Assembly: GCA_002898315.1 (NCBI GenBank)
Contig: BEHV01000005.1
Coordinates: forward strand, 1-64,000
Direction of reading: 5' to 3'
Source of the DNA: a bacterium HR19
GTDB lineage: Bacteria > Calescibacteriota > Calescibacteriia > Calescibacteriales > Calescibacteriaceae
DNA: 64,000 bases
The position numbers were made by a program, and so were the translations under genes. Below are positions 1-64,000 of this stretch, in pieces (the first letter of the stretch is position 1; the number at the start of each line of letters is the position of its first letter). The notes under the pieces are model-generated. The model ran no database searches, was not told the origin of the DNA, and saw nothing but the letters and a program-made list of their open reading frames with translations.

Positions 1-414
1 TATGAGAATGACTGTTCCTGTGTTTATTATGTTTATGCCAAGGAGAAAAATCAAAATTTTCTCAATAAACTCAATTCTTTTGTTCATATCTTCAAATCTC
101 CTATTTATATCTTCAAATCTTTTATTCACATCTTCAAATCTTCTATTTACGTCTTCAAACCTTCTATTTACATCCTCAAATCTTCTATTTACATCTTCAA
201 ATCTTGCGTTGATGAATTCAATGAGCATTTTTATGTCGTCTTTTGTTGCGGCTTTATCTCTCAGCTCTCCGATTTCTTCTTTTATGACATCTCTCGTTTT
301 TTCATAAATTAGGAGCTCACCTTTTTCTCTTATGATGTTGAGGACGATTTCCGGCTCATCTTGGAGGACTTTTTTTATCATCTCCCTTATTCTTGCTTCA
401 TCTAATTTTTCCAT
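1..414 (-). CDS. Heptad-repeat coiled-coil membrane protein (3' end cut by window edge)
   Basis: The reading frame runs from an ATG at 414 off the left edge, giving 138 codons without a stop. The start reads MEKLDEARIREMIKKVLQDE. Residues about 66-110 are near-identical heptads of the form RFEDVNR, an ideal trimeric or tetrameric coiled coil. A hydrophobic segment follows (residues about 117-138, KILIFLLGINIINTG), probably a C-terminal membrane anchor cut by the window edge. The protein resembles small bacterial coiled-coil membrane proteins of unknown function found in many copies in thermophiles; that resemblance is from memory. No SD is obvious at 414. The frame opposite to it is only a shadow of the repeats. 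Confidence 0.7.
   Translation of the reverse strand, partial: MEKLDEARIREMIKKVLQDEPEIVLNIIREKGELLIYEKTRDVIKEEIGELRDKAATKDDIKMLIEFINARFEDVNRRFEDVNRRFEDVNRRFEDVNKRFEDINRRFEDMNKRIEFIEKILIFLLGINIINTGTVILI
89..208. repeat. 21-bp tandem repeat, about 5.7 copies, inside the coiled-coil gene
   Basis: Units begin at 89, 110, 131, 152, 173 and 194 on the plus strand, each starting with TCTTCAAA or a one-base variant such as TCCTCAAA. The 21-bp period equals seven codons, so each copy encodes one coiled-coil heptad (RFEDVNR, RFEDINR, RFEDMNK). Copies are nearly identical at DNA level, which suggests recent expansion by slippage or recombination rather than only protein-level selection. Confidence 0.85.
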
Positions 415-556
415 TGCATTAAATTTAAGGTAATTTTTGCTTCGGAGGATATTTTTGTAGAGATTTTACTTTTTTCTAAGATTTCAGCGGAGATGAAAAT
501 TAAAGAAACAAAGGTTAGAAAAGAAAATATAGAAAAGGTATTAAGGAGGTAGGGAG

Positions 557-763
557 ATGGATAAGGGTAAAGTAAAAAGTGGTCTTTGGGAATTCTCCAA
601 AAGGTTTGCTGAACATAAACAACAACATCTTGATTTCTCCGATTTTTGGAGGAGCATATATATGGAGAAGGGTGAAGAGCAATCAACAAATTATTACAAA
701 ATTATCAGTGTTTTATGGAACATGGTGAAACTGAAAAATATCGCCATCGGTGGTATTCAGTAA
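557..763 (+). CDS. Small hypothetical protein, possibly a frameshifted remnant
   Basis: A 68-codon frame begins with an ATG placed 7 bases after a strong AAGGAGG at 543-549, and such a site is the main reason to list it. The product starts MDKGKVKSGLWEFSKRFAEH and matches no family I know. In the +1 frame a protein-like, Arg/Lys/Trp-rich stretch (YRHRWYSVKPKRKW) continues to a stop near 801. The original gene may therefore have run longer and been broken by a frameshift. It lies alone between two minus-strand genes. The rest of 415-835 shows nothing I can name. Confidence 0.35.
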   Translation: MDKGKVKSGLWEFSKRFAEHKQQHLDFSDFWRSIYMEKGEEQSTNYYKIISVLWNMVKLKNIAIGGIQ

Positions 764-835
764 AACCGAAAAGAAAATGGGTAAAGAAATGGGAAGGGTA
801 AATTCCGGCTTCTTATCTCGGTATTTTTCACCATT

Positions 836-2566
836 TTAGGTTTTCCATTTATCTGGTACTCCGAGGTTCTTTTTGATTCTTCCGAGGTTCTGGACATACC
901 ATCTTACTGCTTTTGCTTTCCACCAATCTCTATCTCTTATGCCAAGGTCTTCTGCCACCTCACATGCTGAAAGGTAACCTGAAGCAAGCCATGTTGCTCC
1001 AAAAGGGTGGATTGAATTTGAAAGATAAAGGTTTTTAAGGAAAGTTCTTGATGCACCTTTTACTATTATTCCAGGTAGAGGGCGGTTTGAGAAAAACTGA
1101 TCGGGTAGCATGGCACCTCCGCACCAGTTACCTTTTATGGCTGACCTATTATTCCGCCACACATCAAGGGGAGAATAAGGAAAAATATCAAGTATGTTCT
1201 TCTTGAAACCGGGAGCATATTCTTCAAATAGGTCAGTCAGTTTCTCAGCAAGTTCCCACTTTATTTTATCCCAAATTCCAAAGTTGTATTCAAGTTTTCT
1301 TTTGCCCCATTTTACAGGTATTGGCGGAACATCAAGCCATAAGAATGCGGTGTGGCATCCGTCGGGCGCTTGGGAAGGGTCTGCAAGGGTTGGAACAAAC
1401 CAGTTCGCCATAAGTTCATCTGGTATAACTCCTGAGACAAGCTCTACAGCAAACTTTTTCATTTCATCTATTGTTTCACCGCCGAGATATCCCATAAAGC
1501 ATCTTTGGATTCCCGCGTCAAATTCCGCGGAACTCCAAACCGGAGCTTCTTTCAGAGCATAGTGGACTCCAAATATCACCTGCTCATCGTAGCAGAAGTC
1601 CTTTATTTTCGCTGAAAGTTCTGCGGGGATTTTGCTTTCATCTATAAGTTCAAATGTATGCGTTAGAGTCAGGTTGCTTATTATTTTTTTCGCGTATATT
1701 TTTTCTCCTGGAAAAACGGCGTCTTTTGAGAGCTTCACTCCGTATGCTCCTTTTTCTCCATCAACAAGAATTTCTTCAACAGGGGAGTTCTGAATTATTG
1801 TAACTCCATGGGCTTTGCAACATCTTACGAGCGAGTGAGTTAGAGAATGGGAACCGCCTTTTACCTGATGAACAGGGAATATGGGACCTGTGAGAGCTGC
1901 AACCCCTATGCAACCTGATGACCCAACTCTCCTGTGTATTGGGGGGAAGGCACCTATCCATGAAAGAGATGCGATGGTGGTTTTTATGTAATCCGATTCA
2001 AAGAATATGTCAAGAGCTTGGAACCCGTTCATGCTCACAATTTCTCTTGGAGATATATTTATTCCAAGTTTTTCTGCTATATCTTTGAGGAAGGTTATGT
2101 GTTTTTCAACTTGAGCGTGCGATGGAGGTGTGAACAAAAATGTATGTACCCAATCAAGTATCTCTTCCCATCTTTCAATGAGAATCTCACCCACTTTAAT
2201 TATGAATTCCGCGTCTTTTGGAGAGAGTTTCATCCAGTTTTGTATTGTGTCTTGTGGATTTATTCCCATGAGAGCGCATTTTCCATCTTTGAAGGTTTTA
2301 CCGTAGGCGTAGTCGGTCATAAGTATTTCAAGACCGAACTTTTCAAGTTCAAGGTCTTCCATCGCCGGTGAAAGTGCTGTTATCATCCATGTTGCGTGTA
2401 GGTTATGGAGGAATCCTGCAAGTGTGACCTCCTCGGTGTCGCAGTGAGCACCGCATTCTGCTCTTGCCTCAATAACACAGACCTTTGCCCCGGCTTTGCC
2501 AAGATACGCCGCCGCTGTAAGTCCGTTTATTCCGCCTCCAACTACTATTACATCAAAGTCATTCAT
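836..2566 (-). CDS. Phytoene-desaturase-like FAD oxidoreductase (third of three paralogues)
   Basis: This is a FAD-dependent amine-oxidase-fold enzyme of the CrtI/COG1233 group, about 576 residues. The Rossmann motif GGGING sits at residues 10-15, followed by an acidic residue in VIEARAE. A C-terminal FAD/substrate region reads LYLSNSIHPFGATWLASGY. The ATG at 2566 is preferred over an upstream TTG because AAGGAG lies 9 bases before it. It is the last gene of a minus-strand operon with two paralogues and an SCP2-like gene. At about 580 residues the paralogues are longer than classical CrtI (about 490-510) and closer to PYROXD2-type proteins. No phytoene synthase gene is nearby, so carotenoid desaturation is not supported. 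The substrate is unknown, probably a hydrophobic lipid. Confidence 0.85.
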   Translation of the reverse strand: MNDFDVIVVGGGINGLTAAAYLGKAGAKVCVIEARAECGAHCDTEEVTLAGFLHNLHATWMITALSPAMEDLELEKFGLEILMTDYAYGKTFKDGKCALMGINPQDTIQNWMKLSPKDAEFIIKVGEILIERWEEILDWVHTFLFTPPSHAQVEKHITFLKDIAEKLGINISPREIVSMNGFQALDIFFESDYIKTTIASLSWIGAFPPIHRRVGSSGCIGVAALTGPIFPVHQVKGGSHSLTHSLVRCCKAHGVTIIQNSPVEEILVDGEKGAYGVKLSKDAVFPGEKIYAKKIISNLTLTHTFELIDESKIPAELSAKIKDFCYDEQVIFGVHYALKEAPVWSSAEFDAGIQRCFMGYLGGETIDEMKKFAVELVSGVIPDELMANWFVPTLADPSQAPDGCHTAFLWLDVPPIPVKWGKRKLEYNFGIWDKIKWELAEKLTDLFEEYAPGFKKNILDIFPYSPLDVWRNNRSAIKGNWCGGAMLPDQFFSNRPLPGIIVKGASRTFLKNLYLSNSIHPFGATWLASGYLSACEVAEDLGIRDRDWWKAKAVRWYVQNLGRIKKNLGVPDKWKT

Positions 2567-2627
2567 ACAAGAAAACTCCTTATTCAAGTTTTTTTAATTC
2601 TCAAAATCTTTTTCTTTTTTCTCACTT

Positions 2628-4289
2628 TCAATCTTTCATATATGTATCTATGTATTTTTTCAGGAAGGGTGGGGGAGACCACCACTTTTTTATTCCGAGG
2701 TCTTCCGCTACAACATTTGCGCAGATATATCCCGGACCTCCTATTATAAGTCCGCCGGGGTAAGTTCCTGCCCCGCACAGGTAAAGATTTTGAACTGGTG
2801 TTCTTGAACTTGAGCATGATTCGTGTGGTCTGAAGTATCCCATCTGCATCGGTGTATAATCACCATGCTTTATAGAACCTTTTACCATTGAGGTGAGTCG
2901 TCTCTCTATATCTATCGGGGTTTCGCTTACCACCATCTCCGGCTCAACTTCCGCAAATTCTTTCAGGGTTTTTAAGACCTCATTTTGCAGTTCCTCTTTT
3001 TTTCTTTCCCAGTCAAAATCGTATGGGGCACACATCTGAAAAAACGAAATATTTTTCCCATCTCTTGATAAAGTATCATCAAATATGGTTTCGCATGTTA
3101 TATGTCCACCTATAAGTGACATTCTGTTTTCTTGAAGAGCTCTGAAAAATTTGAGGACATCATCAAGTTTATCAAAGCCAATCACTGTTGCAAAAGAGTC
3201 ATTCACCCATCTGTCGTCGGATTTGAATTGTGGTCGGGATTTTGATGTGAAATGAACTGTGAAGAACGACCATTTATCCCACTTCCATTCTTTGAGCGAG
3301 GATATTTCTTTTTTGATTTCATCTTTCAGGTTCTCTTCACCTATGAGTTTGAAGAACGTGGTTGGTGCGGGCAAAGAAGAAATAACTATTTTTGAGAAAA
3401 TTTTTCGTCCGTCTTTCAGTTCTACCCCAACTGCTTTGCTTCCGCCCTCTACGATTATTTTTGTGACTTCTGCATTGTCAAGTATGAGACCGCCCGATTT
3501 GCAGATTTCTCTTCCGAGTGCGCTCGCGAACCTGTGAGAACCCCCGTAGCAGTAATATTTTTGCGTACCTCTTACAACAAGTAGAGGAACCATAAAGCCC
3601 ATTCCTTCTTCCTCCGGATCAACGCCCCACATTGCACACATATAAGTGAGCAAAGTTTTCAACTTTTCGTTTTTGAAGTTCTCATCTATGAGTTCAATAG
3701 GCGACTTTTCAGATATTTCAACAAATTCTTTTCCTGTGTTTGTTCTTTGCAGTTTTTCTACAAATTCAACGGGGGGAAGGGTGGGGTAGTATGTTGCGGG
3801 AGCGAGAATTTCATCAACAAATGTTCTCCACTTTCTGAAAACTCTCTCAAACCTTTCACCCTCTTCAACGGAAAACTTTGATACGGAATCTTTTGAATCT
3901 TGCACCATCTTTCCGAAGATCAAAGACGATTTATCACGGAAAACGATTGCAGATTGCACATTTGGTTTTACCCAGTATAACCCATGCTCTTCAAGTTTGA
4001 AATCTCGTATAGGAGGCATATAATCTACCATCATGTGATATATAGCGTGGGTATTTGAGTGGTTTCCGGGGAAGAAAATTTCTTCTGTGGCAAGCCCTCC
4101 TCCTATTTCATATCTTCTTTCGCATACAGCAACCTTGAGACCAGCTCTTGCAAGGTATGCCGAAGCAATAAGACCATTCGGTCCACTTCCTATCACAACG
4201 ACATCGCATTCGTACTCATAAGGGAACTCCTTAGGAACTTCGTCTCCTTCCTGCGGTTTGTAATGTGTCCATACTTTTGCTTCACTCAT
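2628..4289 (-). CDS. Phytoene-desaturase-like FAD oxidoreductase (second of three)
   Basis: The 553-residue product has an N-terminal dinucleotide-binding motif GSGPNG at residues 34-39, the GG doublet of YEIGGGLATEE, and the C-terminal signature LYLCGAGTYPGGLIIGGPGY, which closely matches the C-terminal FAD-binding motif of CrtI-like enzymes. It has a 30-residue N-terminal extension before the Rossmann fold. The start follows GGGAGGT, 9 bases upstream. It lies 48 bases after the SCP2-like gene and 61 bases before the third paralogue, so all are probably one transcript. Of the three, this one has the most canonical CrtI C-terminus. It should oxidise or saturate a long hydrophobic chain; the actual substrate cannot be read from the sequence. 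Confidence 0.87.
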   Translation of the reverse strand: MSEAKVWTHYKPQEGDEVPKEFPYEYECDVVVIGSGPNGLIASAYLARAGLKVAVCERRYEIGGGLATEEIFFPGNHSNTHAIYHMMVDYMPPIRDFKLEEHGLYWVKPNVQSAIVFRDKSSLIFGKMVQDSKDSVSKFSVEEGERFERVFRKWRTFVDEILAPATYYPTLPPVEFVEKLQRTNTGKEFVEISEKSPIELIDENFKNEKLKTLLTYMCAMWGVDPEEEGMGFMVPLLVVRGTQKYYCYGGSHRFASALGREICKSGGLILDNAEVTKIIVEGGSKAVGVELKDGRKIFSKIVISSLPAPTTFFKLIGEENLKDEIKKEISSLKEWKWDKWSFFTVHFTSKSRPQFKSDDRWVNDSFATVIGFDKLDDVLKFFRALQENRMSLIGGHITCETIFDDTLSRDGKNISFFQMCAPYDFDWERKKEELQNEVLKTLKEFAEVEPEMVVSETPIDIERRLTSMVKGSIKHGDYTPMQMGYFRPHESCSSSRTPVQNLYLCGAGTYPGGLIIGGPGYICANVVAEDLGIKKWWSPPPFLKKYIDTYMKD

Positions 4290-4337
4290 TTTTTTTTACC
4301 TCCCAGATTTTTTCTTTTTATTTTCTTTTTTCTTTTT

Positions 4338-4760
4338 TTATTTCTCATCTGGAAATTCTGTGGGAACTTTCCTGATGGTATCTATGAACTTTCTTATGAA
4401 TACCGCATATTGCATGAGTAATCCGACATTACCATCAACTTTAATCTGACCTCTCATGAATGCCTGTATGGGGTCTATTTCTCCTTTTACTATTCCCTTC
4501 CATACGGAGTATTTTGCATATATAGAGAATGCAGATTCACTTTTTTTCTCTTTTTCATCTGATATAATTTTTGCTTCCTTTACTTCTCCTTTGTCGAGCA
4601 AGAAATAAGCGCACCACCTTTCGGAGAAGTTTTCATCTGGTTCAAGCACTGTTATAACGCCACCGTATGTCCATGTCTTTCCTATTCCCTTGAGTTCATC
4701 GTCTTGAGTTGCTATTTCTACAAGTTTGTCTATCCATTCCTGTGATGGAAACCTCGCCAT
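4338..4760 (-). CDS. SCP2-like lipid-binding domain protein
   Basis: This 140-residue protein looks like a single sterol-carrier-protein-2 domain: a central stretch with ENFSERWCAYFLLDKGEV, then a helix, then GEIDPIQAFMRGQIKVDGNVGLLMQ. The last is the usual SCP2 end motif (a sample reads DPQKAFMSGKLKIEGD). Such domains bind fatty acyl or isoprenoid lipids in the cytosol. The ATG at 4760 is chosen because GGTAAAG directly precedes it; the upstream TTG has no site. It sits 17 bases after the first oxidoreductase, inside the operon of three CrtI-like enzymes. It may hand the hydrophobic substrate to those enzymes, which is an inference from context. Confidence 0.75.
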   Translation of the reverse strand: MARFPSQEWIDKLVEIATQDDELKGIGKTWTYGGVITVLEPDENFSERWCAYFLLDKGEVKEAKIISDEKEKKSESAFSIYAKYSVWKGIVKGEIDPIQAFMRGQIKVDGNVGLLMQYAVFIRKFIDTIRKVPTEFPDEK

Positions 4761-4777
4761 CTTTACCACTAAATAAA

Positions 4778-6505
4778 TCAAAATCTTTTTTCTTTATCTG
4801 GGATGTGGTATGGGGATGGGAACCACCAGTCGGGTTTTTTCACGGCGCCGTCATCTATGAGGATGTGCATAAGGTTATAGGGAACAGCAAGGAGGCATAG
4901 CCCTCCGGGATAAGATGTCTGATGGCATAGATATAGTTTGTGAATTGGAGTTCTGTATCTTGCAAGTTCTGGAATAGGTCTGAAGCTCCACCACTGGTCT
5001 TCACATTCTCGTATAGCGTACCAGTTTCCTCCTATAAATCCAGTATTTCTGAATTCGCTGTCAAGCGGTGTATTTATGAACTTTGCTACAATGTTATCTT
5101 CTGTCATATTTGGTGCAAATTCTCTTATAAAATCAATTATGTTCTCGGCGATTTCCCATTTTGCTTTATTTACCGCTTCGGGTCCATCTTTGTGATATTC
5201 CGGAGGCGGAACCTGTATGTATATAGGGGAAAGGATATGGTATCCGGGCGGGCATCTTGTGTCATCGTATATATCATGACAGCAAATCATCACATGCATG
5301 CTCTCCCGCCTCATAGGGTGCGTTCTCAGAGAGAAGACATCTCTTGCTTGGTTCAATATAAATTCTCGCGAATCTCCGGGTAGTGCAACAACAGATGGGT
5401 AGTTCCCATTTTCAAAAAAGAGTTTTTCCGCATCTCCTTTGTATTTTGGGAGTTCCTTTACGATAAGGTGAAGGACAAACAAACTTCCCCCGTGCAGATT
5501 TATATCTTTTATTTTCTGAAGTAGTGGTTTTGGTATGTGTTTTCCTTTGAGAAGTTTCAAGAATGTCTGTTTTACATCTATTGCAGATATAACAAGTTTA
5601 TCTGCAAGTATAACTTTTCCGGGGTAGAAAGAATCGTCGGAAAGAACGACTCCCTTTGCTTCTCCATTTTCAACGATTATTTCTCCAACCTTTGCATTTG
5701 TGTATATTTTCACTCCGTAGTGAAGACAGCAGCGAATGAGAGCATGCATATAAGAATGCATTCCACCCTGAGGCGAGCCAGATGAGTAAGCCATAAGAAG
5801 TCCTGTTGCGAGTCCGAAAATTCCCATACCACGCCATGCGGGAAATGGACCGTTATACCACGCTCCCTGTCCCATTATGACTTTGAGAGGTTCAAATTCA
5901 AACTGCATGTCAAGTAGTTCGTAGGTTGAAAGTTCCATAGCAATATCTAGTGGTATAAGCACTGCAAGTCCCGGGGCTTTTTCTTTTATAAACCTGAACC
6001 AGGGGAGTTCTTCGGGTGAGCTCCAATCAGTGTAGGGTGGGGTCCAGAATATAGACCTCAGGAAATCGCGCGTATATGGTTCAAAATTTTCATACATCAT
6101 TCTTATAAATTCAGCATCTTTTTTTGAGTATCGTGCTATTGATTCTATTGTGTTTTTTATGTTGAATCTTCCTGAGATAATTGCTTTTCCGTCTTCTGTT
6201 ACCGTTCCTGCGAGGGTTTTGAAGAATCGCATTCTGAATCCGAATTTGAAAAGTTCAAGTTGTTCAAGGGCTGGGGATGCACCTGCGTAAAAATATGTTG
6301 CGTGCGGGTCAATTCTGAATCCGGGAATGGGTTCTGTGTTTTCCGCTCCACCTCCACACTGGAGTCGCTCCTCGCAAATGCAAACTTTGAGTCCCGCTTT
6401 AGCAAGATATGCAGCGATTCCAAGCCCGTTCGGACCTCCCCCTATCACAACGGCATCATATCTTTCTTCTGGCTTTACAACTGAGAATTTATATTCCTCC
6501 CTCAT
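4778..6505 (-). CDS. Phytoene-desaturase-like FAD oxidoreductase (first of three)
   Basis: The product is 575 residues. The FAD-binding motif GGGPNG is at residues 22-27, an acidic residue follows in CICEERL, and a cysteine-glycine stretch LQCGGGAENT occupies the place of the usual GG motif. The C-terminus carries LYLCHQTSYPGGLCLLAVPY, a divergent form of the family FAD motif. A strong GGGAGG precedes the ATG. This is the first gene of a four-gene minus-strand operon (this gene, SCP2-like, two paralogues). Sequence differences between the paralogues at both termini suggest distinct substrates or subunits rather than recent duplication. A palindrome that could be an operator lies about 120 bases upstream. 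Confidence 0.87.
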   Translation of the reverse strand: MREEYKFSVVKPEERYDAVVIGGGPNGLGIAAYLAKAGLKVCICEERLQCGGGAENTEPIPGFRIDPHATYFYAGASPALEQLELFKFGFRMRFFKTLAGTVTEDGKAIISGRFNIKNTIESIARYSKKDAEFIRMMYENFEPYTRDFLRSIFWTPPYTDWSSPEELPWFRFIKEKAPGLAVLIPLDIAMELSTYELLDMQFEFEPLKVIMGQGAWYNGPFPAWRGMGIFGLATGLLMAYSSGSPQGGMHSYMHALIRCCLHYGVKIYTNAKVGEIIVENGEAKGVVLSDDSFYPGKVILADKLVISAIDVKQTFLKLLKGKHIPKPLLQKIKDINLHGGSLFVLHLIVKELPKYKGDAEKLFFENGNYPSVVALPGDSREFILNQARDVFSLRTHPMRRESMHVMICCHDIYDDTRCPPGYHILSPIYIQVPPPEYHKDGPEAVNKAKWEIAENIIDFIREFAPNMTEDNIVAKFINTPLDSEFRNTGFIGGNWYAIRECEDQWWSFRPIPELARYRTPIHKLYLCHQTSYPGGLCLLAVPYNLMHILIDDGAVKKPDWWFPSPYHIPDKEKRF

Positions 6506-6623
6506 TTTTCGCCTCCCGAAATAAAGCTACCAACCGTAAGTTAGGCAATTTTTATTTTAAAAATTTTTTCGGGGAGATGATCAAAAATGAAAAAGTTTCA
6601 GAAAAAAGTTGAACAAATTTACT

Positions 6624-6636
6624 TGACATAATGTCA
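6624..6636. promoter_or_regulatory. Perfect palindrome TGACATAATGTCA, possible operator
   Basis: Six-base arms TGACAT/ATGTCA surround one central base in the 204-bp gap between the start of the CrtI-like operon (6505) and the end of flhB (6710). Position and symmetry suit binding by a dimeric regulator of the downstream minus-strand operon. I see no convincing sigma-70 promoter around it, and no second copy was noticed elsewhere, so the role is a guess. Confidence 0.3.
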
Positions 6637-6709
6637 CTTATCGGAACTGTTTTTTCAGCAACAACTTTAAAAAAAGTCAAGCCTTTTGAACATTTTTAAC
6701 CTTATGGTC

Positions 6710-7750
6710 TTATCTTGTCTGCTTTTGCTTCAACATAATGATGTATGCGAGAACTTTTGCCACGGCTTTATAAAGGTTTTCAGGTATATAATCCCCAACA
6801 TTTGTTGATTTGTAAAGCGCCCACGCCAAAGGTGGGTCCTGATATATCGGAACATTATGCTCCTTCGCAACTTCTACTATCCTCTGAGCGATAAAATTCA
6901 TTCCCTTCGCAACAACCTTCGGTGCCTTCATCTTACCCCTCTCATATCTCAGAGCCACAGCTATATGAGTCGGGTTTGTTATGATTACATCTGCTCGCGG
7001 AACCTCAGCCATCATCCTCAACCTGGCAAGCTCAAACATCCTCCTCCTCACCCGGCTCCTCACCGTCGGATCCCCCTCATATCTTCTCATCTCCTCCCTC
7101 AGCTCGCTCCTTGACATCATAAGAGACCTCCACCAATCCCATCTCTGCCACGCATAATCTGCAACAGATAAAAAAATCAAAAATACCAAAACTATTGCAA
7201 CAAACCTAAAAACAATCCCAGCTGATTTCGGTATAGCCGATGTTATATCTAAACCGAAAAATTCATCTATCTTCCACAGTGATGTGTATAAAACAAATCC
7301 GATTATGGCAAGAACTATTGAAGATTTTGAGACGGACTTTGCGAACTCAAAAAAGTTTCTTGAAGAAAAAATCCTCTGAAAGTTTTCTGCGGGAGAGAAT
7401 TTTTCTATTTTCGGTTCAAATGATTTTCCAGCTATTAAAAACCCAGTTTGTACAACGTTCGCTAATATGGCAAGAACAGCAGATAAAATCAGTACTGGAA
7501 GAATAATCTTTACAGCTATGGAAATCGCATAAGAAAGTACGCCCCCCGAAAAACCACCGCTAGATATAATGTTCATTCCCTCCTGAAAACTTTCAAATAT
7601 CTTTTGACCGCTGAACCAGAGAAAAATGAAAATTCCTAAAAGTATCGCAAGCCCTATGATCTCTCTTGATTTCGGTACAAAACCTCTTTCTCGTGCTTCT
7701 TCTATTTTGTGCGGAGTCGGCGGTTCGGTTTTTTCTAACTCATCCCTCAC
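6710..7750 (-). CDS. flhB: Flagellar/type III export switch protein FlhB
   Basis: The 346-residue product has the full FlhB plan: EKTEPPTPHKIEEARERG at the N-terminus, four hydrophobic segments between about residues 25 and 205, then the cytoplasmic domain with the NPTH autocleavage site in IITNPTHIAVALRYERGK and the usual VVAKGMNFIAQ and DPPLAWALY blocks. FlhB gates substrate switching in the export apparatus of flagella. The GTG at 7750 fits the usual family N-terminus. It lacks an SD but has TAAAAT seven bases upstream. No fli or flh partner is adjacent (the neighbours are a lipid oxidoreductase operon and leuC), unlike the common flhB-flhA order. flhB versus an sctU/spaS-type injectisome gene cannot be fully settled without the partners. 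Confidence 0.9.
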   Translation of the reverse strand: MRDELEKTEPPTPHKIEEARERGFVPKSREIIGLAILLGIFIFLWFSGQKIFESFQEGMNIISSGGFSGGVLSYAISIAVKIILPVLILSAVLAILANVVQTGFLIAGKSFEPKIEKFSPAENFQRIFSSRNFFEFAKSVSKSSIVLAIIGFVLYTSLWKIDEFFGLDITSAIPKSAGIVFRFVAIVLVFLIFLSVADYAWQRWDWWRSLMMSRSELREEMRRYEGDPTVRSRVRRRMFELARLRMMAEVPRADVIITNPTHIAVALRYERGKMKAPKVVAKGMNFIAQRIVEVAKEHNVPIYQDPPLAWALYKSTNVGDYIPENLYKAVAKVLAYIIMLKQKQTR

Positions 7751-7757
7751 AAATATA

Positions 7758-7763
7758 ATTTTA
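7758..7763 (-). promoter_or_regulatory. TAAAAT box, likely -10 of leaderless flhB mRNA
   Basis: On the minus strand TAAAAT is followed by seven bases and then the GTG start of flhB. No SD-like sequence lies between. The same arrangement recurs before several other genes in the window. Confidence 0.5.
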
Positions 7764-7866
7764 ATCTTCGATTCTATTTTCAGTATTCCAAGCAAATCTC
7801 ATGAACCTGTTGCATATTTTTGGTTTTCAAAATAACAAATCCCGGAAGAGTTAAATTAAAAAAATT

Positions 7867-9273
7867 ATGAACGAAAAGAAAACCCTCTTTGAAAAAATAT
7901 GGGACGACCATGTAGTTATACCACCTGAAAAAGAAGGGGAACCATATCTTATCTATATTGACCTCCATCTCATACACGAGGTGACAAGTCCCCAAGCATT
8001 TGAAGGACTGAGAGCAAAAGGAAGAAAAGTCAGGAGACCAGACCTCACATTTGCTGTTGTGGACCACAATGTCCCAACAGATGACCCAAGAGACATCATA
8101 CCAGACCCTACATCTGCTATGCAGATTGAGACACTGAGAAAAAACACAAAAGATTTCGGGATAAAATTTTTTGATATTTTCAGTCCTTTTCAGGGAATAG
8201 TTCATGTCATAGGTCCGCAGCTTGGTCTCACCCAACCAGGAATGACGATAGTTTGTGGAGATAGCCATACTTCAACTCATGGCGCTTTCGGAGCTCTCGC
8301 ATTTGGTATAGGAACAAGTGAGGTTGAGCACGTTCTTGCTACCCAATGCCTATGGCTCTCAAAACCAAAATCTATGAAAATACAAATAAAAGGCAGAAGA
8401 GGAAAACTCATAACATCAAAAGATATAATCCTTTTTATCATAGGTAAAATCGGAACAACAGGGGGAACCGGATATGTTATAGAATATCAAGGAGAAATTG
8501 TGAGAGAAATGAGCGTTGAGGAGAGAATGACACTTTGCAATATGACAATTGAGGGAGGAGCAAGAGCAGGTATAATCGCTCCCGATGAGAAAACATTTGA
8601 ATACCTCGCAGAAAGAATATACTCACCGGAAAGATTTGATAAAGCAGTGGAATACTGGAAAACACTGAAAACAGATGAAGGAGCAAAATTTGATAAAGAG
8701 CTAACATTTGATATAACCGGATTGAAACCTCAGGTGACTTGGGGGACAAAACCTTCACAGGTTGTTGATATAGACAGCAGAGTTCCTGACCCAGATGAAT
8801 TTGAGGATAAGGTGGAGAGGGAACATGCCAGACGAGCTCTTGAATACATGGGATTAAAACCCGGCACAAAAATGAAAGACATAAAAATAGATAGGGTATT
8901 TATAGGTTCTTGTACTAATGCTCGTCTTGAGGACCTTATTTTAGCTTCAAAGATAGTCAAAGGAAGAAAAGTCGCTCCGCATGTCAGAGCTATGGTTGTT
9001 CCCGGTTCGCAGATGGTAAAATATCAAGCGGAAAAATTGGGACTTGATAAGATATTCAAGGAAGCGGGCTTTGAGTGGAGAAACTCTGGTTGCTCAATGT
9101 GTCTTGGAATGAATGCAGATATATTGGCTCCCGGGGAAAGATGTGTTAGCACATCAAACAGAAACTATGAGGGGAGACAGGGAAGAGGAGGAAGGACTCA
9201 TCTTGCAAGTCCTCTGGTTGCTGCTGCGTCTGCGATAGCTGGATTTATTGCTGACCCAAGAGAGTTCTTATAA
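7867..9273 (+). CDS. leuC: 3-Isopropylmalate dehydratase large subunit
   Basis: The aconitase-family large subunit isomerises 2- to 3-isopropylmalate in leucine synthesis, with a LeuD partner that is not in this window. At 468 residues it matches the classical bacterial LeuC length (E. coli 466) rather than the shorter, about 420-residue, thermophile/archaeal LeuC or HacA type. The three [4Fe-4S] ligands are C349 (GSCTNAR), C409 and C412 (SGCSMCLG). Other family motifs are [20 protein letters not shown] near residue 135 and [12 protein letters not shown] near the end. The gene stands alone between divergent flhB and the downstream tRNA-Thr. The start has no clear SD; a TAAATT lies 9 bases upstream. 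Confidence 0.93.
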
Positions 9274-9323
9274 AAATGTTTTTCAGCTCAGAAAGTTTTA
9301 TTTTTTATTTTTTTGAAGTTTTT

Positions 9324-9395
<72 letters not shown>

Positions 9396-9396
<1 letters not shown>

Positions 9397-10628
9397 CAAA
9401 ATCCCTTACCTAAAACTTCCTTTATTTTCCTATATATCCTATCCAACTCCTGCTCTGCTCTGCTCCTCTTTCTTTCTACATAACCTAAAATCTTCACTCT
9501 ATCAATTCCTTTCTTTATTATGCTTGCAAATTCCCCCGGGGACCGCACGACAAACATAACCCCACTTTCAATAAGCTCATTTTTCTCTTTTATGTTCCAC
9601 AGGTTCTCCCCCACTACCACAGGAAGACCAAAAGATATTGGTTCCAGAACATTATGCCCCCCAAAAGGAAGTATAGTCCCGCCTACAAAAGCAAAACTCG
9701 CATAAGGAAGAACTTTATCTACCATACCATATCCGTCAATGAGAACAATTCTTGATTTTCCTTCGCTTAAAATACTCTTCAGAGTATCATCTGAAATATG
9801 CGTCAAGCTTATAAAATCTATTCCTTTTTCTGTCATGAACTTTTTTATTCCTTCAAAGTTGTGCCGTGGAGCTATAAAAAGAGTGTAATCTTTCAGAATC
9901 TCTTTCGTCTTCAGGAGGAATTCTAACTCTTCTATTCCTCTCAGTGATATTCCCACTATTGCTTTGCTCTTTTGAGCTTTATCTACTGGGAGATTGTGGT
10001 TCTTGATAAATATGAGATTTTTGAGGTCAATAGATGTTTGGACATTCTTGAATCCAGCGTACTTGAACCTTTCTGTGAATTCATCTCCTGCAGAAAATAC
10101 GAAGTCCACATAAGAGAAAATTTCTCTCATCCGAAGTTTCCTGTATAGTTCTGCTGACCTTTTGGAGATTTTCCCGCTTACTATTCCAATATTGCTCCCT
10201 TTATATTTTGCAGAAAGTATGTATCCTGGCCAGATGTCTTTCTCGTAAAATATAAGAAGCTTCAAAGAGTCCGGAATGAACTTTACGAGAACCGAAAAAA
10301 GAGGGGTTGGAATGATATGAACATTCCGAAAAGTTTCAAATGGAGTTTCTGTAAATACCGTGTGAGCTATATGAGGTTTTAAGCCATCGGTGTTCAACTT
10401 CTCTCTTATCAGCTCAGAAAAGATAAGCGAATTTTTCGTCTCTCCAAGAGAAGATGAGTGAATTACTATATCTGCTTTTTCAATCTTTGAGATAGATTTT
10501 GACCTTGCTTGAATCCACCTTTTTATCCTTGGTCTAGAACTTTTATTGAGGTAGCTATAAAGAATATATGTAAGTCCCGAAGGTGCAAATAAAAGATCAT
10601 GAATTATACCTTTCAACAAAATATCCAT
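9396..10628 (-). CDS. waaA: 3-Deoxy-D-manno-octulosonic acid (Kdo) transferase
   Basis: This 410-residue membrane-associated GT30 glycosyltransferase adds Kdo to lipid A precursor at the inner membrane, so the organism should make LPS. The N-terminal domain has SSSLGETKNS; the C-terminal nucleotide-binding domain has the WaaA signature GGTILPFGGHNVLEPISFG. A hydrophobic N-terminus near the start (LFAPSGLTYILYSYL) may anchor it. It follows nusG by 27 bases, taking the place where rplK-rplA normally stand. Its TGA stop overlaps the last base of the convergent tRNA-Thr gene. Confidence 0.9.
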
Positions 10629-10655
10629 CGGTATTTGAAAGAATCCTGAAAATTT

Positions 10656-11297
10656 TTATGTCTCTTTTTCTACGTGTTCTATTTCTGTTTCAACAGGTGT
10701 CTGGCGACCAAAAATAGAAATGAGAATTCTGACCTTTGTTCTATCTTCATTCACCCATTCAACTATTCCACCAAACCCTTTGAGAGGACCAGATTTTATT
10801 CTTACCCTATCACCTATTGATACACTGAAAATTTTTCCAAGCTCACCACCTACCGATTTTGATTTCAAACTCTCGACTTTTTCATAAGTTATCGGAGATG
10901 GAATTCCTCTCTCTCCTATAAGGGCAACAACATTTGGGATTTTCTTTATCTTATCCCAGAGGAGTTCATCAAGTTCCATTTTCGCATAAACATAGCCAGA
11001 AATAACCTTCCTTTTTTTTACGATTTCTTTTTCTCCTTCCTTTGTTTTTCTCTTAACCTTGACATCTTCCTCTGGAACAAACACCTCTTTTATTCTTGGG
11101 TCTTGTTTCATAAGTTTTTCCATTTCTGTTTTAACGAAATCCTCTTTTCCGCTTCTTACTCTTATCACCCACCACTTAGCTTTTTCTTCTTCTGGTGAAG
11201 ATGTTTGAGTTACCTCAGTGCTCTTTTCTTCAATTAATTTCTCGCTCTCCGACTTTTGGTTTTTACCGTTAGTGAATTCATCTATTTCTGACATCAT
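10656..11297 (-). CDS. nusG: Transcription termination/antitermination factor NusG
   Basis: The NGN domain begins at KAKWWVIRVRSGKEDFVKTEME (about residue 39) and runs to about 150. It is followed by a KOW domain, IGDRVRIKSGPLKGFGGIVE, near the C-terminus. NusG binds RNA polymerase and couples it to Rho or the ribosome. The 213 residues include a 38-residue Glu/Ser/Lys-rich N-terminal extension that E. coli NusG (181) lacks, plus a charged insert around KRKTKEGEKEIVKK. The gene follows secE by 31 bases, the conserved order. The next gene is waaA rather than rplK. Confidence 0.95.
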   Translation of the reverse strand: MMSEIDEFTNGKNQKSESEKLIEEKSTEVTQTSSPEEEKAKWWVIRVRSGKEDFVKTEMEKLMKQDPRIKEVFVPEEDVKVKRKTKEGEKEIVKKRKVISGYVYAKMELDELLWDKIKKIPNVVALIGERGIPSPITYEKVESLKSKSVGGELGKIFSVSIGDRVRIKSGPLKGFGGIVEWVNEDRTKVRILISIFGRQTPVETEIEHVEKET

Positions 11298-11328
11298 ACT
11301 TTCTTACCTTCCTTTCTTCATTCAAAAA

Positions 11329-11508
11329 TCAGAATATCAGTTTGAAAATCCTTGAAAACACAAAGTCAATCACTCCAATAATTGCAGAAACAATAAATAC
11401 CATCGCGATAACCGAAAGAGTGGTTGCTCTCACTATATCAATTTTTGGGAATTCAACTTTCTTCAGCTCGCCTACTGATTCGCTCACGAACTTAGTTATC
11501 TTTTCCAT
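11329..11508 (-). CDS. secE: Preprotein translocase subunit SecE
   Basis: This 59-residue single-span subunit of the SecYEG channel begins MEKITKFVSESVGELKKVEF. That is the amphipathic cytoplasmic helix with the conserved E-L-K-K-V-x-[FW]-P pattern, followed by the membrane helix (VIAMVFIVSAIIGVIDFVF). Length is typical of short bacterial SecE. Position between tRNA-Trp and nusG is the standard one, which confirms the call despite the small size. Confidence 0.93.
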   Translation of the reverse strand: MEKITKFVSESVGELKKVEFPKIDIVRATTLSVIAMVFIVSAIIGVIDFVFSRIFKLIF

Positions 11509-11530
11509 AATTAAATTGAACTTATACGGG

Positions 11531-11603
11531 TAGGTCCGGCAGGACTCGAACCTGCAACCTTCGGATTTGGAATCCGATGCTCTACCTGTTGAGCTACGGA
11601 CCT
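11531..11603 (-). tRNA. tRNA-Trp (anticodon CCA)
   Basis: The cloverleaf is complete: acceptor AGGTCCG/CGGACCT, D stem GCTC/GAGC, anticodon stem TCGGA/TCCGA with loop TTCCAAA, T stem GCAGG/CCTGC. It stands between rpmG and secE as in many bacteria. The base after the acceptor stem is A, so the discriminator is A73 and not the G73 usual in bacterial tRNA-Trp. The encoded 3' bases are ACCC, so CCA must be added. Confidence 0.95.
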
Positions 11604-11657
11604 ACCTCACCAATCTTGATATTAATAATTTTTTCAAACTTTCTTTTATTTTTTGAT

Positions 11658-11810
11658 TTATTTAACTTCCTTGTGGATAGTATGTTTTCTACACCACTTA
11701 CAGTATTTCCTGACCTGTAATTTCTCTTTCTTCTTTCTTGTGTTTTTTGTTGTTGAGTAATTTCTCCTCTGACACTCTGAACATTCAAGTTCTATCGGTT
11801 CTCTTTCCAT
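11658..11810 (-). CDS. rpmG: 50S ribosomal protein L33 (zinc-ribbon type)
   Basis: The 50-residue product begins MEREPIELECSECQRRNYST and ends CKWCRKHTIHKEVK. Cysteines 10, 13, 37 and 40 form the two CxxC knuckles of the zinc-binding (C+) L33 form. The pattern NYSTTKNTRKKKEKLQVRKYC is diagnostic of L33. The gene lies 25 bases after tuf and before tRNA-Trp, the usual tuf-rpmG-trnW-secE-nusG order. Confidence 0.95.
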   Translation of the reverse strand: MEREPIELECSECQRRNYSTTKNTRKKKEKLQVRKYCKWCRKHTIHKEVK

Positions 11811-11835
11811 AGCTTATTTACCAAGTTACTTGAAG

Positions 11836-13038
11836 TTATTCAATAATTTCGGTCACAACTCCGGCACCTACTGTTCTTCCTCCCTCTCTTATAGCGAACC
11901 TCATTCCTTTTTCTATGGCAACATATTCTATAAGCTCAATAGTCAGGTTCACATTGTCTCCCGGCATAACCATTTCAACTCCTTCTGGCAGTATTATCTC
12001 TCCGGTGACATCAGCGGTTCTTATATAAAACTGAGGTTTGTAGTGTGAGTAAAACGGAGTGTGTCTTCCTCCCTCTTCTTTTGTGAGGACATAAACTTCT
12101 GCTTTGAATTTCTTGTGTGGTTTGATAGTTCCGGGTTTTGCGACGACCTGCCCCCTCCAGACCTCTTCTTTTGATACACCTCTCAGAAGTATTCCTACAT
12201 TATCACCCGGGAGAGCTTCATCAAGGATTTTCCTGAACATTTCAATAGATACCGCAACTGTTTTTATGGGTCTATCTGAACCACCTATTATTTCTACTTC
12301 TTCTCCTGGTTTGAGGACTCCTCTTTCTACTCTTCCTGTCACAACCGTTCCTCTACCTTGAATCAGGAAAACATCTTCTATGGGCATAAGGAATGGTTTA
12401 TCTACATCTCTTATGGGTTCTTCTATATACGAATCAACGGCATCGAGAAGTTCCCATATTTTTCCGCACCATTGGCATTCTCTTTTTCCGCATCCACATT
12501 GGACTGCTTTGAGAGCGCTTCCTTTGATAACGGGTACTTCGTCTCCGGGGTATCCATATTTTGAGAGTAAATCTCTGACCTCAGCTTCAACGAGGTCAAC
12601 TATTTCAGGGTCATCAACATCGTCTATCTTATTTATGAAGACAACGATTTTTTTGACATTAACCTGTCTTGAAAGGAGTATATGTTCTCTTGTTTGAGGC
12701 ATTGCTCCATCTGTGGCTGAAACAACGAGTATTGCACCATCCATCTGAGCTGCTCCTGTTATCATGTTTTTTACATAGTCGGCATGCCCTGGGCAGTCAA
12801 TATGAGCGTAATGTCTTTTTTCGGTCTCGTATTCAATATGAGATATGTTTATGGTCAGCCCTCTTGCTTTTTCTTCGGGAGCTTTGTCTATTGCTTCATA
12901 AGGCAGGTACTGAGCTAACCCGTGCTGAGATAGAACCCTTGTTATGGCAGAAGAAAGAGTAGTTTTCCCGTGGTCTACATGCCCTATTGTTCCTACATTT
13001 ACGTGAGGTTTCTTCCTTTCAAACTTAGGTTTTGCCAT
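11836..13038 (-). CDS. tuf: Translation elongation factor EF-Tu
   Basis: This GTPase delivers aminoacyl-tRNA to the ribosome. G1 is GHVDHGKTT (residues 19-27), the switch I/G2 region has [11 protein letters not shown]3 is DCPGH (81-85), G4 is NKID (136-139) and G5 is GSALK. Domains 2 and 3 follow normally, and the protein ends [10 protein letters not shown]. At 400 residues it is near the usual 394-406. An oddity is a cysteine cluster, C181-G-C183-x4-C188-x2-C191, where many EF-Tu proteins have a short acidic loop. A very strong AAGGAGG precedes the ATG, fitting high expression. It heads tuf-rpmG-tRNA-Trp-secE-nusG. Confidence 0.97.
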
Positions 13039-13238
13039 AATGCTTTACCTCCTTTTTATTTTGCCATGATAAAAAAATTAATCTCTAAAACCTTTCATAC
13101 AAAAAAATAAAAATGCTCAATAAATAAAAGTGATTTGCTAAATAAGAACAACATAATAATAAAAACCCGAAATCGTATCTAAAATTCAGGAAATTTCACT
13201 TTTCACATAAAAGATAGGGGAGAAAAATTCTCGGCTTT

Positions 13239-13628
13239 TTATTCTATACCTTTTAACCTAAGCAGATTTCCTACCTTTGATAAAAACATGTCTATTTTTA
13301 CCGGTTTGGTAAAATAGAGGTCTGCTCCTGCCTCAAAGGCGATCTGCATATCTTTCTCTCCCGCCTCAGTAGAAACGATTACAACAGGTGAATCTTTATA
13401 CCTTGCAGTCTTTCTCAACCTTCTCACAAACGATATTCCATCAAGACCTGGCATGTTTATATCAACAACAAAGAGTTTCACATCGTGCTCCAGTGATTTT
13501 TCTATCGCATCTATTCCATCTACCGCTTCTACTGGCTCAAAGCCAAGCTTCCTCACCATGTTTGAAATTATCTTCCTCACTATCTCCGAATCATCTACAA
13601 CAAGTGCTATTTTTTTGTTCCCCTCCAT
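13239..13628 (-). CDS. Single-domain response regulator (CheY-like)
   Basis: The 129-residue receiver domain has the acidic pair D12-D13, phosphoacceptor D56 (FVVDINMPGLDG), the Ser/Thr switch at S86-T87, and K108 in FTKPV. There is no output domain, so it acts by protein-protein contact, as CheY does at the flagellar motor or as a relay in a phosphorelay. No cognate kinase is adjacent; a soluble histidine kinase (25834) and an MCP (62511) are elsewhere in the window. The 200-bp gap between it and tuf holds no gene. Confidence 0.9.
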   Translation of the reverse strand: MEGNKKIALVVDDSEIVRKIISNMVRKLGFEPVEAVDGIDAIEKSLEHDVKLFVVDINMPGLDGISFVRRLRKTARYKDSPVVIVSTEAGEKDMQIAFEAGADLYFTKPVKIDMFLSKVGNLLRLKGIE

Positions 13629-13766
13629 AGTTTCTATTTTTCGGAAATAAAAAAATTTTAAGAAGAAAAAAACAAAGGCAACTACAATAAATTTTAATCA
13701 AAGATCATAAAAAATTATGATTGATGAAAAATCACCTGAAAGATAAAAATAGAGAGCAATAAAATT

Positions 13767-13772
13767 TAAAAT
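13767..13772 (+). promoter_or_regulatory. TAAAAT box, likely -10 of leaderless ugd mRNA
   Basis: TAAAAT is followed by eight bases and the ATG of ugd, with no SD between. A matching -35 hexamer is not evident. Confidence 0.45.
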
Positions 13773-13780
13773 CTCAAAAT

Positions 13781-15097
13781 ATGGGGAAGAAAAAGTTCAA
13801 GATTGGAGTTGTCGGGGCTGGATATGTGGGACTCGTGACATCATCATGTCTTGCTGAACTCGGACACAATGTGATATGCTATGATAAAGATAAAGAAAAA
13901 ATAAGAGAACTCAACAAAGGGAAAAGTCCAATATATGAGCCGGGATTAGAAGAACTGATAAAAAATAATCTTGGGAGAAAACTTAATTTCACCGATAGAG
14001 CAGAAGATATATATCCGGAAAGCGAAGTTATTTTCATATGCGTTGGAACTCCTTCTTCGCAAGATGGAAAGCCCGATATGTCTTATGTTGAAACATGCGC
14101 TATTGAACTTGCAAAATTTATTACCGACTATAAACTCGTTGTGGAAAAAAGCACAGTCCCGATAAGAACAGCGGAGTGGATAGAAAGAACGATAAAACTT
14201 TACAACCCAAAAGCGAATTTTGATGTCGCGTCTAATCCGGAGTTTTTACGCGAAGGTTCCGGAATACACGACTTTTTTCAACCCGATAGAATAGTCATAG
14301 GAGTAAATTCTGAGAAGGCAAAAGAAATACTGCTTCAGATATACAACGATGATGATTTCAAGTGTCCAAAACTCATAACAGATGTGAAAACCGCAGAGGC
14401 AATAAAGCATGCTTCAAACTCTTTTTTAGCTCTCAAAATCTCATACATAAATATGGTTGCAGATTTTTGCGAGAAGGCAGGGATAGACGTAGATCTGGTA
14501 GCAGAAGGTATGGGACTTGACAAAAGGATAGGAAGAAGTTTCCTGAAAGCGGGATTAGGATGGGGGGGAAGTTGCTTCCCAAAAGATGTCAAGGCGTTCG
14601 TAAAAATGGCAGAAGACCTGCAAGTTGATTTCTCAATACTCAAAGAAGCATACAGAGTCAATGAAAGAAGAATAGAGGTTTTCATAAAGAAGGTGAAAGA
14701 TGCTCTCTGGGTCATAAAGGGAAAAAGGATTGCTGTATGGGGGCTTTCTTTCAAGCCGAACACCGATGATATAAGAGAGTCACCCGCACTCAAAATAATT
14801 CCCTTACTTCTCAACGATGGTGCATTCCTTTCTTTGTATGACCCGAAAGCTATGGAAAACGCAAAAAAAATCTTCCCCCCATCAGATAAAGTCCACTATG
14901 CTAACTCCCTTGAGGAATCTGTAATAGGTGCCCACGCTCTCGCAATAATAACAGATTGGGATGAATTCAAAAATGCAGACCTCAACAGAATAAAAGACCT
15001 TATGCTAACTCACATAATAATTGATGGAAGAAATATCTTTGACCCGAAAAAAGTGAGAGAAATGGGATTTTTATACTACCCTATGGGAAAGCCATAA
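13781..15097 (+). CDS. ugd: UDP-glucose 6-dehydrogenase
   Basis: The enzyme oxidises UDP-glucose twice to UDP-glucuronate for surface polysaccharide or LPS. It has the N-terminal NAD motif GAGYVG, the central domain, and the catalytic cysteine C265 in GWGGSCFPKD, then the UDP-binding C-terminal domain with WGLSFKPNTDDIRESPA. The length of 438 residues is typical for the bacterial form. UDP-mannose/ManNAc dehydrogenases share the fold, but the SNPEFLREG and GGSCFPKD motifs fit Ugd best. It stands alone between cheY (divergent) and tRNA-Arg. Other cell-surface genes in the window are waaA, the heptosyltransferase and the Wzc-like kinase. Confidence 0.93.
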   Translation: MGKKKFKIGVVGAGYVGLVTSSCLAELGHNVICYDKDKEKIRELNKGKSPIYEPGLEELIKNNLGRKLNFTDRAEDIYPESEVIFICVGTPSSQDGKPDMSYVETCAIELAKFITDYKLVVEKSTVPIRTAEWIERTIKLYNPKANFDVASNPEFLREGSGIHDFFQPDRIVIGVNSEKAKEILLQIYNDDDFKCPKLITDVKTAEAIKHASNSFLALKISYINMVADFCEKAGIDVDLVAEGMGLDKRIGRSFLKAGLGWGGSCFPKDVKAFVKMAEDLQVDFSILKEAYRVNERRIEVFIKKVKDALWVIKGKRIAVWGLSFKPNTDDIRESPALKIIPLLLNDGAFLSLYDPKAMENAKKIFPPSDKVHYANSLEESVIGAHALAIITDWDEFKNADLNRIKDLMLTHIIIDGRNIFDPKKVREMGFLYYPMGKP

Positions 15098-15112
15098 ATT
15101 TTTACGATTTAT

Positions 15113-15187
15113 GTGCCTGTAGTTCAGAGGAAGAACGCCGGACTCCGGATCCGGAGGTCGCGGGTTCAAGTCCCGCCAGGCACGCCA
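15113..15187 (+). tRNA. tRNA-Arg (anticodon CCG), CCA encoded
   Basis: Acceptor GTGCCTG/CAGGCAC, D stem GTTC/GAAC, anticodon stem CCGGA/TCCGG with loop CTCCGGA, T stem GCGGG/CCCGC and discriminator G, followed by an encoded CCA. The anticodon reads CGG, a rare codon in this AGA/AGG-dominated sequence. The HMG-CoA lyase start codon is only 11 bases downstream. Confidence 0.95.
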
Positions 15188-15198
15188 AAAATGTCTGG

Positions 15199-16104
15199 AT
15201 GGAACAAGAAAAACAAATCAAAATCGTAGAAGTATCACCAAGAGACGGACTTCAAAACGAAAAAGAAATACTTCCACCAGAGAAGAAAAAAGAACTCATA
15301 GAATCACTCTGTGAAACTGGGGTTGATGAAATAGAGGTTGGTTCTTTTGTCTCTCCAAAAGCAGTCCCTCAGATGAAAGATACAGATAACCTCCTGCTTA
15401 TGATAAACAAAAAAAACGGAGTGAAATTTTCTGTCCTGATACCAAATATGAAAGGATTTGAAAGGATGATGAACATACCCGAGTCAAAAAGACCGGAAAA
15501 AATAGCGGTATTCACAGCAGCATCAGATACATTCAACCTGAAAAACATAAACGCAACAGTAGAAGATTCTTTTAAAATTATAAAACCAGTTATAGAGGAG
15601 GCGAAAAAACTTAAATTTGAGGTGAGAGCTTATATTTCAACTGCATTCTGGTGTCCCTTTGAAGGAAAGGTAAAGCCAGAAAAAGTCATATATGTAGCAG
15701 AAAAATTATTTGAGCTCGGAGTAGATGAGGTTTCTGTTGGAGATACGATAGGCAGGGCTTCTCCGAAAGATGTCTCCGAACTTCTTTCTCTGCTCTTGAA
15801 GAAGATCAGCCGAGATAAAATAGCTCTTCACTTCCATAACACATACGGAATGGCTGTTTTGAACTCTTTCATATCATTCAGAGATTTTGGAATAAGAACT
15901 TTTGATAGTTCTGCTGGGGGACTTGGCGGATGTCCATTCGCTCCCGGAGCTTCCGGGAATGTCGCAACAGAAGACCTCATCTTTATGTTTGAAAACTCGG
16001 GAGTAAAAACAGGGGTTGATTTCAAAAAGGTCATGTCAGCTGTTTTAAAGCTTGAAATTCCTCTGAGATCCTCACTCTCAAAAATCCAAAAAATAATTGA
16101 GTAA
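15199..16104 (+). CDS. Hydroxymethylglutaryl-CoA lyase
   Basis: The DRE-TIM-family enzyme cleaves HMG-CoA to acetyl-CoA and acetoacetate, the last step of leucine breakdown. Here SPRDGLQNE (residues 13-21) supplies the metal-binding Asp and catalytic Arg, and GGLGGCPFAPGASGN (about 243-257) holds the catalytic cysteine loop. HFHNTYG is the metal-binding His pair. At 301 residues it matches bacterial MvaB/YngG. The ATG lies 11 bases after the encoded CCA of tRNA-Arg with only a weak SD, so it may be read from a tRNA-containing transcript. An M20 hydrolase gene starts one base after its stop. Confidence 0.92.
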   Translation: MEQEKQIKIVEVSPRDGLQNEKEILPPEKKKELIESLCETGVDEIEVGSFVSPKAVPQMKDTDNLLLMINKKNGVKFSVLIPNMKGFERMMNIPESKRPEKIAVFTAASDTFNLKNINATVEDSFKIIKPVIEEAKKLKFEVRAYISTAFWCPFEGKVKPEKVIYVAEKLFELGVDEVSVGDTIGRASPKDVSELLSLLLKKISRDKIALHFHNTYGMAVLNSFISFRDFGIRTFDSSAGGLGGCPFAPGASGNVATEDLIFMFENSGVKTGVDFKKVMSAVLKLEIPLRSSLSKIQKIIE

Positions 16105-16105
16105 G

Positions 16106-17185
16106 ATGATAGACGAGAGAGAAATAAAATCCCTTCTCAAAAAGCTCATAAGAATAAGGAGTGTATCGGGTCATGAAGGAGATATTTTAAAATTCATCAA
16201 CTCTATTCTCTCTGACATCGGTTATAATACTGCAAAGATTTTCATTGAGAAAGGAAAAAGAGAACGATATAATCTTGTATGTGGAGATGGAGAGGTAGGA
16301 ATATGCGCGCATGTTGACACTGTACCAGAACTCGGAATGAAAAACGCTTTTTCACCATACGAAAAAAATGGTATAATATACGGGCGAGGAAGCTCAGATA
16401 ACAAAGGTTCAATCGCTGGACTCATATTATCTTTATATCACTACAAAAAGGTCGCAAAAAAGCTCCCAAAATTGTTTATCGCATTTACAGTAGATGAAGA
16501 AGAGTGGACTGCGGACGGAGCAAAAAAGCTGATAGAGCATCTTGACGGTCTGAAAGAGATGATAGTGCTTGAACCCACAGACCTCAAAATATGCACAGAA
16601 CAAGAAGGTTCTTTTGAGTTTGAATTAGAGGTTGAAGCCAATCTCTCTGCACACGCTTCATTTTTTGAAAAATACCATAACCCAATAAAAATACTCTTTC
16701 ATGCGATTGAGAAAATAGAAAAAGATTTGAAGAGAAAAACTAACATTCTGGAAATAAGCGGAGGGTGGAGATACTACGCTGTTCCAAAAAACGCAAAGTC
16801 CCTCGTTGAAATAAAAATGAAAAAAGGAGAAAAAAAAGAGTGGATTGAAAACAGAATAAAAGAGATGATAAAATCTGAATCAAAAAAATTTGAAAATACC
16901 AGAATAAACTTCAAAATCATAGATATTGAAGAATACTTAATCTTCAAAAAGGGAAAACTTGTAGAGAGATTAGAAAAAGCTTTTCGTAAAGAAGGATTAG
17001 CTCCCGCGTTCGGAGTTATGACTTCGTGGACCGAAGCTGCAGAGTTCCACAAGGCAGGTATTGAGTGTGTTGTGTTCGGTCCAGGAAACCTTGAACACTC
17101 ACATACAGATAAAGAACACATAAAAATAAAAGATATAAAGACATTCTCAGAAATTCTCCTCAACCTTTTTGTGCTTTACCTTTGA
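16106..17185 (+). CDS. M20-family zinc deacylase/peptidase, LysK/ArgE-like
   Basis: This 359-residue M20 amidohydrolase has the two-metal site: HVDTVPE, GRGSSDNKG (metal-bridging Asp), DEEEWTADGA (catalytic Glu pair), and HTDKEHIKI (C-terminal His). The short length and the absence of a large lid insertion resemble LysK of the LysW-carrier lysine pathway or ArgE/DapE-like enzymes. LysK is a guess because no lysW, lysX or lysZ gene is nearby. The ATG at 16106 is taken because it falls one base after the HMG-CoA lyase stop; an upstream TTG would overlap that gene. Translational coupling is likely. The link to HMG-CoA lyase chemistry is not obvious. Confidence 0.75.
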   Translation: MIDEREIKSLLKKLIRIRSVSGHEGDILKFINSILSDIGYNTAKIFIEKGKRERYNLVCGDGEVGICAHVDTVPELGMKNAFSPYEKNGIIYGRGSSDNKGSIAGLILSLYHYKKVAKKLPKLFIAFTVDEEEWTADGAKKLIEHLDGLKEMIVLEPTDLKICTEQEGSFEFELEVEANLSAHASFFEKYHNPIKILFHAIEKIEKDLKRKTNILEISGGWRYYAVPKNAKSLVEIKMKKGEKKEWIENRIKEMIKSESKKFENTRINFKIIDIEEYLIFKKGKLVERLEKAFRKEGLAPAFGVMTSWTEAAEFHKAGIECVVFGPGNLEHSHTDKEHIKIKDIKTFSEILLNLFVLYL

Positions 17186-17187
17186 AA

Positions 17188-18627
17188 TCACTCTCCCAAA
17201 GTTATATCTGCTGATATAATTGAAGAAATATATTTCCCTTCGTTTTCTTCTCCTGATTGAAGTGTCTTTTGAAGTTCCTCTGCCATTTTTTTCTGTTCAT
17301 CTACTCCGTACCGAGATAAGTCAAATGTCCAAGGACCGAGAACAATAAACCCTCCATCTGGAAACATTATCTCTCCTTTTTCTCCGTAAGTGAGTTTATC
17401 AAGAGGTAAAAGCCCGATATAATTTATATCTCTTCTTGTTCTTTTATCTCTTCCCGTTATTGCTGTCTGTCCGTCAAAAGATATATCAAAAAGATTACCA
17501 ACCATCATAGGATTTATGTTATATTTTATGCTTTTTTGCCTTATCTGGATTTTCTGAAATTCACACTTTTTCTCTCCGGGTAGAAAAAGTGCTTGATGAG
17601 GATTTGTGCATCCGATATAGTAGTTCTGCTGTATGCTACCCATGGTTGAGCCAAGCCACTCAAGAGGTTGCCAGTAGCCAAGTCCTCCCGTAGTAGCCCA
17701 AGCTCCGGAATTCGCATCGGGTTGAAGCAGGACATCGCACCCCTTCTTATCAAGCTCATAAATGTACTCGGGAACAAAAGCATCTAAACTTATTGCAATA
17801 CATAAATCAATTTCAGTCCCAGGAATTCTGAAAACAGTTAATTCTTCATATTTTCCAGATGAGAGACTGAGAAGCTGAACCTCGGTGGGAACAAGATTCA
17901 CCTTCTTTGTCTGATGAACTATTTTACCTTCTGGCGAGAAAATGAAGCAAGAATTCCAGACATCTGATGTTGTAGCTTTGTAGAAAAATTCACTTTGCAC
18001 AAGGTCATCTACAAAGTCCGAAATTTTTCCTTCTCTCTCCTGTGTAATATACGGATATGGAGAATCTTGACACGAGACCACCCATACCCCATAGCTTTTC
18101 GCAAAATATGAAAATGTGTTGAAAAAAATTCTCCACATCGTATCTGTAAGAGCTAAAAATATCTGTCTCCCAAGCATAGTTGAGATTTCTGGAAAATTTT
18201 GAGTATAGTAGCTTATTGCATTTGACCATTTTTGAGATATAGAAGATGCTGCTACAAGTAAATTCTTCTCCTTTCTCGCTTCTTTACCTCTCTCTCCGAA
18301 GAAAATCAGAGGCAGTCCTGCGTGCTCCTCAAAAACAACAACATTTTGGTATTTTTTAGAAAAATAAGGTTTTATGAACTGAATAAACTTCTCATATGAT
18401 GTGCGGAATTTCTCTTCGCTTTCAAGGTCTTCTATGTCAAACTTGTGTCCAATTGCAAAAGCTCTTATTGATTTTTCAGGAGCAAAAGATTCGTCGTATC
18501 TGGACATAAAAACAAACCTATCACCATCTTGAAAAACCCCTTCCGATTTTATACTCTCTTCTTCTTTTTTAGCGCACGATAAAAAAATCAATAGTAGCAG
18601 AAAAGAAATAAGCTCTCTTTTTGACAT
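17188..18627 (-). CDS. Nitrilase-superfamily lipoprotein, catalytic Cys apparently replaced by Ser
   Basis: The 479-residue product has a lipoprotein signal peptide ending FLSC (C18), so it is probably tethered in the periplasm. The body resembles carbon-nitrogen hydrolases: a conserved Glu in FEEHAGLPLI (about residue 100), the catalytic-Lys region HQTKKVNLVPTE (about 241), and LCIAISLDAFVPE (residues about 276-288) where family members read AICYDxxxPE. In that motif the nucleophilic Cys is Ser (about 280), while a Cys sits four residues earlier. It may therefore be a pseudo-enzyme or use another nucleophile. The ATG has TAAAAT seven bases upstream and no SD. Its stop is 2 bases from the convergent M20 gene. 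Confidence 0.72.
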   Translation of the reverse strand: MSKRELISFLLLLIFLSCAKKEEESIKSEGVFQDGDRFVFMSRYDESFAPEKSIRAFAIGHKFDIEDLESEEKFRTSYEKFIQFIKPYFSKKYQNVVVFEEHAGLPLIFFGERGKEARKEKNLLVAASSISQKWSNAISYYTQNFPEISTMLGRQIFLALTDTMWRIFFNTFSYFAKSYGVWVVSCQDSPYPYITQEREGKISDFVDDLVQSEFFYKATTSDVWNSCFIFSPEGKIVHQTKKVNLVPTEVQLLSLSSGKYEELTVFRIPGTEIDLCIAISLDAFVPEYIYELDKKGCDVLLQPDANSGAWATTGGLGYWQPLEWLGSTMGSIQQNYYIGCTNPHQALFLPGEKKCEFQKIQIRQKSIKYNINPMMVGNLFDISFDGQTAITGRDKRTRRDINYIGLLPLDKLTYGEKGEIMFPDGGFIVLGPWTFDLSRYGVDEQKKMAEELQKTLQSGEENEGKYISSIISADITLGE

Positions 18628-18634
18628 AATCAAA

Positions 18635-18640
18635 ATTTTA
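18635..18640 (-). promoter_or_regulatory. TAAAAT box, likely -10 of leaderless nitrilase-lipoprotein mRNA
   Basis: On the minus strand TAAAAT, seven bases, then ATG at 18627; no SD lies between. The geometry is identical to flhB and the MCP gene. Confidence 0.45.
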
Positions 18641-18731
18641 AAATTTCTTCTTCTCGTTTTGATTTTCTGGTAATGTAGTTTCTGAAAAAGTTTCCTGAAA
18701 AAATTTTAAGGTTTACAAAGAGGAGAAAAAT

Positions 18732-19808
18732 ATGACTGATATGAACCCCAAAACATTGGTAAAAGATGGATACGAGCAGAGATTAAGAGAGATGACAAAA
18801 AAAGTTCTTGAAGGAGCTGACATAACGAGAGAGGAAGCGATGTTTATCTTGAACTTTCCGTCAGATAAGATAGAGGTACTTTTTGAGTGTGCGACGATGA
18901 TAAGAGAGAAGTTCAGAGGGAACAAGATTGACTTTTGTGCGATAGTGAATGCCAAAAGTGGGCTGTGTCCGGAGGACTGCAAGTTCTGCGCGCAGTCAAC
19001 AAAATGGAAAACAAAGATACAAAGGTACCCAATTTTGCCTGTTGAAGTTGTCGTTCAAAAGGCGCGTGAAGCTTATGAGATGGGGGCAACAAAGTTCGGA
19101 ATAGTCACATCCGGTCGTGGTCCAACAGACAAAGAAGTAGAAATAATATGCGAAATGATAAGTGAGATAAGAAAAAAAGTTCCTGGAATAGAGCCAGACG
19201 CAACACTCGGAGAACTTACAGAAAAGCAAGCCCAAAAGCTCAAAGATGCAGGTGTATCTCACTCAAACCACAATATAGAAACATCTCCGAGATACTTCCC
19301 GAAAATCTGTCAGACCCATACATATGAAGATAGATTGAGAACAATAAAAATACTAAAAGAAAACGGAATAGGTGTTTGCTGTGGATGTATATTCGGCATG
19401 GGTGAAACAAATGAAGATAGAGTTGATATAGCTTTTGAGTTGAAAAAAATAGATCCCAAAATAATTCCTATCAACTTCCTCAATCCAAGACCAGGAACTC
19501 CGCTTGAGAGTATGCCAGTTATGCGTCCCGACGAAGCTGCAAAGTGTATATCTATGATGAGGTTTGTAAATCCATCAAAACAGATAAAGGTTGCGGGAGG
19601 AAGAGAAGTCGTGTTCGGAGATAAACAGGATTGGGTGATAAAAGCAGGAGCAGATGACCTTATGGTCGGAAACTATCTCACAACTCCGGGGCAAGATTAT
19701 AGGAAAGATTGGGTTCTTGCTCTATCTTTGAAACTTGAACTCCCAGAACATATAAGAGAAAAAGCCCAAGCTGTGTCGGTTAATCTGTTGCAAAGCATAA
19801 CAAGATAA
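18732..19808 (+). CDS. bioB: Biotin synthase
   Basis: This radical SAM enzyme inserts sulfur into dethiobiotin. C79, C83 and C86 (CPEDCKFC) bind the [4Fe-4S] cluster. The [2Fe-2S] site is represented by later cysteines (GVCCGCIFG) and the Arg of GGREV. SNHNIETSP matches the family YNHNLDTSP. The 358 residues are a little over the usual 320-350. GAGGAG precedes the ATG. The biotin would serve carboxylases such as the carboxyltransferase at 26877. No other bio genes are adjacent. Confidence 0.95.
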   Translation: MTDMNPKTLVKDGYEQRLREMTKKVLEGADITREEAMFILNFPSDKIEVLFECATMIREKFRGNKIDFCAIVNAKSGLCPEDCKFCAQSTKWKTKIQRYPILPVEVVVQKAREAYEMGATKFGIVTSGRGPTDKEVEIICEMISEIRKKVPGIEPDATLGELTEKQAQKLKDAGVSHSNHNIETSPRYFPKICQTHTYEDRLRTIKILKENGIGVCCGCIFGMGETNEDRVDIAFELKKIDPKIIPINFLNPRPGTPLESMPVMRPDEAAKCISMMRFVNPSKQIKVAGGREVVFGDKQDWVIKAGADDLMVGNYLTTPGQDYRKDWVLALSLKLELPEHIREKAQAVSVNLLQSITR

Positions 19809-19911
19809 AAAATCCTTCTCAATCAAAAATTGAATTTGCTAATTAATCTCAATTGCAATTTTATCAAATTATCAATATCATCAACTCGCTTTTCTTAAAA
19901 TTAAAAGATAA

Positions 19912-22053
19912 ATGGAAGAAAAATTTAAATTATCAAAAGAGGAGAAAGACGAGTTGAAGGCAAAACTCAGAGAAATTGCTTATAACCTGTGGTGGTCATG
20001 GAATCCCCCGGCGAAAAAGCTCTTCAAAATGATAGATGAGATAATCTGGAAAGAATCAAAAGAAAATCCAGTGGTTTTTTTGAAAAATGAGGAAGCAATA
20101 GAAAAAGCGCTTGAAAATAAAAAATTTGTAAATACCCTGAACTTCACATATAGCCAGTTCAAAAAATACCTTGAAAGAATAACAAATTACACAGTTCTTT
20201 TCGGAGATAAAAACGTCATATTTTTTTCAGCAGAATATGGGCTTCACCAATCTCTTCTCATATACGCCGGGGGTCTTGGTTTTTTAAGCGGAGATATACT
20301 TAAAGAATCTTCTGACATCGGACTTCCTATGATAGGAATAGGTTTCATGTATCCGCAGGGATATGTGAGACAGAAGATAAGAGAAGACGGCTGGCAGGAA
20401 GATATTTTCCTTAACAATTCAAAAGATGTAATGCCAGCAAAAAAACTTGAAGATGAAAAAGGAAACTGGTTCAAAATATCAATAGATTATTCACAGGACG
20501 AGAGAATTTACTGTGGAATCTGGAAAGTTGAAATTGGTAAAACAACACTCTTCCTCCTTGATACAAACATAGAGGAAAATTCTCCATGGAATAGAGATAT
20601 TTCATCTCGCCTTTATGTCTCCGATAAAGAGCTTAAATTGAAACAGCAATTTGTCTTGGGATTTGGCGGAATAACTCTGCTCAAATCTCTCGGAAAAAAA
20701 TTAGGAATCCTCCACATAAATGAAGATTATCCTGTTTTTGCTCTTTTGGCTCAGGCGGTAGAATTTTTCAAAAGCGGAATGTCCCTCAAAGAAGCTCTTG
20801 ATGCGGTAGGTCAAATCTCTCTCTTTACCACTCATACCCCACTTCAAACAGCAGTAAATATCTACCCGTTCTACATGGTGGAAGAACATCTTTACTTCCT
20901 CAAAGATTTGGGAATAGACCTCAAAAAAATTCTTGAACTCGGAGTAAATCCTCAAAACCCATCAGAAGGATTCAACACAACGGTTATGGGAATGAAAATA
21001 GCTAAAAACATCAACGCTGTCAGCAAAAAACATCTTGAAACAACAAAAAGGATATGGAAACAACTCTTTGATGAGTTTAAAAATGAGGAGAAGAAGATAG
21101 ATTATGTGACAAATGGAGTGCATGTCCCGTCTTGGCTCTGTGCCTTCATAAGAAAACTCCTTGATAAATACCTTACCCCTTCATGGATAGACCTCATAGA
21201 TGACGAAAGAGTGTGGCAGCTTATAGATGATATCCCAGACGAAGAACTCTGGTATGCACACATGGAAAACAAAGAGAAAATGATAAATCACATCATTGAT
21301 AGAGCAAAAGATAGCTGGCTGAAAGATAAATCCCATCCAACAGTGATATTGGCAGAAGGTATATTTCTTGAGCCAGACATACTCACAATATGCTTTGCAA
21401 GAAGAATGACAGGATACAAAAGACCGACTCTGATTTTCTCCGACCCGCAGAGATTGAAAAAGATTCTCGCAAACCCACTAAGACCCGTCCAGATTATATT
21501 TGCGGGAAAAGCTCATCCATCAGACCTTGAAGGTAAGAAGGCAATTCAGACAATATTTTCATTTGCGAAAAACCCAGATTTTGAGGGAAGAATAGCTTTC
21601 ATAGAAGATTATGATGAAGAATTAGCTCACTACCTTGTGAGAGGAGCTGATGTGTGGCTTAATAATCCCCTACCCCCTCTTGAAGCCAGCGGAACGAGCG
21701 GAATGAAAGCCGGAATAAACGGAGTCCTAAACCTTTCCGTATCAGATGGATGGTGGACAGAAGGTTATAACGGAAAAAACGGCTGGATATTTGGACAAGA
21801 AAACCCAGAAATCCCAAGAGAAGAGATAGATAAAAGACACGCAGAAGAAATATATAGCATAATTGAAAACGAAATAGCCCCGCTCTACTATGAAAGAGAT
21901 GAAAGAGGAATTCCAGTAAGATGGGTCAGGAAAATGAAAGAATCAATAAAGTCAATTCTACCAAAGTTCTCATCAAGAAGAATGCTCAAAGAATATATAG
22001 AAAAATTCTACATCAGCATGCTGAAAGCAGATTTACAAAAAAAGAATAAGTAG
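19912..22053 (+). CDS. glgP: Alpha-glucan (glycogen) phosphorylase, short thermophile-type GT35
   Basis: The enzyme phosphorolyses alpha-1,4-glucans to glucose-1-phosphate in the cytosol. At 713 residues it is the short 'alpha-glucan family phosphorylase' found in thermophiles, with the N-terminal DUF3417 block NLWWSWNP. Further motifs are FFSAEYGLHQSL, YAGGLGFLSGD, RMTGYKRPTL, and the C-terminal PLP-lysine region LEASGTSGMKA followed by NGVLNLSVSDGWW. The next gene, a GH57 glucanase-like enzyme, starts 5 bases after its stop, so both probably act on the same storage glucan. Confidence 0.93.
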   Translation: MEEKFKLSKEEKDELKAKLREIAYNLWWSWNPPAKKLFKMIDEIIWKESKENPVVFLKNEEAIEKALENKKFVNTLNFTYSQFKKYLERITNYTVLFGDKNVIFFSAEYGLHQSLLIYAGGLGFLSGDILKESSDIGLPMIGIGFMYPQGYVRQKIREDGWQEDIFLNNSKDVMPAKKLEDEKGNWFKISIDYSQDERIYCGIWKVEIGKTTLFLLDTNIEENSPWNRDISSRLYVSDKELKLKQQFVLGFGGITLLKSLGKKLGILHINEDYPVFALLAQAVEFFKSGMSLKEALDAVGQISLFTTHTPLQTAVNIYPFYMVEEHLYFLKDLGIDLKKILELGVNPQNPSEGFNTTVMGMKIAKNINAVSKKHLETTKRIWKQLFDEFKNEEKKIDYVTNGVHVPSWLCAFIRKLLDKYLTPSWIDLIDDERVWQLIDDIPDEELWYAHMENKEKMINHIIDRAKDSWLKDKSHPTVILAEGIFLEPDILTICFARRMTGYKRPTLIFSDPQRLKKILANPLRPVQIIFAGKAHPSDLEGKKAIQTIFSFAKNPDFEGRIAFIEDYDEELAHYLVRGADVWLNNPLPPLEASGTSGMKAGINGVLNLSVSDGWWTEGYNGKNGWIFGQENPEIPREEIDKRHAEEIYSIIENEIAPLYYERDERGIPVRWVRKMKESIKSILPKFSSRRMLKEYIEKFYISMLKADLQKKNK

Positions 22054-22058
22054 AAGAA

Positions 22059-23507
22059 ATGAAAACACCCATGAGAGAAAAAAAGCTTTATCTTCTCCTC
22101 TGGTGGCACATGCATCAGCCACTTTACATCAACCCAAAATCAAAAACCTTTGAACTCCCTTGGACTCTGCTTCACTCAATAAAAGATTATCTTGACATGC
22201 TCAAATTTGCAGAAAAATTTGATATAAAAGTCAATTTCAATCTAACTCCTGTCCTTCTTGATCAGATAGAAAAGTATCCAGATATAATAGATGGCAAAAG
22301 CGAAATAAAATGCAGATTGATTGAAATTATCAAAAATCCAGATGGGAACCAGAACTCAGATTTTCTGAAAAGTTTGATAAAAGTCCTTTCTCCGCTTCTT
22401 TCTGCAAAGGTTCAAGATAAAATCAAGAGAGCAAAAAGCGAGAGAGACATCGCATTGCTTTACACTCTTTCTTGGTGTGGAAACATACTATCAGAAAGCA
22501 AAACAATAAAAACACTTGAAGAAAGAGAAAATAATTTCGGAGAAGGCGATGTTATATCTTTTCTCAAAGAAATAAGAAAGCATATATTGAAGATAATACC
22601 AAGCTATAAAAAGGCAAAAGATAGCGGAAAGATAGGGCTATCTACATCTCCTTATTACCACCCTATAACTCCGCTTTTACTTGATATTGAATCCGCACGA
22701 GAATCGGTTCCAAACATCTCTCTCCCAGATATAGATAGGTTCTTATTTGAAAAAGACGCGCTAAAGCATATAAAAAAGTCGGTAGAAAGATTTGAAAATA
22801 TATTCGGTGAGAAACCTTTTTCTTTCTGGCCATCGGAAGGAGCTGTGAGCAACAAATTCCTTGAAATCGCCAGCAAATACATCAAAGTTGTCGCAACAGA
22901 TGAAAAGGTCTTCTTCAACTCAACAAAAGAACAGAGAAGAGAAAAAATATATTCAAGGTTCATTTTCAGAGATAGAATCTTTGTGCTTTTCAGAGATTCC
23001 GAACTCAGCGACCTCATAAGCTTTGTCTACCACAGCTGGGACCAAAAAAAAGCAGTAGAGGACTTCATCTCTCATCTCAAAAAAATATACGATAGCGTAA
23101 ATTTTTCTCCAATTGTATCTGTAATACTTGATGGAGAAAACTGTTGGGAATACTACCCCCAAAACGGAAAGATTTTCCTTGAAAACCTCTACTCAACAAT
23201 AGAGAAAGAAAAATGGATAGAAACAGTAAAGCTTGATGAGATAGAATACCTTGAAAACAACCCCATAATATCTATAGATTATGTGAAGGCGGGAAGCTGG
23301 ATAGATGGAACATTCCTAAAATGGATAGGTAATGAAAAGAAAAATAGATACTGGGAAGAACTTGGAAGAGCAAAGATGGAAAAAGGATATGAAAATGAGA
23401 GCGTTCTTCCAGCTGAGGGGAGCGACTGGTTCTGGTGGCAAGGTGAAAACGAAAATATGGAGTTCATAGAAACATTTGACAAACTTTTCAGGTCTTTTCT
23501 CGTATGA
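22059..23507 (+). CDS. GH57 glycoside hydrolase (amylase/glucanotransferase type)
   Basis: The five GH57 motifs are largely visible: HMHQP (residues 17-21), a WCG-type block (LSWCGNIL), the nucleophile motif FWPSEGAVS with its Glu, and the acid motif ILDGENCWEYYP with its Asp, then WIDGTFLKWIG near the C-terminus. The 482 residues lack the long C-terminal domain of 4-alpha-glucanotransferases, so an alpha-amylase-like or amylopullulanase-like role is as likely. No signal peptide is seen, so it acts on intracellular glycogen. It follows the phosphorylase by 5 bases and overlaps the next gene by 4 (ATGA). Confidence 0.9.
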   Translation: MKTPMREKKLYLLLWWHMHQPLYINPKSKTFELPWTLLHSIKDYLDMLKFAEKFDIKVNFNLTPVLLDQIEKYPDIIDGKSEIKCRLIEIIKNPDGNQNSDFLKSLIKVLSPLLSAKVQDKIKRAKSERDIALLYTLSWCGNILSESKTIKTLEERENNFGEGDVISFLKEIRKHILKIIPSYKKAKDSGKIGLSTSPYYHPITPLLLDIESARESVPNISLPDIDRFLFEKDALKHIKKSVERFENIFGEKPFSFWPSEGAVSNKFLEIASKYIKVVATDEKVFFNSTKEQRREKIYSRFIFRDRIFVLFRDSELSDLISFVYHSWDQKKAVEDFISHLKKIYDSVNFSPIVSVILDGENCWEYYPQNGKIFLENLYSTIEKEKWIETVKLDEIEYLENNPIISIDYVKAGSWIDGTFLKWIGNEKKNRYWEELGRAKMEKGYENESVLPAEGSDWFWWQGENENMEFIETFDKLFRSFLV

Positions 23508-23848
23508 ATGAAAAATTTACAAATCTTGTATCTCAATTGAAAAACACTTCACGTAGAGATTTCCGTGCATTTTCACTTATATCTATCTCGCTTCTACTCA
23601 CAAGTTCTTTGATGCTCTTTGCTTTCCAGATATCAAAATTATCCCCACTACCCTACCTTTCCCAGAGAATTGAAGATGATGTAAAAGCTATGAAAAAAGC
23701 GTACGATGACTGCAAAAAAGGATACGGAGAAAAATTTTCCAGGAAAACCATCATACAGATAGAACTCTCTCCCCCTGAAACCAAAACCAACATAAAAAGA
23801 AAATTCATTTTAGACCGAGATTGCAAAATTATCTTCACAGTATGGTGA
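23504..23848 (+). CDS. Small single-span membrane protein, unknown function
   Basis: The 114-residue product has one hydrophobic segment (FSLISISLLLTSSLMLFAFQI, about residues 23-43) and a charged C-terminal half containing two cysteines (YDDCKKGYG and DRDCKIIF) about 33 residues apart. If the C-terminal half is periplasmic these could form a disulfide. Its ATG overlaps the GH57 stop by 4 bases, a strong sign of real translation in that operon. I do not recognise a family. Confidence 0.6.
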   Translation: MNEKFTNLVSQLKNTSRRDFRAFSLISISLLLTSSLMLFAFQISKLSPLPYLSQRIEDDVKAMKKAYDDCKKGYGEKFSRKTIIQIELSPPETKTNIKRKFILDRDCKIIFTVW

Positions 23849-23884
23849 TGCCCAAAACCATAAAGCCACTACTTTAAGAATTAT

Positions 23885-23890
23885 TAAAAT
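23885..23890 (+). promoter_or_regulatory. TAAAAT box, likely -10 for the GMC oxidoreductase gene
   Basis: TAAAAT is followed by eight bases and ATG at 23899. It sits in a 50-base gap inside an apparent run of plus-strand genes, so the GMC gene may have its own leaderless transcript. Confidence 0.4.
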
Positions 23891-23898
23891 AAAAATAG

Positions 23899-25824
23899 AT
23901 GACAGAAAAAGATATAGCTAAACTCAGAAAATTTTCAAGATTCGTCTTCCCTTTTGACTTCCCGAGAAAAGAAGAAGAAATAGAAACGGTTGAGAAGCAA
24001 ACACAGATTCTCCTACATGTTTTAAAAAAAGGAGACGAGAAAAAAAGAAATATAATTCAGATGTGCCTCTACTTTCTTGACATATACTCATTTTTCTCAG
24101 AAGGAGGCGACTTTCTTTCTCTTGATGATTACCGAACTCAAAGAGTGATACTCAGAATGTCAAAATCAGAAAAAAAAATAGTTCAGAACATCTTCAGAAT
24201 TTTGAGATTCATCTCAACTTCTTCTTTCTGGGACGCTTTTGGAAATCAAAAAGTCGGCTTTTCATTTGATGAAAAACCAATAATCTACGATATTCCAAAA
24301 ATAGAGTGGGAGTTCCCTCCTGAACCAGAGGAAGTAAAATTTGAAGGAGCAGGAGAAATAAAGTGGGATATAGAAAGAATAAGGTTGGGAAAATTTATAA
24401 GAAGAGATATCAGGATAGTTTCTGATGTTATAATAGTTGGGTCTGGAATATCTGCATGCATGATTGCCGAAAGATTAGCAAGAGAAGATATTTCTGTTTC
24501 AGTTCTTGAGAAAGGTTACTTTCAAGACGCCGATTTACCATCTATATACCTTGCACAGAGTACAGAAATGCTCTCCCTATTTCCTGTTTCTGGTCTGACA
24601 AACGCAAACGCTCTGTTCGGAAGAGGTGTTGGAGGGCTTGCTAATTTATCTTTCTCAATCTTTGAAAGAATAGGAGACAAAACGAAAGAGAAATGGAGAA
24701 AATATCACGGCATATCAACGAAGGACATAATGTTTGATGATGCAGTTGAAATCGCAGAAAAAATAATAAACTCAAGAGCAAAGGGAGAAAATCACTCAAA
24801 AAGCAATGTGATAGAAAAAATATCAAACTACCTCAATTTGCCACATAAAAATTTCAGAAAACTTGAAGGAGATAAAATCAACCTGATAACAGGAGAGAAA
24901 ATCCTTCCACTTGAAAAATTTGTAAAGTATGCTGTGCATTTTGGAGCAAATTTATATCTCGGCTTTGAAGTGGAAAGGATTTACAGGAATAGAAAGTGGT
25001 TTCTTGAAGGAAAAGTGAAAGATGAGTTTGGAAATATAAAAGCAAACTTTCTCGCGGAAGCGAAGGCGGTTTTCCTATGCGCTGGACCGTACGGCAATAC
25101 AAAAATTCTTATGAACTCAAACTTCAAGGAAAAAACACTTGGAAAAAGAGTTAAAATAAATCCAGCTGGAATTGTCATAGGTATCTTCAACTCCCCACAA
25201 AACCAGATAGATTCATCAAACTATGTTGAATTTGAAAAGGAAGAGGTAATGGCGAAGGAAGTGAGATTTGCCCCGGGTATATGGTCGGCACTAAAACCAC
25301 AAGCAGAAGGAAAAGAGCTTGTATCAGTATCAAAAAAATATCCCTTTGCTAAAACAATACTTTTTTGGTTCAGAGAAGAAGGAGAGTCGTTTTTTGTAAA
25401 GACCCCTTTTGGTCTGGTCCTGCGCTCAAACTTAAAAGGAGAAGATATCGCAAAATTCATCTTTGCTGTAAAGGAGTTGTCTCTCGCACTCATTTTCAGC
25501 GGAGCGAGAGAGGTAATACACCCCATAAGAAATATTCCATCTTTTGAAAAAGTTGAAGATGTGGAGAATTTGAGCATAGAAAAAATAAAACCTTCCTATA
25601 TTGAGATGATAAGCTTGTTTCCAGTAGGCGGATGTTCAATGAGTTTCACATCAGAAAAAGGTCTTGTAGATTCTACCGGAAGGGTCTTTGGAGAAAAATC
25701 TCTCTTTGTGTGTGATACAAGTGCCCTTCCTGATTCTACGGAGGTTCCACCTATGCTCTCATCATCAGCCGTTGCCCAAATATGTGTGAGCTCATTTTTA
25801 GAAAGAAAAAGATTTATCCTTTAA
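23899..25824 (+). CDS. GMC-family FAD oxidoreductase with N-terminal helical extension
   Basis: Residues about 1-170 are a charged, helical domain that may correspond to the small (subunit-3-like) partner of gluconate/sugar dehydrogenases, here fused. The FAD domain starts at VIIVGSGISACMIAERLA (about 174), and the GMC C-terminal part ends with LFPVGGCSMSF and FVCDTSALPDSTEVPPML. That last block matches the family's DxSxxP.....P motif. The canonical catalytic His-His/Asn pair is not obvious; GGCSMS replaces the usual HxxGTCxMG. It probably oxidises a sugar or alcohol with a membrane acceptor, but substrate and acceptor are unknown. Histidine kinase follows after 9 bases. Confidence 0.78.
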   Translation: MTEKDIAKLRKFSRFVFPFDFPRKEEEIETVEKQTQILLHVLKKGDEKKRNIIQMCLYFLDIYSFFSEGGDFLSLDDYRTQRVILRMSKSEKKIVQNIFRILRFISTSSFWDAFGNQKVGFSFDEKPIIYDIPKIEWEFPPEPEEVKFEGAGEIKWDIERIRLGKFIRRDIRIVSDVIIVGSGISACMIAERLAREDISVSVLEKGYFQDADLPSIYLAQSTEMLSLFPVSGLTNANALFGRGVGGLANLSFSIFERIGDKTKEKWRKYHGISTKDIMFDDAVEIAEKIINSRAKGENHSKSNVIEKISNYLNLPHKNFRKLEGDKINLITGEKILPLEKFVKYAVHFGANLYLGFEVERIYRNRKWFLEGKVKDEFGNIKANFLAEAKAVFLCAGPYGNTKILMNSNFKEKTLGKRVKINPAGIVIGIFNSPQNQIDSSNYVEFEKEEVMAKEVRFAPGIWSALKPQAEGKELVSVSKKYPFAKTILFWFREEGESFFVKTPFGLVLRSNLKGEDIAKFIFAVKELSLALIFSGAREVIHPIRNIPSFEKVEDVENLSIEKIKPSYIEMISLFPVGGCSMSFTSEKGLVDSTGRVFGEKSLFVCDTSALPDSTEVPPMLSSSAVAQICVSSFLERKRFIL

Positions 25825-25833
25825 AAAAAAGAT

Positions 25834-26721
25834 ATGGTGAAGTCAAAAGAAAAGGAAGAGGAAAAAAATAAATCCAGCAATCAGGCAATATACATAACTA
25901 TAAGCGAAGATAATATAGAAATTTCGGAGAAAAAACCGGATTTAGAAAACGAAAAAAGATATATAGTTCTTGACTTCCAATCAGGTGAGAGAAAAGTTTT
26001 TCTTATAACTGATGAGCAACTTATCATCAAAAAAATCAGAGAGAAGATGCCAGAGATATTTCTTGAAGAAAAATACGAAGGGATGAAGGAGATGCTTCTT
26101 TTCCTCACGCATGAAATAAAAAACCCCCTCTTTGCGCTTACAACCCGAATAATCTCTCTTGATATTGATAAAGAAAAGATGAAGCCGATAAAATCACTTC
26201 TTGATAGAGTAAACTCTATCTTTGACAACATAACAATATTCATAAAAGGGAAAACAGCAAACTTGAAAAAAGAAAATGTAGAATCAATAATTGAAGAATC
26301 AATAAAAGAAATAGAGGAGATAAAAGATGAAACATTCAGTTATGACTTTGAGATAAAAAGAGAATACCGCTCTGATAAAATTTTCATAAAAGGCGATAGA
26401 TTCCTTTTGAAAAGAGCTTTTCTCAATATAATAATGAACTCAGCAGAAAGCCTTGAAAAATCCAAGAACAAAGTCATCGAGGTGAAAACTTACGATGAAG
26501 GAAACTTTATAAAATGTGAATTTTCAGATACAGGTTGCGGCATACCAGAAAACATAAAACAGAAAATATTTATACCGTTTTTCACAACAAAAACAAAAGG
26601 TATGGGACTTGGAATGAGCACAGTGAAAAAAATAATTGAACTCCACAACGGAAAAATAGATGTTGAATCAGAAGAAGGAAAAGGAACAAAAGTAACAATC
26701 TTACTCCCATCATACGAATAA
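25834..26721 (+). CDS. Soluble histidine kinase without an obvious sensor domain
   Basis: The 295-residue product has an H box HEIKNP (H93), N box NIIMNSAESLE, G1 DTGCGIPE, F box FFTTKTKGMGLGM and G2 GKGTKVTILLP. The first 80 residues are hydrophilic, begin Lys/Glu-rich, and show no membrane span, PAS or GAF domain I recognise. The signal must therefore come by protein contact. It is 9 bases after the GMC gene and no response regulator is adjacent; the CheY-like protein at 13239 is one candidate target. Confidence 0.87.
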   Translation: MVKSKEKEEEKNKSSNQAIYITISEDNIEISEKKPDLENEKRYIVLDFQSGERKVFLITDEQLIIKKIREKMPEIFLEEKYEGMKEMLLFLTHEIKNPLFALTTRIISLDIDKEKMKPIKSLLDRVNSIFDNITIFIKGKTANLKKENVESIIEESIKEIEEIKDETFSYDFEIKREYRSDKIFIKGDRFLLKRAFLNIIMNSAESLEKSKNKVIEVKTYDEGNFIKCEFSDTGCGIPENIKQKIFIPFFTTKTKGMGLGMSTVKKIIELHNGKIDVESEEGKGTKVTILLPSYE

Positions 26722-26876
26722 AAAAAGAATTCCAGAAAATCTCAGAAGAAAGCAAATTCTAAAACCCTTATGTGAAAATAAAAAGTGTAAATCTAAACTT
26801 TTCGTTTTTACGAAAAACAGAACATCAAGATATAAAAATGAAATAAATATTAAAGAATGTAAGGAGGTTCAAAACC

Positions 26877-28460
26877 ATGGGACAAAAAATGAGGGAACTT
26901 GTAGAAGAACTTCATAAGATAAGAGCGGAAATCAAAAAGATGGGTGGTGAAGAAAAAATAAAAAAACAGCACGAAAGAGGAAAACTCACAGTAAGAGAAA
27001 GAATAGACCTTCTCTTTGATAAAGATAGCTTTTTTGAAATCGGGATCTTGGGGACCGAACCGGGACCAGAAAGAACGCCAGCAGATGGAGTCGTGACCGG
27101 GTTCGGAAAAATAGACAACAGATGGGTAGGTTGCATAGCATACGATTTCACAGTAAAAGGTGGTTCAATGGGTTTCGTAAACGAACATAAATGTACAAGA
27201 ATAAGAGAGCTATCTTTGAGATTTAAAATACCTCTCGTATGGCTTATAGATTCCGGTGGAGCAAGGGTATCCCCAACGGGAGCGGCAGCAATAGGTGGAG
27301 GAATAGCCGGTGAGGCGATAGCATTTTTCGCAAACTCCGGATGGCTATTCAAAGAAGAATCTCTTATGTCAGGTGTTATACCTCTTGTGTGCGCTCAGAT
27401 GGGACCCGGCTACGCTGGAACCGCTTATATACCAGGACTTGCAGATGTCGTCTTTATGGTAAAAGGAACAAGCTCAATGGCTCTTGGCGGACCATCTCTT
27501 GTGAGAATGGTAACAGGTGAAGAAATAGATGAGGAAAATTTAGGTGGTTCTAAAATACATACAGAAATTTCTGGTTGTGCAGATAATGAGTATCCAGATG
27601 ACCCCTCATGTCTAAAAGCGGTGAGAGATTATCTTTCGTATATGCCTTCTTCAAACGAAGAAAAACCTCCAAGAAAGAAATTTGATGGAGACCCGCTCGC
27701 ACTCCTACCAGATGCAATACTTGATGTCCTTCCAGATAACCCAAAGCAAGCATACGATATGCACAAAATAATAAATCTCATTGTTGATGATGGTGAGTTC
27801 TTTGAGCTGAAACCAAAATGGGCAAGAAACATAATAGTTGGATTCGGAAGAATCGGAGGATATCCCGTAGGAATAGTAGCTAATAACCCCATGTTTTACG
27901 GAGGAGTTCTTGATGTGAATGCCTCCGATAAAGCGGCAAAGTTTATATGGCTCTGCGATGCGTTCAATATACCGATAGTGTTCCTCGCAGATGTCCCAGG
28001 CTTTATGGTCTCTTCTAAAACAGAAAAAGACGGATTGATAAGACACGGAGCTAAGATGATTCACGCAGTAGCAGAAGCATCAGTACCTAAATTCACGGTG
28101 ATTATAAGAAAAGCTTATGGGGCAGGATACTATGCTATGTGTGGAAAATCCTTTGACCCAGATATAATAGTCGCCTGGCCAACAGGAGAAATATCTGTAA
28201 TGGGACCCGAAGGTATGGTCTCTATATTTGCAAAAAAACAGATTGAAAATATGAGTCCCCAGGAGGCGAGGGAGTTCACTCAACAGATGTCAGAAGCAAT
28301 AAGACCATATATAGACATCAAAAAACCCGCAGGATGGGCATTTATAGATGATGTTATAGACCCAAGAGAAACAAGAAGAGTTCTGTTCTGGGCACTAGAA
28401 CTTACTGAAAAAAAGCAGGTTCTCCGAATGCGAAGAAAACACGGTGTCTATCCGGTCTGA
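26877..28460 (+). CDS. Biotin-dependent acyl-CoA carboxyltransferase (PccB/MmdA-like beta subunit)
   Basis: The 527-residue carboxyltransferase carries both crotonase-like halves. The N-terminal half has IDSGGARVSPTGAAAIGGG and the C-terminal half has FLADVPGFMVSSKTEKDGLIRHGAKM and RKAYGAGYYAMCG. The enzyme moves CO2 between biotin and an acyl-CoA (propionyl-, methylmalonyl- or methylcrotonyl-CoA). The subtype cannot be fixed by eye. HMG-CoA lyase in the window would fit methylcrotonyl-CoA carboxylase. No biotin carboxylase or carrier is adjacent. AAGGAGG 10 bases before the ATG indicates strong translation. Confidence 0.88.
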   Translation: MGQKMRELVEELHKIRAEIKKMGGEEKIKKQHERGKLTVRERIDLLFDKDSFFEIGILGTEPGPERTPADGVVTGFGKIDNRWVGCIAYDFTVKGGSMGFVNEHKCTRIRELSLRFKIPLVWLIDSGGARVSPTGAAAIGGGIAGEAIAFFANSGWLFKEESLMSGVIPLVCAQMGPGYAGTAYIPGLADVVFMVKGTSSMALGGPSLVRMVTGEEIDEENLGGSKIHTEISGCADNEYPDDPSCLKAVRDYLSYMPSSNEEKPPRKKFDGDPLALLPDAILDVLPDNPKQAYDMHKIINLIVDDGEFFELKPKWARNIIVGFGRIGGYPVGIVANNPMFYGGVLDVNASDKAAKFIWLCDAFNIPIVFLADVPGFMVSSKTEKDGLIRHGAKMIHAVAEASVPKFTVIIRKAYGAGYYAMCGKSFDPDIIVAWPTGEISVMGPEGMVSIFAKKQIENMSPQEAREFTQQMSEAIRPYIDIKKPAGWAFIDDVIDPRETRRVLFWALELTEKKQVLRMRRKHGVYPV

Positions 28461-28472
28461 TAAATCAAAACC

Positions 28473-29528
28473 CTACTTCTTCTCTTTCGCTCTTATAGCT
28501 TGTATTTCTGTGAGAAGCTGAGTGAGGAGCCACGAAGGATAGAGTTTGTCTTTCAGTGGAACCCACACCCTTTCTCTAAATAGATTCTCCGCTCTTTCTA
28601 CATCATCTGGTGGCAGAGATATTTTTGAAATACCTTTCTTTTCAAGCATAGCAATTGTTCTAGAATCTGCCTCTCTATTCATCTTTGTTAGGTTATCAAG
28701 GTATTTTTTCAAAATCTCTTCAACTTTGCCCTGATGTTGAGGCGGAATTTTTGAGAATGAAGGATTAGAAAAAACGATAGCAACAAATGACCAGTTGAGG
28801 TGTGGAATTAAGATAAATTTCGCAACATTATCCCACCCCAAAACAGTCAAAGCGTAAGGAGTATTGTAAAATATTTCTAATGAATCAAGATTCCCTTTAA
28901 CATCTGCTATCGGTATAGGGAATGGCTTTATTTTAAAATCTTCTGATAAAACTTTGCCGATGAATTCAGCCATATAGTCGCCTTTCCAAACCCATACCCT
29001 TTTGCCCTTCACATCATCTAACCTGCTGATAGGGAAATTAGAGAATATATACACAAATCCAAGGTCAGCTATCCACAGAAATTTCATGTTGTAATCACGA
29101 GCGATGTTGATAAAAAACTTCTCCATTCTCTTTTTTATGTAATCTACCTCTGCGTAACTTTTGAGCAGAAAAGGAAGTTCAAGTATTCTCAAAGGTGGTA
29201 TAAGGTATGATATTCCGTTTCCTGTAAGTCCTGCGCAATCAATTTTTCCCTCTTTTACTTTTTTAGCTAATTCAGGTTCGTCCCCAGCAGCTCCGCCAGT
29301 ATACCACTCAAATCTCACCTCACCTCCTGTAGCATCGGAGATTTCTTTGCTGGCTTTTTCTACAAGGGCAGACCAAGGCGAATCCTTAGGAGAAATCGTT
29401 GCACATTTTATCACTACCTCGCAAAATCCCTCTCTGTGAGTCAATATGAGAAAAGTAAAGAAGACAAAAAGTGTGATTTGCCTTTTTAGACCTAATTCCC
29501 CATACTTTTTTGTTGATATTCCACTCAT
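28473..29528 (-). CDS. TRAP transporter solute-binding protein (DctP family), orphan
   Basis: The 351-residue product has an N-terminal signal sequence (LFVFFTFLILTHREGFC), then the DctP fold: VIKCATISPKDSPWSALVEKASKEI, GEVRFEWYTGGAAGDEPELAKKVKEG, LDDVKGKRVWVW. That is the periplasmic receptor for a carboxylate or similar substrate. AAGGAG precedes the ATG. DctQ and DctM membrane subunits are not in the window, so its partner is elsewhere or it serves another system. It converges with the carboxyltransferase 13 bases away. Length slightly exceeds the typical 320-340. Confidence 0.87.
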   Translation of the reverse strand: MSGISTKKYGELGLKRQITLFVFFTFLILTHREGFCEVVIKCATISPKDSPWSALVEKASKEISDATGGEVRFEWYTGGAAGDEPELAKKVKEGKIDCAGLTGNGISYLIPPLRILELPFLLKSYAEVDYIKKRMEKFFINIARDYNMKFLWIADLGFVYIFSNFPISRLDDVKGKRVWVWKGDYMAEFIGKVLSEDFKIKPFPIPIADVKGNLDSLEIFYNTPYALTVLGWDNVAKFILIPHLNWSFVAIVFSNPSFSKIPPQHQGKVEEILKKYLDNLTKMNREADSRTIAMLEKKGISKISLPPDDVERAENLFRERVWVPLKDKLYPSWLLTQLLTEIQAIRAKEKK

Positions 29529-29757
29529 GTTAGAATTACTCTCCTTTTATATTCAATCATGTATCTTCGTTTTGGAGCGAAAACTTTGACCCCGTTTGAA
29601 ATTCACCCCGTTCAGAAAAAATAGTCCTTCTGAAAAAATTTTAATCATAAAACACAAAAAATTTAAAAAAGTTGATTACCATAATCTGCCGAAATTCTTA
29701 TCCAAAATGAGCAGAAAAAATAAAATAGATAGAGAGTAAAGAGAAAAATATTTATAA

Positions 29758-30153
29758 ATGCTGGGAAAAAATTGGAGGAAGATTCTGGCCGTTTTTATGT
29801 GTGTTGCAGGTATTGCTGGAAGTTTTTATGTTCAAATCTTTCAAGGTGAAAATCCGTGCAAGCTCTGCCTAATAATAAGGTATAGTTTGATAACAACTTT
29901 GATAGCTTTCCTGATAAGCTTTTTCGTCCAGAAATTTTCTGTCTTCGCCTTGTTCTCAGTTCTACCTGCAATAGTATCAGATATATTCCTTATCATATCA
30001 GAGCATAGGGAGATGAGTAATCCAGTACTATGCCAACCCAATTCATGCCATACCCCTGAATTCTTTGGAATAAAGATGTCAATCTGGGCGATTTCGGTAA
30101 TAATCCCAATAATCGCAATATCTCTCCTTGAAATAAAAAACAGCTTCAAGTAA
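29758..30153 (+). CDS. DsbB/BdbC-like disulfide bond formation membrane protein
   Basis: The 131-residue protein has four hydrophobic segments and the two DsbB redox pairs: C34-x-x-C37 in ENPCKLCLIIRY (family PCxLCxxQR, with Ile for Gln here) and C92/C97 in LCQPNSCHTPEFFGIKMS. It re-oxidises a thioredoxin-like DsbA with quinone. No dsbA is adjacent. The product is a little shorter than E. coli DsbB (176) and closer to BdbC. The heptosyltransferase ATG immediately follows its stop, suggesting one transcript. The 228 bases upstream (29529-29757) hold no gene and nothing I can name. Confidence 0.85.
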   Translation: MLGKNWRKILAVFMCVAGIAGSFYVQIFQGENPCKLCLIIRYSLITTLIAFLISFFVQKFSVFALFSVLPAIVSDIFLIISEHREMSNPVLCQPNSCHTPEFFGIKMSIWAISVIIPIIAISLLEIKNSFK

Positions 30154-31140
30154 ATGAGAAAAAAAGTTATAGTGATACGATTGAGTTCGCTCGGAGATGT
30201 TGTGCTATCTACAAGTGTAATAGAAATACTTGAAAAAAAATTTGATGTATTTTTTGCTACCAAGAAGTATTATCAGCATATCTTGAAAAATGATCCGAGA
30301 ATAAAAGGTATCCTCACCGCAGAAGATTCATCTCTAAAAGAACTGATAAAATTAGCGAGAAAAATTAAAGAGATAAAGCCAGATGCGATTTTAGACCTTC
30401 ACGACAAAATATCAACGAAACTTTTAAGGTTGATGGTTGACCCTTTTCAGAAAATCACTTTTGTGTGGGATAGCCAGAGAATAGAAAGAAACAAAGCGCT
30501 TTTGAAAAAAGATTTCAGAAATGTAAGACCTGTTATTGTGAGGTTTTCGGAAATCGCATCAAAATTAGCAGGAGAAAACCCCTCGCAAAACCACGCATTA
30601 CCGAAAATCTTCCCCCCTCCACACCCAAAATCTCAAAAGTTGAAAAAATTCATTCAGGAAAGTCAAGAAAGAAGAAAAAATATAATCTGCGTAGCACCAG
30701 AATCAAGATGGAAGACAAAGATGTGGAACCTTACCGAATGCGATAAATTAATAAATTCGCTTGAAAAAAACAATTTCAGTGTAGCAGTGGTTGGAACGAA
30801 AAAAGAAATAGAAAAATACTTTTCAGGTGGAGAAAAATTTTTTGGAGAACTTGATATAGAAGATATAGTATATCTTATTTCAAAATCACACACAGTCGTC
30901 AGCGTTGATTCGGGAATAGCTCATATAGCATACGCCCTACAAAAACGACTTATTGTTATCTTCACCTCAACAAAACCAGAGATGGGATTTTTCACTAACG
31001 ATTATGGAAAATTTGTGGAATATGGGAATTTAAGATGTCGTCCGTGTTCGCTTATAGGTAAAGATCATTGTCCCCAAAGACACCATCTCTGCTCGCTTAT
31101 ACACTATCAAAAAGTTGAAAGAGAAATAAAGAATGCTTAA
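30154..31140 (+). CDS. GT9 heptosyltransferase (WaaF/WaaC-like)
   Basis: This ADP-heptose:LPS heptosyltransferase has the N-terminal LSSLGDVVLSTSVIEIL and the C-terminal SVDSGIAHIAYAL. The 328-residue length is typical. It extends LPS inner core, using ADP-heptose made with the HldC/RfaE2 encoded at 55806. Four Cys near the end (RCRPCSLIGKDHCPQRHHLC) may bind metal or be structural, as in some thermophile homologues. Its TAA and the TAA of the convergent Wzc-like gene share the palindrome TTAA, so the stops overlap. Confidence 0.88.
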   Translation: MRKKVIVIRLSSLGDVVLSTSVIEILEKKFDVFFATKKYYQHILKNDPRIKGILTAEDSSLKELIKLARKIKEIKPDAILDLHDKISTKLLRLMVDPFQKITFVWDSQRIERNKALLKKDFRNVRPVIVRFSEIASKLAGENPSQNHALPKIFPPPHPKSQKLKKFIQESQERRKNIICVAPESRWKTKMWNLTECDKLINSLEKNNFSVAVVGTKKEIEKYFSGGEKFFGELDIEDIVYLISKSHTVVSVDSGIAHIAYALQKRLIVIFTSTKPEMGFFTNDYGKFVEYGNLRCRPCSLIGKDHCPQRHHLCSLIHYQKVEREIKNA

Positions 31141-33152
31141 TTTTTCTTTTTCCCGTAATCGTATTTTTGAACATAATAGCTCACATACGGCATTGCCTCC
31201 TCATCAACAAAGTTCAGAACCAAACCGTCAAAACCTGATTTTATCTGATTCACAATAGATATAACCCTGTGGGACTGAATCTTTCCTGTAATTTTCATAT
31301 TCAGTACTAAAATTTTGAAATCAGATAGAGGGAAAAGCAAAAGAGCGTCTGATACTTCCAGAAGTGGGGAAGTATCAAGAATTATACAATCAAACTTATT
31401 TTTCAGGTTCAGCAGAAAATTCCTGAACTCATCAGATGAAAGGAGAGTTGATGGAGAAGGGTGAATCACACCAGAAGGTATAAAATACAAATTTTCATCT
31501 ATCTGCTTTATAAATCTCTCCTCTTCAAGGTTATATATAACAGCATCAACTATACCGGGAGATTTTTCCGTTCCGAATTTCAGATGAAGTTCGGAATGCC
31601 GTAAGTTGAGGTCTATCAGAAGTGTTCTCCTTTGCGATTTTGAAAAAATCTTTGCAAGCTCGTAAGTCAAAGTTGTCTTACCTTCTCCCGAACCCGAAGA
31701 AAAAACCGATATTATTATGTTGTTTTTTCTCATTGTAAGAAGCTCAATATTTATCTTGATACCATCTACACCTAACTTGAATGATGAAAGAGAGCTATCA
31801 TCTTTTACAGTGTTCAGAATACCAAGGATAGGCAACTTGAAAAAATCTTCTACTTCTCCTATATCTCTGAACCTGACATCAAATAGCTCTTTTATATAAA
31901 TAGATATGAATCCTGCTATAAGTCCCACCATAAAGCTCAAAAAAATAATCCACGAGAGGTTTTTTCTCACTTTTCCTACTTCATACGCAAATTCGGCTTT
32001 CTCTATGCCCGAAATCATAGAGAATTTTACACCACCAAGCAGTGTAGCATTCATAAAGCTCTCATAGTAGTTCTCAAAGAGAGAGTTTATAAGGTCTATT
32101 CTCTCCCTCTTTTGAAGATAGCTTACAAACTGGTTTGATAGATTATAAATTGTCTTATTTATCTCTTCTATCTCCGATAAAATTGATTTTCTCTCCAATT
32201 TCAGTTTTTCCAGCTCAAATTGAATTCTTTTTTTTATCTTATCTGCAACTTGGGAGATCTGGTTATCTAGAGCAATAACTTTTGGGTGCTTTTCTGTGTA
32301 GAAAGATAGAAGTTCAGCTCTTTTTATCTGGAGGTTTTCATAATCTTCAATTATTTTTTCAAAACCATCGTACACGATAGCGAATTCGGAGACATCTATT
32401 TTTCTTTTTGATTCAACGGCGGAGAGAAAGTTCTGCAAAACGCCGATTTTTACTTCAACCTCTCTCAACTTATCTTTAAGGTTTTGAAGTGAGTCAAATA
32501 TGAGTTTTATCTGATACTTGGCATCTATTATTCCTGTTTGGGACGAGAATGTGGCGAAATCAAGATACGCTTGCGAAAGAATTGATTCAAGCGAAGACAG
32601 AGCAACTTCTACCATAGATAAAGCTCTGGTTATTTCATCTTTGAAACGTTTTTGAGAAAATTCATAGTAAGCATCTGCAATTGCGTTCGCTATCATCACC
32701 GCTTCGTTCTTTTTAGTCCAGCTGATTGTAATTAGTATAGCGTTCTCTTTATCTTTTCTTTCATCAAGCTTTGAAATAGAGATAGAGTTTTTCACATTTT
32801 CTATGAACCATTTTTTCTCGTAGTTTATTTTGCCATCAAGAATTTCATATGCCTGTCCTATTACTTGGTCTGATTTTATTATCTTTGCTTCAAGGTCAAG
32901 GTCTGGTTTTATCTCATTTACATCAACTCCGAGTTTTTGCATTATGATTGGCAGATACGAGAAGTTTCCAAAGTTTATTTTCACACTTGCCTGATATAAA
33001 ATCGCTCTATCACTCTTTCCAGATAGTATAAAAAGTTGAAAAGAGATAGTCGCAAGAGAAAAAAGGAGGAATGAAGCAAGAAACAGCTTTCTTCCTCTTT
33101 TTATATAAAACAAAAGGTTTTTTATGTCAAACTCGTCGGTTTTTGAAGCCAT
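31137..33152 (-). CDS. Wzc-like polysaccharide copolymerase / tyrosine autokinase
   Basis: The 671-residue inner-membrane protein has a Wzz-type N-terminal domain (TM near residues 22-45), a long coiled-coil periplasmic region, a second TM near 395-420 (IIFLSFMVGLIAGFISIYI), and a CpsD-type kinase with Walker A GSGEGKTT, A' LLIDLNLRH and B CIILDTSP. The C-terminus carries a Tyr cluster, YVSYYVQKYDYGKKKN, matching BY-kinase autophosphorylation tails. It controls chain length and export of a capsule or exopolysaccharide. GAGAGG precedes the ATG. No wza, wzx or wzy is next to it. The 208 bp upstream are AT-rich without a recognisable feature. Confidence 0.9.
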   Translation of the reverse strand: MASKTDEFDIKNLLFYIKRGRKLFLASFLLFSLATISFQLFILSGKSDRAILYQASVKINFGNFSYLPIIMQKLGVDVNEIKPDLDLEAKIIKSDQVIGQAYEILDGKINYEKKWFIENVKNSISISKLDERKDKENAILITISWTKKNEAVMIANAIADAYYEFSQKRFKDEITRALSMVEVALSSLESILSQAYLDFATFSSQTGIIDAKYQIKLIFDSLQNLKDKLREVEVKIGVLQNFLSAVESKRKIDVSEFAIVYDGFEKIIEDYENLQIKRAELLSFYTEKHPKVIALDNQISQVADKIKKRIQFELEKLKLERKSILSEIEEINKTIYNLSNQFVSYLQKRERIDLINSLFENYYESFMNATLLGGVKFSMISGIEKAEFAYEVGKVRKNLSWIIFLSFMVGLIAGFISIYIKELFDVRFRDIGEVEDFFKLPILGILNTVKDDSSLSSFKLGVDGIKINIELLTMRKNNIIISVFSSGSGEGKTTLTYELAKIFSKSQRRTLLIDLNLRHSELHLKFGTEKSPGIVDAVIYNLEEERFIKQIDENLYFIPSGVIHPSPSTLLSSDEFRNFLLNLKNKFDCIILDTSPLLEVSDALLLFPLSDFKILVLNMKITGKIQSHRVISIVNQIKSGFDGLVLNFVDEEAMPYVSYYVQKYDYGKKKN

Positions 33153-33360
33153 TTTTGTTTCCTCTCTTAAATTATTAGCAAAGCTAAATAAAAATTTTCA
33201 CACTCACTCTAATACACAAAACTTTTGCAAAAAATTAAATAAAATCTAAATATGAAATTTAAAAAATAAAATAAAAAATATCAATTTTCTGCTTGATTTC
33301 TTCAAATATATTTTACAAATCGGATGAGATAATTTTTAAGTGAGAAAAAAGAAAATGACT

Positions 33361-33585
33361 TCACCCACCTGATATGGCGGTGATGACCTTTATATCATCT
33401 GAAATATCTATTCTCTCATCTTCTGTTACTACTTGCCCGTTTTTCACTACGATGCAAATATCGGGAGTCAGCCCGAGAGATGAGATTAAATCTTTTACCC
33501 TCATCCCCAAAAAGTAATCTACCTCTCTTTCCCTCCCCGCAAGCTTCACTTTCAGCTTCAACTTCTCTTTTTTCCCGGTCTCCAT
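33361..33585 (-). CDS. MoaD/ThiS-family sulfur carrier, TtuB-like
   Basis: This 74-residue beta-grasp protein ends AISGG, the di-glycine tail that is adenylated and thiocarboxylated. Features of the family are the PDICIVVKNGQVVTEDERI stretch and the final strand. In thermophiles TtuB of this kind donates sulfur for 2-thiouridine-54 of tRNA, so tRNA thiolation or thiamine/molybdopterin synthesis are possible roles. The in-frame ATG at 33585 has TATTTT eight bases upstream and no SD, so the start fits the leaderless pattern; an upstream TTG at 33594 is possible. No activating E1-like gene is adjacent. Confidence 0.75.
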   Translation of the reverse strand: METGKKEKLKLKVKLAGREREVDYFLGMRVKDLISSLGLTPDICIVVKNGQVVTEDERIDISDDIKVITAISGG

Positions 33586-33651
33586 CTCATTCAAAAATAA
33601 GTGCTAAAAGGATAATCAAAAAAATTTGCTTGTAAACTTAAATTTATTATC

Positions 33652-35514
33652 ATGAAAGAAAGAAAAAAAATCAGAATAAACAAAAAAATACTTTTTCTTG
33701 CAGGAAATGCGTTTATTCTCCTTTCAATTCTCGGAGCAGGTTGTGCGAAAAAACCGAAATTCTACATCAAAGATAAGGTATCAGCTCCAGATGAAGAATC
33801 TCTATACTTTCAGGCAATATATGACATAAAAAGAGGAAGGTTACCCGAAGCAGAAGAAAAGTTGGAACTTCTCATTAAAGTTTCAGAGAAAGAAGGGAAA
33901 GAAATCGGATTTCAGCCATACTTTGACATAGCTAATCTGAAATACAGATTAGGCAAGAAATCCGAAGCGTCGGTATATGCAGAGAAAGCGGAGAAAAAAG
34001 CAAAAGATGAGAAAGATTTTGAAAGATTATACTCCCTATACATGCAGTTTGGTGAGAGAGAAAAAGCTTTGCAGGTTATAGAGAAAGCAAATGAGAAGTT
34101 TCCATCAGATGAGATGGTTTTCAGAACACTTATAATTGAGCTTATGAGAAGGGGAGCGATAGATAAAGCTATATCAAGAGCAAAAAAATACACAGAAGTT
34201 AATCCCACAGACCCAGATGGTTTCATAATATACGGCAATCTTCTCAAATTTAAAGGAGAAAACGACCTTGCTGCTCAACAATTTGAAAAAGCTCTATCTC
34301 TTGGTTTCTACAATGAACAGCTTATTTCTGAACTTTTTGAAACCTACAAAGAAAAAGGAGAACTCCAAAAGGCCAAAAATATAATTGAAGAATACCTCCA
34401 GTATGAAGATTCTCTATCTTTGAAAAGGAAACTGGTTGATTTGCTCCTTGACATAGGAGAAAAAGAGAAAGCAATAAGCTATATGGAGCAAATCACAAAG
34501 AGCATTTCAGAGCCAGAGGTGATGATAGATTTTGCAAGAGTTCTTTTCAAAGCAGGAAAATATGAAGAAACTGTCTCACTTATAAACAGTATAGAAAGAG
34601 AGCTTGTCGGACAGCAGAAAGAAGTAGCAATATTACTCAAAGCTTATGCACTGAATGAACTGAAAAAATACGAGGAATCAATAAAAGAATTTGAGAAAAT
34701 AGATGAGACATCAAGCTTATACGATAACGCAATCGCAGGAAAAATAGATTCTCTAAAAGAACTCTCCCCGCAAAAAGCGATTGATTTTGGAGTAAGCATA
34801 ACCCAGAAGGTTTTCTCCCCTGAAATAGCATACTCCATAGCATTCGCCATGAGAGAGATAGAAGATTATGAGTCAGCTATACGATTTATTACAGAATCAC
34901 AGAAGAAGCTCAAGGATAGCAAAGAACTCCTCTACGCTAAATCAATACTTCTTTACGAATCAGGAAAGCTTGATGAAGCTTTGAAAGTTGCGGAGGAACT
35001 TCTGAACATTGACCCGAAAAATCCAAATTATCTGAACCTCAAAGCTTACTCAATTTGTGAGGTTGTGAGAGAATCAAAAGAAAAAAACGGTTATTTATCA
35101 GTTGAAGAGAAGCAAAAAATTCAGGAAGCCAAAAAGCTTGCAGAAGAAGCAATGGCAAAAAAACCAAACGACCCATATATCATAGATAGCCTCGGATGGT
35201 GCTACTTCGTAGAAGGAGAACTTGAAAAAGCAGAAGAGCTCATAAAGAAATCTTATGAGTTGAAAAATGATGACCCCGTTATTCTTGAACACATTGGAGA
35301 TATACTCCTTGCTAAAAATCAAGTTGAAAAAGCATTTGAGATGTATAAAACCGCAATGGGCAAGAAACCCAAAGGATATGACAGAATAAGAATTCAGGCA
35401 AAATTAAGCAAACTTGAAAGAGAGGTGAAGGAAGAAAACCAAAAAACCCCACACAAAGAAAAAGGTAAAGGAAAAAGAAAATCTCCCGAGCAGAAAGAGA
35501 TAATTCAAAATTGA
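33652..35514 (+). CDS. TPR-repeat lipoprotein
   Basis: The 620-residue product begins with a signal peptide ending LGAGC (about C31), a clear lipobox. The rest is almost all helical tetratricopeptide repeats (for example NPTDPDGFIIYGNLLKFKGE and KPNDPYIIDSLGWCYFVEGE). TPR lipoproteins like this serve as scaffolds in outer-membrane biogenesis or pilus assembly. The C-terminus is Lys-rich (KEKGKGKRKS). The Fe-S oxidoreductase gene follows after 66 bases. A TTAAAT lies 8 bases before the ATG. Function beyond scaffolding cannot be read from the sequence. Confidence 0.82.
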   Translation: MKERKKIRINKKILFLAGNAFILLSILGAGCAKKPKFYIKDKVSAPDEESLYFQAIYDIKRGRLPEAEEKLELLIKVSEKEGKEIGFQPYFDIANLKYRLGKKSEASVYAEKAEKKAKDEKDFERLYSLYMQFGEREKALQVIEKANEKFPSDEMVFRTLIIELMRRGAIDKAISRAKKYTEVNPTDPDGFIIYGNLLKFKGENDLAAQQFEKALSLGFYNEQLISELFETYKEKGELQKAKNIIEEYLQYEDSLSLKRKLVDLLLDIGEKEKAISYMEQITKSISEPEVMIDFARVLFKAGKYEETVSLINSIERELVGQQKEVAILLKAYALNELKKYEESIKEFEKIDETSSLYDNAIAGKIDSLKELSPQKAIDFGVSITQKVFSPEIAYSIAFAMREIEDYESAIRFITESQKKLKDSKELLYAKSILLYESGKLDEALKVAEELLNIDPKNPNYLNLKAYSICEVVRESKEKNGYLSVEEKQKIQEAKKLAEEAMAKKPNDPYIIDSLGWCYFVEGELEKAEELIKKSYELKNDDPVILEHIGDILLAKNQVEKAFEMYKTAMGKKPKGYDRIRIQAKLSKLEREVKEENQKTPHKEKGKGKRKSPEQKEIIQN

Positions 35515-35580
35515 TAGAATCTGGAACAAAAATTGACATAAAACAAAAAACTCCAAACAGAGAAATTTTCACAAATAAAA

Positions 35581-36735
35581 ATGGAAAATATAAGAGATTT
35601 CAACGAGCTGATTTTTGACCCACTGGTATGTGTAAAATGTGGATACTGTAAATCTACCTGTCCAACATATCTTGCAACAGGAGATGAAAGGTTCTCTCCA
35701 CGAGGTCGTCTTATCATATCATACAAAATCTTGAAAGAAAACCTTGATATAAAAGAAACTTTTGACTTTTACAGAGACCTTGATACATGTTCAAAATGCA
35801 CAGAGTGTGAAAGAACCTGTCCGCTTGAGCTGAAACCATATATTACTTTTGTAAGGACGAAAAACAAAACTTTGTTTGGCAAATTAGAAACACTGATGGC
35901 GAAAATCACCATAAGTAGTAAAACATTTTTCTCTTTATCTTTCAAAATTATATCAAAGACGAGAGGAGCCAAACTGCCACAAGATAATGAACCTTCAAGT
36001 AGTTTTCAAGAAAAATTCACAGGAGTTCCTCAAAGTTCTGAGAAAGTTCTTTTTTTCCCTTCATGTTTTGGATATACTATATTTTCACCAGTAGCAAAAA
36101 AAGCAGAGATGCTCTTGAAAAAATTAGGAGTGAATTTCGTGGTTTCGCCAGCAAGTTTCTCATGCTGTTCGGCTCCTATACTGCTTTCAGGAGATATGGA
36201 CTCTTTCAGAAAGAGAGCAGAAAAATTCGTTCGCAAACTTAAAAAAGATGCCGAAGGAGCAGAAGTGAAAAAAATTCTTGTAAATGGTCCAACATGCACA
36301 TGGGTAATAAAAAACTTTATGAAAGATGAATTAGAAAAAGAGTTCAGTCATGAAATAGAAGTAAAAGAGGTGTCAGATTTTATCCTGAGCAAAATCACCG
36401 ATATGCTGAAAGGCAGAAAGATTTCAGATGGTGATGAGATCATATTACATAAACCCTGCCATAGCGAAGTAAGAATGGGAGAAAAACTCAGAGAACTGGG
36501 ATTTCAAGTGAAAGAGACAGATTTTTACTGCTGTGGATTCGGTGGTTCAATGTTTTTCAAAAACTGGTCAATGTCTGATGAACTCCTCAGAAAAACACTC
36601 GGAAGTTTTGAGCAGGATATAAAAAATGGTGCAAAGATATTTTCAAACTCTCCGGGATGTGTTCTCCAGCTCTCAAGGTCTGCAAGTTCAGACCATATAC
36701 TATCTCTGATCTCACAATATCTCAACAAGATATAA
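35581..36735 (+). CDS. GlcF/GlpC-like (Fe-S) oxidoreductase subunit
   Basis: The 384-residue protein has two ferredoxin-type clusters, C17-x2-C20-x2-C23-x3-C27 and C70-x2-C73-x2-C76-x3-C80, each followed by Pro. Two CCG-type domains follow, seen as SFSCCSAPILLS and DFYCCGFGGSMFF. This layout belongs to GlcF, GlpC and HdrD-like subunits that pass electrons from an FAD dehydrogenase (glycolate, lactate or glycerol-3-phosphate) to quinone. No such FAD partner (GlcD-type) is adjacent; it lies between the TPR lipoprotein and pilB. The substrate is undetermined. Confidence 0.87.
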   Translation: MENIRDFNELIFDPLVCVKCGYCKSTCPTYLATGDERFSPRGRLIISYKILKENLDIKETFDFYRDLDTCSKCTECERTCPLELKPYITFVRTKNKTLFGKLETLMAKITISSKTFFSLSFKIISKTRGAKLPQDNEPSSSFQEKFTGVPQSSEKVLFFPSCFGYTIFSPVAKKAEMLLKKLGVNFVVSPASFSCCSAPILLSGDMDSFRKRAEKFVRKLKKDAEGAEVKKILVNGPTCTWVIKNFMKDELEKEFSHEIEVKEVSDFILSKITDMLKGRKISDGDEIILHKPCHSEVRMGEKLRELGFQVKETDFYCCGFGGSMFFKNWSMSDELLRKTLGSFEQDIKNGAKIFSNSPGCVLQLSRSASSDHILSLISQYLNKI

Positions 36736-36762
36736 TTGAGATAGTTTTTGCATTATTATTTC

Positions 36763-36768
36763 TATTAT
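36763..36768 (+). promoter_or_regulatory. TATTAT box, likely -10 of leaderless pilB-like mRNA
   Basis: TATTAT is followed by seven bases and the ATG at 36776, the same spacing as other SD-less genes here. Confidence 0.45.
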
Positions 36769-36775
36769 ACACTTT

Positions 36776-38260
36776 ATGGATATAATTTTGAAATACCTTC
36801 AGAAAGATGGAATAATATCTGGGAAAGTAGCGGATGATATAAAAAACGAGATTTTAAAAAACCCGTCAAAGAGAATATCTGAAATTCTGATAGAAAAAGG
36901 TATATTTGGAGATGAATCATTCTGCGAGTGGATGAAAAGAACTTTCGGATTTGGAATAGTGAGCGATGAAAAAGAAATAGACATCTCTCTTTTTAACCTT
37001 TTTCCCAAAAGTATTCTGGAAAAAAACTTTTTCATACCGGTTAAATTTAACGATGGCAAGCTTGTGATAGCTTCACCGGAACCATTTGACCTACCACTGA
37101 AAAAAATAGCGGAGCTTTCAGGTATAGAAAAGATTGAAGTTCTCGTGATCTCTCCCTCGCTTGTGAAGAAGTTTTCAATCCACATCAGTTCGTCAAAAGA
37201 AGGAGGAATAGAAGAATATCTTGACTCAATACTTGAAAAGGCAATTGAAGTAGGAGCAACAGATATACATCTTATACCCCTAAAAAAATCTGCTATCATA
37301 AAGTTCAGAGTAAATGGAAGATTAGAGAAATTTTCCGAAATCTCTCCTCTCGCTTTTCAGCTTATCACAAACAGAATAAAAGTTATATCACAGCTTGACA
37401 TCTCTGAAAAAAGATTGCCACAGGACGGAAGGTTCTCACACAGAGAATATGATATAAGAGTATCAATAGTTCCAACAGTAGATGGAGAAAAAACAGCTCT
37501 CAGAATACTCAAAAAAAGTTTTGATTTCAACCTTGGAAAAATAGGATTAACCCAAGAAGAGATAGATATAATAAGAAGAAATCTCAACAAACAAAGCGGT
37601 TTCATATTTGTTTCTGGTCCAACTGGTTCAGGCAAAACAACGACCATATACTCTATGCTTATTGAAATAAATAGAGACGAGTTCAATGTTTTTTCAATTG
37701 AGGACCCTGTTGAGTATTTTGTTGAGGGAGTAAATCAAATTCAGATAAACGAAGAGATAGGTTTGACATTTCCGAAAGTTCTAAAACATATTTTACGCCA
37801 AGACCCAGATGTTATCTTTTTAGGAGAGATGAGAGATTTTGAATCAGCAGATATAGCGATAAAATCATCTCTCACCGGGCATCTTGTATTATCAACACTC
37901 CACGCAAAAGATGTCGCATCATCAATAATAAGAATAATAGATATGGGAATACCAGAATATATACTTTTTTCTGCTTTGCGTGTCGGAATCTCACAGAGGT
38001 TGGTCAGAGTTATCTGTCAGGACTGCAAAGGCAAATCATGTCAAAACTGCAAAAACGGATTTTCAGGAAGAAAAGCTATCTTTGAAATTATAGAGTTTTC
38101 AGACGACCTGAAATCGGAGTTGAGAAAAATCAACAAACTCACCGAAAACGACATAAGAAAAATTTTCAGAAGCTTTGGTTTTAAACTTCTTGAAGATAGA
38201 ATAAGCGAGAAGATCGCAAAGGGAGAGATAACAAGAGAAGAAGCAAACTATGTTCTTTGA
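36776..38260 (+). CDS. GspE/PilB-type secretion or pilus ATPase
   Basis: The 494-residue ATPase has an N-terminal MshEN/GspE_N domain (residues about 1-140), Walker A GPTGSGKTTT (about 281-290), the Asp box EDPVEY, an unusual Walker B GEMRD (usually GEIRD), the His box STLHAKD, and a C4 zinc motif CQDCKGKSCQNC (about 414-425). It powers type IV pilus extension or type II secretion. pilC, pilT and other partners are absent from the window, as is any pilin. A PilZ-domain gene follows after 66 bases. At 494 residues it is shorter than typical PilB (about 560), mostly through a reduced N-terminus. Confidence 0.88.
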   Translation: MDIILKYLQKDGIISGKVADDIKNEILKNPSKRISEILIEKGIFGDESFCEWMKRTFGFGIVSDEKEIDISLFNLFPKSILEKNFFIPVKFNDGKLVIASPEPFDLPLKKIAELSGIEKIEVLVISPSLVKKFSIHISSSKEGGIEEYLDSILEKAIEVGATDIHLIPLKKSAIIKFRVNGRLEKFSEISPLAFQLITNRIKVISQLDISEKRLPQDGRFSHREYDIRVSIVPTVDGEKTALRILKKSFDFNLGKIGLTQEEIDIIRRNLNKQSGFIFVSGPTGSGKTTTIYSMLIEINRDEFNVFSIEDPVEYFVEGVNQIQINEEIGLTFPKVLKHILRQDPDVIFLGEMRDFESADIAIKSSLTGHLVLSTLHAKDVASSIIRIIDMGIPEYILFSALRVGISQRLVRVICQDCKGKSCQNCKNGFSGRKAIFEIIEFSDDLKSELRKINKLTENDIRKIFRSFGFKLLEDRISEKIAKGEITREEANYVL

Positions 38261-38326
38261 AAAAACCTCTAATGCATTCTCAATACAACAAAAATCAAAA
38301 AATTATTAAAATATTAAAAAACAGAT

Positions 38327-39025
38327 ATGGCTTATTTTGAAATCCCTATAAAAGAATTTGATCAGAAAATAAAGGTAGGCGGAAAGATAAACGAGCTTAT
38401 AGAGGAGATAGCTCAAAACATAACAGAGTTTGAAATAAAAGGTGATAAAGATGAAGATTACTCAACGGGCTTTATTGTTGGCACAAAAGACCAAAATATC
38501 ATCATAAGGATGAATAACTCCCTAACCCCCGGAAAAAAATATGAAATAAGGACGCTTTCTCAAAGAGGTATGATAGCTTTCAAATCAAAAGTCCTTGAAA
38601 AAATAGACAATACAAAGCCATACATATTTGTTATTGAAAAGCCGGAGCATATTTTTCTTTGCGAGAGAAGAAGGTTTCACAGATTAAAAGTTGATTCAAA
38701 AAGTGAGGTTTTGATAAAAAGAGCAACAGGTTACGCTTTCTTCTGTTCCCTTGTTGACATGAGTTTAGGAGGATTTTCTGCTCTGATGCAGATAAAAGAT
38801 AGAATGATAGAGTATTTCCTCCCGCTAATAGAAGAGGAAATAGATTTCAGATTAAATATAGAGCATAAGGGAAAGAAGTATGGTTTAGAAGGTAAGGCGA
38901 AGCTAAAGCATTACTCTCTTGACTCTCACGGGAGATATAAAGCGGGATTTGAGTTTACAAAGATAAACAAAAAAGAGATTTCAAGAATAGTAAAACTTCT
39001 TGAAAGAAAAGGGAAAGCAAAGTAG
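38327..39025 (+). CDS. YcgR-like PilZ domain protein (c-di-GMP effector)
   Basis: The 232-residue product has an N-terminal YcgR-type flagellar-brake-like domain and a C-terminal PilZ domain with the RxxxR part CERRRFHRLKVD and the (D/N)xSxxG part DMSLGG. Both are the residues that bind c-di-GMP. Placement after the PilB-like ATPase suggests c-di-GMP control of pili or secretion. Its stop is 27 bases from the convergent parA. No cyclase or phosphodiesterase is visible in the window. Confidence 0.83.
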   Translation: MAYFEIPIKEFDQKIKVGGKINELIEEIAQNITEFEIKGDKDEDYSTGFIVGTKDQNIIIRMNNSLTPGKKYEIRTLSQRGMIAFKSKVLEKIDNTKPYIFVIEKPEHIFLCERRRFHRLKVDSKSEVLIKRATGYAFFCSLVDMSLGGFSALMQIKDRMIEYFLPLIEEEIDFRLNIEHKGKKYGLEGKAKLKHYSLDSHGRYKAGFEFTKINKKEISRIVKLLERKGKAK

Positions 39026-39052
39026 AAAGCAGATTTTGGTAAGGACTTCTGA

Positions 39053-39853
39053 TCAGTTTTTTGAAGCAGATTCTTTCTCTTCTTTGTACTGCTTTATTCT
39101 TTCTAAAAATTCTTCTGCAAGAGAAGAAAACGCATCTGAACCTGGGGATGATGGTTTATATAGAAGGACGGGAAGTCCAAAGCTTGGCGCTTCGGCTATT
39201 TTCACATTCTTTGGCACTCTCACACCAAAAACCTTACCCGGAAAATACTTCAAAAATTCTTCTTCAACTTCCCGTGTCAGCTTTGCTCTCTTGTCATACA
39301 TATTTATCACTATGCCTAAAATTTCTAGTTTTGGGTTCAGTCCCTCTCTTATCTCCTCAACTGCCTTGAAAAATTTTGAAAATCCTTCAAGGGAGAAAAA
39401 ATCAGCAAGAACAGGGATGATAACATAATCTGATGCACACAGAGCATTTACGGTATAAATACCTATTGATGGCGGACAGTCTATAAATATAAAATCAAAC
39501 CTATCCCTTATTTTATCTATCTCTTTTTTCAAGATGAATTGGTTTTCGCTTTTGTCAAAGAACTCAACTTCAAAGCCCGCAAGGTCTTCATTTGCTGGAA
39601 CAACAAATAAGTTCTCCACCTTCGTAGGAAAAATAATCTCTTTTATATCTCTTTCTCCCAAAATTGCATGGTATATTGTGCCTTTATCTTCTGGCGATAC
39701 TTCAAGCCCAACTGTAATATGAGCTTGCGGGTCAAAATCTACTATAAGAACTTTGAAATCACTCATCGCAAGGGCGCTTCCGAGGTTTATCGCAAGAGTT
39801 GTCTTGCCCACTCCACCCTTCTGGTTCGCAAATGATACCACCAACCCACCCAT
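39053..39853 (-). CDS. parA: ParA/Soj-family ATPase
   Basis: The 266-residue ATPase begins MGGLVVSFANQKGGVGKTT, with the deviant Walker A at residues 12-18, A' VDFDPQAHITVG and B FIDCPPSIG. The length matches chromosomal Soj. The ATG at 39853 is chosen over an upstream start because TATTTT lies seven bases before it and Soj proteins begin this way. No parB or parS is adjacent, which makes chromosome partition uncertain. It could instead position pili or chemoreceptors (ParC/PpfA-like). Confidence 0.88.
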   Translation of the reverse strand: MGGLVVSFANQKGGVGKTTLAINLGSALAMSDFKVLIVDFDPQAHITVGLEVSPEDKGTIYHAILGERDIKEIIFPTKVENLFVVPANEDLAGFEVEFFDKSENQFILKKEIDKIRDRFDFIFIDCPPSIGIYTVNALCASDYVIIPVLADFFSLEGFSKFFKAVEEIREGLNPKLEILGIVINMYDKRAKLTREVEEEFLKYFPGKVFGVRVPKNVKIAEAPSFGLPVLLYKPSSPGSDAFSSLAEEFLERIKQYKEEKESASKN

Positions 39854-39940
39854 AAGTAAAAAAATAAAATTTATCTTGCCCAATCAATAACTGTATTTTT
39901 TCTGCTTTATCTTTTTTTCATCGCAAAAAATCTGAATTAT

Positions 39941-41005
39941 ATGAAAATAATAACCCAAGAAAAACCCGTATTAGACGAATCAAAGCGTATAAAACCAAAA
40001 ATCTTTCTCACCCTATCGGAGTGGAGAAAAGGTGAAGGCGGAATGAGAAAAAAAGGTCTTTTCAAACACAACTACAAAAAAGTAGAAAACACCTGGTATA
40101 TATGTGATCAATACCTAAATCCGGTAAAGCCGGCTCCATTTCAGATTCAAGAAAAAATTGAGAAATTTTGCAGAGAGAGAAATTTTTTTTCAGATAAACT
40201 TCCTCTTGTCTCCGTAATAACCGCGTCCTTAAATTCAGAAAAAACAATTGAAGAAAGCATAAAAAGCGTAATAGCACAATCTTATCCAAATCTGGAGTTC
40301 ATAATAATTGATGGTGGAAGCACAGATAGAACACTGGAAATAATAAAAAAATACGAAGATAGCATAGATTACTGGGTAAGTGAAAAAGACAGCGGAATAT
40401 ATGATGCATTCAACAAGGGTGTAATTTTATCTTTCGGAAAATGGATAGCATTTTTGGGTTCAGACGATATAATGTTTCAAGATGCAATAGAAACACTCAT
40501 AAAGCATAGCATTCAATTTGAAAGAGAAAGAGGAACAGAACCCGACTATTGTTCGGGGAAGATAAAAATACTCTACGAAAATGGGAAATACGAAGGAATT
40601 TTTGGGAAAAGATGGAATTGGATAGAGTTCAGGTTTAAGATGACAACAGCTCATCCTGCCTCTCTTCACAACAGAAAACTGTTTGATGAAGTCGGACTCT
40701 TCAACGCTCAATATAAAATCGCAGGAGATTATGAACTGCTCCTCAGAAAAAAAGACAAACTCAAAGCAGAATTTGTAGATAAAGTGGTATGCGTGGTTAG
40801 GGAAGGCGTTAGCAAAAAAAAAGGTAAGCTTGGGCTAAAAGAAGCGGTAGATGCACAGGTTAAACTCTCTATACTTCCCCCATCAATTGCAAACGCGTAC
40901 TTTTATATTCACTACCTCAGATTTCTCGGTGGAAAATTGAAACGCAAAATCATATACTTCCTCAAAAACTTAAAAAACATCAGAATAAGAATTCAGATAT
41001 TTTGA
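39941..41005 (+). CDS. GT2 family glycosyltransferase
   Basis: The 354-residue protein has an extra N-terminal segment of about 85 residues, then a GT-A domain, LPLVSVITASLNSEKTIEES with the DGGSTDRT UDP-binding loop and GSDD metal motif. It resembles WcaA-type colanic acid and LPS side-chain transferases. The charged C-terminal tail is Arg/Lys-rich and may contact membrane. It stands alone between divergent parA and DUF4340. The N-terminal extension (TLSEWRKGEGGMRKKGLFKHNYKKVE, positions about 24-49) has no family I recognise. No pathway partners are visible nearby. Confidence 0.83.
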   Translation: MKIITQEKPVLDESKRIKPKIFLTLSEWRKGEGGMRKKGLFKHNYKKVENTWYICDQYLNPVKPAPFQIQEKIEKFCRERNFFSDKLPLVSVITASLNSEKTIEESIKSVIAQSYPNLEFIIIDGGSTDRTLEIIKKYEDSIDYWVSEKDSGIYDAFNKGVILSFGKWIAFLGSDDIMFQDAIETLIKHSIQFERERGTEPDYCSGKIKILYENGKYEGIFGKRWNWIEFRFKMTTAHPASLHNRKLFDEVGLFNAQYKIAGDYELLLRKKDKLKAEFVDKVVCVVREGVSKKKGKLGLKEAVDAQVKLSILPPSIANAYFYIHYLRFLGGKLKRKIIYFLKNLKNIRIRIQIF

Positions 41006-41057
41006 TAATCTCAGAAAACCGAATTATTAAAAAATACATAAAATAATTTTTAACCTT

Positions 41058-42431
41058 ATGAAAGTGTTCAGACAAACAATAATTCTTTTTGTTCTCTTTG
41101 TTCTTGTGGTAGGGGGATATTTTCTTTTTCTCAAACCAGCAGAAAAAAGGAAAAAGGAAAAGGAAGAGAGAGAGAAAAAACTCATAGAATACGATTCTTC
41201 AAAGGTTTCTGAAATATGGATAGAAAAACCAGATGGACAGAAAGTCGGTTTCAGAAAAAAAGATTCAAAGTGGGATATAATATATCCTGTCTGGGCAGAA
41301 GCAGACAGATTCTCCGTAGACCCGATCGCATCAAGGTACTCCTCCGTAGAGATTGAAAGATTAATAGAGAAAAATCCGAAAGACCTTAAAGAATTTGGTT
41401 TAGATAATCCGAGGTTCAAGGTAAGAATAAAACTTGATGACGGGAAGGAGTTCAGTATTTTTATCGGGCTGAAATCACAGGTTGGCTACAGCGTATATGC
41501 AATGCGAGAGGATGACCCAGAAAAAAGGGTCGTTCTTGTAAGCGGAGCGCTTGAATCAGTCATAGATAAAAAATTTGAAGATTTCAGAGAGAGAAGACCT
41601 ATGGACTTTGTAGTCCCAGATGTAAAGGAACTCACAATAGAAAAGGGGAGTCAGACCTATCTTTTTGAAAAGAGAGAAGAGGGAGGTACAACCTGGTATA
41701 TAAAATTTCCAGAAAACACAACTTTTGCGAAAGCAAAAGAAAGCGAAGTGAGGGACCTTCTCTACAAAATAAACGGAATAAAAGTTGTAAGCTTCGTTTC
41801 AGACACAACAGAACCTCATTTTGATTTCGGCGAGCCAGATATAATAATAAGGGCTTTAACTCAGGGCGGAGAAAAATTTGAACTTTTGCTGAAGCTGAAA
41901 GATAAACAGATATATGCAAAAAGACCAGATAGACCTAATATCTTTACTGTGGAGGTTGGCGGAGATTTCTACAATACCCTTTTTGCATCAAAGTACAGAG
42001 AGAGAAAAGTGATAAGCTACTATGTATGGAGAGTAAAAGAGATAGCAATTGAAAGAAAAGATAAATCAACAATAATCCAGAGAGATAGAGAAAATGTTGA
42101 AAAGTGGTACCTTTTGGGAAAAGACCAGAAAAAAGAACTTGACTCTTCAAAAGTAAAAGAGCTCCTCTCTCAACTTTCTAATGTAGAAGTGGTAGATTTC
42201 GTAGAAGATAATGTGAAAGATATAACAAAATATATTCCAGAAGAGAAGGTGAGAATTAAAATAGAAGTAGAAGGTAAAGCGATACCTTATTACCTTGTTT
42301 TAGGTGAAGAAAAAAATATAAAGGGAACGAAAGGAATTTTAGGAGCTTTGCAAGACCAAAACGCAGTATACATCTTCCCCCCTTCTATCACAAACATAAT
42401 ATCACAGATTGAAAACCTTGCAGGAACCTAA
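41058..42431 (+). CDS. DUF4340 membrane-anchored protein
   Basis: The 457-residue protein has a single N-terminal span (ILFVLFVLVVGGYFLFL, about residues 9-25), then repeated beta-rich modules of the DUF4340 family (EIWIEKPDGQKVGF, LDNPRFKVRIKLDDGKEFS and related stretches, about every 130 residues). DUF4340 genes usually follow a gliding-type ABC transporter (GldA-GldF/G). Here those genes are absent, so this is a stand-alone copy, and its function is unknown. TAATTT lies 8 bases before the ATG with no SD. Confidence 0.78.
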   Translation: MKVFRQTIILFVLFVLVVGGYFLFLKPAEKRKKEKEEREKKLIEYDSSKVSEIWIEKPDGQKVGFRKKDSKWDIIYPVWAEADRFSVDPIASRYSSVEIERLIEKNPKDLKEFGLDNPRFKVRIKLDDGKEFSIFIGLKSQVGYSVYAMREDDPEKRVVLVSGALESVIDKKFEDFRERRPMDFVVPDVKELTIEKGSQTYLFEKREEGGTTWYIKFPENTTFAKAKESEVRDLLYKINGIKVVSFVSDTTEPHFDFGEPDIIIRALTQGGEKFELLLKLKDKQIYAKRPDRPNIFTVEVGGDFYNTLFASKYRERKVISYYVWRVKEIAIERKDKSTIIQRDRENVEKWYLLGKDQKKELDSSKVKELLSQLSNVEVVDFVEDNVKDITKYIPEEKVRIKIEVEGKAIPYYLVLGEEKNIKGTKGILGALQDQNAVYIFPPSITNIISQIENLAGT

Positions 42432-42537
42432 AAATTCAAAATGTAAAAACTGAAAAGAATTAAGATTTAACAAGAAATAATAAGAGATAAGTAAATAATT
42501 CTCAATAAACTACGATAAAATATTTCTTTGAAGAAAA

Positions 42538-45500
42538 ATGTCGGGAAAGAAAAACGATAATTCCAGAAAGGTCGGTTGTCATATATCTTATCAAAATTTC
42601 TCGTTCTACTTTTTCTGCTTTCTATTTCTTATTTTTTCCTGTGCAAGAGGTACTGGAAAACCCACTCCGGAGTTCAGGATACTTGATTTCTTCCCGCCGA
42701 GCGGATTTCAACTTCCCCTCACTTCCATTCCGCTGAAAATTTCCATTTCGTTCTCAAAAATCTTAGATGAAACCACTATATCAGATGACACAATAAAGGT
42801 GTTCAAAGACGGAGTAGAGATAAAAAAGCAGATAAAGATCATAAATAGACAGAAAGTAGAACTAACCCCTGACATAACAGGTTTGGGAAAATATAAGGTC
42901 TTCGTCTCAAAAAAGGTAAAGAGCATAATAGGACAAGAACTTCAAGACGATTTCTCTTGGGAATTTTTGGTTGTTGAAGGTCAAATCTCTGTTATTCCTC
43001 CACCTACTCTCCCCCCACTCGTAAAAAAAATATACCCCCCACACCTTTCAGTTGTCAGACGAGACACAATTATATACGCTGTCTTTTCAAAAAGAATAGT
43101 TAATATAAACTCCTCAAACTTTTTCCTCCAAGATATAAACGGGAAGATAATTGATTCAACAATAACTTACATAGAAGAAGAAAACATTGCTATTTTGAAG
43201 CCAAAAAATCTTCTTGAACCTTCTCAAACATATATAGTAACTTTACGAGAAGACATAACCGCTTTTGATGGAGAAAAATTAGGAGTAAATGTTGTATGGC
43301 TTTTCAGCACTTTTGGAATCTCCGCAGATACAAATCCGCCAGAAGTTATCTTCATCTCTCCACCCCCAAACTCCACAGGAGTTCCACTGAACACCAAAAT
43401 AATAATCCTCTTTTCAGAAGATATAGATACATCAGATATAACATCAAGAGTAAATATTCTTGAAGGAGGTATAACTCCCGTAAATTATACTTTCAACTAT
43501 GACCCTACTTTCTATCAGCTCACAATTTCTCCTCTAAATCTTCTAAAACCAAACACTCAGTACACAGCTAAGGTGAGAGTAAAAGACAAGAGCGGAAACG
43601 AAATGGTTCAAGATTTTATATCTGAATTCTCAACAGGAACAGCCACAGGTGTAGGAGGAGATAATATCCCCCCACAGCTCCTTGAAATATACATAGATAA
43701 CAGAAAGGTAAATTTACCCGAACAGCCCACAAATGTGTCTTTGAACCCAACAATAAAGCTTGTATTCTCTAAACCTATAAACCCCTCAACGGTAAATTCA
43801 TCTTCACTTTTCATAAGCGATTCCGCAAATAAAATAAACTCAAACATAACATTCAGCACAGACCTGAGAACAGTTTCAATATCTCCGATTTCTTCTTTAC
43901 AGCTTGGAAAAACATATTGGGTATACATAACAGGAGATATAAAGGACCTCGCAGGAAATTCCCTTTCTAATCCCATCACATTTTCATTTACGACCCAATC
44001 TAACCCTTCAATTATCATAACTTCACCTTCGCCAAACTCATATATAAAAGGTATAATGAATGTTGAGGTGAGTTTTTCTGGAAACTTCCAGAAACTTGAA
44101 CTCTGGATAAATTCATTGAGAAGACAGACAGCTACTCCTCCGTTCTCATCTCCCTTTGTTTTTCAAGAAGACACACGATTACACGCAGATGGACAAAAAG
44201 CAATAAGAGTTATAGGATACTTTTCAGGTGGCTCGACATCTTACTCTGTAAATGTGACATTTGACAATACCCCTCCCATAGCTTCAATTCAGAGTCCGCC
44301 AGAAGGTGGAGTGCTAACGGGCTCATCTGCGGAAATAACATCAGTAGTAAATGATTCCCCTGACGGAATCCTGAAAAGAGTTGAGCTCTATGTAGATGGA
44401 ATATTTCATTCTATCCTTACGAGTCCGACAATCTCCCCAAATGTCTTCAAATTTAACCTCAATACGCTCTCTTACTCAGATGGCACACATACGATAGAGA
44501 TAAAAGCAGAAGACCTCGCCGGGAACAGAGCTTCATCTGGAATAAGAAACATAAGAATAGATAACACACCTCCGACAGGAAATTTCGTAAGTCCCTTACC
44601 GGAAGCAGTGGTGGGCGGATTGGTTACGCTTGAAGTAAATGCGTCAGATAACATAGGAATTAAAAAAGTTGAGTTCTTTGTGAATAGTGTAAGAGTATGC
44701 GATGCAGAAACACTGATTTGCGAAAAAACATCTCCTCCTTACAAAATAGTATGGGATTCCACATCTATATCCTCTTTTCCATCAGCTTCTATTACAGCTT
44801 CTGTTGAAGACCTTGCTGGATTTAAAACAGTGTTCGGAATTTCCGTAACCATAGATAATGTCTCCCCTTCTGTTGGTATAATAACTCCTCCGTCTGGCTC
44901 TTACATAAGGGGTTCAACACCGGTTCAGATTGCCAATTTTGATGCAAACGGAGTGACAGCGCTATCAATCTTTATAGATAGCGTAAAACTCTTTGATGTC
45001 TCAAATCCGTCAAATCCATACACCTTTATCTTAAACACATCACTTTATTCAGATGGAACTCATTCAATAAGAGGAGTAGCATACGATAAAGCCGGGAATT
45101 CAAGTTTCTCTGAGATATTTGTTGTGATAGATAATACTCCACCGTCGGGAAGTATATCGGCTCCACCTTTGGGCTTTTTCACAAACTCAAATGGTCTGAC
45201 AGTTCAGGTTTCAGCATCAGATAACATCCTCTTGAACAGAGTTGAGGTATATATAGATGGGAATCTTGCAGGAACAGATAATTCGTCTCCCTATTCCATC
45301 GCAGCAGATATTTCTCTGCTTTTGGAAGGCACTCACAGCATAACAGCTGCGATATTTGACGAAGCGGGAAACAGCTTTGTTACTCCTTCTCCAACAACTT
45401 TTATAATAGATAGAACTCCTCCAACCGCCTTCTTCGCTGAACCTTCAACTGATTCGGTTTTACAAGGAACAGTTACAATAAGAGTATCGGGAGTTGATTT

Positions 45501-48006
45501 GAACAGGGTTTCTTCTATAAGCATAACTGCTGGTTCAACTTCTCTTGGTTCATGCACGATAAACGCTCCTTCTGGAACATGCATCAAAAACTGGGCTACA
45601 ATGGGAGATGCAAACGATGTCGTTTTAACAGGGGTCGTCATAGACTCAGCCGGAAATCAAGAAGTAACTCAGATTGTTGTGATGGTAGATAATATCGCAC
45701 CGTCAGCTTCTATTACATCTCCTACCGCGTTTTATCTTACTTGTCCTACAAATACTGTTATAGGAGTTTCAACTTCTGACATCAACACAATCACAGCAGT
45801 TGTTATAAGAGTAGTAGATGTAGCAACATCTTCAGAGCTTGCGAACATAGTATTTAATATATCACCTCCACAAACTCCTGTAAATGTGTTTGCAACTCTA
45901 ACCCCAGTTCAGTGTGGTTCAGATGGTCTAAAGAGAATTTTTGCGACTTCCTACGATAAAGGTGGCAAAGCAAACACGCAAGTAAGAGATTTCACGGTTG
46001 ATAATACACCTCCGGGGATAAGTATAATCTTTCCTTCTGCAAGCGAATGCGTTTCAAATAGCCCTTCTGGTTCAACCAGAGTTGTATTTTCGGCGTGTGA
46101 TAACGGATTTTTGCAGAAAGTAAGCTTCTATGTTGATACAACTCTGATAAACACAATATCTCCGAACTCGTCAATTTCCTGCTCTACTCCGCAGACATAC
46201 CAGATACCATGGAATTCATCATCTTTTTCAGATGGTCCTCACACAATTCAAATAATAGGTATTGACCTTGCAGGAAATACCAATACTCAAAGCGTACCGA
46301 TATTAGTAGATAACACACCTCCTACTGTTACAATAATGTCACCACCCAACAACTCATCAATAAACTCTCCGATAGTTGTGAATGTAAATCTCGGGGATAC
46401 AGGATGTGCTCCACCATCATATCCCTTCAAAAAAGTTGAGTATCAGATAAAGGTTTCTGATGTAGGTTCATTTATCTCATCAACGCGAGATTGCTCTACT
46501 TCGCGAAGAATTCCTTGCGTAGATACAAATGTGGGTTCCGGGACATCAACATTCCCTTGGGATGCAACAGAGTACTGTGGATTTTTCATCGTAAAAGCGA
46601 TAGGCTACGATTACGCAGGAAATAAAGCAGAGGCAACATCAACTGTGAAGATTCAGCCACCGGGATGCCCCATAGAGAAGTCGTGGAGTCCATTTAATGC
46701 AGTTGGCTCAATAAGTACAACACCAATTTTGAGAGACCTTGAAGGAGATGGAAAGAAAGAGATAATATTTGGAACATCTACCGGAAGAGTTTATGCTGTA
46801 TCGCAAGCGACCGCAATTCAAAACTCAGATGCGGTGGGAAGCCCGATAAAAGGTGTGTTTTTAGAAATTCTTGTATCAGCTGTGAGAAAGCTTGTTTTCG
46901 GCACAGGAGACCCAGACAGAAAAATAAGAGTTCTCAACCTCACAGCTCCCTTCCTTTCATCTTTTTCATCTCAAAGCACAGAAACCGCTGTTTTCTCTCC
47001 ACCATCTACAATCTTCACAGATGGTTCTACCACAGTTGTTCTGGTTGGGGACCTCAAAGGGAGAGTTACAGCTTACGAGGTTGGATCATCTGGATTTACT
47101 TTCAGGCAGTGCTATCCAGCGGGAGCGCCTCTTGAATGCGGATTGAACAGCGCTCCAATATCAGATATAAACGGAGACCTTCAACCAGATATAGTTTCCT
47201 CTCCGCTTCCCGTAGACACAAATTGTGACGGAAGCTATGACACAATAATAGTTACCGCATCTGATGGATACATAACTGCGATAAACCTTGCAACACGGAC
47301 TAAAATATGGACTATCTACACTGGAACCTCACTTGATTCATCTCCAATTCTGGCTGACTTCGGAAACGATTGCAACTTTGAAATATTGGTTGCAACCAAA
47401 GGAGGAGCGCTCTACTGCGTCAGCGAAACCGGTGGATTGTGTTCAGGATGGACATCACAGTATTTCACAGCAGGAGCTCAGATAATCTCTCCACCCGCAG
47501 TTACAGATGTTGATTCCTGTCTCCCAGCAATAGGGGACACAAATCAGGAGATAATATTTGGCAACACGGGAGGAAATTTATATATTCTCTCTCAATCGGG
47601 GAACCTGAAATCACAGCGGAATCTCGGCTCATTTATAGTATCTACTCCTGCAATAGCAGACATAAACGGAGACGGCTGTGGAGAGATATTTGTTGCAACA
47701 GGTGATGGTAAAGTTCACGGGTTTTATCTTGTAAATAGGGCTGGTCAGCTCTATCCCGAATATATAACAGGATTCCCCAAATCAACGGGTGGAAACATAT
47801 CTTCAAATCCTATCTCTCCGATAGTATGTGATATAGATGGTGATTCAAGTTTAGACCTCATAATAGGAAATGATTCCGGCTCTTTGAGAATTTATGATCT
47901 TGGAACTTCGGGCGGTACAGCGAAGTGGATACCGGGCGGTAGGTTCTGTGCTCCAAATGCATTCGGATGCCAGACAAGATGGGAAACTTCAATCTGTGGT
48001 TGGTAA
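42538..48006 (+). CDS. Giant surface lipoprotein with Ig-like modules and an FG-GAP propeller
   Basis: The 1822-residue product starts with a signal peptide ending IFSC, probably a lipobox. Four SbsA/Big_5-type Ig modules (residues about 50-480) each contain phrases such as VIFISPPPNSTGVPLNTKI. About nine modules follow, joined by DNTPP-type linkers (VTFDNTPP, IRIDNTPP, VVIDNTPP, FTVDNTPP and variants). The last 430 residues have repeated DxNxD-type calcium loops (DINGDLQPDI, DINGDGCGEI, DIDGDSSLDL) of an integrin-like FG-GAP/VCBS propeller. The protein is probably an adhesin or stalk-like surface protein. Cysteine content rises in the C-terminal third, so disulfides are likely. It ends CQTRWETSICGW. 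Confidence 0.85.
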   Translation: MSGKKNDNSRKVGCHISYQNFSFYFFCFLFLIFSCARGTGKPTPEFRILDFFPPSGFQLPLTSIPLKISISFSKILDETTISDDTIKVFKDGVEIKKQIKIINRQKVELTPDITGLGKYKVFVSKKVKSIIGQELQDDFSWEFLVVEGQISVIPPPTLPPLVKKIYPPHLSVVRRDTIIYAVFSKRIVNINSSNFFLQDINGKIIDSTITYIEEENIAILKPKNLLEPSQTYIVTLREDITAFDGEKLGVNVVWLFSTFGISADTNPPEVIFISPPPNSTGVPLNTKIIILFSEDIDTSDITSRVNILEGGITPVNYTFNYDPTFYQLTISPLNLLKPNTQYTAKVRVKDKSGNEMVQDFISEFSTGTATGVGGDNIPPQLLEIYIDNRKVNLPEQPTNVSLNPTIKLVFSKPINPSTVNSSSLFISDSANKINSNITFSTDLRTVSISPISSLQLGKTYWVYITGDIKDLAGNSLSNPITFSFTTQSNPSIIITSPSPNSYIKGIMNVEVSFSGNFQKLELWINSLRRQTATPPFSSPFVFQEDTRLHADGQKAIRVIGYFSGGSTSYSVNVTFDNTPPIASIQSPPEGGVLTGSSAEITSVVNDSPDGILKRVELYVDGIFHSILTSPTISPNVFKFNLNTLSYSDGTHTIEIKAEDLAGNRASSGIRNIRIDNTPPTGNFVSPLPEAVVGGLVTLEVNASDNIGIKKVEFFVNSVRVCDAETLICEKTSPPYKIVWDSTSISSFPSASITASVEDLAGFKTVFGISVTIDNVSPSVGIITPPSGSYIRGSTPVQIANFDANGVTALSIFIDSVKLFDVSNPSNPYTFILNTSLYSDGTHSIRGVAYDKAGNSSFSEIFVVIDNTPPSGSISAPPLGFFTNSNGLTVQVSASDNILLNRVEVYIDGNLAGTDNSSPYSIAADISLLLEGTHSITAAIFDEAGNSFVTPSPTTFIIDRTPPTAFFAEPSTDSVLQGTVTIRVSGVDLNRVSSISITAGSTSLGSCTINAPSGTCIKNWATMGDANDVVLTGVVIDSAGNQEVTQIVVMVDNIAPSASITSPTAFYLTCPTNTVIGVSTSDINTITAVVIRVVDVATSSELANIVFNISPPQTPVNVFATLTPVQCGSDGLKRIFATSYDKGGKANTQVRDFTVDNTPPGISIIFPSASECVSNSPSGSTRVVFSACDNGFLQKVSFYVDTTLINTISPNSSISCSTPQTYQIPWNSSSFSDGPHTIQIIGIDLAGNTNTQSVPILVDNTPPTVTIMSPPNNSSINSPIVVNVNLGDTGCAPPSYPFKKVEYQIKVSDVGSFISSTRDCSTSRRIPCVDTNVGSGTSTFPWDATEYCGFFIVKAIGYDYAGNKAEATSTVKIQPPGCPIEKSWSPFNAVGSISTTPILRDLEGDGKKEIIFGTSTGRVYAVSQATAIQNSDAVGSPIKGVFLEILVSAVRKLVFGTGDPDRKIRVLNLTAPFLSSFSSQSTETAVFSPPSTIFTDGSTTVVLVGDLKGRVTAYEVGSSGFTFRQCYPAGAPLECGLNSAPISDINGDLQPDIVSSPLPVDTNCDGSYDTIIVTASDGYITAINLATRTKIWTIYTGTSLDSSPILADFGNDCNFEILVATKGGALYCVSETGGLCSGWTSQYFTAGAQIISPPAVTDVDSCLPAIGDTNQEIIFGNTGGNLYILSQSGNLKSQRNLGSFIVSTPAIADINGDGCGEIFVATGDGKVHGFYLVNRAGQLYPEYITGFPKSTGGNISSNPISPIVCDIDGDSSLDLIIGNDSGSLRIYDLGTSGGTAKWIPGGRFCAPNAFGCQTRWETSICGW

Positions 48007-48102
48007 TGAATATTGACAAAAAATTCAGGGAAGCTAAAAAATTCTGAAAAAGTGGAACTTGGAAATTTTTATTTTATCTAATTTATTGATTTTATTCTTT
48101 CT

Positions 48103-48177
48103 GCCCCCATCGTCTAGCCCGGACTAGGACACCGGTCTTTCAAGCCGGGAACGGGGGTTCAAATCCCCCTGGGGGCG
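48103..48177 (+). tRNA. tRNA-Glu (anticodon TTC)
   Basis: The acceptor GCCCCCA/TGGGGGC, the D arm GTCTAG...CTAGGAC typical of tRNA-Glu, anticodon stem CCGGT/GCCGG with loop CTTTCAA, and a G/C-rich T arm form a full cloverleaf. CCA is not encoded. bpsA starts only 10 bases after the tRNA's last base. Confidence 0.94.
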
Positions 48178-48187
48178 CAAAAAATCA

Positions 48188-49258
48188 GTGGAAAATCATA
48201 AAGATTCACTAAAAGAGCTTGAACAAATAGCTAAAAACGCAGAAAAAAAGACGAAAATAAAAGTAAGCCCAAAAGATGTAGAGGATATAATATCTGCTGT
48301 AAAAACAACCGGAAATTTCTGGCAGATTGTAAATTTCTCACAAAAACCTATTCCTGTTGTCGCAGAAACTATAAGGTTGCTGAAAAAATCTGGTTACATT
48401 GATTTTGAGAACGAAAACATAAAAGTTCTTGAGAAGTTTGAAAAAAAATTTGACTATATTCCAAAGTTCATGAGCGAACTGATTTGCCCGGAGTGTCAAG
48501 GAAGAGGAATAAACATAAAAGCAATAGGAATATATGAAGAGTTTTTTGAAATACAGAAAAACAGACCCAAGCCCATTCAGGAATACGACCAGGGGAATAT
48601 AACACCAGATAGCACCATAGCAAGGGTCTCTATGATGCGATTGAGAGGCGACATAGCAAAAAAGAAGATAATAGTTTTGGGAGATGATGATCTTGTTGGA
48701 ATAGCTCTCGCACTGACAGAACTCCCAGAAGAAGTCGTAGTTCTTGATATAGATAAACGACTTATTGATTTCACAAACGAAGTTGCGCAGAGCAAAGGTT
48801 TAAAACTCAAAGCAGAAGTTTTTGACCTCAGAAAGCCACTGCCCAGAGAGTTCAACAGAAGATTTGATGTGTTTGTTACAGACCCACCAGAAGCAAAAAA
48901 AGCATTTGAAACATTCATTCAAAAATCTATCTGGTGCCTCAAAGGTGTTGGTTCCGTCGGATACATAGGTATGACACTTATTGATTCCTCTCTATATAAA
49001 TGGAGTGAATTACAAAAAATAATACTCAGCTCCGGAGCAGTAATAACCGATATAATAAGAGATTTCAATAAATACGAAAATTGGGATTACCATCAGAACA
49101 CCCTCGCATGGAAAATAGCTCCCGTGAAAAGTCCAGCAAACACCATCTGGTATGTTTCAGTGATGGTGAGAATACAGATTGTCAGAAAACCTGTTGCGAA
49201 AAACACTTTGATGAAAGATAAAGATATTTATATTGATACAGAAAGCACTACCACATAA
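48188..49258 (+). CDS. bpsA: Branched-chain polyamine synthase
   Basis: BpsA aminopropylates linear polyamines twice on the same nitrogen to give N4-bis(aminopropyl)spermidine, a compound of thermophiles. The 356-residue protein has an N-terminal winged-helix-like domain, a CPEC zinc half-site (residues about 100-103), then the aminopropyltransferase domain with GDDDLVGIALAL, LDIDKRLIDF and TDPPEAKK. These match the GDDDL..., DID.R and DPP motifs of archaeal BpsA. The GTG at 48188 lies 10 bases after tRNA-Glu with no room for a separate promoter, so it is probably read with the tRNA. It supports thermophily of the source organism. Confidence 0.88.
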   Translation: MENHKDSLKELEQIAKNAEKKTKIKVSPKDVEDIISAVKTTGNFWQIVNFSQKPIPVVAETIRLLKKSGYIDFENENIKVLEKFEKKFDYIPKFMSELICPECQGRGINIKAIGIYEEFFEIQKNRPKPIQEYDQGNITPDSTIARVSMMRLRGDIAKKKIIVLGDDDLVGIALALTELPEEVVVLDIDKRLIDFTNEVAQSKGLKLKAEVFDLRKPLPREFNRRFDVFVTDPPEAKKAFETFIQKSIWCLKGVGSVGYIGMTLIDSSLYKWSELQKIILSSGAVITDIIRDFNKYENWDYHQNTLAWKIAPVKSPANTIWYVSVMVRIQIVRKPVAKNTLMKDKDIYIDTESTTT

Positions 49259-49282
49259 AAATTTCAAGATTACGCGGAAAAG

Positions 49283-50293
49283 TTATTCTTCTGAATGAAT
49301 TTGAGATATGTGTTTCCCTCCGAAGAGCAAAGATATAGTTTTTGCTTCGCGCATCCATTTTTCAACCGGATGATCCTTTACAAAACCGTGTCCCCCGAGT
49401 ATCTGGACTCCCCATACGGTAAATTTTTCGGCATTTTCGGAAATGAACGAGAATGCATCTGCACACACCTGAAAGAAGTTTTCTTGTTTCGTGTCAAGCG
49501 ACCAAGCCGCCTTCCATAAGTAAAGCTGACAGGCAGAAGCAGCAATGGAAAAATCAGAAAGTAAAAAAGCCATACCCTGATGATGAGCTATCTTTTTCCC
49601 GAAAGCTTCCCTCTCCATAGCGTAAGCAGAAGAGTATTCAAAACTCGCTCTCAAAATTCCAGTATCAATCGCAGAAAGATATAACCTCGCAACAGATAAA
49701 AAATACCTGCCCTTATCTTTTAGCTCAAAAACATCTTCTGGTTCGGAACCAGAGAGTTTCACTTCATTCACTCCCACAGCATCTAATCCAAGTGGTTTTT
49801 TTCTCTGAATCTCAAAATTTCTGAACACAAGAACTTTCCCATCTTTTATGAGAAAGAAAAACTCTATATCTCTCCCGAGAACCGCCTTTGCATAACCGGT
49901 GTATTTCCCTTTTTCCTCAGAGAAATTGTTATCAAAATCAATGTATATTCCAACCTTGCTCATTTTTTCTTTGTATTTTGATTTTGCATTCTCATCAGCA
50001 AAAACGAGAATATGTGAGTTAAAAGATGGGAGTTCAAGGAAAAGTGTAGCACCCGCACATCCCCATGCCATATTCTCAAGAGCTAAAACTTTCTTGAAAA
50101 ATCCCGCGTTCATACCTCCGAGTTCTTCTGGTATGTCAATAAGAGCAAAACCTGTTTCCTGATATTTTTTTATAATTTCGGGAGATACTCCATCTTTCTC
50201 CCACTTTCTCATACCATCTCTGAGAAGTTTCCCAAAGTTCTTGGCTGTATCTTCTATCATTCTCTCCTCATCATCTAATGCAAAGCTTATCAT
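49283..50293 (-). CDS. Acyl-CoA dehydrogenase-like flavoprotein (short)
   Basis: At 336 residues it is shorter than the usual 380-400. The helical N-domain (MISFALDDEERMIEDTAKNFG), a reduced middle beta-domain, and the C-domain (AFGKKIAHHQGMAFLLSDF, GGHGFVKDHPVEKWMREAK) are recognisable. The usual YEGT box with its catalytic Glu reads LFGG here, so the base may come from elsewhere, as in isovaleryl-type enzymes, or activity may be lost. GGAGGTG precedes the ATG. It is the last gene of a minus-strand operon after an LLM oxidoreductase and a zinc ADH. That context suggests a branched or aromatic acyl substrate, which I cannot name. Confidence 0.78.
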   Translation of the reverse strand: MISFALDDEERMIEDTAKNFGKLLRDGMRKWEKDGVSPEIIKKYQETGFALIDIPEELGGMNAGFFKKVLALENMAWGCAGATLFLELPSFNSHILVFADENAKSKYKEKMSKVGIYIDFDNNFSEEKGKYTGYAKAVLGRDIEFFFLIKDGKVLVFRNFEIQRKKPLGLDAVGVNEVKLSGSEPEDVFELKDKGRYFLSVARLYLSAIDTGILRASFEYSSAYAMEREAFGKKIAHHQGMAFLLSDFSIAASACQLYLWKAAWSLDTKQENFFQVCADAFSFISENAEKFTVWGVQILGGHGFVKDHPVEKWMREAKTISLLFGGKHISQIHSEE

Positions 50294-50320
50294 ACTTTTT
50301 TCACCTCCATTTTGGGTGCT

Positions 50321-51418
50321 TTATTCTGAAATTTTAATTTGGACTCTTGGATATTTTCTTTCTACTGCTGACCGGAACGCCTCATTTATTTTCTCAAAAT
50401 CAAAGACATAAAACATCTTCCCAAAAGGAATTTTATCTTTGTTCCTTCTTATGAAGTTCTGAGAAAGAAGGATTGTATGCGGATGATAAAGTGAAACACC
50501 TTTTAAAGTTAGGTTTTCTCCTATCCAAACAGACGGGTCTGCGTCAAATTTCTGCTTTGGATTGATAGCTCCCATAACAAGGTATCTTCCGCCTCTTCGC
50601 ATGTATTTTATACCTTCCGCAACAGCTTTTGGGTTTCCTGCGAGTTCAACAACAACATCTGCACCACCTTCTGTAATCTCTTTAACTTTGGCTATTCTTC
50701 CTCTGAAATCTTCATCAAGTTTTATAGTGTAGTCGGCTCCGAACTCTTTTGCAAGTTCAAGACGCGATTCAATCGCATCAACCACTATAACTTTTCCTGC
50801 TCCCATATCTTTCGCTACAGCAACTGCTAAAAGTCCAAGCCCTCCCGCCCCCTGTATAACAACACTATCTCCGTACCCCAAACCTATCTCTCTGAGTCCA
50901 AACAAAACCTGTGATAATGCACAGTTTATCGCTGCTGATATATCTAATGGAATATCATCGTCTAACTTATAGAATTTTTGTCCGGGTCTTACAAAGTAAA
51001 AGTCAGCAAAACCTCCGACAAAAAACGGGGGTTTTTCTGCCTCTCTGAGAACTGAAACCAAGCTTTGAAAGCACGCATACTCTTGACCAAGAGAACAGTT
51101 CTTACATCTTCCACACCCTCTGAAATAACACACAGAAACCAGATCTCCTTCCGATATACTTTTGCCGATGCTGTCCTTTTCAACTCCTTTTCCAAGTTTT
51201 TCTATTCTCCCCACAAACTCGTGTCCAAGAACAATAGGATAAAAAAGCCCGCCGAACGCCTTGAAAGCTTCACCAGAAAACATGTGTATATCTGAACCAC
51301 ATATATTTGCTCTCAAAACTCTCACCACAACTTCTCCTTCCTTCGGGTCAGGGACTTCAAACTCCTTTATCTCAAGCGGTTTCCCAGTATCCCTGAATAT
51401 GCTAACCCTTCCTTTCAT
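50321..51418 (-). CDS. Zinc-dependent medium-chain alcohol dehydrogenase
   Basis: The 366-residue MDR enzyme has the catalytic zinc region ICGSDIH and GHEFVG, the structural zinc cysteines of GCGRCKNCSLGQEYAC, and the NAD motif GAGGLG. The ATG at 51418 follows GGGAGGT, which rules out the longer upstream reading. It resembles Tdh/sorbitol-type dehydrogenases, but the substrate is unclear. It starts 22 bases after the LLM-family gene and is followed by the ACAD-like gene 27 bases on. Confidence 0.88.
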   Translation of the reverse strand: MKGRVSIFRDTGKPLEIKEFEVPDPKEGEVVVRVLRANICGSDIHMFSGEAFKAFGGLFYPIVLGHEFVGRIEKLGKGVEKDSIGKSISEGDLVSVCYFRGCGRCKNCSLGQEYACFQSLVSVLREAEKPPFFVGGFADFYFVRPGQKFYKLDDDIPLDISAAINCALSQVLFGLREIGLGYGDSVVIQGAGGLGLLAVAVAKDMGAGKVIVVDAIESRLELAKEFGADYTIKLDEDFRGRIAKVKEITEGGADVVVELAGNPKAVAEGIKYMRRGGRYLVMGAINPKQKFDADPSVWIGENLTLKGVSLYHPHTILLSQNFIRRNKDKIPFGKMFYVFDFEKINEAFRSAVERKYPRVQIKISE

Positions 51419-51440
51419 ACTCTTTTGAACCTCCCTAGAT

Positions 51441-52502
51441 TTACTGAATATATGGTAGAACTTTTTCAGCAAAGAGTTTCATTGATTTTTTGACAAGTTC
51501 AGTAGGCATAGCTCCCATATTAAAACCCCCTATGAACATCGTCACGCCTTGCTCTTTGAGCAAACTCATAATATCTTTTATCTTCTCAGGGTCTCCCCAT
51601 GCACATGTTGTGTACTCAATATTGCCCGTGAGGACTTCAAAGTTTATCTCGTTTTCTTTTCCCGGCCATGGTTTATCTTTTGGCCATGTTTCCCTGAGCT
51701 TTCTTGCAAGAAGGTTATATAGATGTTCTCCCCCCTGAAAGAAAGCAAAAAGCGTTTTCATAAAGTATTTTTCGGCAAGCTCTCTCGCTTTCTTCAAGCT
51801 TCTGTCAACATATATCCACTTGAAAGCTATCTTTTCTGGCATATCCTGATTTCCCAAACTTTCAGCTTCCCTTTTATAAAGATCAAACACGTGTTTTAGT
51901 TCATATATTGAAAATCCCGCGGCGGGGATAACATAAATCCCTCTTTCAGCAGCCCACTTTATCTGGTCATCTCTTGTTGTAGTTATGTATATGGGCGGAT
52001 GTGGTTTTTGGTATGGCTTTGGTTGAATCTCAACATCCTTTACTTTTATGAATTCTCCTTCGTATGAAACTTTTCCATTTATCCATACTTTCTGGCAGAA
52101 CTCAATTGATTCTCTCATCATCTTCCAGTTATTTTTTATGTCATATCCGAAAGGAAGGAACTCGTATGCTCTATAACCCGAACCTAATGAGAAAACGACC
52201 CTGCCTTCTGAGAACTGGTCAAGCATAGCTACTCTTTCTGCAAGGCGAATTGGCTCATTAAGTGGGGAAACGATCACCATCGGCCAGAGTTTCATTTTTT
52301 TAGTCCTCGCTGCAACCCACGATAAAAAGTCAAGGGTGTCGGGCATTATTCCATAGTGTTCTGCAAAGTGATGTTCAGCGGGGCAAACAGCATAGAAACC
52401 GATTTTCTCCGCAAATACCGCTTCCTCAACTGCCTCTTTATAAGCTTGGCTCGGAGTTTTCTCACCAAGCGTCTCAAAAAGATAAAAAGCTCCAACCTTC
52501 AT
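51441..52502 (-). CDS. LLM-class flavin-dependent oxidoreductase
   Basis: The 353-residue product has the bacterial-luciferase TIM-barrel pattern: an N-terminal strand, EEAVFAEKIGFYAVCPAEHHF, then RLAERVAMLDQFSEGRVVFSLGSGYRAYEF and EIQPKPYQKPHPPIYITTTRDD. It uses FMNH2 or F420H2; no F420-specific residue is evident to me. It heads an operon with the ADH and ACAD-like genes and is 143 bases after the end of the MarR gene. Confidence 0.85.
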   Translation of the reverse strand: MKVGAFYLFETLGEKTPSQAYKEAVEEAVFAEKIGFYAVCPAEHHFAEHYGIMPDTLDFLSWVAARTKKMKLWPMVIVSPLNEPIRLAERVAMLDQFSEGRVVFSLGSGYRAYEFLPFGYDIKNNWKMMRESIEFCQKVWINGKVSYEGEFIKVKDVEIQPKPYQKPHPPIYITTTRDDQIKWAAERGIYVIPAAGFSIYELKHVFDLYKREAESLGNQDMPEKIAFKWIYVDRSLKKARELAEKYFMKTLFAFFQGGEHLYNLLARKLRETWPKDKPWPGKENEINFEVLTGNIEYTTCAWGDPEKIKDIMSLLKEQGVTMFIGGFNMGAMPTELVKKSMKLFAEKVLPYIQ

Positions 52503-52645
52503 AACGACTCAAAATTAAATCATAAAGTTAAAATTTACACTTTATACAAGAATTTTTACCATGAACCAAACAGAAAAAATTTCCCCATAAAAAATTTTCC
52601 CATCTGGACAGAAATTTGAAAAAATCACATTCAAACTTGAAAAAA

Positions 52646-53191
52646 CTAAGCTGGCTTGAAATCTGGACAGGAAACCTGAAGCGTCTCTGCTGAAAGTTTT
52701 TTCTTCAAAAACAAGCAATACATATCGTGAAAATAAACACACGAAAAACACATCTTCTGCGGAGAAATAAGCCCTTTTTCTTGCATCAGCTTTGCAAGAT
52801 TCATGAGTAAAACAAGAAACTGATGTTTCTCACTCCTTCTGAGGTGTGAAATTGACTCCGAAAAAACCGAATACCAGTTCAAACTTTTTGCTAACTCTCT
52901 CCCAGCATTTGTGAGAGAAATCATCTTGAACCTTCTGTCGGTTTTTCCCTCGTAAATGATTATAAGTTTTTTTCGTGAAAGAGCTTTCAGTGCAGAATTA
53001 CATGCAGAATGCTTGACATTAACCTCACTTACAACCTCCTTTATACTTGCTTCCCCTTTCCTCAGAAGGTATGTGATTATCTTAGCTTGAAGAGGGCTTA
53101 AATTGTTTTGAATCGCAATATCTCGCACAACCTTCTCAAAAGCAATCCATAACCTCTCCAAAATAAAAAGAACCTTCCATTCTATATCCAT
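52646..53191 (-). CDS. MarR-family transcriptional regulator
   Basis: A winged helix-turn-helix repressor of 181 residues: helices around LERLWIAFEKVVRDI, the recognition helix region KEVVSEVNVKHSACNSALKALSRKKLI, and the beta wing YEGKTDRRFKMISLTNAG. After the wHTH, four Cys in the last 35 residues (KMCFSCVYFHDMYC, then SCPDF) could bind a metal, which is unusual for a MarR. It follows the Sco gene by 22 bases, so it may report copper or redox state. GGGGA precedes the ATG at 53191. Confidence 0.85.
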   Translation of the reverse strand: MDIEWKVLFILERLWIAFEKVVRDIAIQNNLSPLQAKIITYLLRKGEASIKEVVSEVNVKHSACNSALKALSRKKLIIIYEGKTDRRFKMISLTNAGRELAKSLNWYSVFSESISHLRRSEKHQFLVLLMNLAKLMQEKGLISPQKMCFSCVYFHDMYCLFLKKKLSAETLQVSCPDFKPA

Positions 53192-53213
53192 AAAAATTTC
53201 CCCAAACAAATTT

Positions 53214-53897
53214 CTATTTATTTATGGAATCAACGGAATTCAAAAGTACACAAACATTACTCCAAATACTACCATCTTTTTCTCTCACTATCTTTTCAAT
53301 ATCGCTTGCTATCTCATACGAATTCATCTCAACAGGAAACATAAGTTCAGCGTAGCCCCTATCATCTACCAAAACCGCATAGCTTGAGTGCTCTATTTCC
53401 CCATCTCCTGTAACCACAGCCTCTATGCCAAGAGCACTTGCTACTTTATTTAACTCTTTTTTTGGAAGTAATTTCCATGAAAAATTCTCATTAAAACTCT
53501 TCACATACTTTCCCATTCTCTCGGGAGTGTCGTTTTCAGGGTCAAGTCCAACCATAACGACCCTGACTATTCTCCGAGTTTTGTCATCAAGTAAAGAATA
53601 AGCATCTGCTAACTTTTTCATCATAATAGAGCAAACACTGCGACAACCTGTGTATCCAAAATACAAAATCAAGAATTTCCCCGAGTATTCATCAAAATAA
53701 CTTATCTTTTTTCTTTCGGCAAACTTAAAACCATTCAGTTTTCTATCGCAATATGAACTTTTATAGAACTTCGCAAGTGAGAAAAAGAAGAACAGAAAAG
53801 CTCCCCCCAGAAAGAGGAAAAGGAAAATATTTTTAAACACATCTTTTTTCCGCAAATGTTTTTCTCTCTCTATGTTTTTCCGTTTTATGAATATCAT
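53214..53897 (-). CDS. SCO1/SenC-family copper chaperone-like protein
   Basis: The 227-residue protein has an N-terminal membrane anchor (IFLFLFLGGAFLFFFFSLA) and a thioredoxin-like Sco domain: GYTGCRSVC (C85, C89) and the distal His in IEHSSYAVLVDD (about H170). These three residues bind Cu for assembly of the CuA centre of cytochrome oxidase or N2O reductase. It lies 38 bases after the cupredoxin gene and before the MarR-like gene. No oxidase genes are in the window. ATG 53897 follows GGAGAG. Confidence 0.88.
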   Translation of the reverse strand: MIFIKRKNIEREKHLRKKDVFKNIFLFLFLGGAFLFFFFSLAKFYKSSYCDRKLNGFKFAERKKISYFDEYSGKFLILYFGYTGCRSVCSIMMKKLADAYSLLDDKTRRIVRVVMVGLDPENDTPERMGKYVKSFNENFSWKLLPKKELNKVASALGIEAVVTGDGEIEHSSYAVLVDDRGYAELMFPVEMNSYEIASDIEKIVREKDGSIWSNVCVLLNSVDSINK

Positions 53898-53935
53898 AAG
53901 CAATCTCTCTCCATCTGGGGGGAGCTGTATATGTT

Positions 53936-54358
53936 TTATGGTATGACAGAGAACGAACCGGGAAGATGGATGTTTTTCGGATGTAGCTTACACCATATCG
54001 TATATGAGCCGGGCTTTGATGCCTTGAACTTTACTTCCTTTGTTTCCTTTGCTTTCAGTGTTGTATCAACATCATATCCCTCAATAGAGTAGTTCTCACT
54101 TATAGGTGATTCATTAACTATCTTGATATTCACAGTATCTCCCACTCTCGCAACGAGGTTTTCGGGTTCATTCAGCACATTGAACTGCCTCACATTTTTT
54201 ATCATCACTCCTTCTATCGTGGCTTCGGGGATTGTGGTATCGTATGCTCTGATATAAACGGTGAAGTTAAGTTCTTTTCCTCTTTCCGCTGATGCCGATA
54301 GCCAGAGACCTGCTATAATTAATCCAACACCTAAAAACAATAGTGCTACCTTGTTCAT
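53936..54358 (-). CDS. Periplasmic cupredoxin-fold protein with incomplete copper site
   Basis: The 140-residue product has a signal peptide (VALLFLGVGLIIAGLWLSASA) and a cupredoxin-like sandwich. The C-terminal loop has C123-x2-H126-x4-H131 where a blue-copper protein has C-x2-H-x4-M. The first His ligand, expected near residue 88, is Glu/Asn (SENYSI). The copper site is therefore altered, similar in plan to divergent NosZ/COX2-related soluble domains. AAGGAGGTG precedes the ATG. It starts the cupredoxin-Sco-MarR run, so copper handling is the most likely theme. Confidence 0.75.
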   Translation of the reverse strand: MNKVALLFLGVGLIIAGLWLSASAERGKELNFTVYIRAYDTTIPEATIEGVMIKNVRQFNVLNEPENLVARVGDTVNIKIVNESPISENYSIEGYDVDTTLKAKETKEVKFKASKPGSYTIWCKLHPKNIHLPGSFSVIP

Positions 54359-54517
54359 AAGTTTGCACCTCCTTATTTATTTTTAACTTCAAAATAAATA
54401 TTTACAACTTCAAAATATTTTCACAAAAAACAAAAAATTTCCCTCCTGAATTCTCTTCTTAACTAAAAAACTTCTCCTAAAAAATAAAATATAAGATGGA
54501 AGCTTGTGAACTTCACT

Positions 54518-55273
54518 ATGGATAACGAGATTATAATAAAAGTAGAGAATCTGTGGAAATACTTTGACGGGAAGCCCGTTCTCAAAAACATAAATGCAGA
54601 GATAGAAAAAGGGAAAATAACGGTGGTTATGGGAAGGTCCGGATGTGGAAAAACTGTTCTTATGAAAAATATAGTGGGGATTTTAAAACCAGAAAAAGGG
54701 AAAATTATTTTTGAAGGGCGAGTTATAAACGAATTATCTGGTGAGGAAAAACTTGAAATTATTCAGAATTTTGGTTTTCTATTTCAGAACTCTGCTCTAT
54801 TTGACTGGCTTACAGTAGAAGAAAACATCGCATTTCCTCTCGTTGAGATAAACAGAATAAAAGACAAAAACATAATAAAAGAGAAGGTATATCAGTTAAT
54901 TGAAATTATAGGGTTAAAGGGGCATGAGAAAAAATATCCTGCCGAGCTATCTGGTGGGATGCAAAAAAGGACTGCACTTGCGAGAGCTATAATTCACAAC
55001 CCCAAAATAGTCATTTTAGATGAACCAACTTCTGGAATTGATCCGGCGACTTCTTCTTCTATTGAAGAGCTAATACTTGACCTCAAAAAAAGATTTGGCT
55101 CAACATTTCTTGTTATAACGCACGACATAAAAAGCGCAATAAGACTCGCAGATAAAATAATATTTATGAAAGACGGAGAAATAATATGGCAGGGAAAACC
55201 GCAGGAGATAGTAAATCAAAAAGAAGAAGAAATAAGAATTTTTCTCAAACGTCTTGAATTCTCGCAAGATTGA
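54518..55273 (+). CDS. mlaF: MlaF-type ABC transporter ATPase, orphan
   Basis: The 251-residue ATPase has Walker A GRSGCGKT, signature LSGGMQKR, Walker B ILDEP and the family-specific SALFDWLTVEENIAFPL of MlaF/Ttg2A proteins, which move phospholipid or substrate between membranes. The permease MlaE and the MCE protein MlaD are not in the window. The ATG at 54518 fits family N-termini (IIIKVENLWKYFDGK); a GTG four codons earlier at 54506 cannot be excluded. A 9-codon frame (54496-54525) begins near a TAAAAT and overlaps this start, possibly a leader. It reads away from the divergent cupredoxin operon. Confidence 0.87.
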   Translation: MDNEIIIKVENLWKYFDGKPVLKNINAEIEKGKITVVMGRSGCGKTVLMKNIVGILKPEKGKIIFEGRVINELSGEEKLEIIQNFGFLFQNSALFDWLTVEENIAFPLVEINRIKDKNIIKEKVYQLIEIIGLKGHEKKYPAELSGGMQKRTALARAIIHNPKIVILDEPTSGIDPATSSSIEELILDLKKRFGSTFLVITHDIKSAIRLADKIIFMKDGEIIWQGKPQEIVNQKEEEIRIFLKRLEFSQD

Positions 55274-55278
55274 AAAGA

Positions 55279-55710
55279 TCACCTTGATGAATTTAGCAGA
55301 TCTTGATACCACTTTTTCAGTTCTTCTTCCGGAATTTCTTTTTTCAGGTGGGAGAGAAATTCTGCCAAGATCTTTAACTCTTCATCACTCCCCTTCCACT
55401 TCACTTTATGTTTTCTTCCTTTTTCGTTTTCTATTTCCTTTTTGAGCCATTTTTGAATCCATTCACTATCACGCCTCAAGCCAACTCCCGAATGATCTAT
55501 TATTTTCCTTCCTTTGAGAAGAGATTCCTTTTGTGGTTCTATTCCTTCGGATTTTATGGAGTGGCATTTTGTACAGTTCTCCCGGGTGAAAAGTTCTTTA
55601 CCATCATCACCCATCAGTTTCTCTATCAGAAGAAGAAAGAAAGATACACAAAAAATAAAAATATTAAGAGAGTGATATTTTTTGTTTCCCTTCCAGATAT
55701 TCTGCATCAT
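55279..55710 (-). CDS. Mono-haem cytochrome c-like protein
   Basis: The 143-residue product has an N-terminal membrane segment (FIFCVSFFLLLIEKLMG) and one haem motif C46-T-K-C49-H50. A typical distal Met is not visible; the equivalent place reads KGRKHKVKWKGSDEEL, with His or Lys available as a sixth ligand. It is likely a membrane-anchored electron carrier in the periplasm. The start is the first ATG of a tandem pair. It converges on the mlaF-like gene only 5 bases away. Confidence 0.82.
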   Translation of the reverse strand: MMQNIWKGNKKYHSLNIFIFCVSFFLLLIEKLMGDDGKELFTRENCTKCHSIKSEGIEPQKESLLKGRKIIDHSGVGLRRDSEWIQKWLKKEIENEKGRKHKVKWKGSDEELKILAEFLSHLKKEIPEEELKKWYQDLLNSSR

Positions 55711-55805
55711 ATTGAATTTTTTTCCTATATGCGATATTTTTCTTTTTACAAATCTTTTCTGAAAAGCTCATAAAAATTATCTCTGTGAAAGTATGGAGTT
55801 TTCGG

Positions 55806-56297
55806 TTAATCTTTCATCTTCTCTATTATTCTTGCTATTATGTTTGTTGTTGAAAGTCCTTTGATGAGCTTTACTCTTACAATCTTCCCCCCTCTTGATT
55901 TCACTATATCTGCTCCAACTATCTTATCCTCTTCCCAGTCCTCACCTTTTACAAGAACATCTGGCTCTATCTTCTCTATAAGAGAAAGGGGGGTATCATC
56001 ATCAAATGGTATAACATAATCTACTGCTTCTACTGATGCGACCACTATCATTCTCATCTCAAGCGGTAAGATTGGTCTTTTTTCACCTTTCAGGCGTCTT
56101 ACAGATTGGTCAGAATTGATCCCAACAAAAAGTATATCTGCGTATTTTTTTGCCTCAAAGAATGTCTTTATATGTCCTGCATGTATTATATCAAAGCATC
56201 CGTTCGTAAATGCAATTGACTTTTTCTCACTCCTTATATTTTGCACAACCGAATCAAGTTTATCTAAGCTCAGTATTTTTTCCTCTGGGAACCTCAT
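55806..56297 (-). CDS. D-glycero-beta-D-manno-heptose 1-phosphate adenylyltransferase
   Basis: The 163-residue nucleotidyltransferase has the HxGH motif HAGH (39-42) in AFTNGCFDIIHAGH and the later GLSTTNIIARI. Such a single-domain HldC/RfaE2 adenylates heptose-1-phosphate to ADP-heptose, the donor for the heptosyltransferase at 30154. The kinase domain of HldE is absent, so a separate HldA must exist elsewhere. Its ATG overlaps the pyrF TGA by four bases (ATGA), which points to coupled translation. Confidence 0.9.
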   Translation of the reverse strand: MRFPEEKILSLDKLDSVVQNIRSEKKSIAFTNGCFDIIHAGHIKTFFEAKKYADILFVGINSDQSVRRLKGEKRPILPLEMRMIVVASVEAVDYVIPFDDDTPLSLIEKIEPDVLVKGEDWEEDKIVGADIVKSRGGKIVRVKLIKGLSTTNIIARIIEKMKD

Positions 56298-56956
56298 ATA
56301 TTTTTCAAAGCTGATTTTATATCTCTTTTTATATCTTGGAGGACTTTTTGTGGGGATTCAGAATATATAACTGGTCTCCCCACAACTATCATATCTACTT
56401 TTTCCTCTACTGCTTCTGATGGGGTCAGATATTCTTTGTGTTCATCTTGTGTTTGAGGCGAAATTCTTATTCCCGGAGAAATAACTTTGATTTTACCTTC
56501 AAGTTCAGATTTTATTTTTTTTGCAAATTTTGGTGGGGCTACGACATATGAAGCTTGCCACCCAAAAGCTCTCCGAGCCCTTTCTAAAATAACTTTCTCG
56601 TCGTAGTTTTCAGAGGTGAGCATAGTGACTCCTGCGATTTCGGCTTTGTGAATTTTAGCTTCCTCCACCGCTGACCTGAAAATTTCCTCTCCCGCAGATA
56701 CATGGACTGTAAATATTTTAGCTCCGAAAGAGCAGAAGTTCTTTATGCTCCTTCTAACAACAGATGGAATATCATAAAATTTCAGGTCTACAAATATTTC
56801 TTTTTCAAGGCACGATATTATCTCAAGAGAGACAATACCAATTGAAGACAGAGCAACAGGTCCTATTTTATATACATCAACATAATCTTTTGTGGCTTTG
56901 ACTACATCTATGAATCTCTTTTTATCTTCTATGTCAAGGGCTAAACAAATCTTCAT
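56294..56956 (-). CDS. pyrF: Orotidine 5'-phosphate decarboxylase
   Basis: The last step of UMP synthesis. The 220-residue TIM barrel shows DLKFYDIP (D57, K59, D62) with the catalytic Asp-Lys-Asp set, ISPGIRI for the phosphate site and VVGRPVI near the C-terminus. Length fits the short family (about 210-240). It follows lapA-like by 2 bases and overlaps hldC, so three genes and tRNA-Pro form one transcript. No other pyr genes are here. Confidence 0.93.
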   Translation of the reverse strand: MKICLALDIEDKKRFIDVVKATKDYVDVYKIGPVALSSIGIVSLEIISCLEKEIFVDLKFYDIPSVVRRSIKNFCSFGAKIFTVHVSAGEEIFRSAVEEAKIHKAEIAGVTMLTSENYDEKVILERARRAFGWQASYVVAPPKFAKKIKSELEGKIKVISPGIRISPQTQDEHKEYLTPSEAVEEKVDMIVVGRPVIYSESPQKVLQDIKRDIKSALKNI

Positions 56957-56958
56957 TT

Positions 56959-57327
56959 TTATTTATTTTCTCCGACCGGGTTAGCAGGTTGAGATTGAAT
57001 TTGTTCTTGGTGATAAGAAGAAAGTTCTGTTTCAAGAGCTTTTATTTTTTCATCTCTCATCTGGTTTTCTGCTTCAAGTTCTTCAATTTTCTTTTTCAAT
57101 TTTTCAACTTCTCTTCCTCTGGAAAATGCCTTAACTTGGGATGGAACAGCCCTTAGGTATCCTATGAGGAATCCAGCAGAAAATATAAGGAGAAACCAGA
57201 TACCTATCGGCAATCCCCTTATTGTAATGTGAAAAATCTGGAGAGTAAGGGGTTGGGTAAATGAGTAATAATTTTGAATGAGCACAACAAAGACGGCTGC
57301 GAATATAACGAAGTATATTATTCCCAT
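56959..57327 (-). CDS. LapA-domain (DUF1049-type) inner-membrane protein
   Basis: The 122-residue product has two hydrophobic segments (IIYFVIFAAVFVVLIQNY and GIWFLLIFSAGFLIGYL) around a short loop, followed by a coiled-coil tail (REVEKLKKKIEELEAENQMR). This matches LapA/YciS, which cooperates with LapB in LPS assembly, in keeping with the LPS genes of the window. The ATG at 57327 is taken; a longer frame would start inside tRNA-Pro. It begins 11 bases after tRNA-Pro, and pyrF follows by 2 bases. Confidence 0.78.
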   Translation of the reverse strand: MGIIYFVIFAAVFVVLIQNYYSFTQPLTLQIFHITIRGLPIGIWFLLIFSAGFLIGYLRAVPSQVKAFSRGREVEKLKKKIEELEAENQMRDEKIKALETELSSYHQEQIQSQPANPVGENK

Positions 57328-57338
57328 CTTATCGGTAT

Positions 57339-57414
57339 TGGTCGGGGCGACCGGACTTGAACCGGCGACCTCCGGCTCCCGAAGCCGGCGCGCTACCACC
57401 TACGCTACGCCCCG
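57339..57414 (-). tRNA. tRNA-Pro (anticodon CGG), CCA encoded
   Basis: The acceptor CGGGGCG/CGCCCCG, discriminator A, encoded CCA, anticodon loop TTCGGGA and T arm give a full cloverleaf. The anticodon CGG reads CCG. The gene stands at the head of lapA-pyrF-hldC. Confidence 0.94.
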
Positions 57415-57484
57415 AAATCAAAATAAAAAATAGAAAAAAGCAAAACAAAAAACAATTCAACAAAATAAATTAAACCAAAATAAA

Positions 57485-57655
57485 GTGACTTCCTCCCCTC
57501 AATGAAATGAGAGGCTTCCCGCTTCAGGATGGAACTTTCGCTCCCTCTGATGGGCATAAGTTCGGGACAGCCCATCCCTACCACCCTTTTTAGGCGGGTG
57601 AGACCCTTTAAGGCAGCCTTTTAAAGCAGCTTTGTTATCGCTGCTTTTTTCATAT
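57485..57655 (-). mobile_element. Solo IS200/IS605-type end element resembling a TnpB guide-RNA (omega-RNA) scaffold
   Basis: On the minus strand this GC-richer island starts with a perfect 8-bp hairpin AAAGCAGC/GCTGCTTT (57623-57647), continues with GGGTCTCACCCGCC and a GATGGGCTGTCCC region containing a 6-bp stem (57550-57575), and ends GAAGCGGGAAGCCTCTCATT plus GAGGGGAGGAAGTCAC. These 3' sequences are the familiar right-end/omega-RNA end of IS605-family tnpB elements, which I recognise from memory. No tnpA or tnpB frame is present. It may be a non-autonomous (PATE-like) copy or a domesticated RNA. Boundaries are approximate. The 279 bp between tRNA-Pro and the HDOD gene hold only this. Confidence 0.55.
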
Positions 57656-57693
57656 AATTTTAAATATCTTGTATCTAAAAATTTTAAATAAAA

Positions 57694-58602
57694 ATGATTA
57701 ATTTATTTTCACAAAAGATAATGGCTCATCAGATAAAAATAACAGATAAAGACCTTTCAGAAGCGCTTGAAAAGATCCCCCCTCTCTCCCCTGTTGTAGC
57801 AAATGTTCTCAAACTCATAAGAGACCCGCTTTCTTCATCTTCTAAAATAGCACAAGAAATAGCAAAGGACCCCGTCTTATCATTTGAGGTGATGAAACTT
57901 GTTAACTCCCCCCTTTATGGGTTCTCAAGAAAAATAGAAACACTTGAACACGCAGTAGCCCTCCTCGGTTTAAAATCTCTTGAATCTATAATAATATCTG
58001 CTCAGGCGAAAAACTCCTTTGATATAGAACTAAAATACTTCAGGCTAAAAAGAGGAGAACTCAGCTTACAGGCATTCATAGGAGCATACACATCTAAACT
58101 CGTATCTCAAGACAAATGGCCAGGAGTTGAAGATGTCGCCTTCACAGCAGGAGTCCTCAGAGTAATAGGTAAAATAGCTATGGATTACTTCATCTCAAAA
58201 AACTTTCCCGAAGTAGAAGCGGAAATGAAAAAGGGGGAAAGCTTTGATAAAATAGAAAAAAAACTTTTCGGACTTACCTCATCAGACCTTTCATCTATCA
58301 TTCTTGAAAAGTGGAAAATTCCCGAAGAAATAAGGGAAATTGTGTCAAAGTTCAATAAACTCCATCTGATAAAAGATAAATCAAGCAGATTATACAGGTT
58401 AGCTGTATCGGTCCATATAGGAGATAGAGTGGCCATGATGACAGGAATAGGAGCGTCAATAGATTCTATGTTGTACCAGATAGATGAAGAGATTTTCAAA
58501 AACGCAGGCATAAAGCCAGAAGATATTGAAAAATACCTTGAAGAAACATTAAAAATATATCCTTTGCTTGTGAAGGAGTTGTCGTATATATTACCTCCAT
58601 AA
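57694..58602 (+). CDS. HDOD-domain signalling protein
   Basis: The 302-residue product has an HDOD fold: LSPVVANVLKLIRDPLSSSSKIAQEIAKDP at about residues 28-57, then VMKLVNSPLYGFSRKIETLEHAVALLGLKSLESII. These metal-independent HD-like domains occur in regulators of motility, chemotaxis and development. The remaining half is helical with no second domain I know. The start at 57694 could be replaced by an ATG nine codons on (57721). Nothing links it to the omega-like element upstream. Function is unclear beyond signalling. Confidence 0.83.
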   Translation: MINLFSQKIMAHQIKITDKDLSEALEKIPPLSPVVANVLKLIRDPLSSSSKIAQEIAKDPVLSFEVMKLVNSPLYGFSRKIETLEHAVALLGLKSLESIIISAQAKNSFDIELKYFRLKRGELSLQAFIGAYTSKLVSQDKWPGVEDVAFTAGVLRVIGKIAMDYFISKNFPEVEAEMKKGESFDKIEKKLFGLTSSDLSSIILEKWKIPEEIREIVSKFNKLHLIKDKSSRLYRLAVSVHIGDRVAMMTGIGASIDSMLYQIDEEIFKNAGIKPEDIEKYLEETLKIYPLLVKELSYILPP

Positions 58603-58637
58603 ATCTTTAAATCTTTTCTTTTTTTGAGGTGAAGAAA

Positions 58638-59441
58638 ATGGATTATAAAAATAAGAAAGAAAAAAATGAAGAAAAGATATCTCCTTGGAGGAATCTTGCA
58701 AGTCAGATATGGAAACACCCCTACGACCCTTCAATATACGGATTTATAGAAGTAGATACAACAGAAATGCAAAAGTACATAGTAAAAAAAAGGGAAGAAA
58801 CAGGCGAGAAAATAACAATAACGCACATTATAGGGAAAGCGCTGGGAGATACTCTCGGAGAGCTTCCTCACCTTAACTTGATAATGAGGAGAGGAAAACT
58901 TGTTCGGCGAGAATCTGTTGATATATTCTTCCAAGTTGAATTCGGCGGAGGTCAGCTTGCTGGAGTAAAAATAAAAGATGTAGATAAAAAGAAGATTGAA
59001 GAGATAGCAAGAGAGCTAAGGGAAAAAGCACAGGAGATAAGGGAAGGGAAAGAGAAAAAAATGTTATCAATGATAAAGTTGTTCGGAAAAATGCCAGTTC
59101 CTATACTCAAAGTACTTTTGCGTCTATCACATTTCCTTTCTTATGAACTCGGAATCTCAATCGGAGGGCTTGATAAGGACCCATTTGGTTCTGCCATGGT
59201 CACAAATGTAGGAATCTTCGGACTTGAAATAGGTTTTGCCCCCCTTTTCCCTCTTTCAAGAACTCCAATAGTAGCTACTGTTGGGAAAATAAGGTTGAAA
59301 CCCTTTATTGTTGGAGAGAACATAGAACCAAGACCAATTCTGACAATAGGGGCGACAATAGACCACAGATACTACGATGGCTATCACATAGCACTGCTGA
59401 CTCAAAAGTTCATTGAAAAAATAGAAGGGTTCAGAGCTTGA
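58638..59441 (+). CDS. Stand-alone 2-oxoacid dehydrogenase E2 catalytic-domain protein
   Basis: The 267-residue protein matches only the catalytic chloramphenicol-acetyltransferase-like core of E2 subunits. The catalytic motif DHRYYDGYH lies near residue 240. No lipoyl or E1/E3-binding domain precedes it. A hydrophobic stretch with two short helices (about residues 145-180) replaces the usual region. Such truncated E2-like proteins are common in environmental genomes and lack an assigned acceptor. The ATG follows GAGGTG. It is 35 bases after the HDOD gene. Confidence 0.78.
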   Translation: MDYKNKKEKNEEKISPWRNLASQIWKHPYDPSIYGFIEVDTTEMQKYIVKKREETGEKITITHIIGKALGDTLGELPHLNLIMRRGKLVRRESVDIFFQVEFGGGQLAGVKIKDVDKKKIEEIARELREKAQEIREGKEKKMLSMIKLFGKMPVPILKVLLRLSHFLSYELGISIGGLDKDPFGSAMVTNVGIFGLEIGFAPLFPLSRTPIVATVGKIRLKPFIVGENIEPRPILTIGATIDHRYYDGYHIALLTQKFIEKIEGFRA

Positions 59442-59485
59442 TTCTAACTCAATTATAAATAAAAATAGCTTCAATCAGCGCTAAT

Positions 59486-59764
59486 TTATCTTTCTCTTCT
59501 TGGAGACCCTCTGAAATTTTTTCCTCCTTTTTGCTGTCTCGGAGTGGAACGAGGAGGAGATAACCTCTGGACCTCCACCGCTCTTACGCCCTTCTGGTCC
59601 TCCTTCAAGCTGAACTCAACTTGCTCACCTTGGACAAGCGTTTTAAACCCTTCACTCTTTATTTCTGTCCAGTGAACGAAGACATCACCCTGTCCATCTT
59701 CCCGAGATATAAAACCATAACCTTTCTTTGAATCAAACCATTTTACTGTTCCTTTTAACCTCAT
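59486..59764 (-). CDS. Cold-shock domain protein (CspA family) with Arg/Pro-rich tail
   Basis: The 92-residue product has the RNP1 KGYGFI (residues 14-19) and RNP2 DVFVHW (27-32) motifs of single CSD RNA-binding proteins. Its usual 66 residues are extended by an Arg/Gly/Pro-rich tail of about 25 (QKGGKNFRGSPRRER). AGGAGG precedes the ATG by about 8 bases. The transcript leader forms two stacked hairpins just upstream. Csp proteins act as RNA chaperones. Confidence 0.93.
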   Translation of the reverse strand: MRLKGTVKWFDSKKGYGFISREDGQGDVFVHWTEIKSEGFKTLVQGEQVEFSLKEDQKGVRAVEVQRLSPPRSTPRQQKGGKNFRGSPRRER

Positions 59765-59790
59765 TGTTTATTCCTCCTGATAACAATTTT

Positions 59791-59842
59791 GAGATACTCA
59801 CAGCGCGAGTACCTCAGTTAAACCAGCTGAAAGCTGATTTAA
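59791..59842 (-). promoter_or_regulatory. Two tandem hairpins in the cspA leader
   Basis: On the cspA strand, hairpin 1 (59818-59842) has 11-base arms with loop TTC and one mismatch. Hairpin 2 (59791-59815) has 9-bp arms GAGGTACTC/GAGTATCTC with one G-U pair. Only 2 bases separate them, and the AGGAGG follows 12 bases later. Such a structure may act as a thermosensor or a stability element. It could also be a terminator-like pair, but no T-run follows hairpin 2. Confidence 0.5.
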
Positions 59843-59952
59843 CCCAAAAAATTTATGTATTATTTCAAAAAAAACAAGAAAAACAAAAAAAAAGCAAAAA
59901 GGAATAATTTTTTCTCTGCAAAAAACTTCTCTATAAGGAGGTAATTTTGCAG

Positions 59953-60399
59953 ATGGAAGAAAAAGAAAAGAGAAGGAGAGGTAAGGAAGGGAGAAAAGGT
60001 TCCAGAGCAAAAGCGCAAAGAAAGCAAGATACCCCAGAGGTTGAACAAAATATCCAGAGCGAAGAAAAAACTCATATACAAGAGGAATTCAGAGCAGAAA
60101 CTGAAATCCCGCAGGTGGAGCAAACTGCCGAAGATTATCAGAAAAAAGAAACTCTACCCTTTCCCATCAGCATTGCGATTAATGAGTTCAATAAAATAAA
60201 AGAGAAGATAAGCTCACGGGTTCAGGTGGCAAAAAATCTTTATTCTCTTTTTCAGGGGATGAGACAGATGTATGGGGGAGATACAAGAAAGGTAATTCAA
60301 GTTATTGCTGGGTTTGCAAAAGAGGAAGCAAAAAGGAGAATAAACGAAGCAAAAAACAAAGTGAAAGAGAAAATAGGGCTGAAAACAAAAGAAAAATAA
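59953..60399 (+). CDS. Hypothetical charged protein with C-terminal helical domain
   Basis: The 148-residue product has a very Lys/Arg/Glu-rich N-terminus (residues 1-20 EKEKRRRGKEGRKGSRAK and on to about 70), then a helical region with LPFPISIAINEFNKIKEKI and ending in KVKEKIGLKTKEK. An AAGGAGG 11 bases upstream supports the ATG at 59953. No family is recognised. It lies between cspA and metK, close to genes for RNA binding and ribosome function. Confidence 0.6.
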   Translation: MEEKEKRRRGKEGRKGSRAKAQRKQDTPEVEQNIQSEEKTHIQEEFRAETEIPQVEQTAEDYQKKETLPFPISIAINEFNKIKEKISSRVQVAKNLYSLFQGMRQMYGGDTRKVIQVIAGFAKEEAKRRINEAKNKVKEKIGLKTKEK

Positions 60400-60488
60400 A
60401 ACAGAAAAACAGAAATCATCTTTAATTTTTTGCAATTTGGTAAATATAATAGTGAGAGGCATTAGTAGAGGAAAGGAGGCAGGGTAAG

Positions 60489-61658
60489 ATGGTTAAGCTC
60501 TTTTCATCAGAATCTGTCACAGAGGGACATCCGGATAAGATGTGTGATAAAATTGCTGATGCAATACTTGATGAATACATAAGAAAAGACAAATTCTCAC
60601 GAGTCGCCTGCGAGGTTATGGCAACAGGAAACATAATATTTATAACAGGAGAATTCGCATCATCTGCAACAGTAGACCACGAAGAAATAGCACGCAGAGT
60701 TGTCAGAGAAATAGGATATGAAGATGAAAAAAACTCAATAGATTGGAGAACTTGCAGAATAGAAAAATATATAAAGGAGCAGTCAAGAGACATAGCAATA
60801 GGAGTTATAAAAGGTGAAGATATAGGAGCAGGAGACCAAGGGACTATGTTTGGGTATGCGGTAGATGAAACCCCAGAGCTCATGCCTCTTTCTATAATGC
60901 TCGCTCACAAAATAGTAAAAACAGTGTCAGAAAAAAGAAAAAGCGGAGAGGCACCTTTTTTAAGACCAGATGGGAAAAGTCAGGTCACAATTGAATATGA
61001 AAACGGAAAACCAAAAAGAGTTCATACAGTCGTTGTATCAGTTCAGCACTCAGAAGAATATTCCTCTGAATCACATCAGAAAAAACTCAGAGATTTCATA
61101 ATAGAGGAGGTGATTAAAAAAGTCATTCCAGCAGAATTCCTTATAAACACGAGATTTTTCATCAATCCAACGGGAAGATTTGTGATAGGGGGACCGCTTG
61201 GAGACGCAGGGTTGACAGGAAGGAAAATAGTAGTTGATACTTATGGTGGGCATTCAAGACACGGTGGAGGTGCTTTTTCAGGAAAAGACCCAACAAAGGT
61301 AGACCGTTCAGCTAACTACATGGCAAGAAGAATAGCTAAAACAATAGTTGCATCGGGAATCGCAAAAAAATGCGAAGTGAATTTGACTTATGTAATAGGG
61401 GTTTCTGACCCTGTACACATAACAGTAGAAACTTTCGGAACTTCAAAAGTTCCAGAAGAAAAAATTCAAAAGCTTGTCCACGAAATCTTTCCTCTTCGTC
61501 CAAAAGAGATTATTGAATTCCTTGACCTCAGAAGACCAATATACGAAAAAACAGCTACATACGGGCACTTTGGCAGAGAAGATGATGACTTCACTTGGGA
61601 AAAATTAAACCAAGAGGAAGTGGAAATGTTCAGAAACCTTCTCAAAAACTACAAATGA
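60489..61658 (+). CDS. metK: S-adenosylmethionine synthetase
   Basis: The 389-residue enzyme makes SAM from ATP and Met. It has GHPDKMCDKIADAILD near the start, GAGDQGTMFGYA around residue 118, and DAGLTGRKIVVDTYGG around residue 240, followed by GGGAFSGKDPTKVDRSANYM. Length and motifs fit bacterial MetK. AAAGGAGG precedes the ATG. SAM is used by BpsA's decarboxylated-SAM supply and by BioB in this window. Confidence 0.96.
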   Translation: MVKLFSSESVTEGHPDKMCDKIADAILDEYIRKDKFSRVACEVMATGNIIFITGEFASSATVDHEEIARRVVREIGYEDEKNSIDWRTCRIEKYIKEQSRDIAIGVIKGEDIGAGDQGTMFGYAVDETPELMPLSIMLAHKIVKTVSEKRKSGEAPFLRPDGKSQVTIEYENGKPKRVHTVVVSVQHSEEYSSESHQKKLRDFIIEEVIKKVIPAEFLINTRFFINPTGRFVIGGPLGDAGLTGRKIVVDTYGGHSRHGGGAFSGKDPTKVDRSANYMARRIAKTIVASGIAKKCEVNLTYVIGVSDPVHITVETFGTSKVPEEKIQKLVHEIFPLRPKEIIEFLDLRRPIYEKTATYGHFGREDDDFTWEKLNQEEVEMFRNLLKNYK

Positions 61659-61780
61659 AATGAAAAAATGAACAGGAATTTAAGAAATATAAGAAGGTGC
61701 AGAAAAATTCTTCACAAAACAACTACCAAGCTCAAACAACTTAAAAATTAATCTTATGGTTTGAGGGAGGTAAAACCATC

Positions 61781-62404
61781 ATGGAATCAGAAAAAAAAGC
61801 AGATAAAATAGACAATGTAAAAGTTTATTTTTTTTCAAAGAACACAAATATAACCGACTTTGTAAAAAACTACTTTCTGGAAAAATTTTCAAAGACGGTA
61901 CAGAAAATTCCTGAAAACATAAGAGAGAACGCAAAGATTTATTTCATATACAAAAAAGAAGGTAAGAGCAAAAGCGGAGAGGTCATAATAACTACCACAA
62001 AAAAGACATTCCCATCAATCTACACAGAGGAAGAAGGCACGGACCCGAGAGTCATTATAGATAAACTTTCGGAAGAGATTGAAAGACAAATAGATAGGTT
62101 CAAGACAGAATTCTGGAAAGAAATAAGAGAGGAAATGCAGACAAAAAGAGAAATTTCCTTGGAACCAGCAGAAGTAAAAGCAGAAGAAGAAATCTCATAT
62201 CAGGAAGAACCAGAAATAGAAAGAATAAGAGTGAACATTGAAAAACCTATGACCGTAGATGATGCGATAGCAATTATGAAAGAGAATGAGAAAAAAAAGA
62301 GCGGAAGGAAAATTCCTGTCTTCGTTTTCAACGACTTTGACGGGAAGATAAAAATAATTTTCAAGCAAAACGAAAAAAAATTCTTACTTTTTGAAGTAGA
62401 GTGA
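61781..62404 (+). CDS. hpf: Long-form ribosome hibernation promoting factor
   Basis: The 207-residue product has an N-terminal S30AE domain ([21 protein letters not shown]) that binds the ribosome, a charged linker, and a C-terminal dimerisation domain with [33 protein letters not shown] and KFLLFEVE. Long-form HPF dimerises 70S into 100S ribosomes in stationary phase. GGGAGGT precedes the ATG. It is downstream of metK by 122 bases. The middle region is longer and more Glu-rich than typical. Confidence 0.83.
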
Positions 62405-62497
62405 TTTTCAGCCATCTTCAAGAAATCAGAAAGAAAATCTGCTCAAAATTCACACAGATATAAAAAACGGAAATAAGATAAAAATTCTGAAAAATTT

Positions 62498-62503
62498 TAA
62501 AAT
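62498..62503 (+). promoter_or_regulatory. TAAAAT box, likely -10 of leaderless MCP mRNA
   Basis: TAAAAT, seven bases, ATG at 62511, with no SD. It repeats the spacing seen at flhB and the nitrilase-like gene. Confidence 0.45.
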
Positions 62504-62510
62504 AAACTGT

Positions 62511-63587
62511 ATGTTAGGAGTTTTAATTGGAACATCTTTGATTTTGATAACCTTTATTGTATATGTAGTAGTAGCAGGTTTTTCTGTTGGAACACTTATC
62601 ATAGCAATCGCAGGAATAATAGCAGTTCTCGGAGTGTTCCTTCTTCTAAAAATTGAGGAAAGAAGGAAATTTGAGAGGTTTATTGAAGACGCAAAGAGCG
62701 AAAGCCCAAAAACCCAAAATGGTCAAAGAATAAAAGAACTCATAAAAGATATGATTGAAGCCGAGAAAAGAGCAATAGAATCAAAGATGATGTCTATTCA
62801 GAAAGATTTTGACGAACTGGAGAAAAAGTTTGATAAATTAGAGAAAGATTTAGACCTGCAACTTAACAAGGTGAATGTTATAGTCACAGCTTCGGAGGAG
62901 CTTTCTGCTTCCTCAGCAGAGGTAGCTTCAAGAATAGTTCTTATTGCGTCAACAGTAGAGGAAACCGCAAAATCTTCTCGTCAAGGCGTTGAAAAAATGG
63001 ACTCAATCGTAAAATTCATAAACGAAATAGCTACAACTATGGAGAATGTCATTGATATGGCGAGAAACCTTGAAAAAGAAACAAAAGAGATATCGGAGAT
63101 AATCTCTATAATAGAAGATATAACAGATCAGACAAACCTTCTTGCTCTGAACGCAGCGATAGAGGCAGCAAGAGCAGGAGAACAAGGTAAAGGTTTCGCT
63201 GTCGTCGCGGGAGAGGTGCGAAAACTTGCAGAAAGAACCTACGGTGCAGCAAGAGAAATAGCAGAAAAAATAAACCTTATCATATCAAGAGTTGGGCAGA
63301 CCTATGAGGCGATAGAAAAAGAATTTGAGGTGGTAAAAAGAGGTGTTGAGGCAGTTCAGGAAGGTAAGAAAAGTTTTGATGAAGTCACACAATCTACCGA
63401 TAAAATAAACACAGAAATAACAGCTATCTCTTCTGCAACAGAAGAGCAATCAAAAGTCACAGATGAAATTTCAAGAAACCTGCTCTCGCTTCTTGAAGGA
63501 GTTAAAAATATTGAATCAGAATATAAACAAGCAATGATATATATGAAAAAATTCAAAGAAGAACTTCTCAACTCAATGAAGAAATAA
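62511..63587 (+). CDS. Methyl-accepting chemotaxis protein without periplasmic sensor
   Basis: The 358-residue product has two short N-terminal spans (about residues 5-25 and 28-46) with almost no periplasmic loop, then a coiled-coil with HAMP-like features, and the MCP signalling tip [20 protein letters not shown] (about 205-224) followed by [17 protein letters not shown]. It would form a trimer-of-dimers with CheA/CheW, sensing from the cytosol or membrane. FlhB and a CheY-like protein occur elsewhere in the window. It converges with the methyltransferase at 63600. Confidence 0.88.
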
Positions 63588-63599
63588 ATAAATCTGGAT

Positions 63600-64000
63600 T
63601 TATTTTTTAAAGAACGGCGGGAGAACTTCAAGTTTATGCTTTACCCCTTTTTGACAAGCCAGAGCGAAAAAGTCAGCGCTTTTATCAAAAGAGTGATGGA
63701 AAAATCTGATGAAAACCGGTTTTAGTCGAAACTTGAAGAAGGTAGATAAAACCTCTCCTAACCTGTAAGATGGATACACTACAAAAACAAATCCTCTGTT
63801 TTTTACAAGACGTGAAGAAACTTCCGCAAAGGTTCTGAGGTTAAGAGTTATCTCCCATTTAGCAATAGCATATTTATCTGATTTTTTTCCTTCTTCTGGG
63901 GGGATGTATGGTGGGTTTGAAACTATAATGTCAAAAGATTCTGGTCTGAAAGGATAAAATCTTATATCACCGCAAACTGAAAAAGCTCTCACTCCATTAC
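63600..64000 (-). CDS. TrmN6-like adenine-N6 methyltransferase (N-terminal part beyond window)
   Basis: The 133 visible codons cover the C-terminal two thirds of a Rossmann SAM methyltransferase. NPPY (in IIVSNPPYIPPEE) is the catalytic motif for methylation of an amino group on adenine, and the end reads ADFFALACQKG as in tRNA1(Val) A37-N6 methyltransferases of COG4123. The reading frame continues upstream off the right edge (a GTG at 63992 is not a likely start). A PrmC-type enzyme is less likely since no GG-(P)PPY-QR release-factor context is seen. Confidence 0.72.
   Translation of the reverse strand, partial: NGVRAFSVCGDIRFYPFRPESFDIIVSNPPYIPPEEGKKSDKYAIAKWEITLNLRTFAEVSSRLVKNRGFVFVVYPSYRLGEVLSTFFKFRLKPVFIRFFHHSFDKSADFFALACQKGVKHKLEVLPPFFKK

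Follow-up and report, generated by a model that had tools for sequence, protein, structure and literature searches.

The minus strand of the window, the whole 64,000-nucleotide stretch analysed, carries at positions 57485-57675 a non-autonomous IS200/IS605-family element of the PATE type, 191 bp in length. We favour, with a probability of roughly 0.75, the reading that this element arose by an internal deletion which removed tnpA and tnpB from its parent but spared two near-terminal palindromes and a complete ωRNA scaffold, and that it would be mobilised, and its emptied site cleaved, by proteins supplied in trans. The bounds follow from a sister genome that lacks the insert and from the ends themselves, which run from G, directly after TTTA, to GTCAC. 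Read on the minus strand from 57675 to 57485, TTTA is followed by GATACAAG, and GAGGGGAGGAAGTCAC closes the element and is followed by TTTATTTTGG. The TTTA at the left junction (57676-57679, minus strand) is the insertion target and presumed TAM, and TTTA likewise stands before other copies in the genomes G014 and G208. An earlier note on this DNA had given the interval as 57485-57655; its right edge was exact, while the left edge lies at about 57675, 20 bp further out. The minus-strand motifs named there were found as described: GGGAAGCC lies near 57520, and the last base of GAGGGGAGGAAGTCAC is at 57485.

The element has near-terminal palindromes but no terminal inverted repeats, its ends reading GATACAAG and GAAGTCAC. 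The left palindrome (57623-57647, minus strand) is a 5' hairpin, AAAGCAGC-GATAACAAA-GCTGCTTT, whose loop is conserved in other tnpB-less copies; the left end of the window copy lacks the large palindrome of complete elements. The right palindrome, CCTCTCATTTCATTGAGGGG (57495-57514, minus strand), is also the 3' hairpin of the ωRNA, as indicated by sequence, scaffold alignment and covariation. The TnpB ωRNA scaffold occupies 57485-57605 of the minus strand, where the covariance model R1 scored 118.6 bits (the window copy being within its training set) and covariation was found. The 16 nt of host DNA at 57469-57484 on the minus strand (TTTATTTTGGTTTAAT) would be the guide, a position assigned by analogy with the ISDra2 reRNA (PMC8612924). 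The region folds better than its shuffles (z -2.9). At 191 bp the element is too short for a transposase and contains no tnpA or tnpB ORF, and neither gene occurs in the ORF list of the local neighbourhood (54-62 kb). The description of the element as solo is right locally, but not genome-wide. A tRNA-Pro (CGG) gene is located at 57339-57414 on the same strand, and the element lies 70 nt upstream of it.

Three tnpB-less copies were detected in the window genome (G000), at unrelated sites and with different flanks each time. The assembly is 82% complete, which sets the scope of all searches within this genome. Such a search found a full-length copy on contig C6 (86% identity, E 1e-53) and a partial copy on contig C1 (86% over 125 bp, E 2e-37), and the last 45 bp of the element recur at 84% directly behind the only tnpB of the genome. 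The signal in the window is therefore not due to chance. The earlier note had proposed looking for a TnpB elsewhere with the same right end; the one found carries a clearly different scaffold. A fifth ωRNA-like match, strongly decayed (29 bits), is present at C17:23470-23600 (L171 571-701). A 24-bp match in genome G024 (L018) was set aside as an apparent chance resemblance to the start of a coding sequence.

The genome G002, from the same genus, keeps the neighbouring sequences without the insert at both the window site and the C1 site. At the window site, flanks of 281 bp and 1023 bp join directly except for a few AT-rich drift bases, which blur this junction with respect to target duplication. 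At the C1 site the flanks abut with neither loss nor duplication, defining the ends within one ambiguous base and showing that no target duplication accompanies this copy. The element is also absent from the C6 site in G002, where the intergenic sequence differs and the exact junction is unreadable. Since IS605 excision leaves no scar, the empty sites could reflect either an insertion in one lineage or a precise loss from the other, and judged from these comparisons the unit is mobile in both cases.

Sequence comparison indicates that the class is derived by internal deletion from tnpB-bearing (tnpA plus tnpB) IS605 elements, because the solo ends in G014 are nearly identical to those of a complete element, the C1 copy retains a left end and tnpB codons, and a copy in G002 retains a tnpB remnant. 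G014, a single contig of 1.54 Mb assigned to the Aquificota from named relatives (Desulfurobacteriaceae, Aquificaceae) in a pattern scan, contains a complete IS605 element in which tnpB is intact and a tnpA-like coding sequence was recognised by eye. It also contains three near-identical solos; their leftmost 78 bp and rightmost 115 bp correspond to the ends of the complete element at 96% and 95%, respectively. The right end of the window element matches this complete element at 77% over 87 bp. The left end of the C1 copy matches it at 91% over 57 bp; the C1 copy matches both ends of the complete element, and remnants of the 3' codons of tnpB are also present. In the G002 copy, the tnpB remnant IPQHFCIEGNKLKIPNLK was detected by tblastn, and upstream of it KQEEFLTRQIVCCRFV was read by eye against the TnpB N-terminus. 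The first alternative of the earlier note, a PATE-type IS605 element whose right end is ωRNA-like, is thus upheld by the repeat copies, the empty sites, the homology to complete IS605 elements and the covariation of the scaffold.

The scaffold alignment comprised 13 sequences, from which R1 was built. Three stems covary, with 91.9% of cells paired and nine pairs changed on both sides, a result equalled by none of 500 shuffles; slid controls paired in less than 50% of cells. All three stems are retained in the window copy, and some pairs are broken in the C6 and C1 copies. Complete relatives share the scaffold at their right end, where it overlaps the 3' codons of tnpB. The model matched in 76 of 136 Aquificota genomes, many of the matches being directly behind tnpB, and in 14 of the 386 genomes of a broad sample, Aquificota among them; 26 matches were found in G208. 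From these matches the scaffold looks centred on the Aquificota, and its occurrence in the lineage of the window suggests horizontal transfer.

Many tnpB-less copies, here and in other (heat-loving) bacteria, carry a hairpin with the loop GATARCYAA 5' of the scaffold. The loop motif was present within about 110 nt of the scaffold in 24 of about 49 tnpB-less copies, mostly at a distance of 16-34 nt, and tnpB-linked copies lack it at that place. A strict uninterrupted stem was found in 14 of 44 tnpB-less copies and in 0 of 34 tnpB-linked ones (shuffles 0.2%). Covariation of the stem was analysed by permutation: across seven lineages with differing stem sequences, 38 of 42 cells pair, and none of 5040 permutations pairs better than the true arrangement. 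Selection of the hairpins went by the loop, although for two of them the stem was already visible when they were recognised, and G208 alone contributes many of the examples. A near-consensus σ70-like promoter (at least 10/12, at most 130 nt from the scaffold) was identified in 5 of 16 solos and in 1 of 16 tnpB-linked copies; in the window copy, which has the 5' hairpin, a search for a σ70 promoter gave none that was convincing. As a separate observation, in L093, L095, L143, L144 and L147 the loop letters GATAACCAA occur 300 nt upstream of the scaffold, within the intact tnpB RuvC-II codons GDNQAVIVEDL, and the hairpin of the solos may have been taken from these codons.

We infer from these sequence features that the group consists of self-contained mobile ωRNA genes and not of mere wreckage, because a covarying hairpin precedes the scaffold in many relatives and a strong promoter does so in some. 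A broader proposal, which we put forward tentatively and at somewhat less than even odds, is that such elements are widespread free-standing ωRNA genes, made up of the GATARCYAA hairpin, the scaffold, a guide from the flank and, in some lineages, their own σ70 promoter, and that they live as parasites of TnpA, which moves them, and of TnpB, which provides guided re-copying. It is rather doubtful that the solos are instead inert relics without RNA function, in which the scaffold would persist only through its overlap with the right end recognised by TnpA, and the 5' hairpin would be a left-end palindrome acting in DNA form for TnpA. Consistent with such relics are the missing cognate TnpB and TnpA in G000, the broken stems of the C6 and C1 copies, the lack of a recognisable promoter in the window copy and, in the window and C6 copies, a hairpin placed close to the left end. 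However, stem 1 and the central stem, which lie 5' of the right-end palindrome, still covary, and several solos have promoters. In G014 and G208, moreover, the 5' hairpin is additional to the usual left-end palindrome and so is not needed as one.

Returning to the PATE-type element with an intact scaffold, a tnpB-less unit of this kind could in principle use both TnpA and TnpB in trans. IS605 TnpA uses the end palindromes for excision and insertion. If a Y1 TnpA were present, it would cut the element out as single-stranded DNA and insert this anew beside TTTA. If a cognate TnpB were present, the RNA of the element, once transcribed, would take as its guide the host DNA just past its 3' end and direct cleavage of the emptied TTTA-flanked site, which would favour re-copying of the element.

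Partners of this kind were sought in the assembled 82% of G000, where no Y1_Tnp match and no intact cognate TnpB were found. The only TnpB of the assembly, on contig C5 at about 89880-91150 (L031 1092-2351) and outside the window, is interrupted by an in-frame TAG, and its scaffold type is clearly different from that of the element. The window copy is therefore probably stranded, or reliant on proteins encoded by incoming DNA or in the portion of the genome missing from the assembly. The same TnpB lacks the canonical RuvC-II Glu (IAIQDDS) and has, five residues ahead of its zinc ribbon, a Glu (YEPTTKTCSFC), an arrangement resembling the "alternative E" described previously (PMC10711439).

The second alternative of the earlier note was a domesticated guide RNA acting with a TnpB encoded elsewhere; on this view the element is retained for guiding a TnpB-like protein to some target in the host. 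The intact scaffold and the tRNA-Pro gene 70 nt downstream of the element are in its favour. The other observations make it very improbable: the site is empty in G002, the guides differ among the three G000 copies, and the only TnpB has an in-frame stop and belongs with another scaffold type. Searched against the genome, the guide of the window copy matches perfectly only at its own site; the one further site, with 1 mismatch, lacks TTTA, so that a second TTTA-flanked target is absent. A TldR-like domesticated pair combines a conserved position and guide with an intact partner protein, and these features were not found here.

The PATEs of Haloquadratum (PMC3119063) are short and transposase-less, with near-terminal palindromes and neither terminal inverted repeats nor target duplication, and were attributed to core deletion of IS605-type elements; one of them, HqIRS71, keeps part of the C-terminal coding region of tnpB. 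The window element resembles them in its shortness, lack of a transposase gene and of terminal inverted repeats, near-terminal palindromes and IS605 derivation, but it is bacterial and has a full covarying ωRNA scaffold, and many of its relatives add a conserved 5' hairpin and some a promoter. A 2023 Nature paper on TnpB-driven spread is said to mention PATEs. The formation of PATEs from IS605 by core deletion (PMC3119063, a paper of 2011 that predates ωRNAs) and the ωRNAs of TnpB are already known. An incomplete literature search turned up no description of solo ωRNA units that are mobile and bear a conserved, covarying hairpin on their 5' side, which is a lead to novelty rather than proof of it. 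The TnpB of ISDra2 works with a right-end RNA whose guide comes from the flank, and its cut falls in the emptied site, adjacent to the TAM (PMC8612924). Like that ωRNA (reRNA), the window scaffold lies at the right end, its guide would by analogy come from the 3' flank, and TTTA at the left junction is in the TAM position; unlike it, the element is without tnpB, and its 5' end is a separate hairpin instead of tnpB mRNA. If the reading of these elements as mobile ωRNA genes is correct, miniature IS605 elements would not be just passive passengers of the transposase but would also bring along the guide RNA by which TnpB is recruited to the donor sites of the elements themselves, and a large population of protein-less elements would be served by TnpB in trans. 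It would also bear on how a TnpB-guide pair could come apart, with the protein encoded by one gene and the guides by free RNA genes, as in CRISPR systems.

At gathering scores, the Rfam search detected only tRNAs within the window. RAGATH-18 (RF03064) matched the central hairpin of the tnpB-linked L027 weakly (34.7 bits, gathering 44.9) and gave no match to the window element at E up to 10. Among RAGATH-18 reRNAs 64% adjoin IS607 TnpB, so that many do not (PMC11061315); the family belongs with IS607 elements, which use a serine recombinase, unlike the IS605-type element of the window. The best Rfam match of the window element was HgcC (RF00062), at 57472-57580 with 20.3 bits and E 0.01, an archaeal family for which Rfam gives no function. 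That an unrelated known structured RNA such as HgcC covers the interval, which the earlier note had named as grounds for rejecting its claim, is nevertheless extremely improbable. The score is far below the gathering score of 50, and the family also weakly matches, at the same place, tnpB-linked and solo ωRNAs (L028, L029, L034 and L139), those of L028 and L029 lying behind tnpB. In T. kodakarensis, HgcC1-3 are sense transcripts from within transposase genes, and HgcC4/5 are expressed away from such genes (PMC4247193). In archaeal IS605 elements HgcC probably serves as the ωRNA, and it is more likely a counterpart of the element described here than a rival to it.
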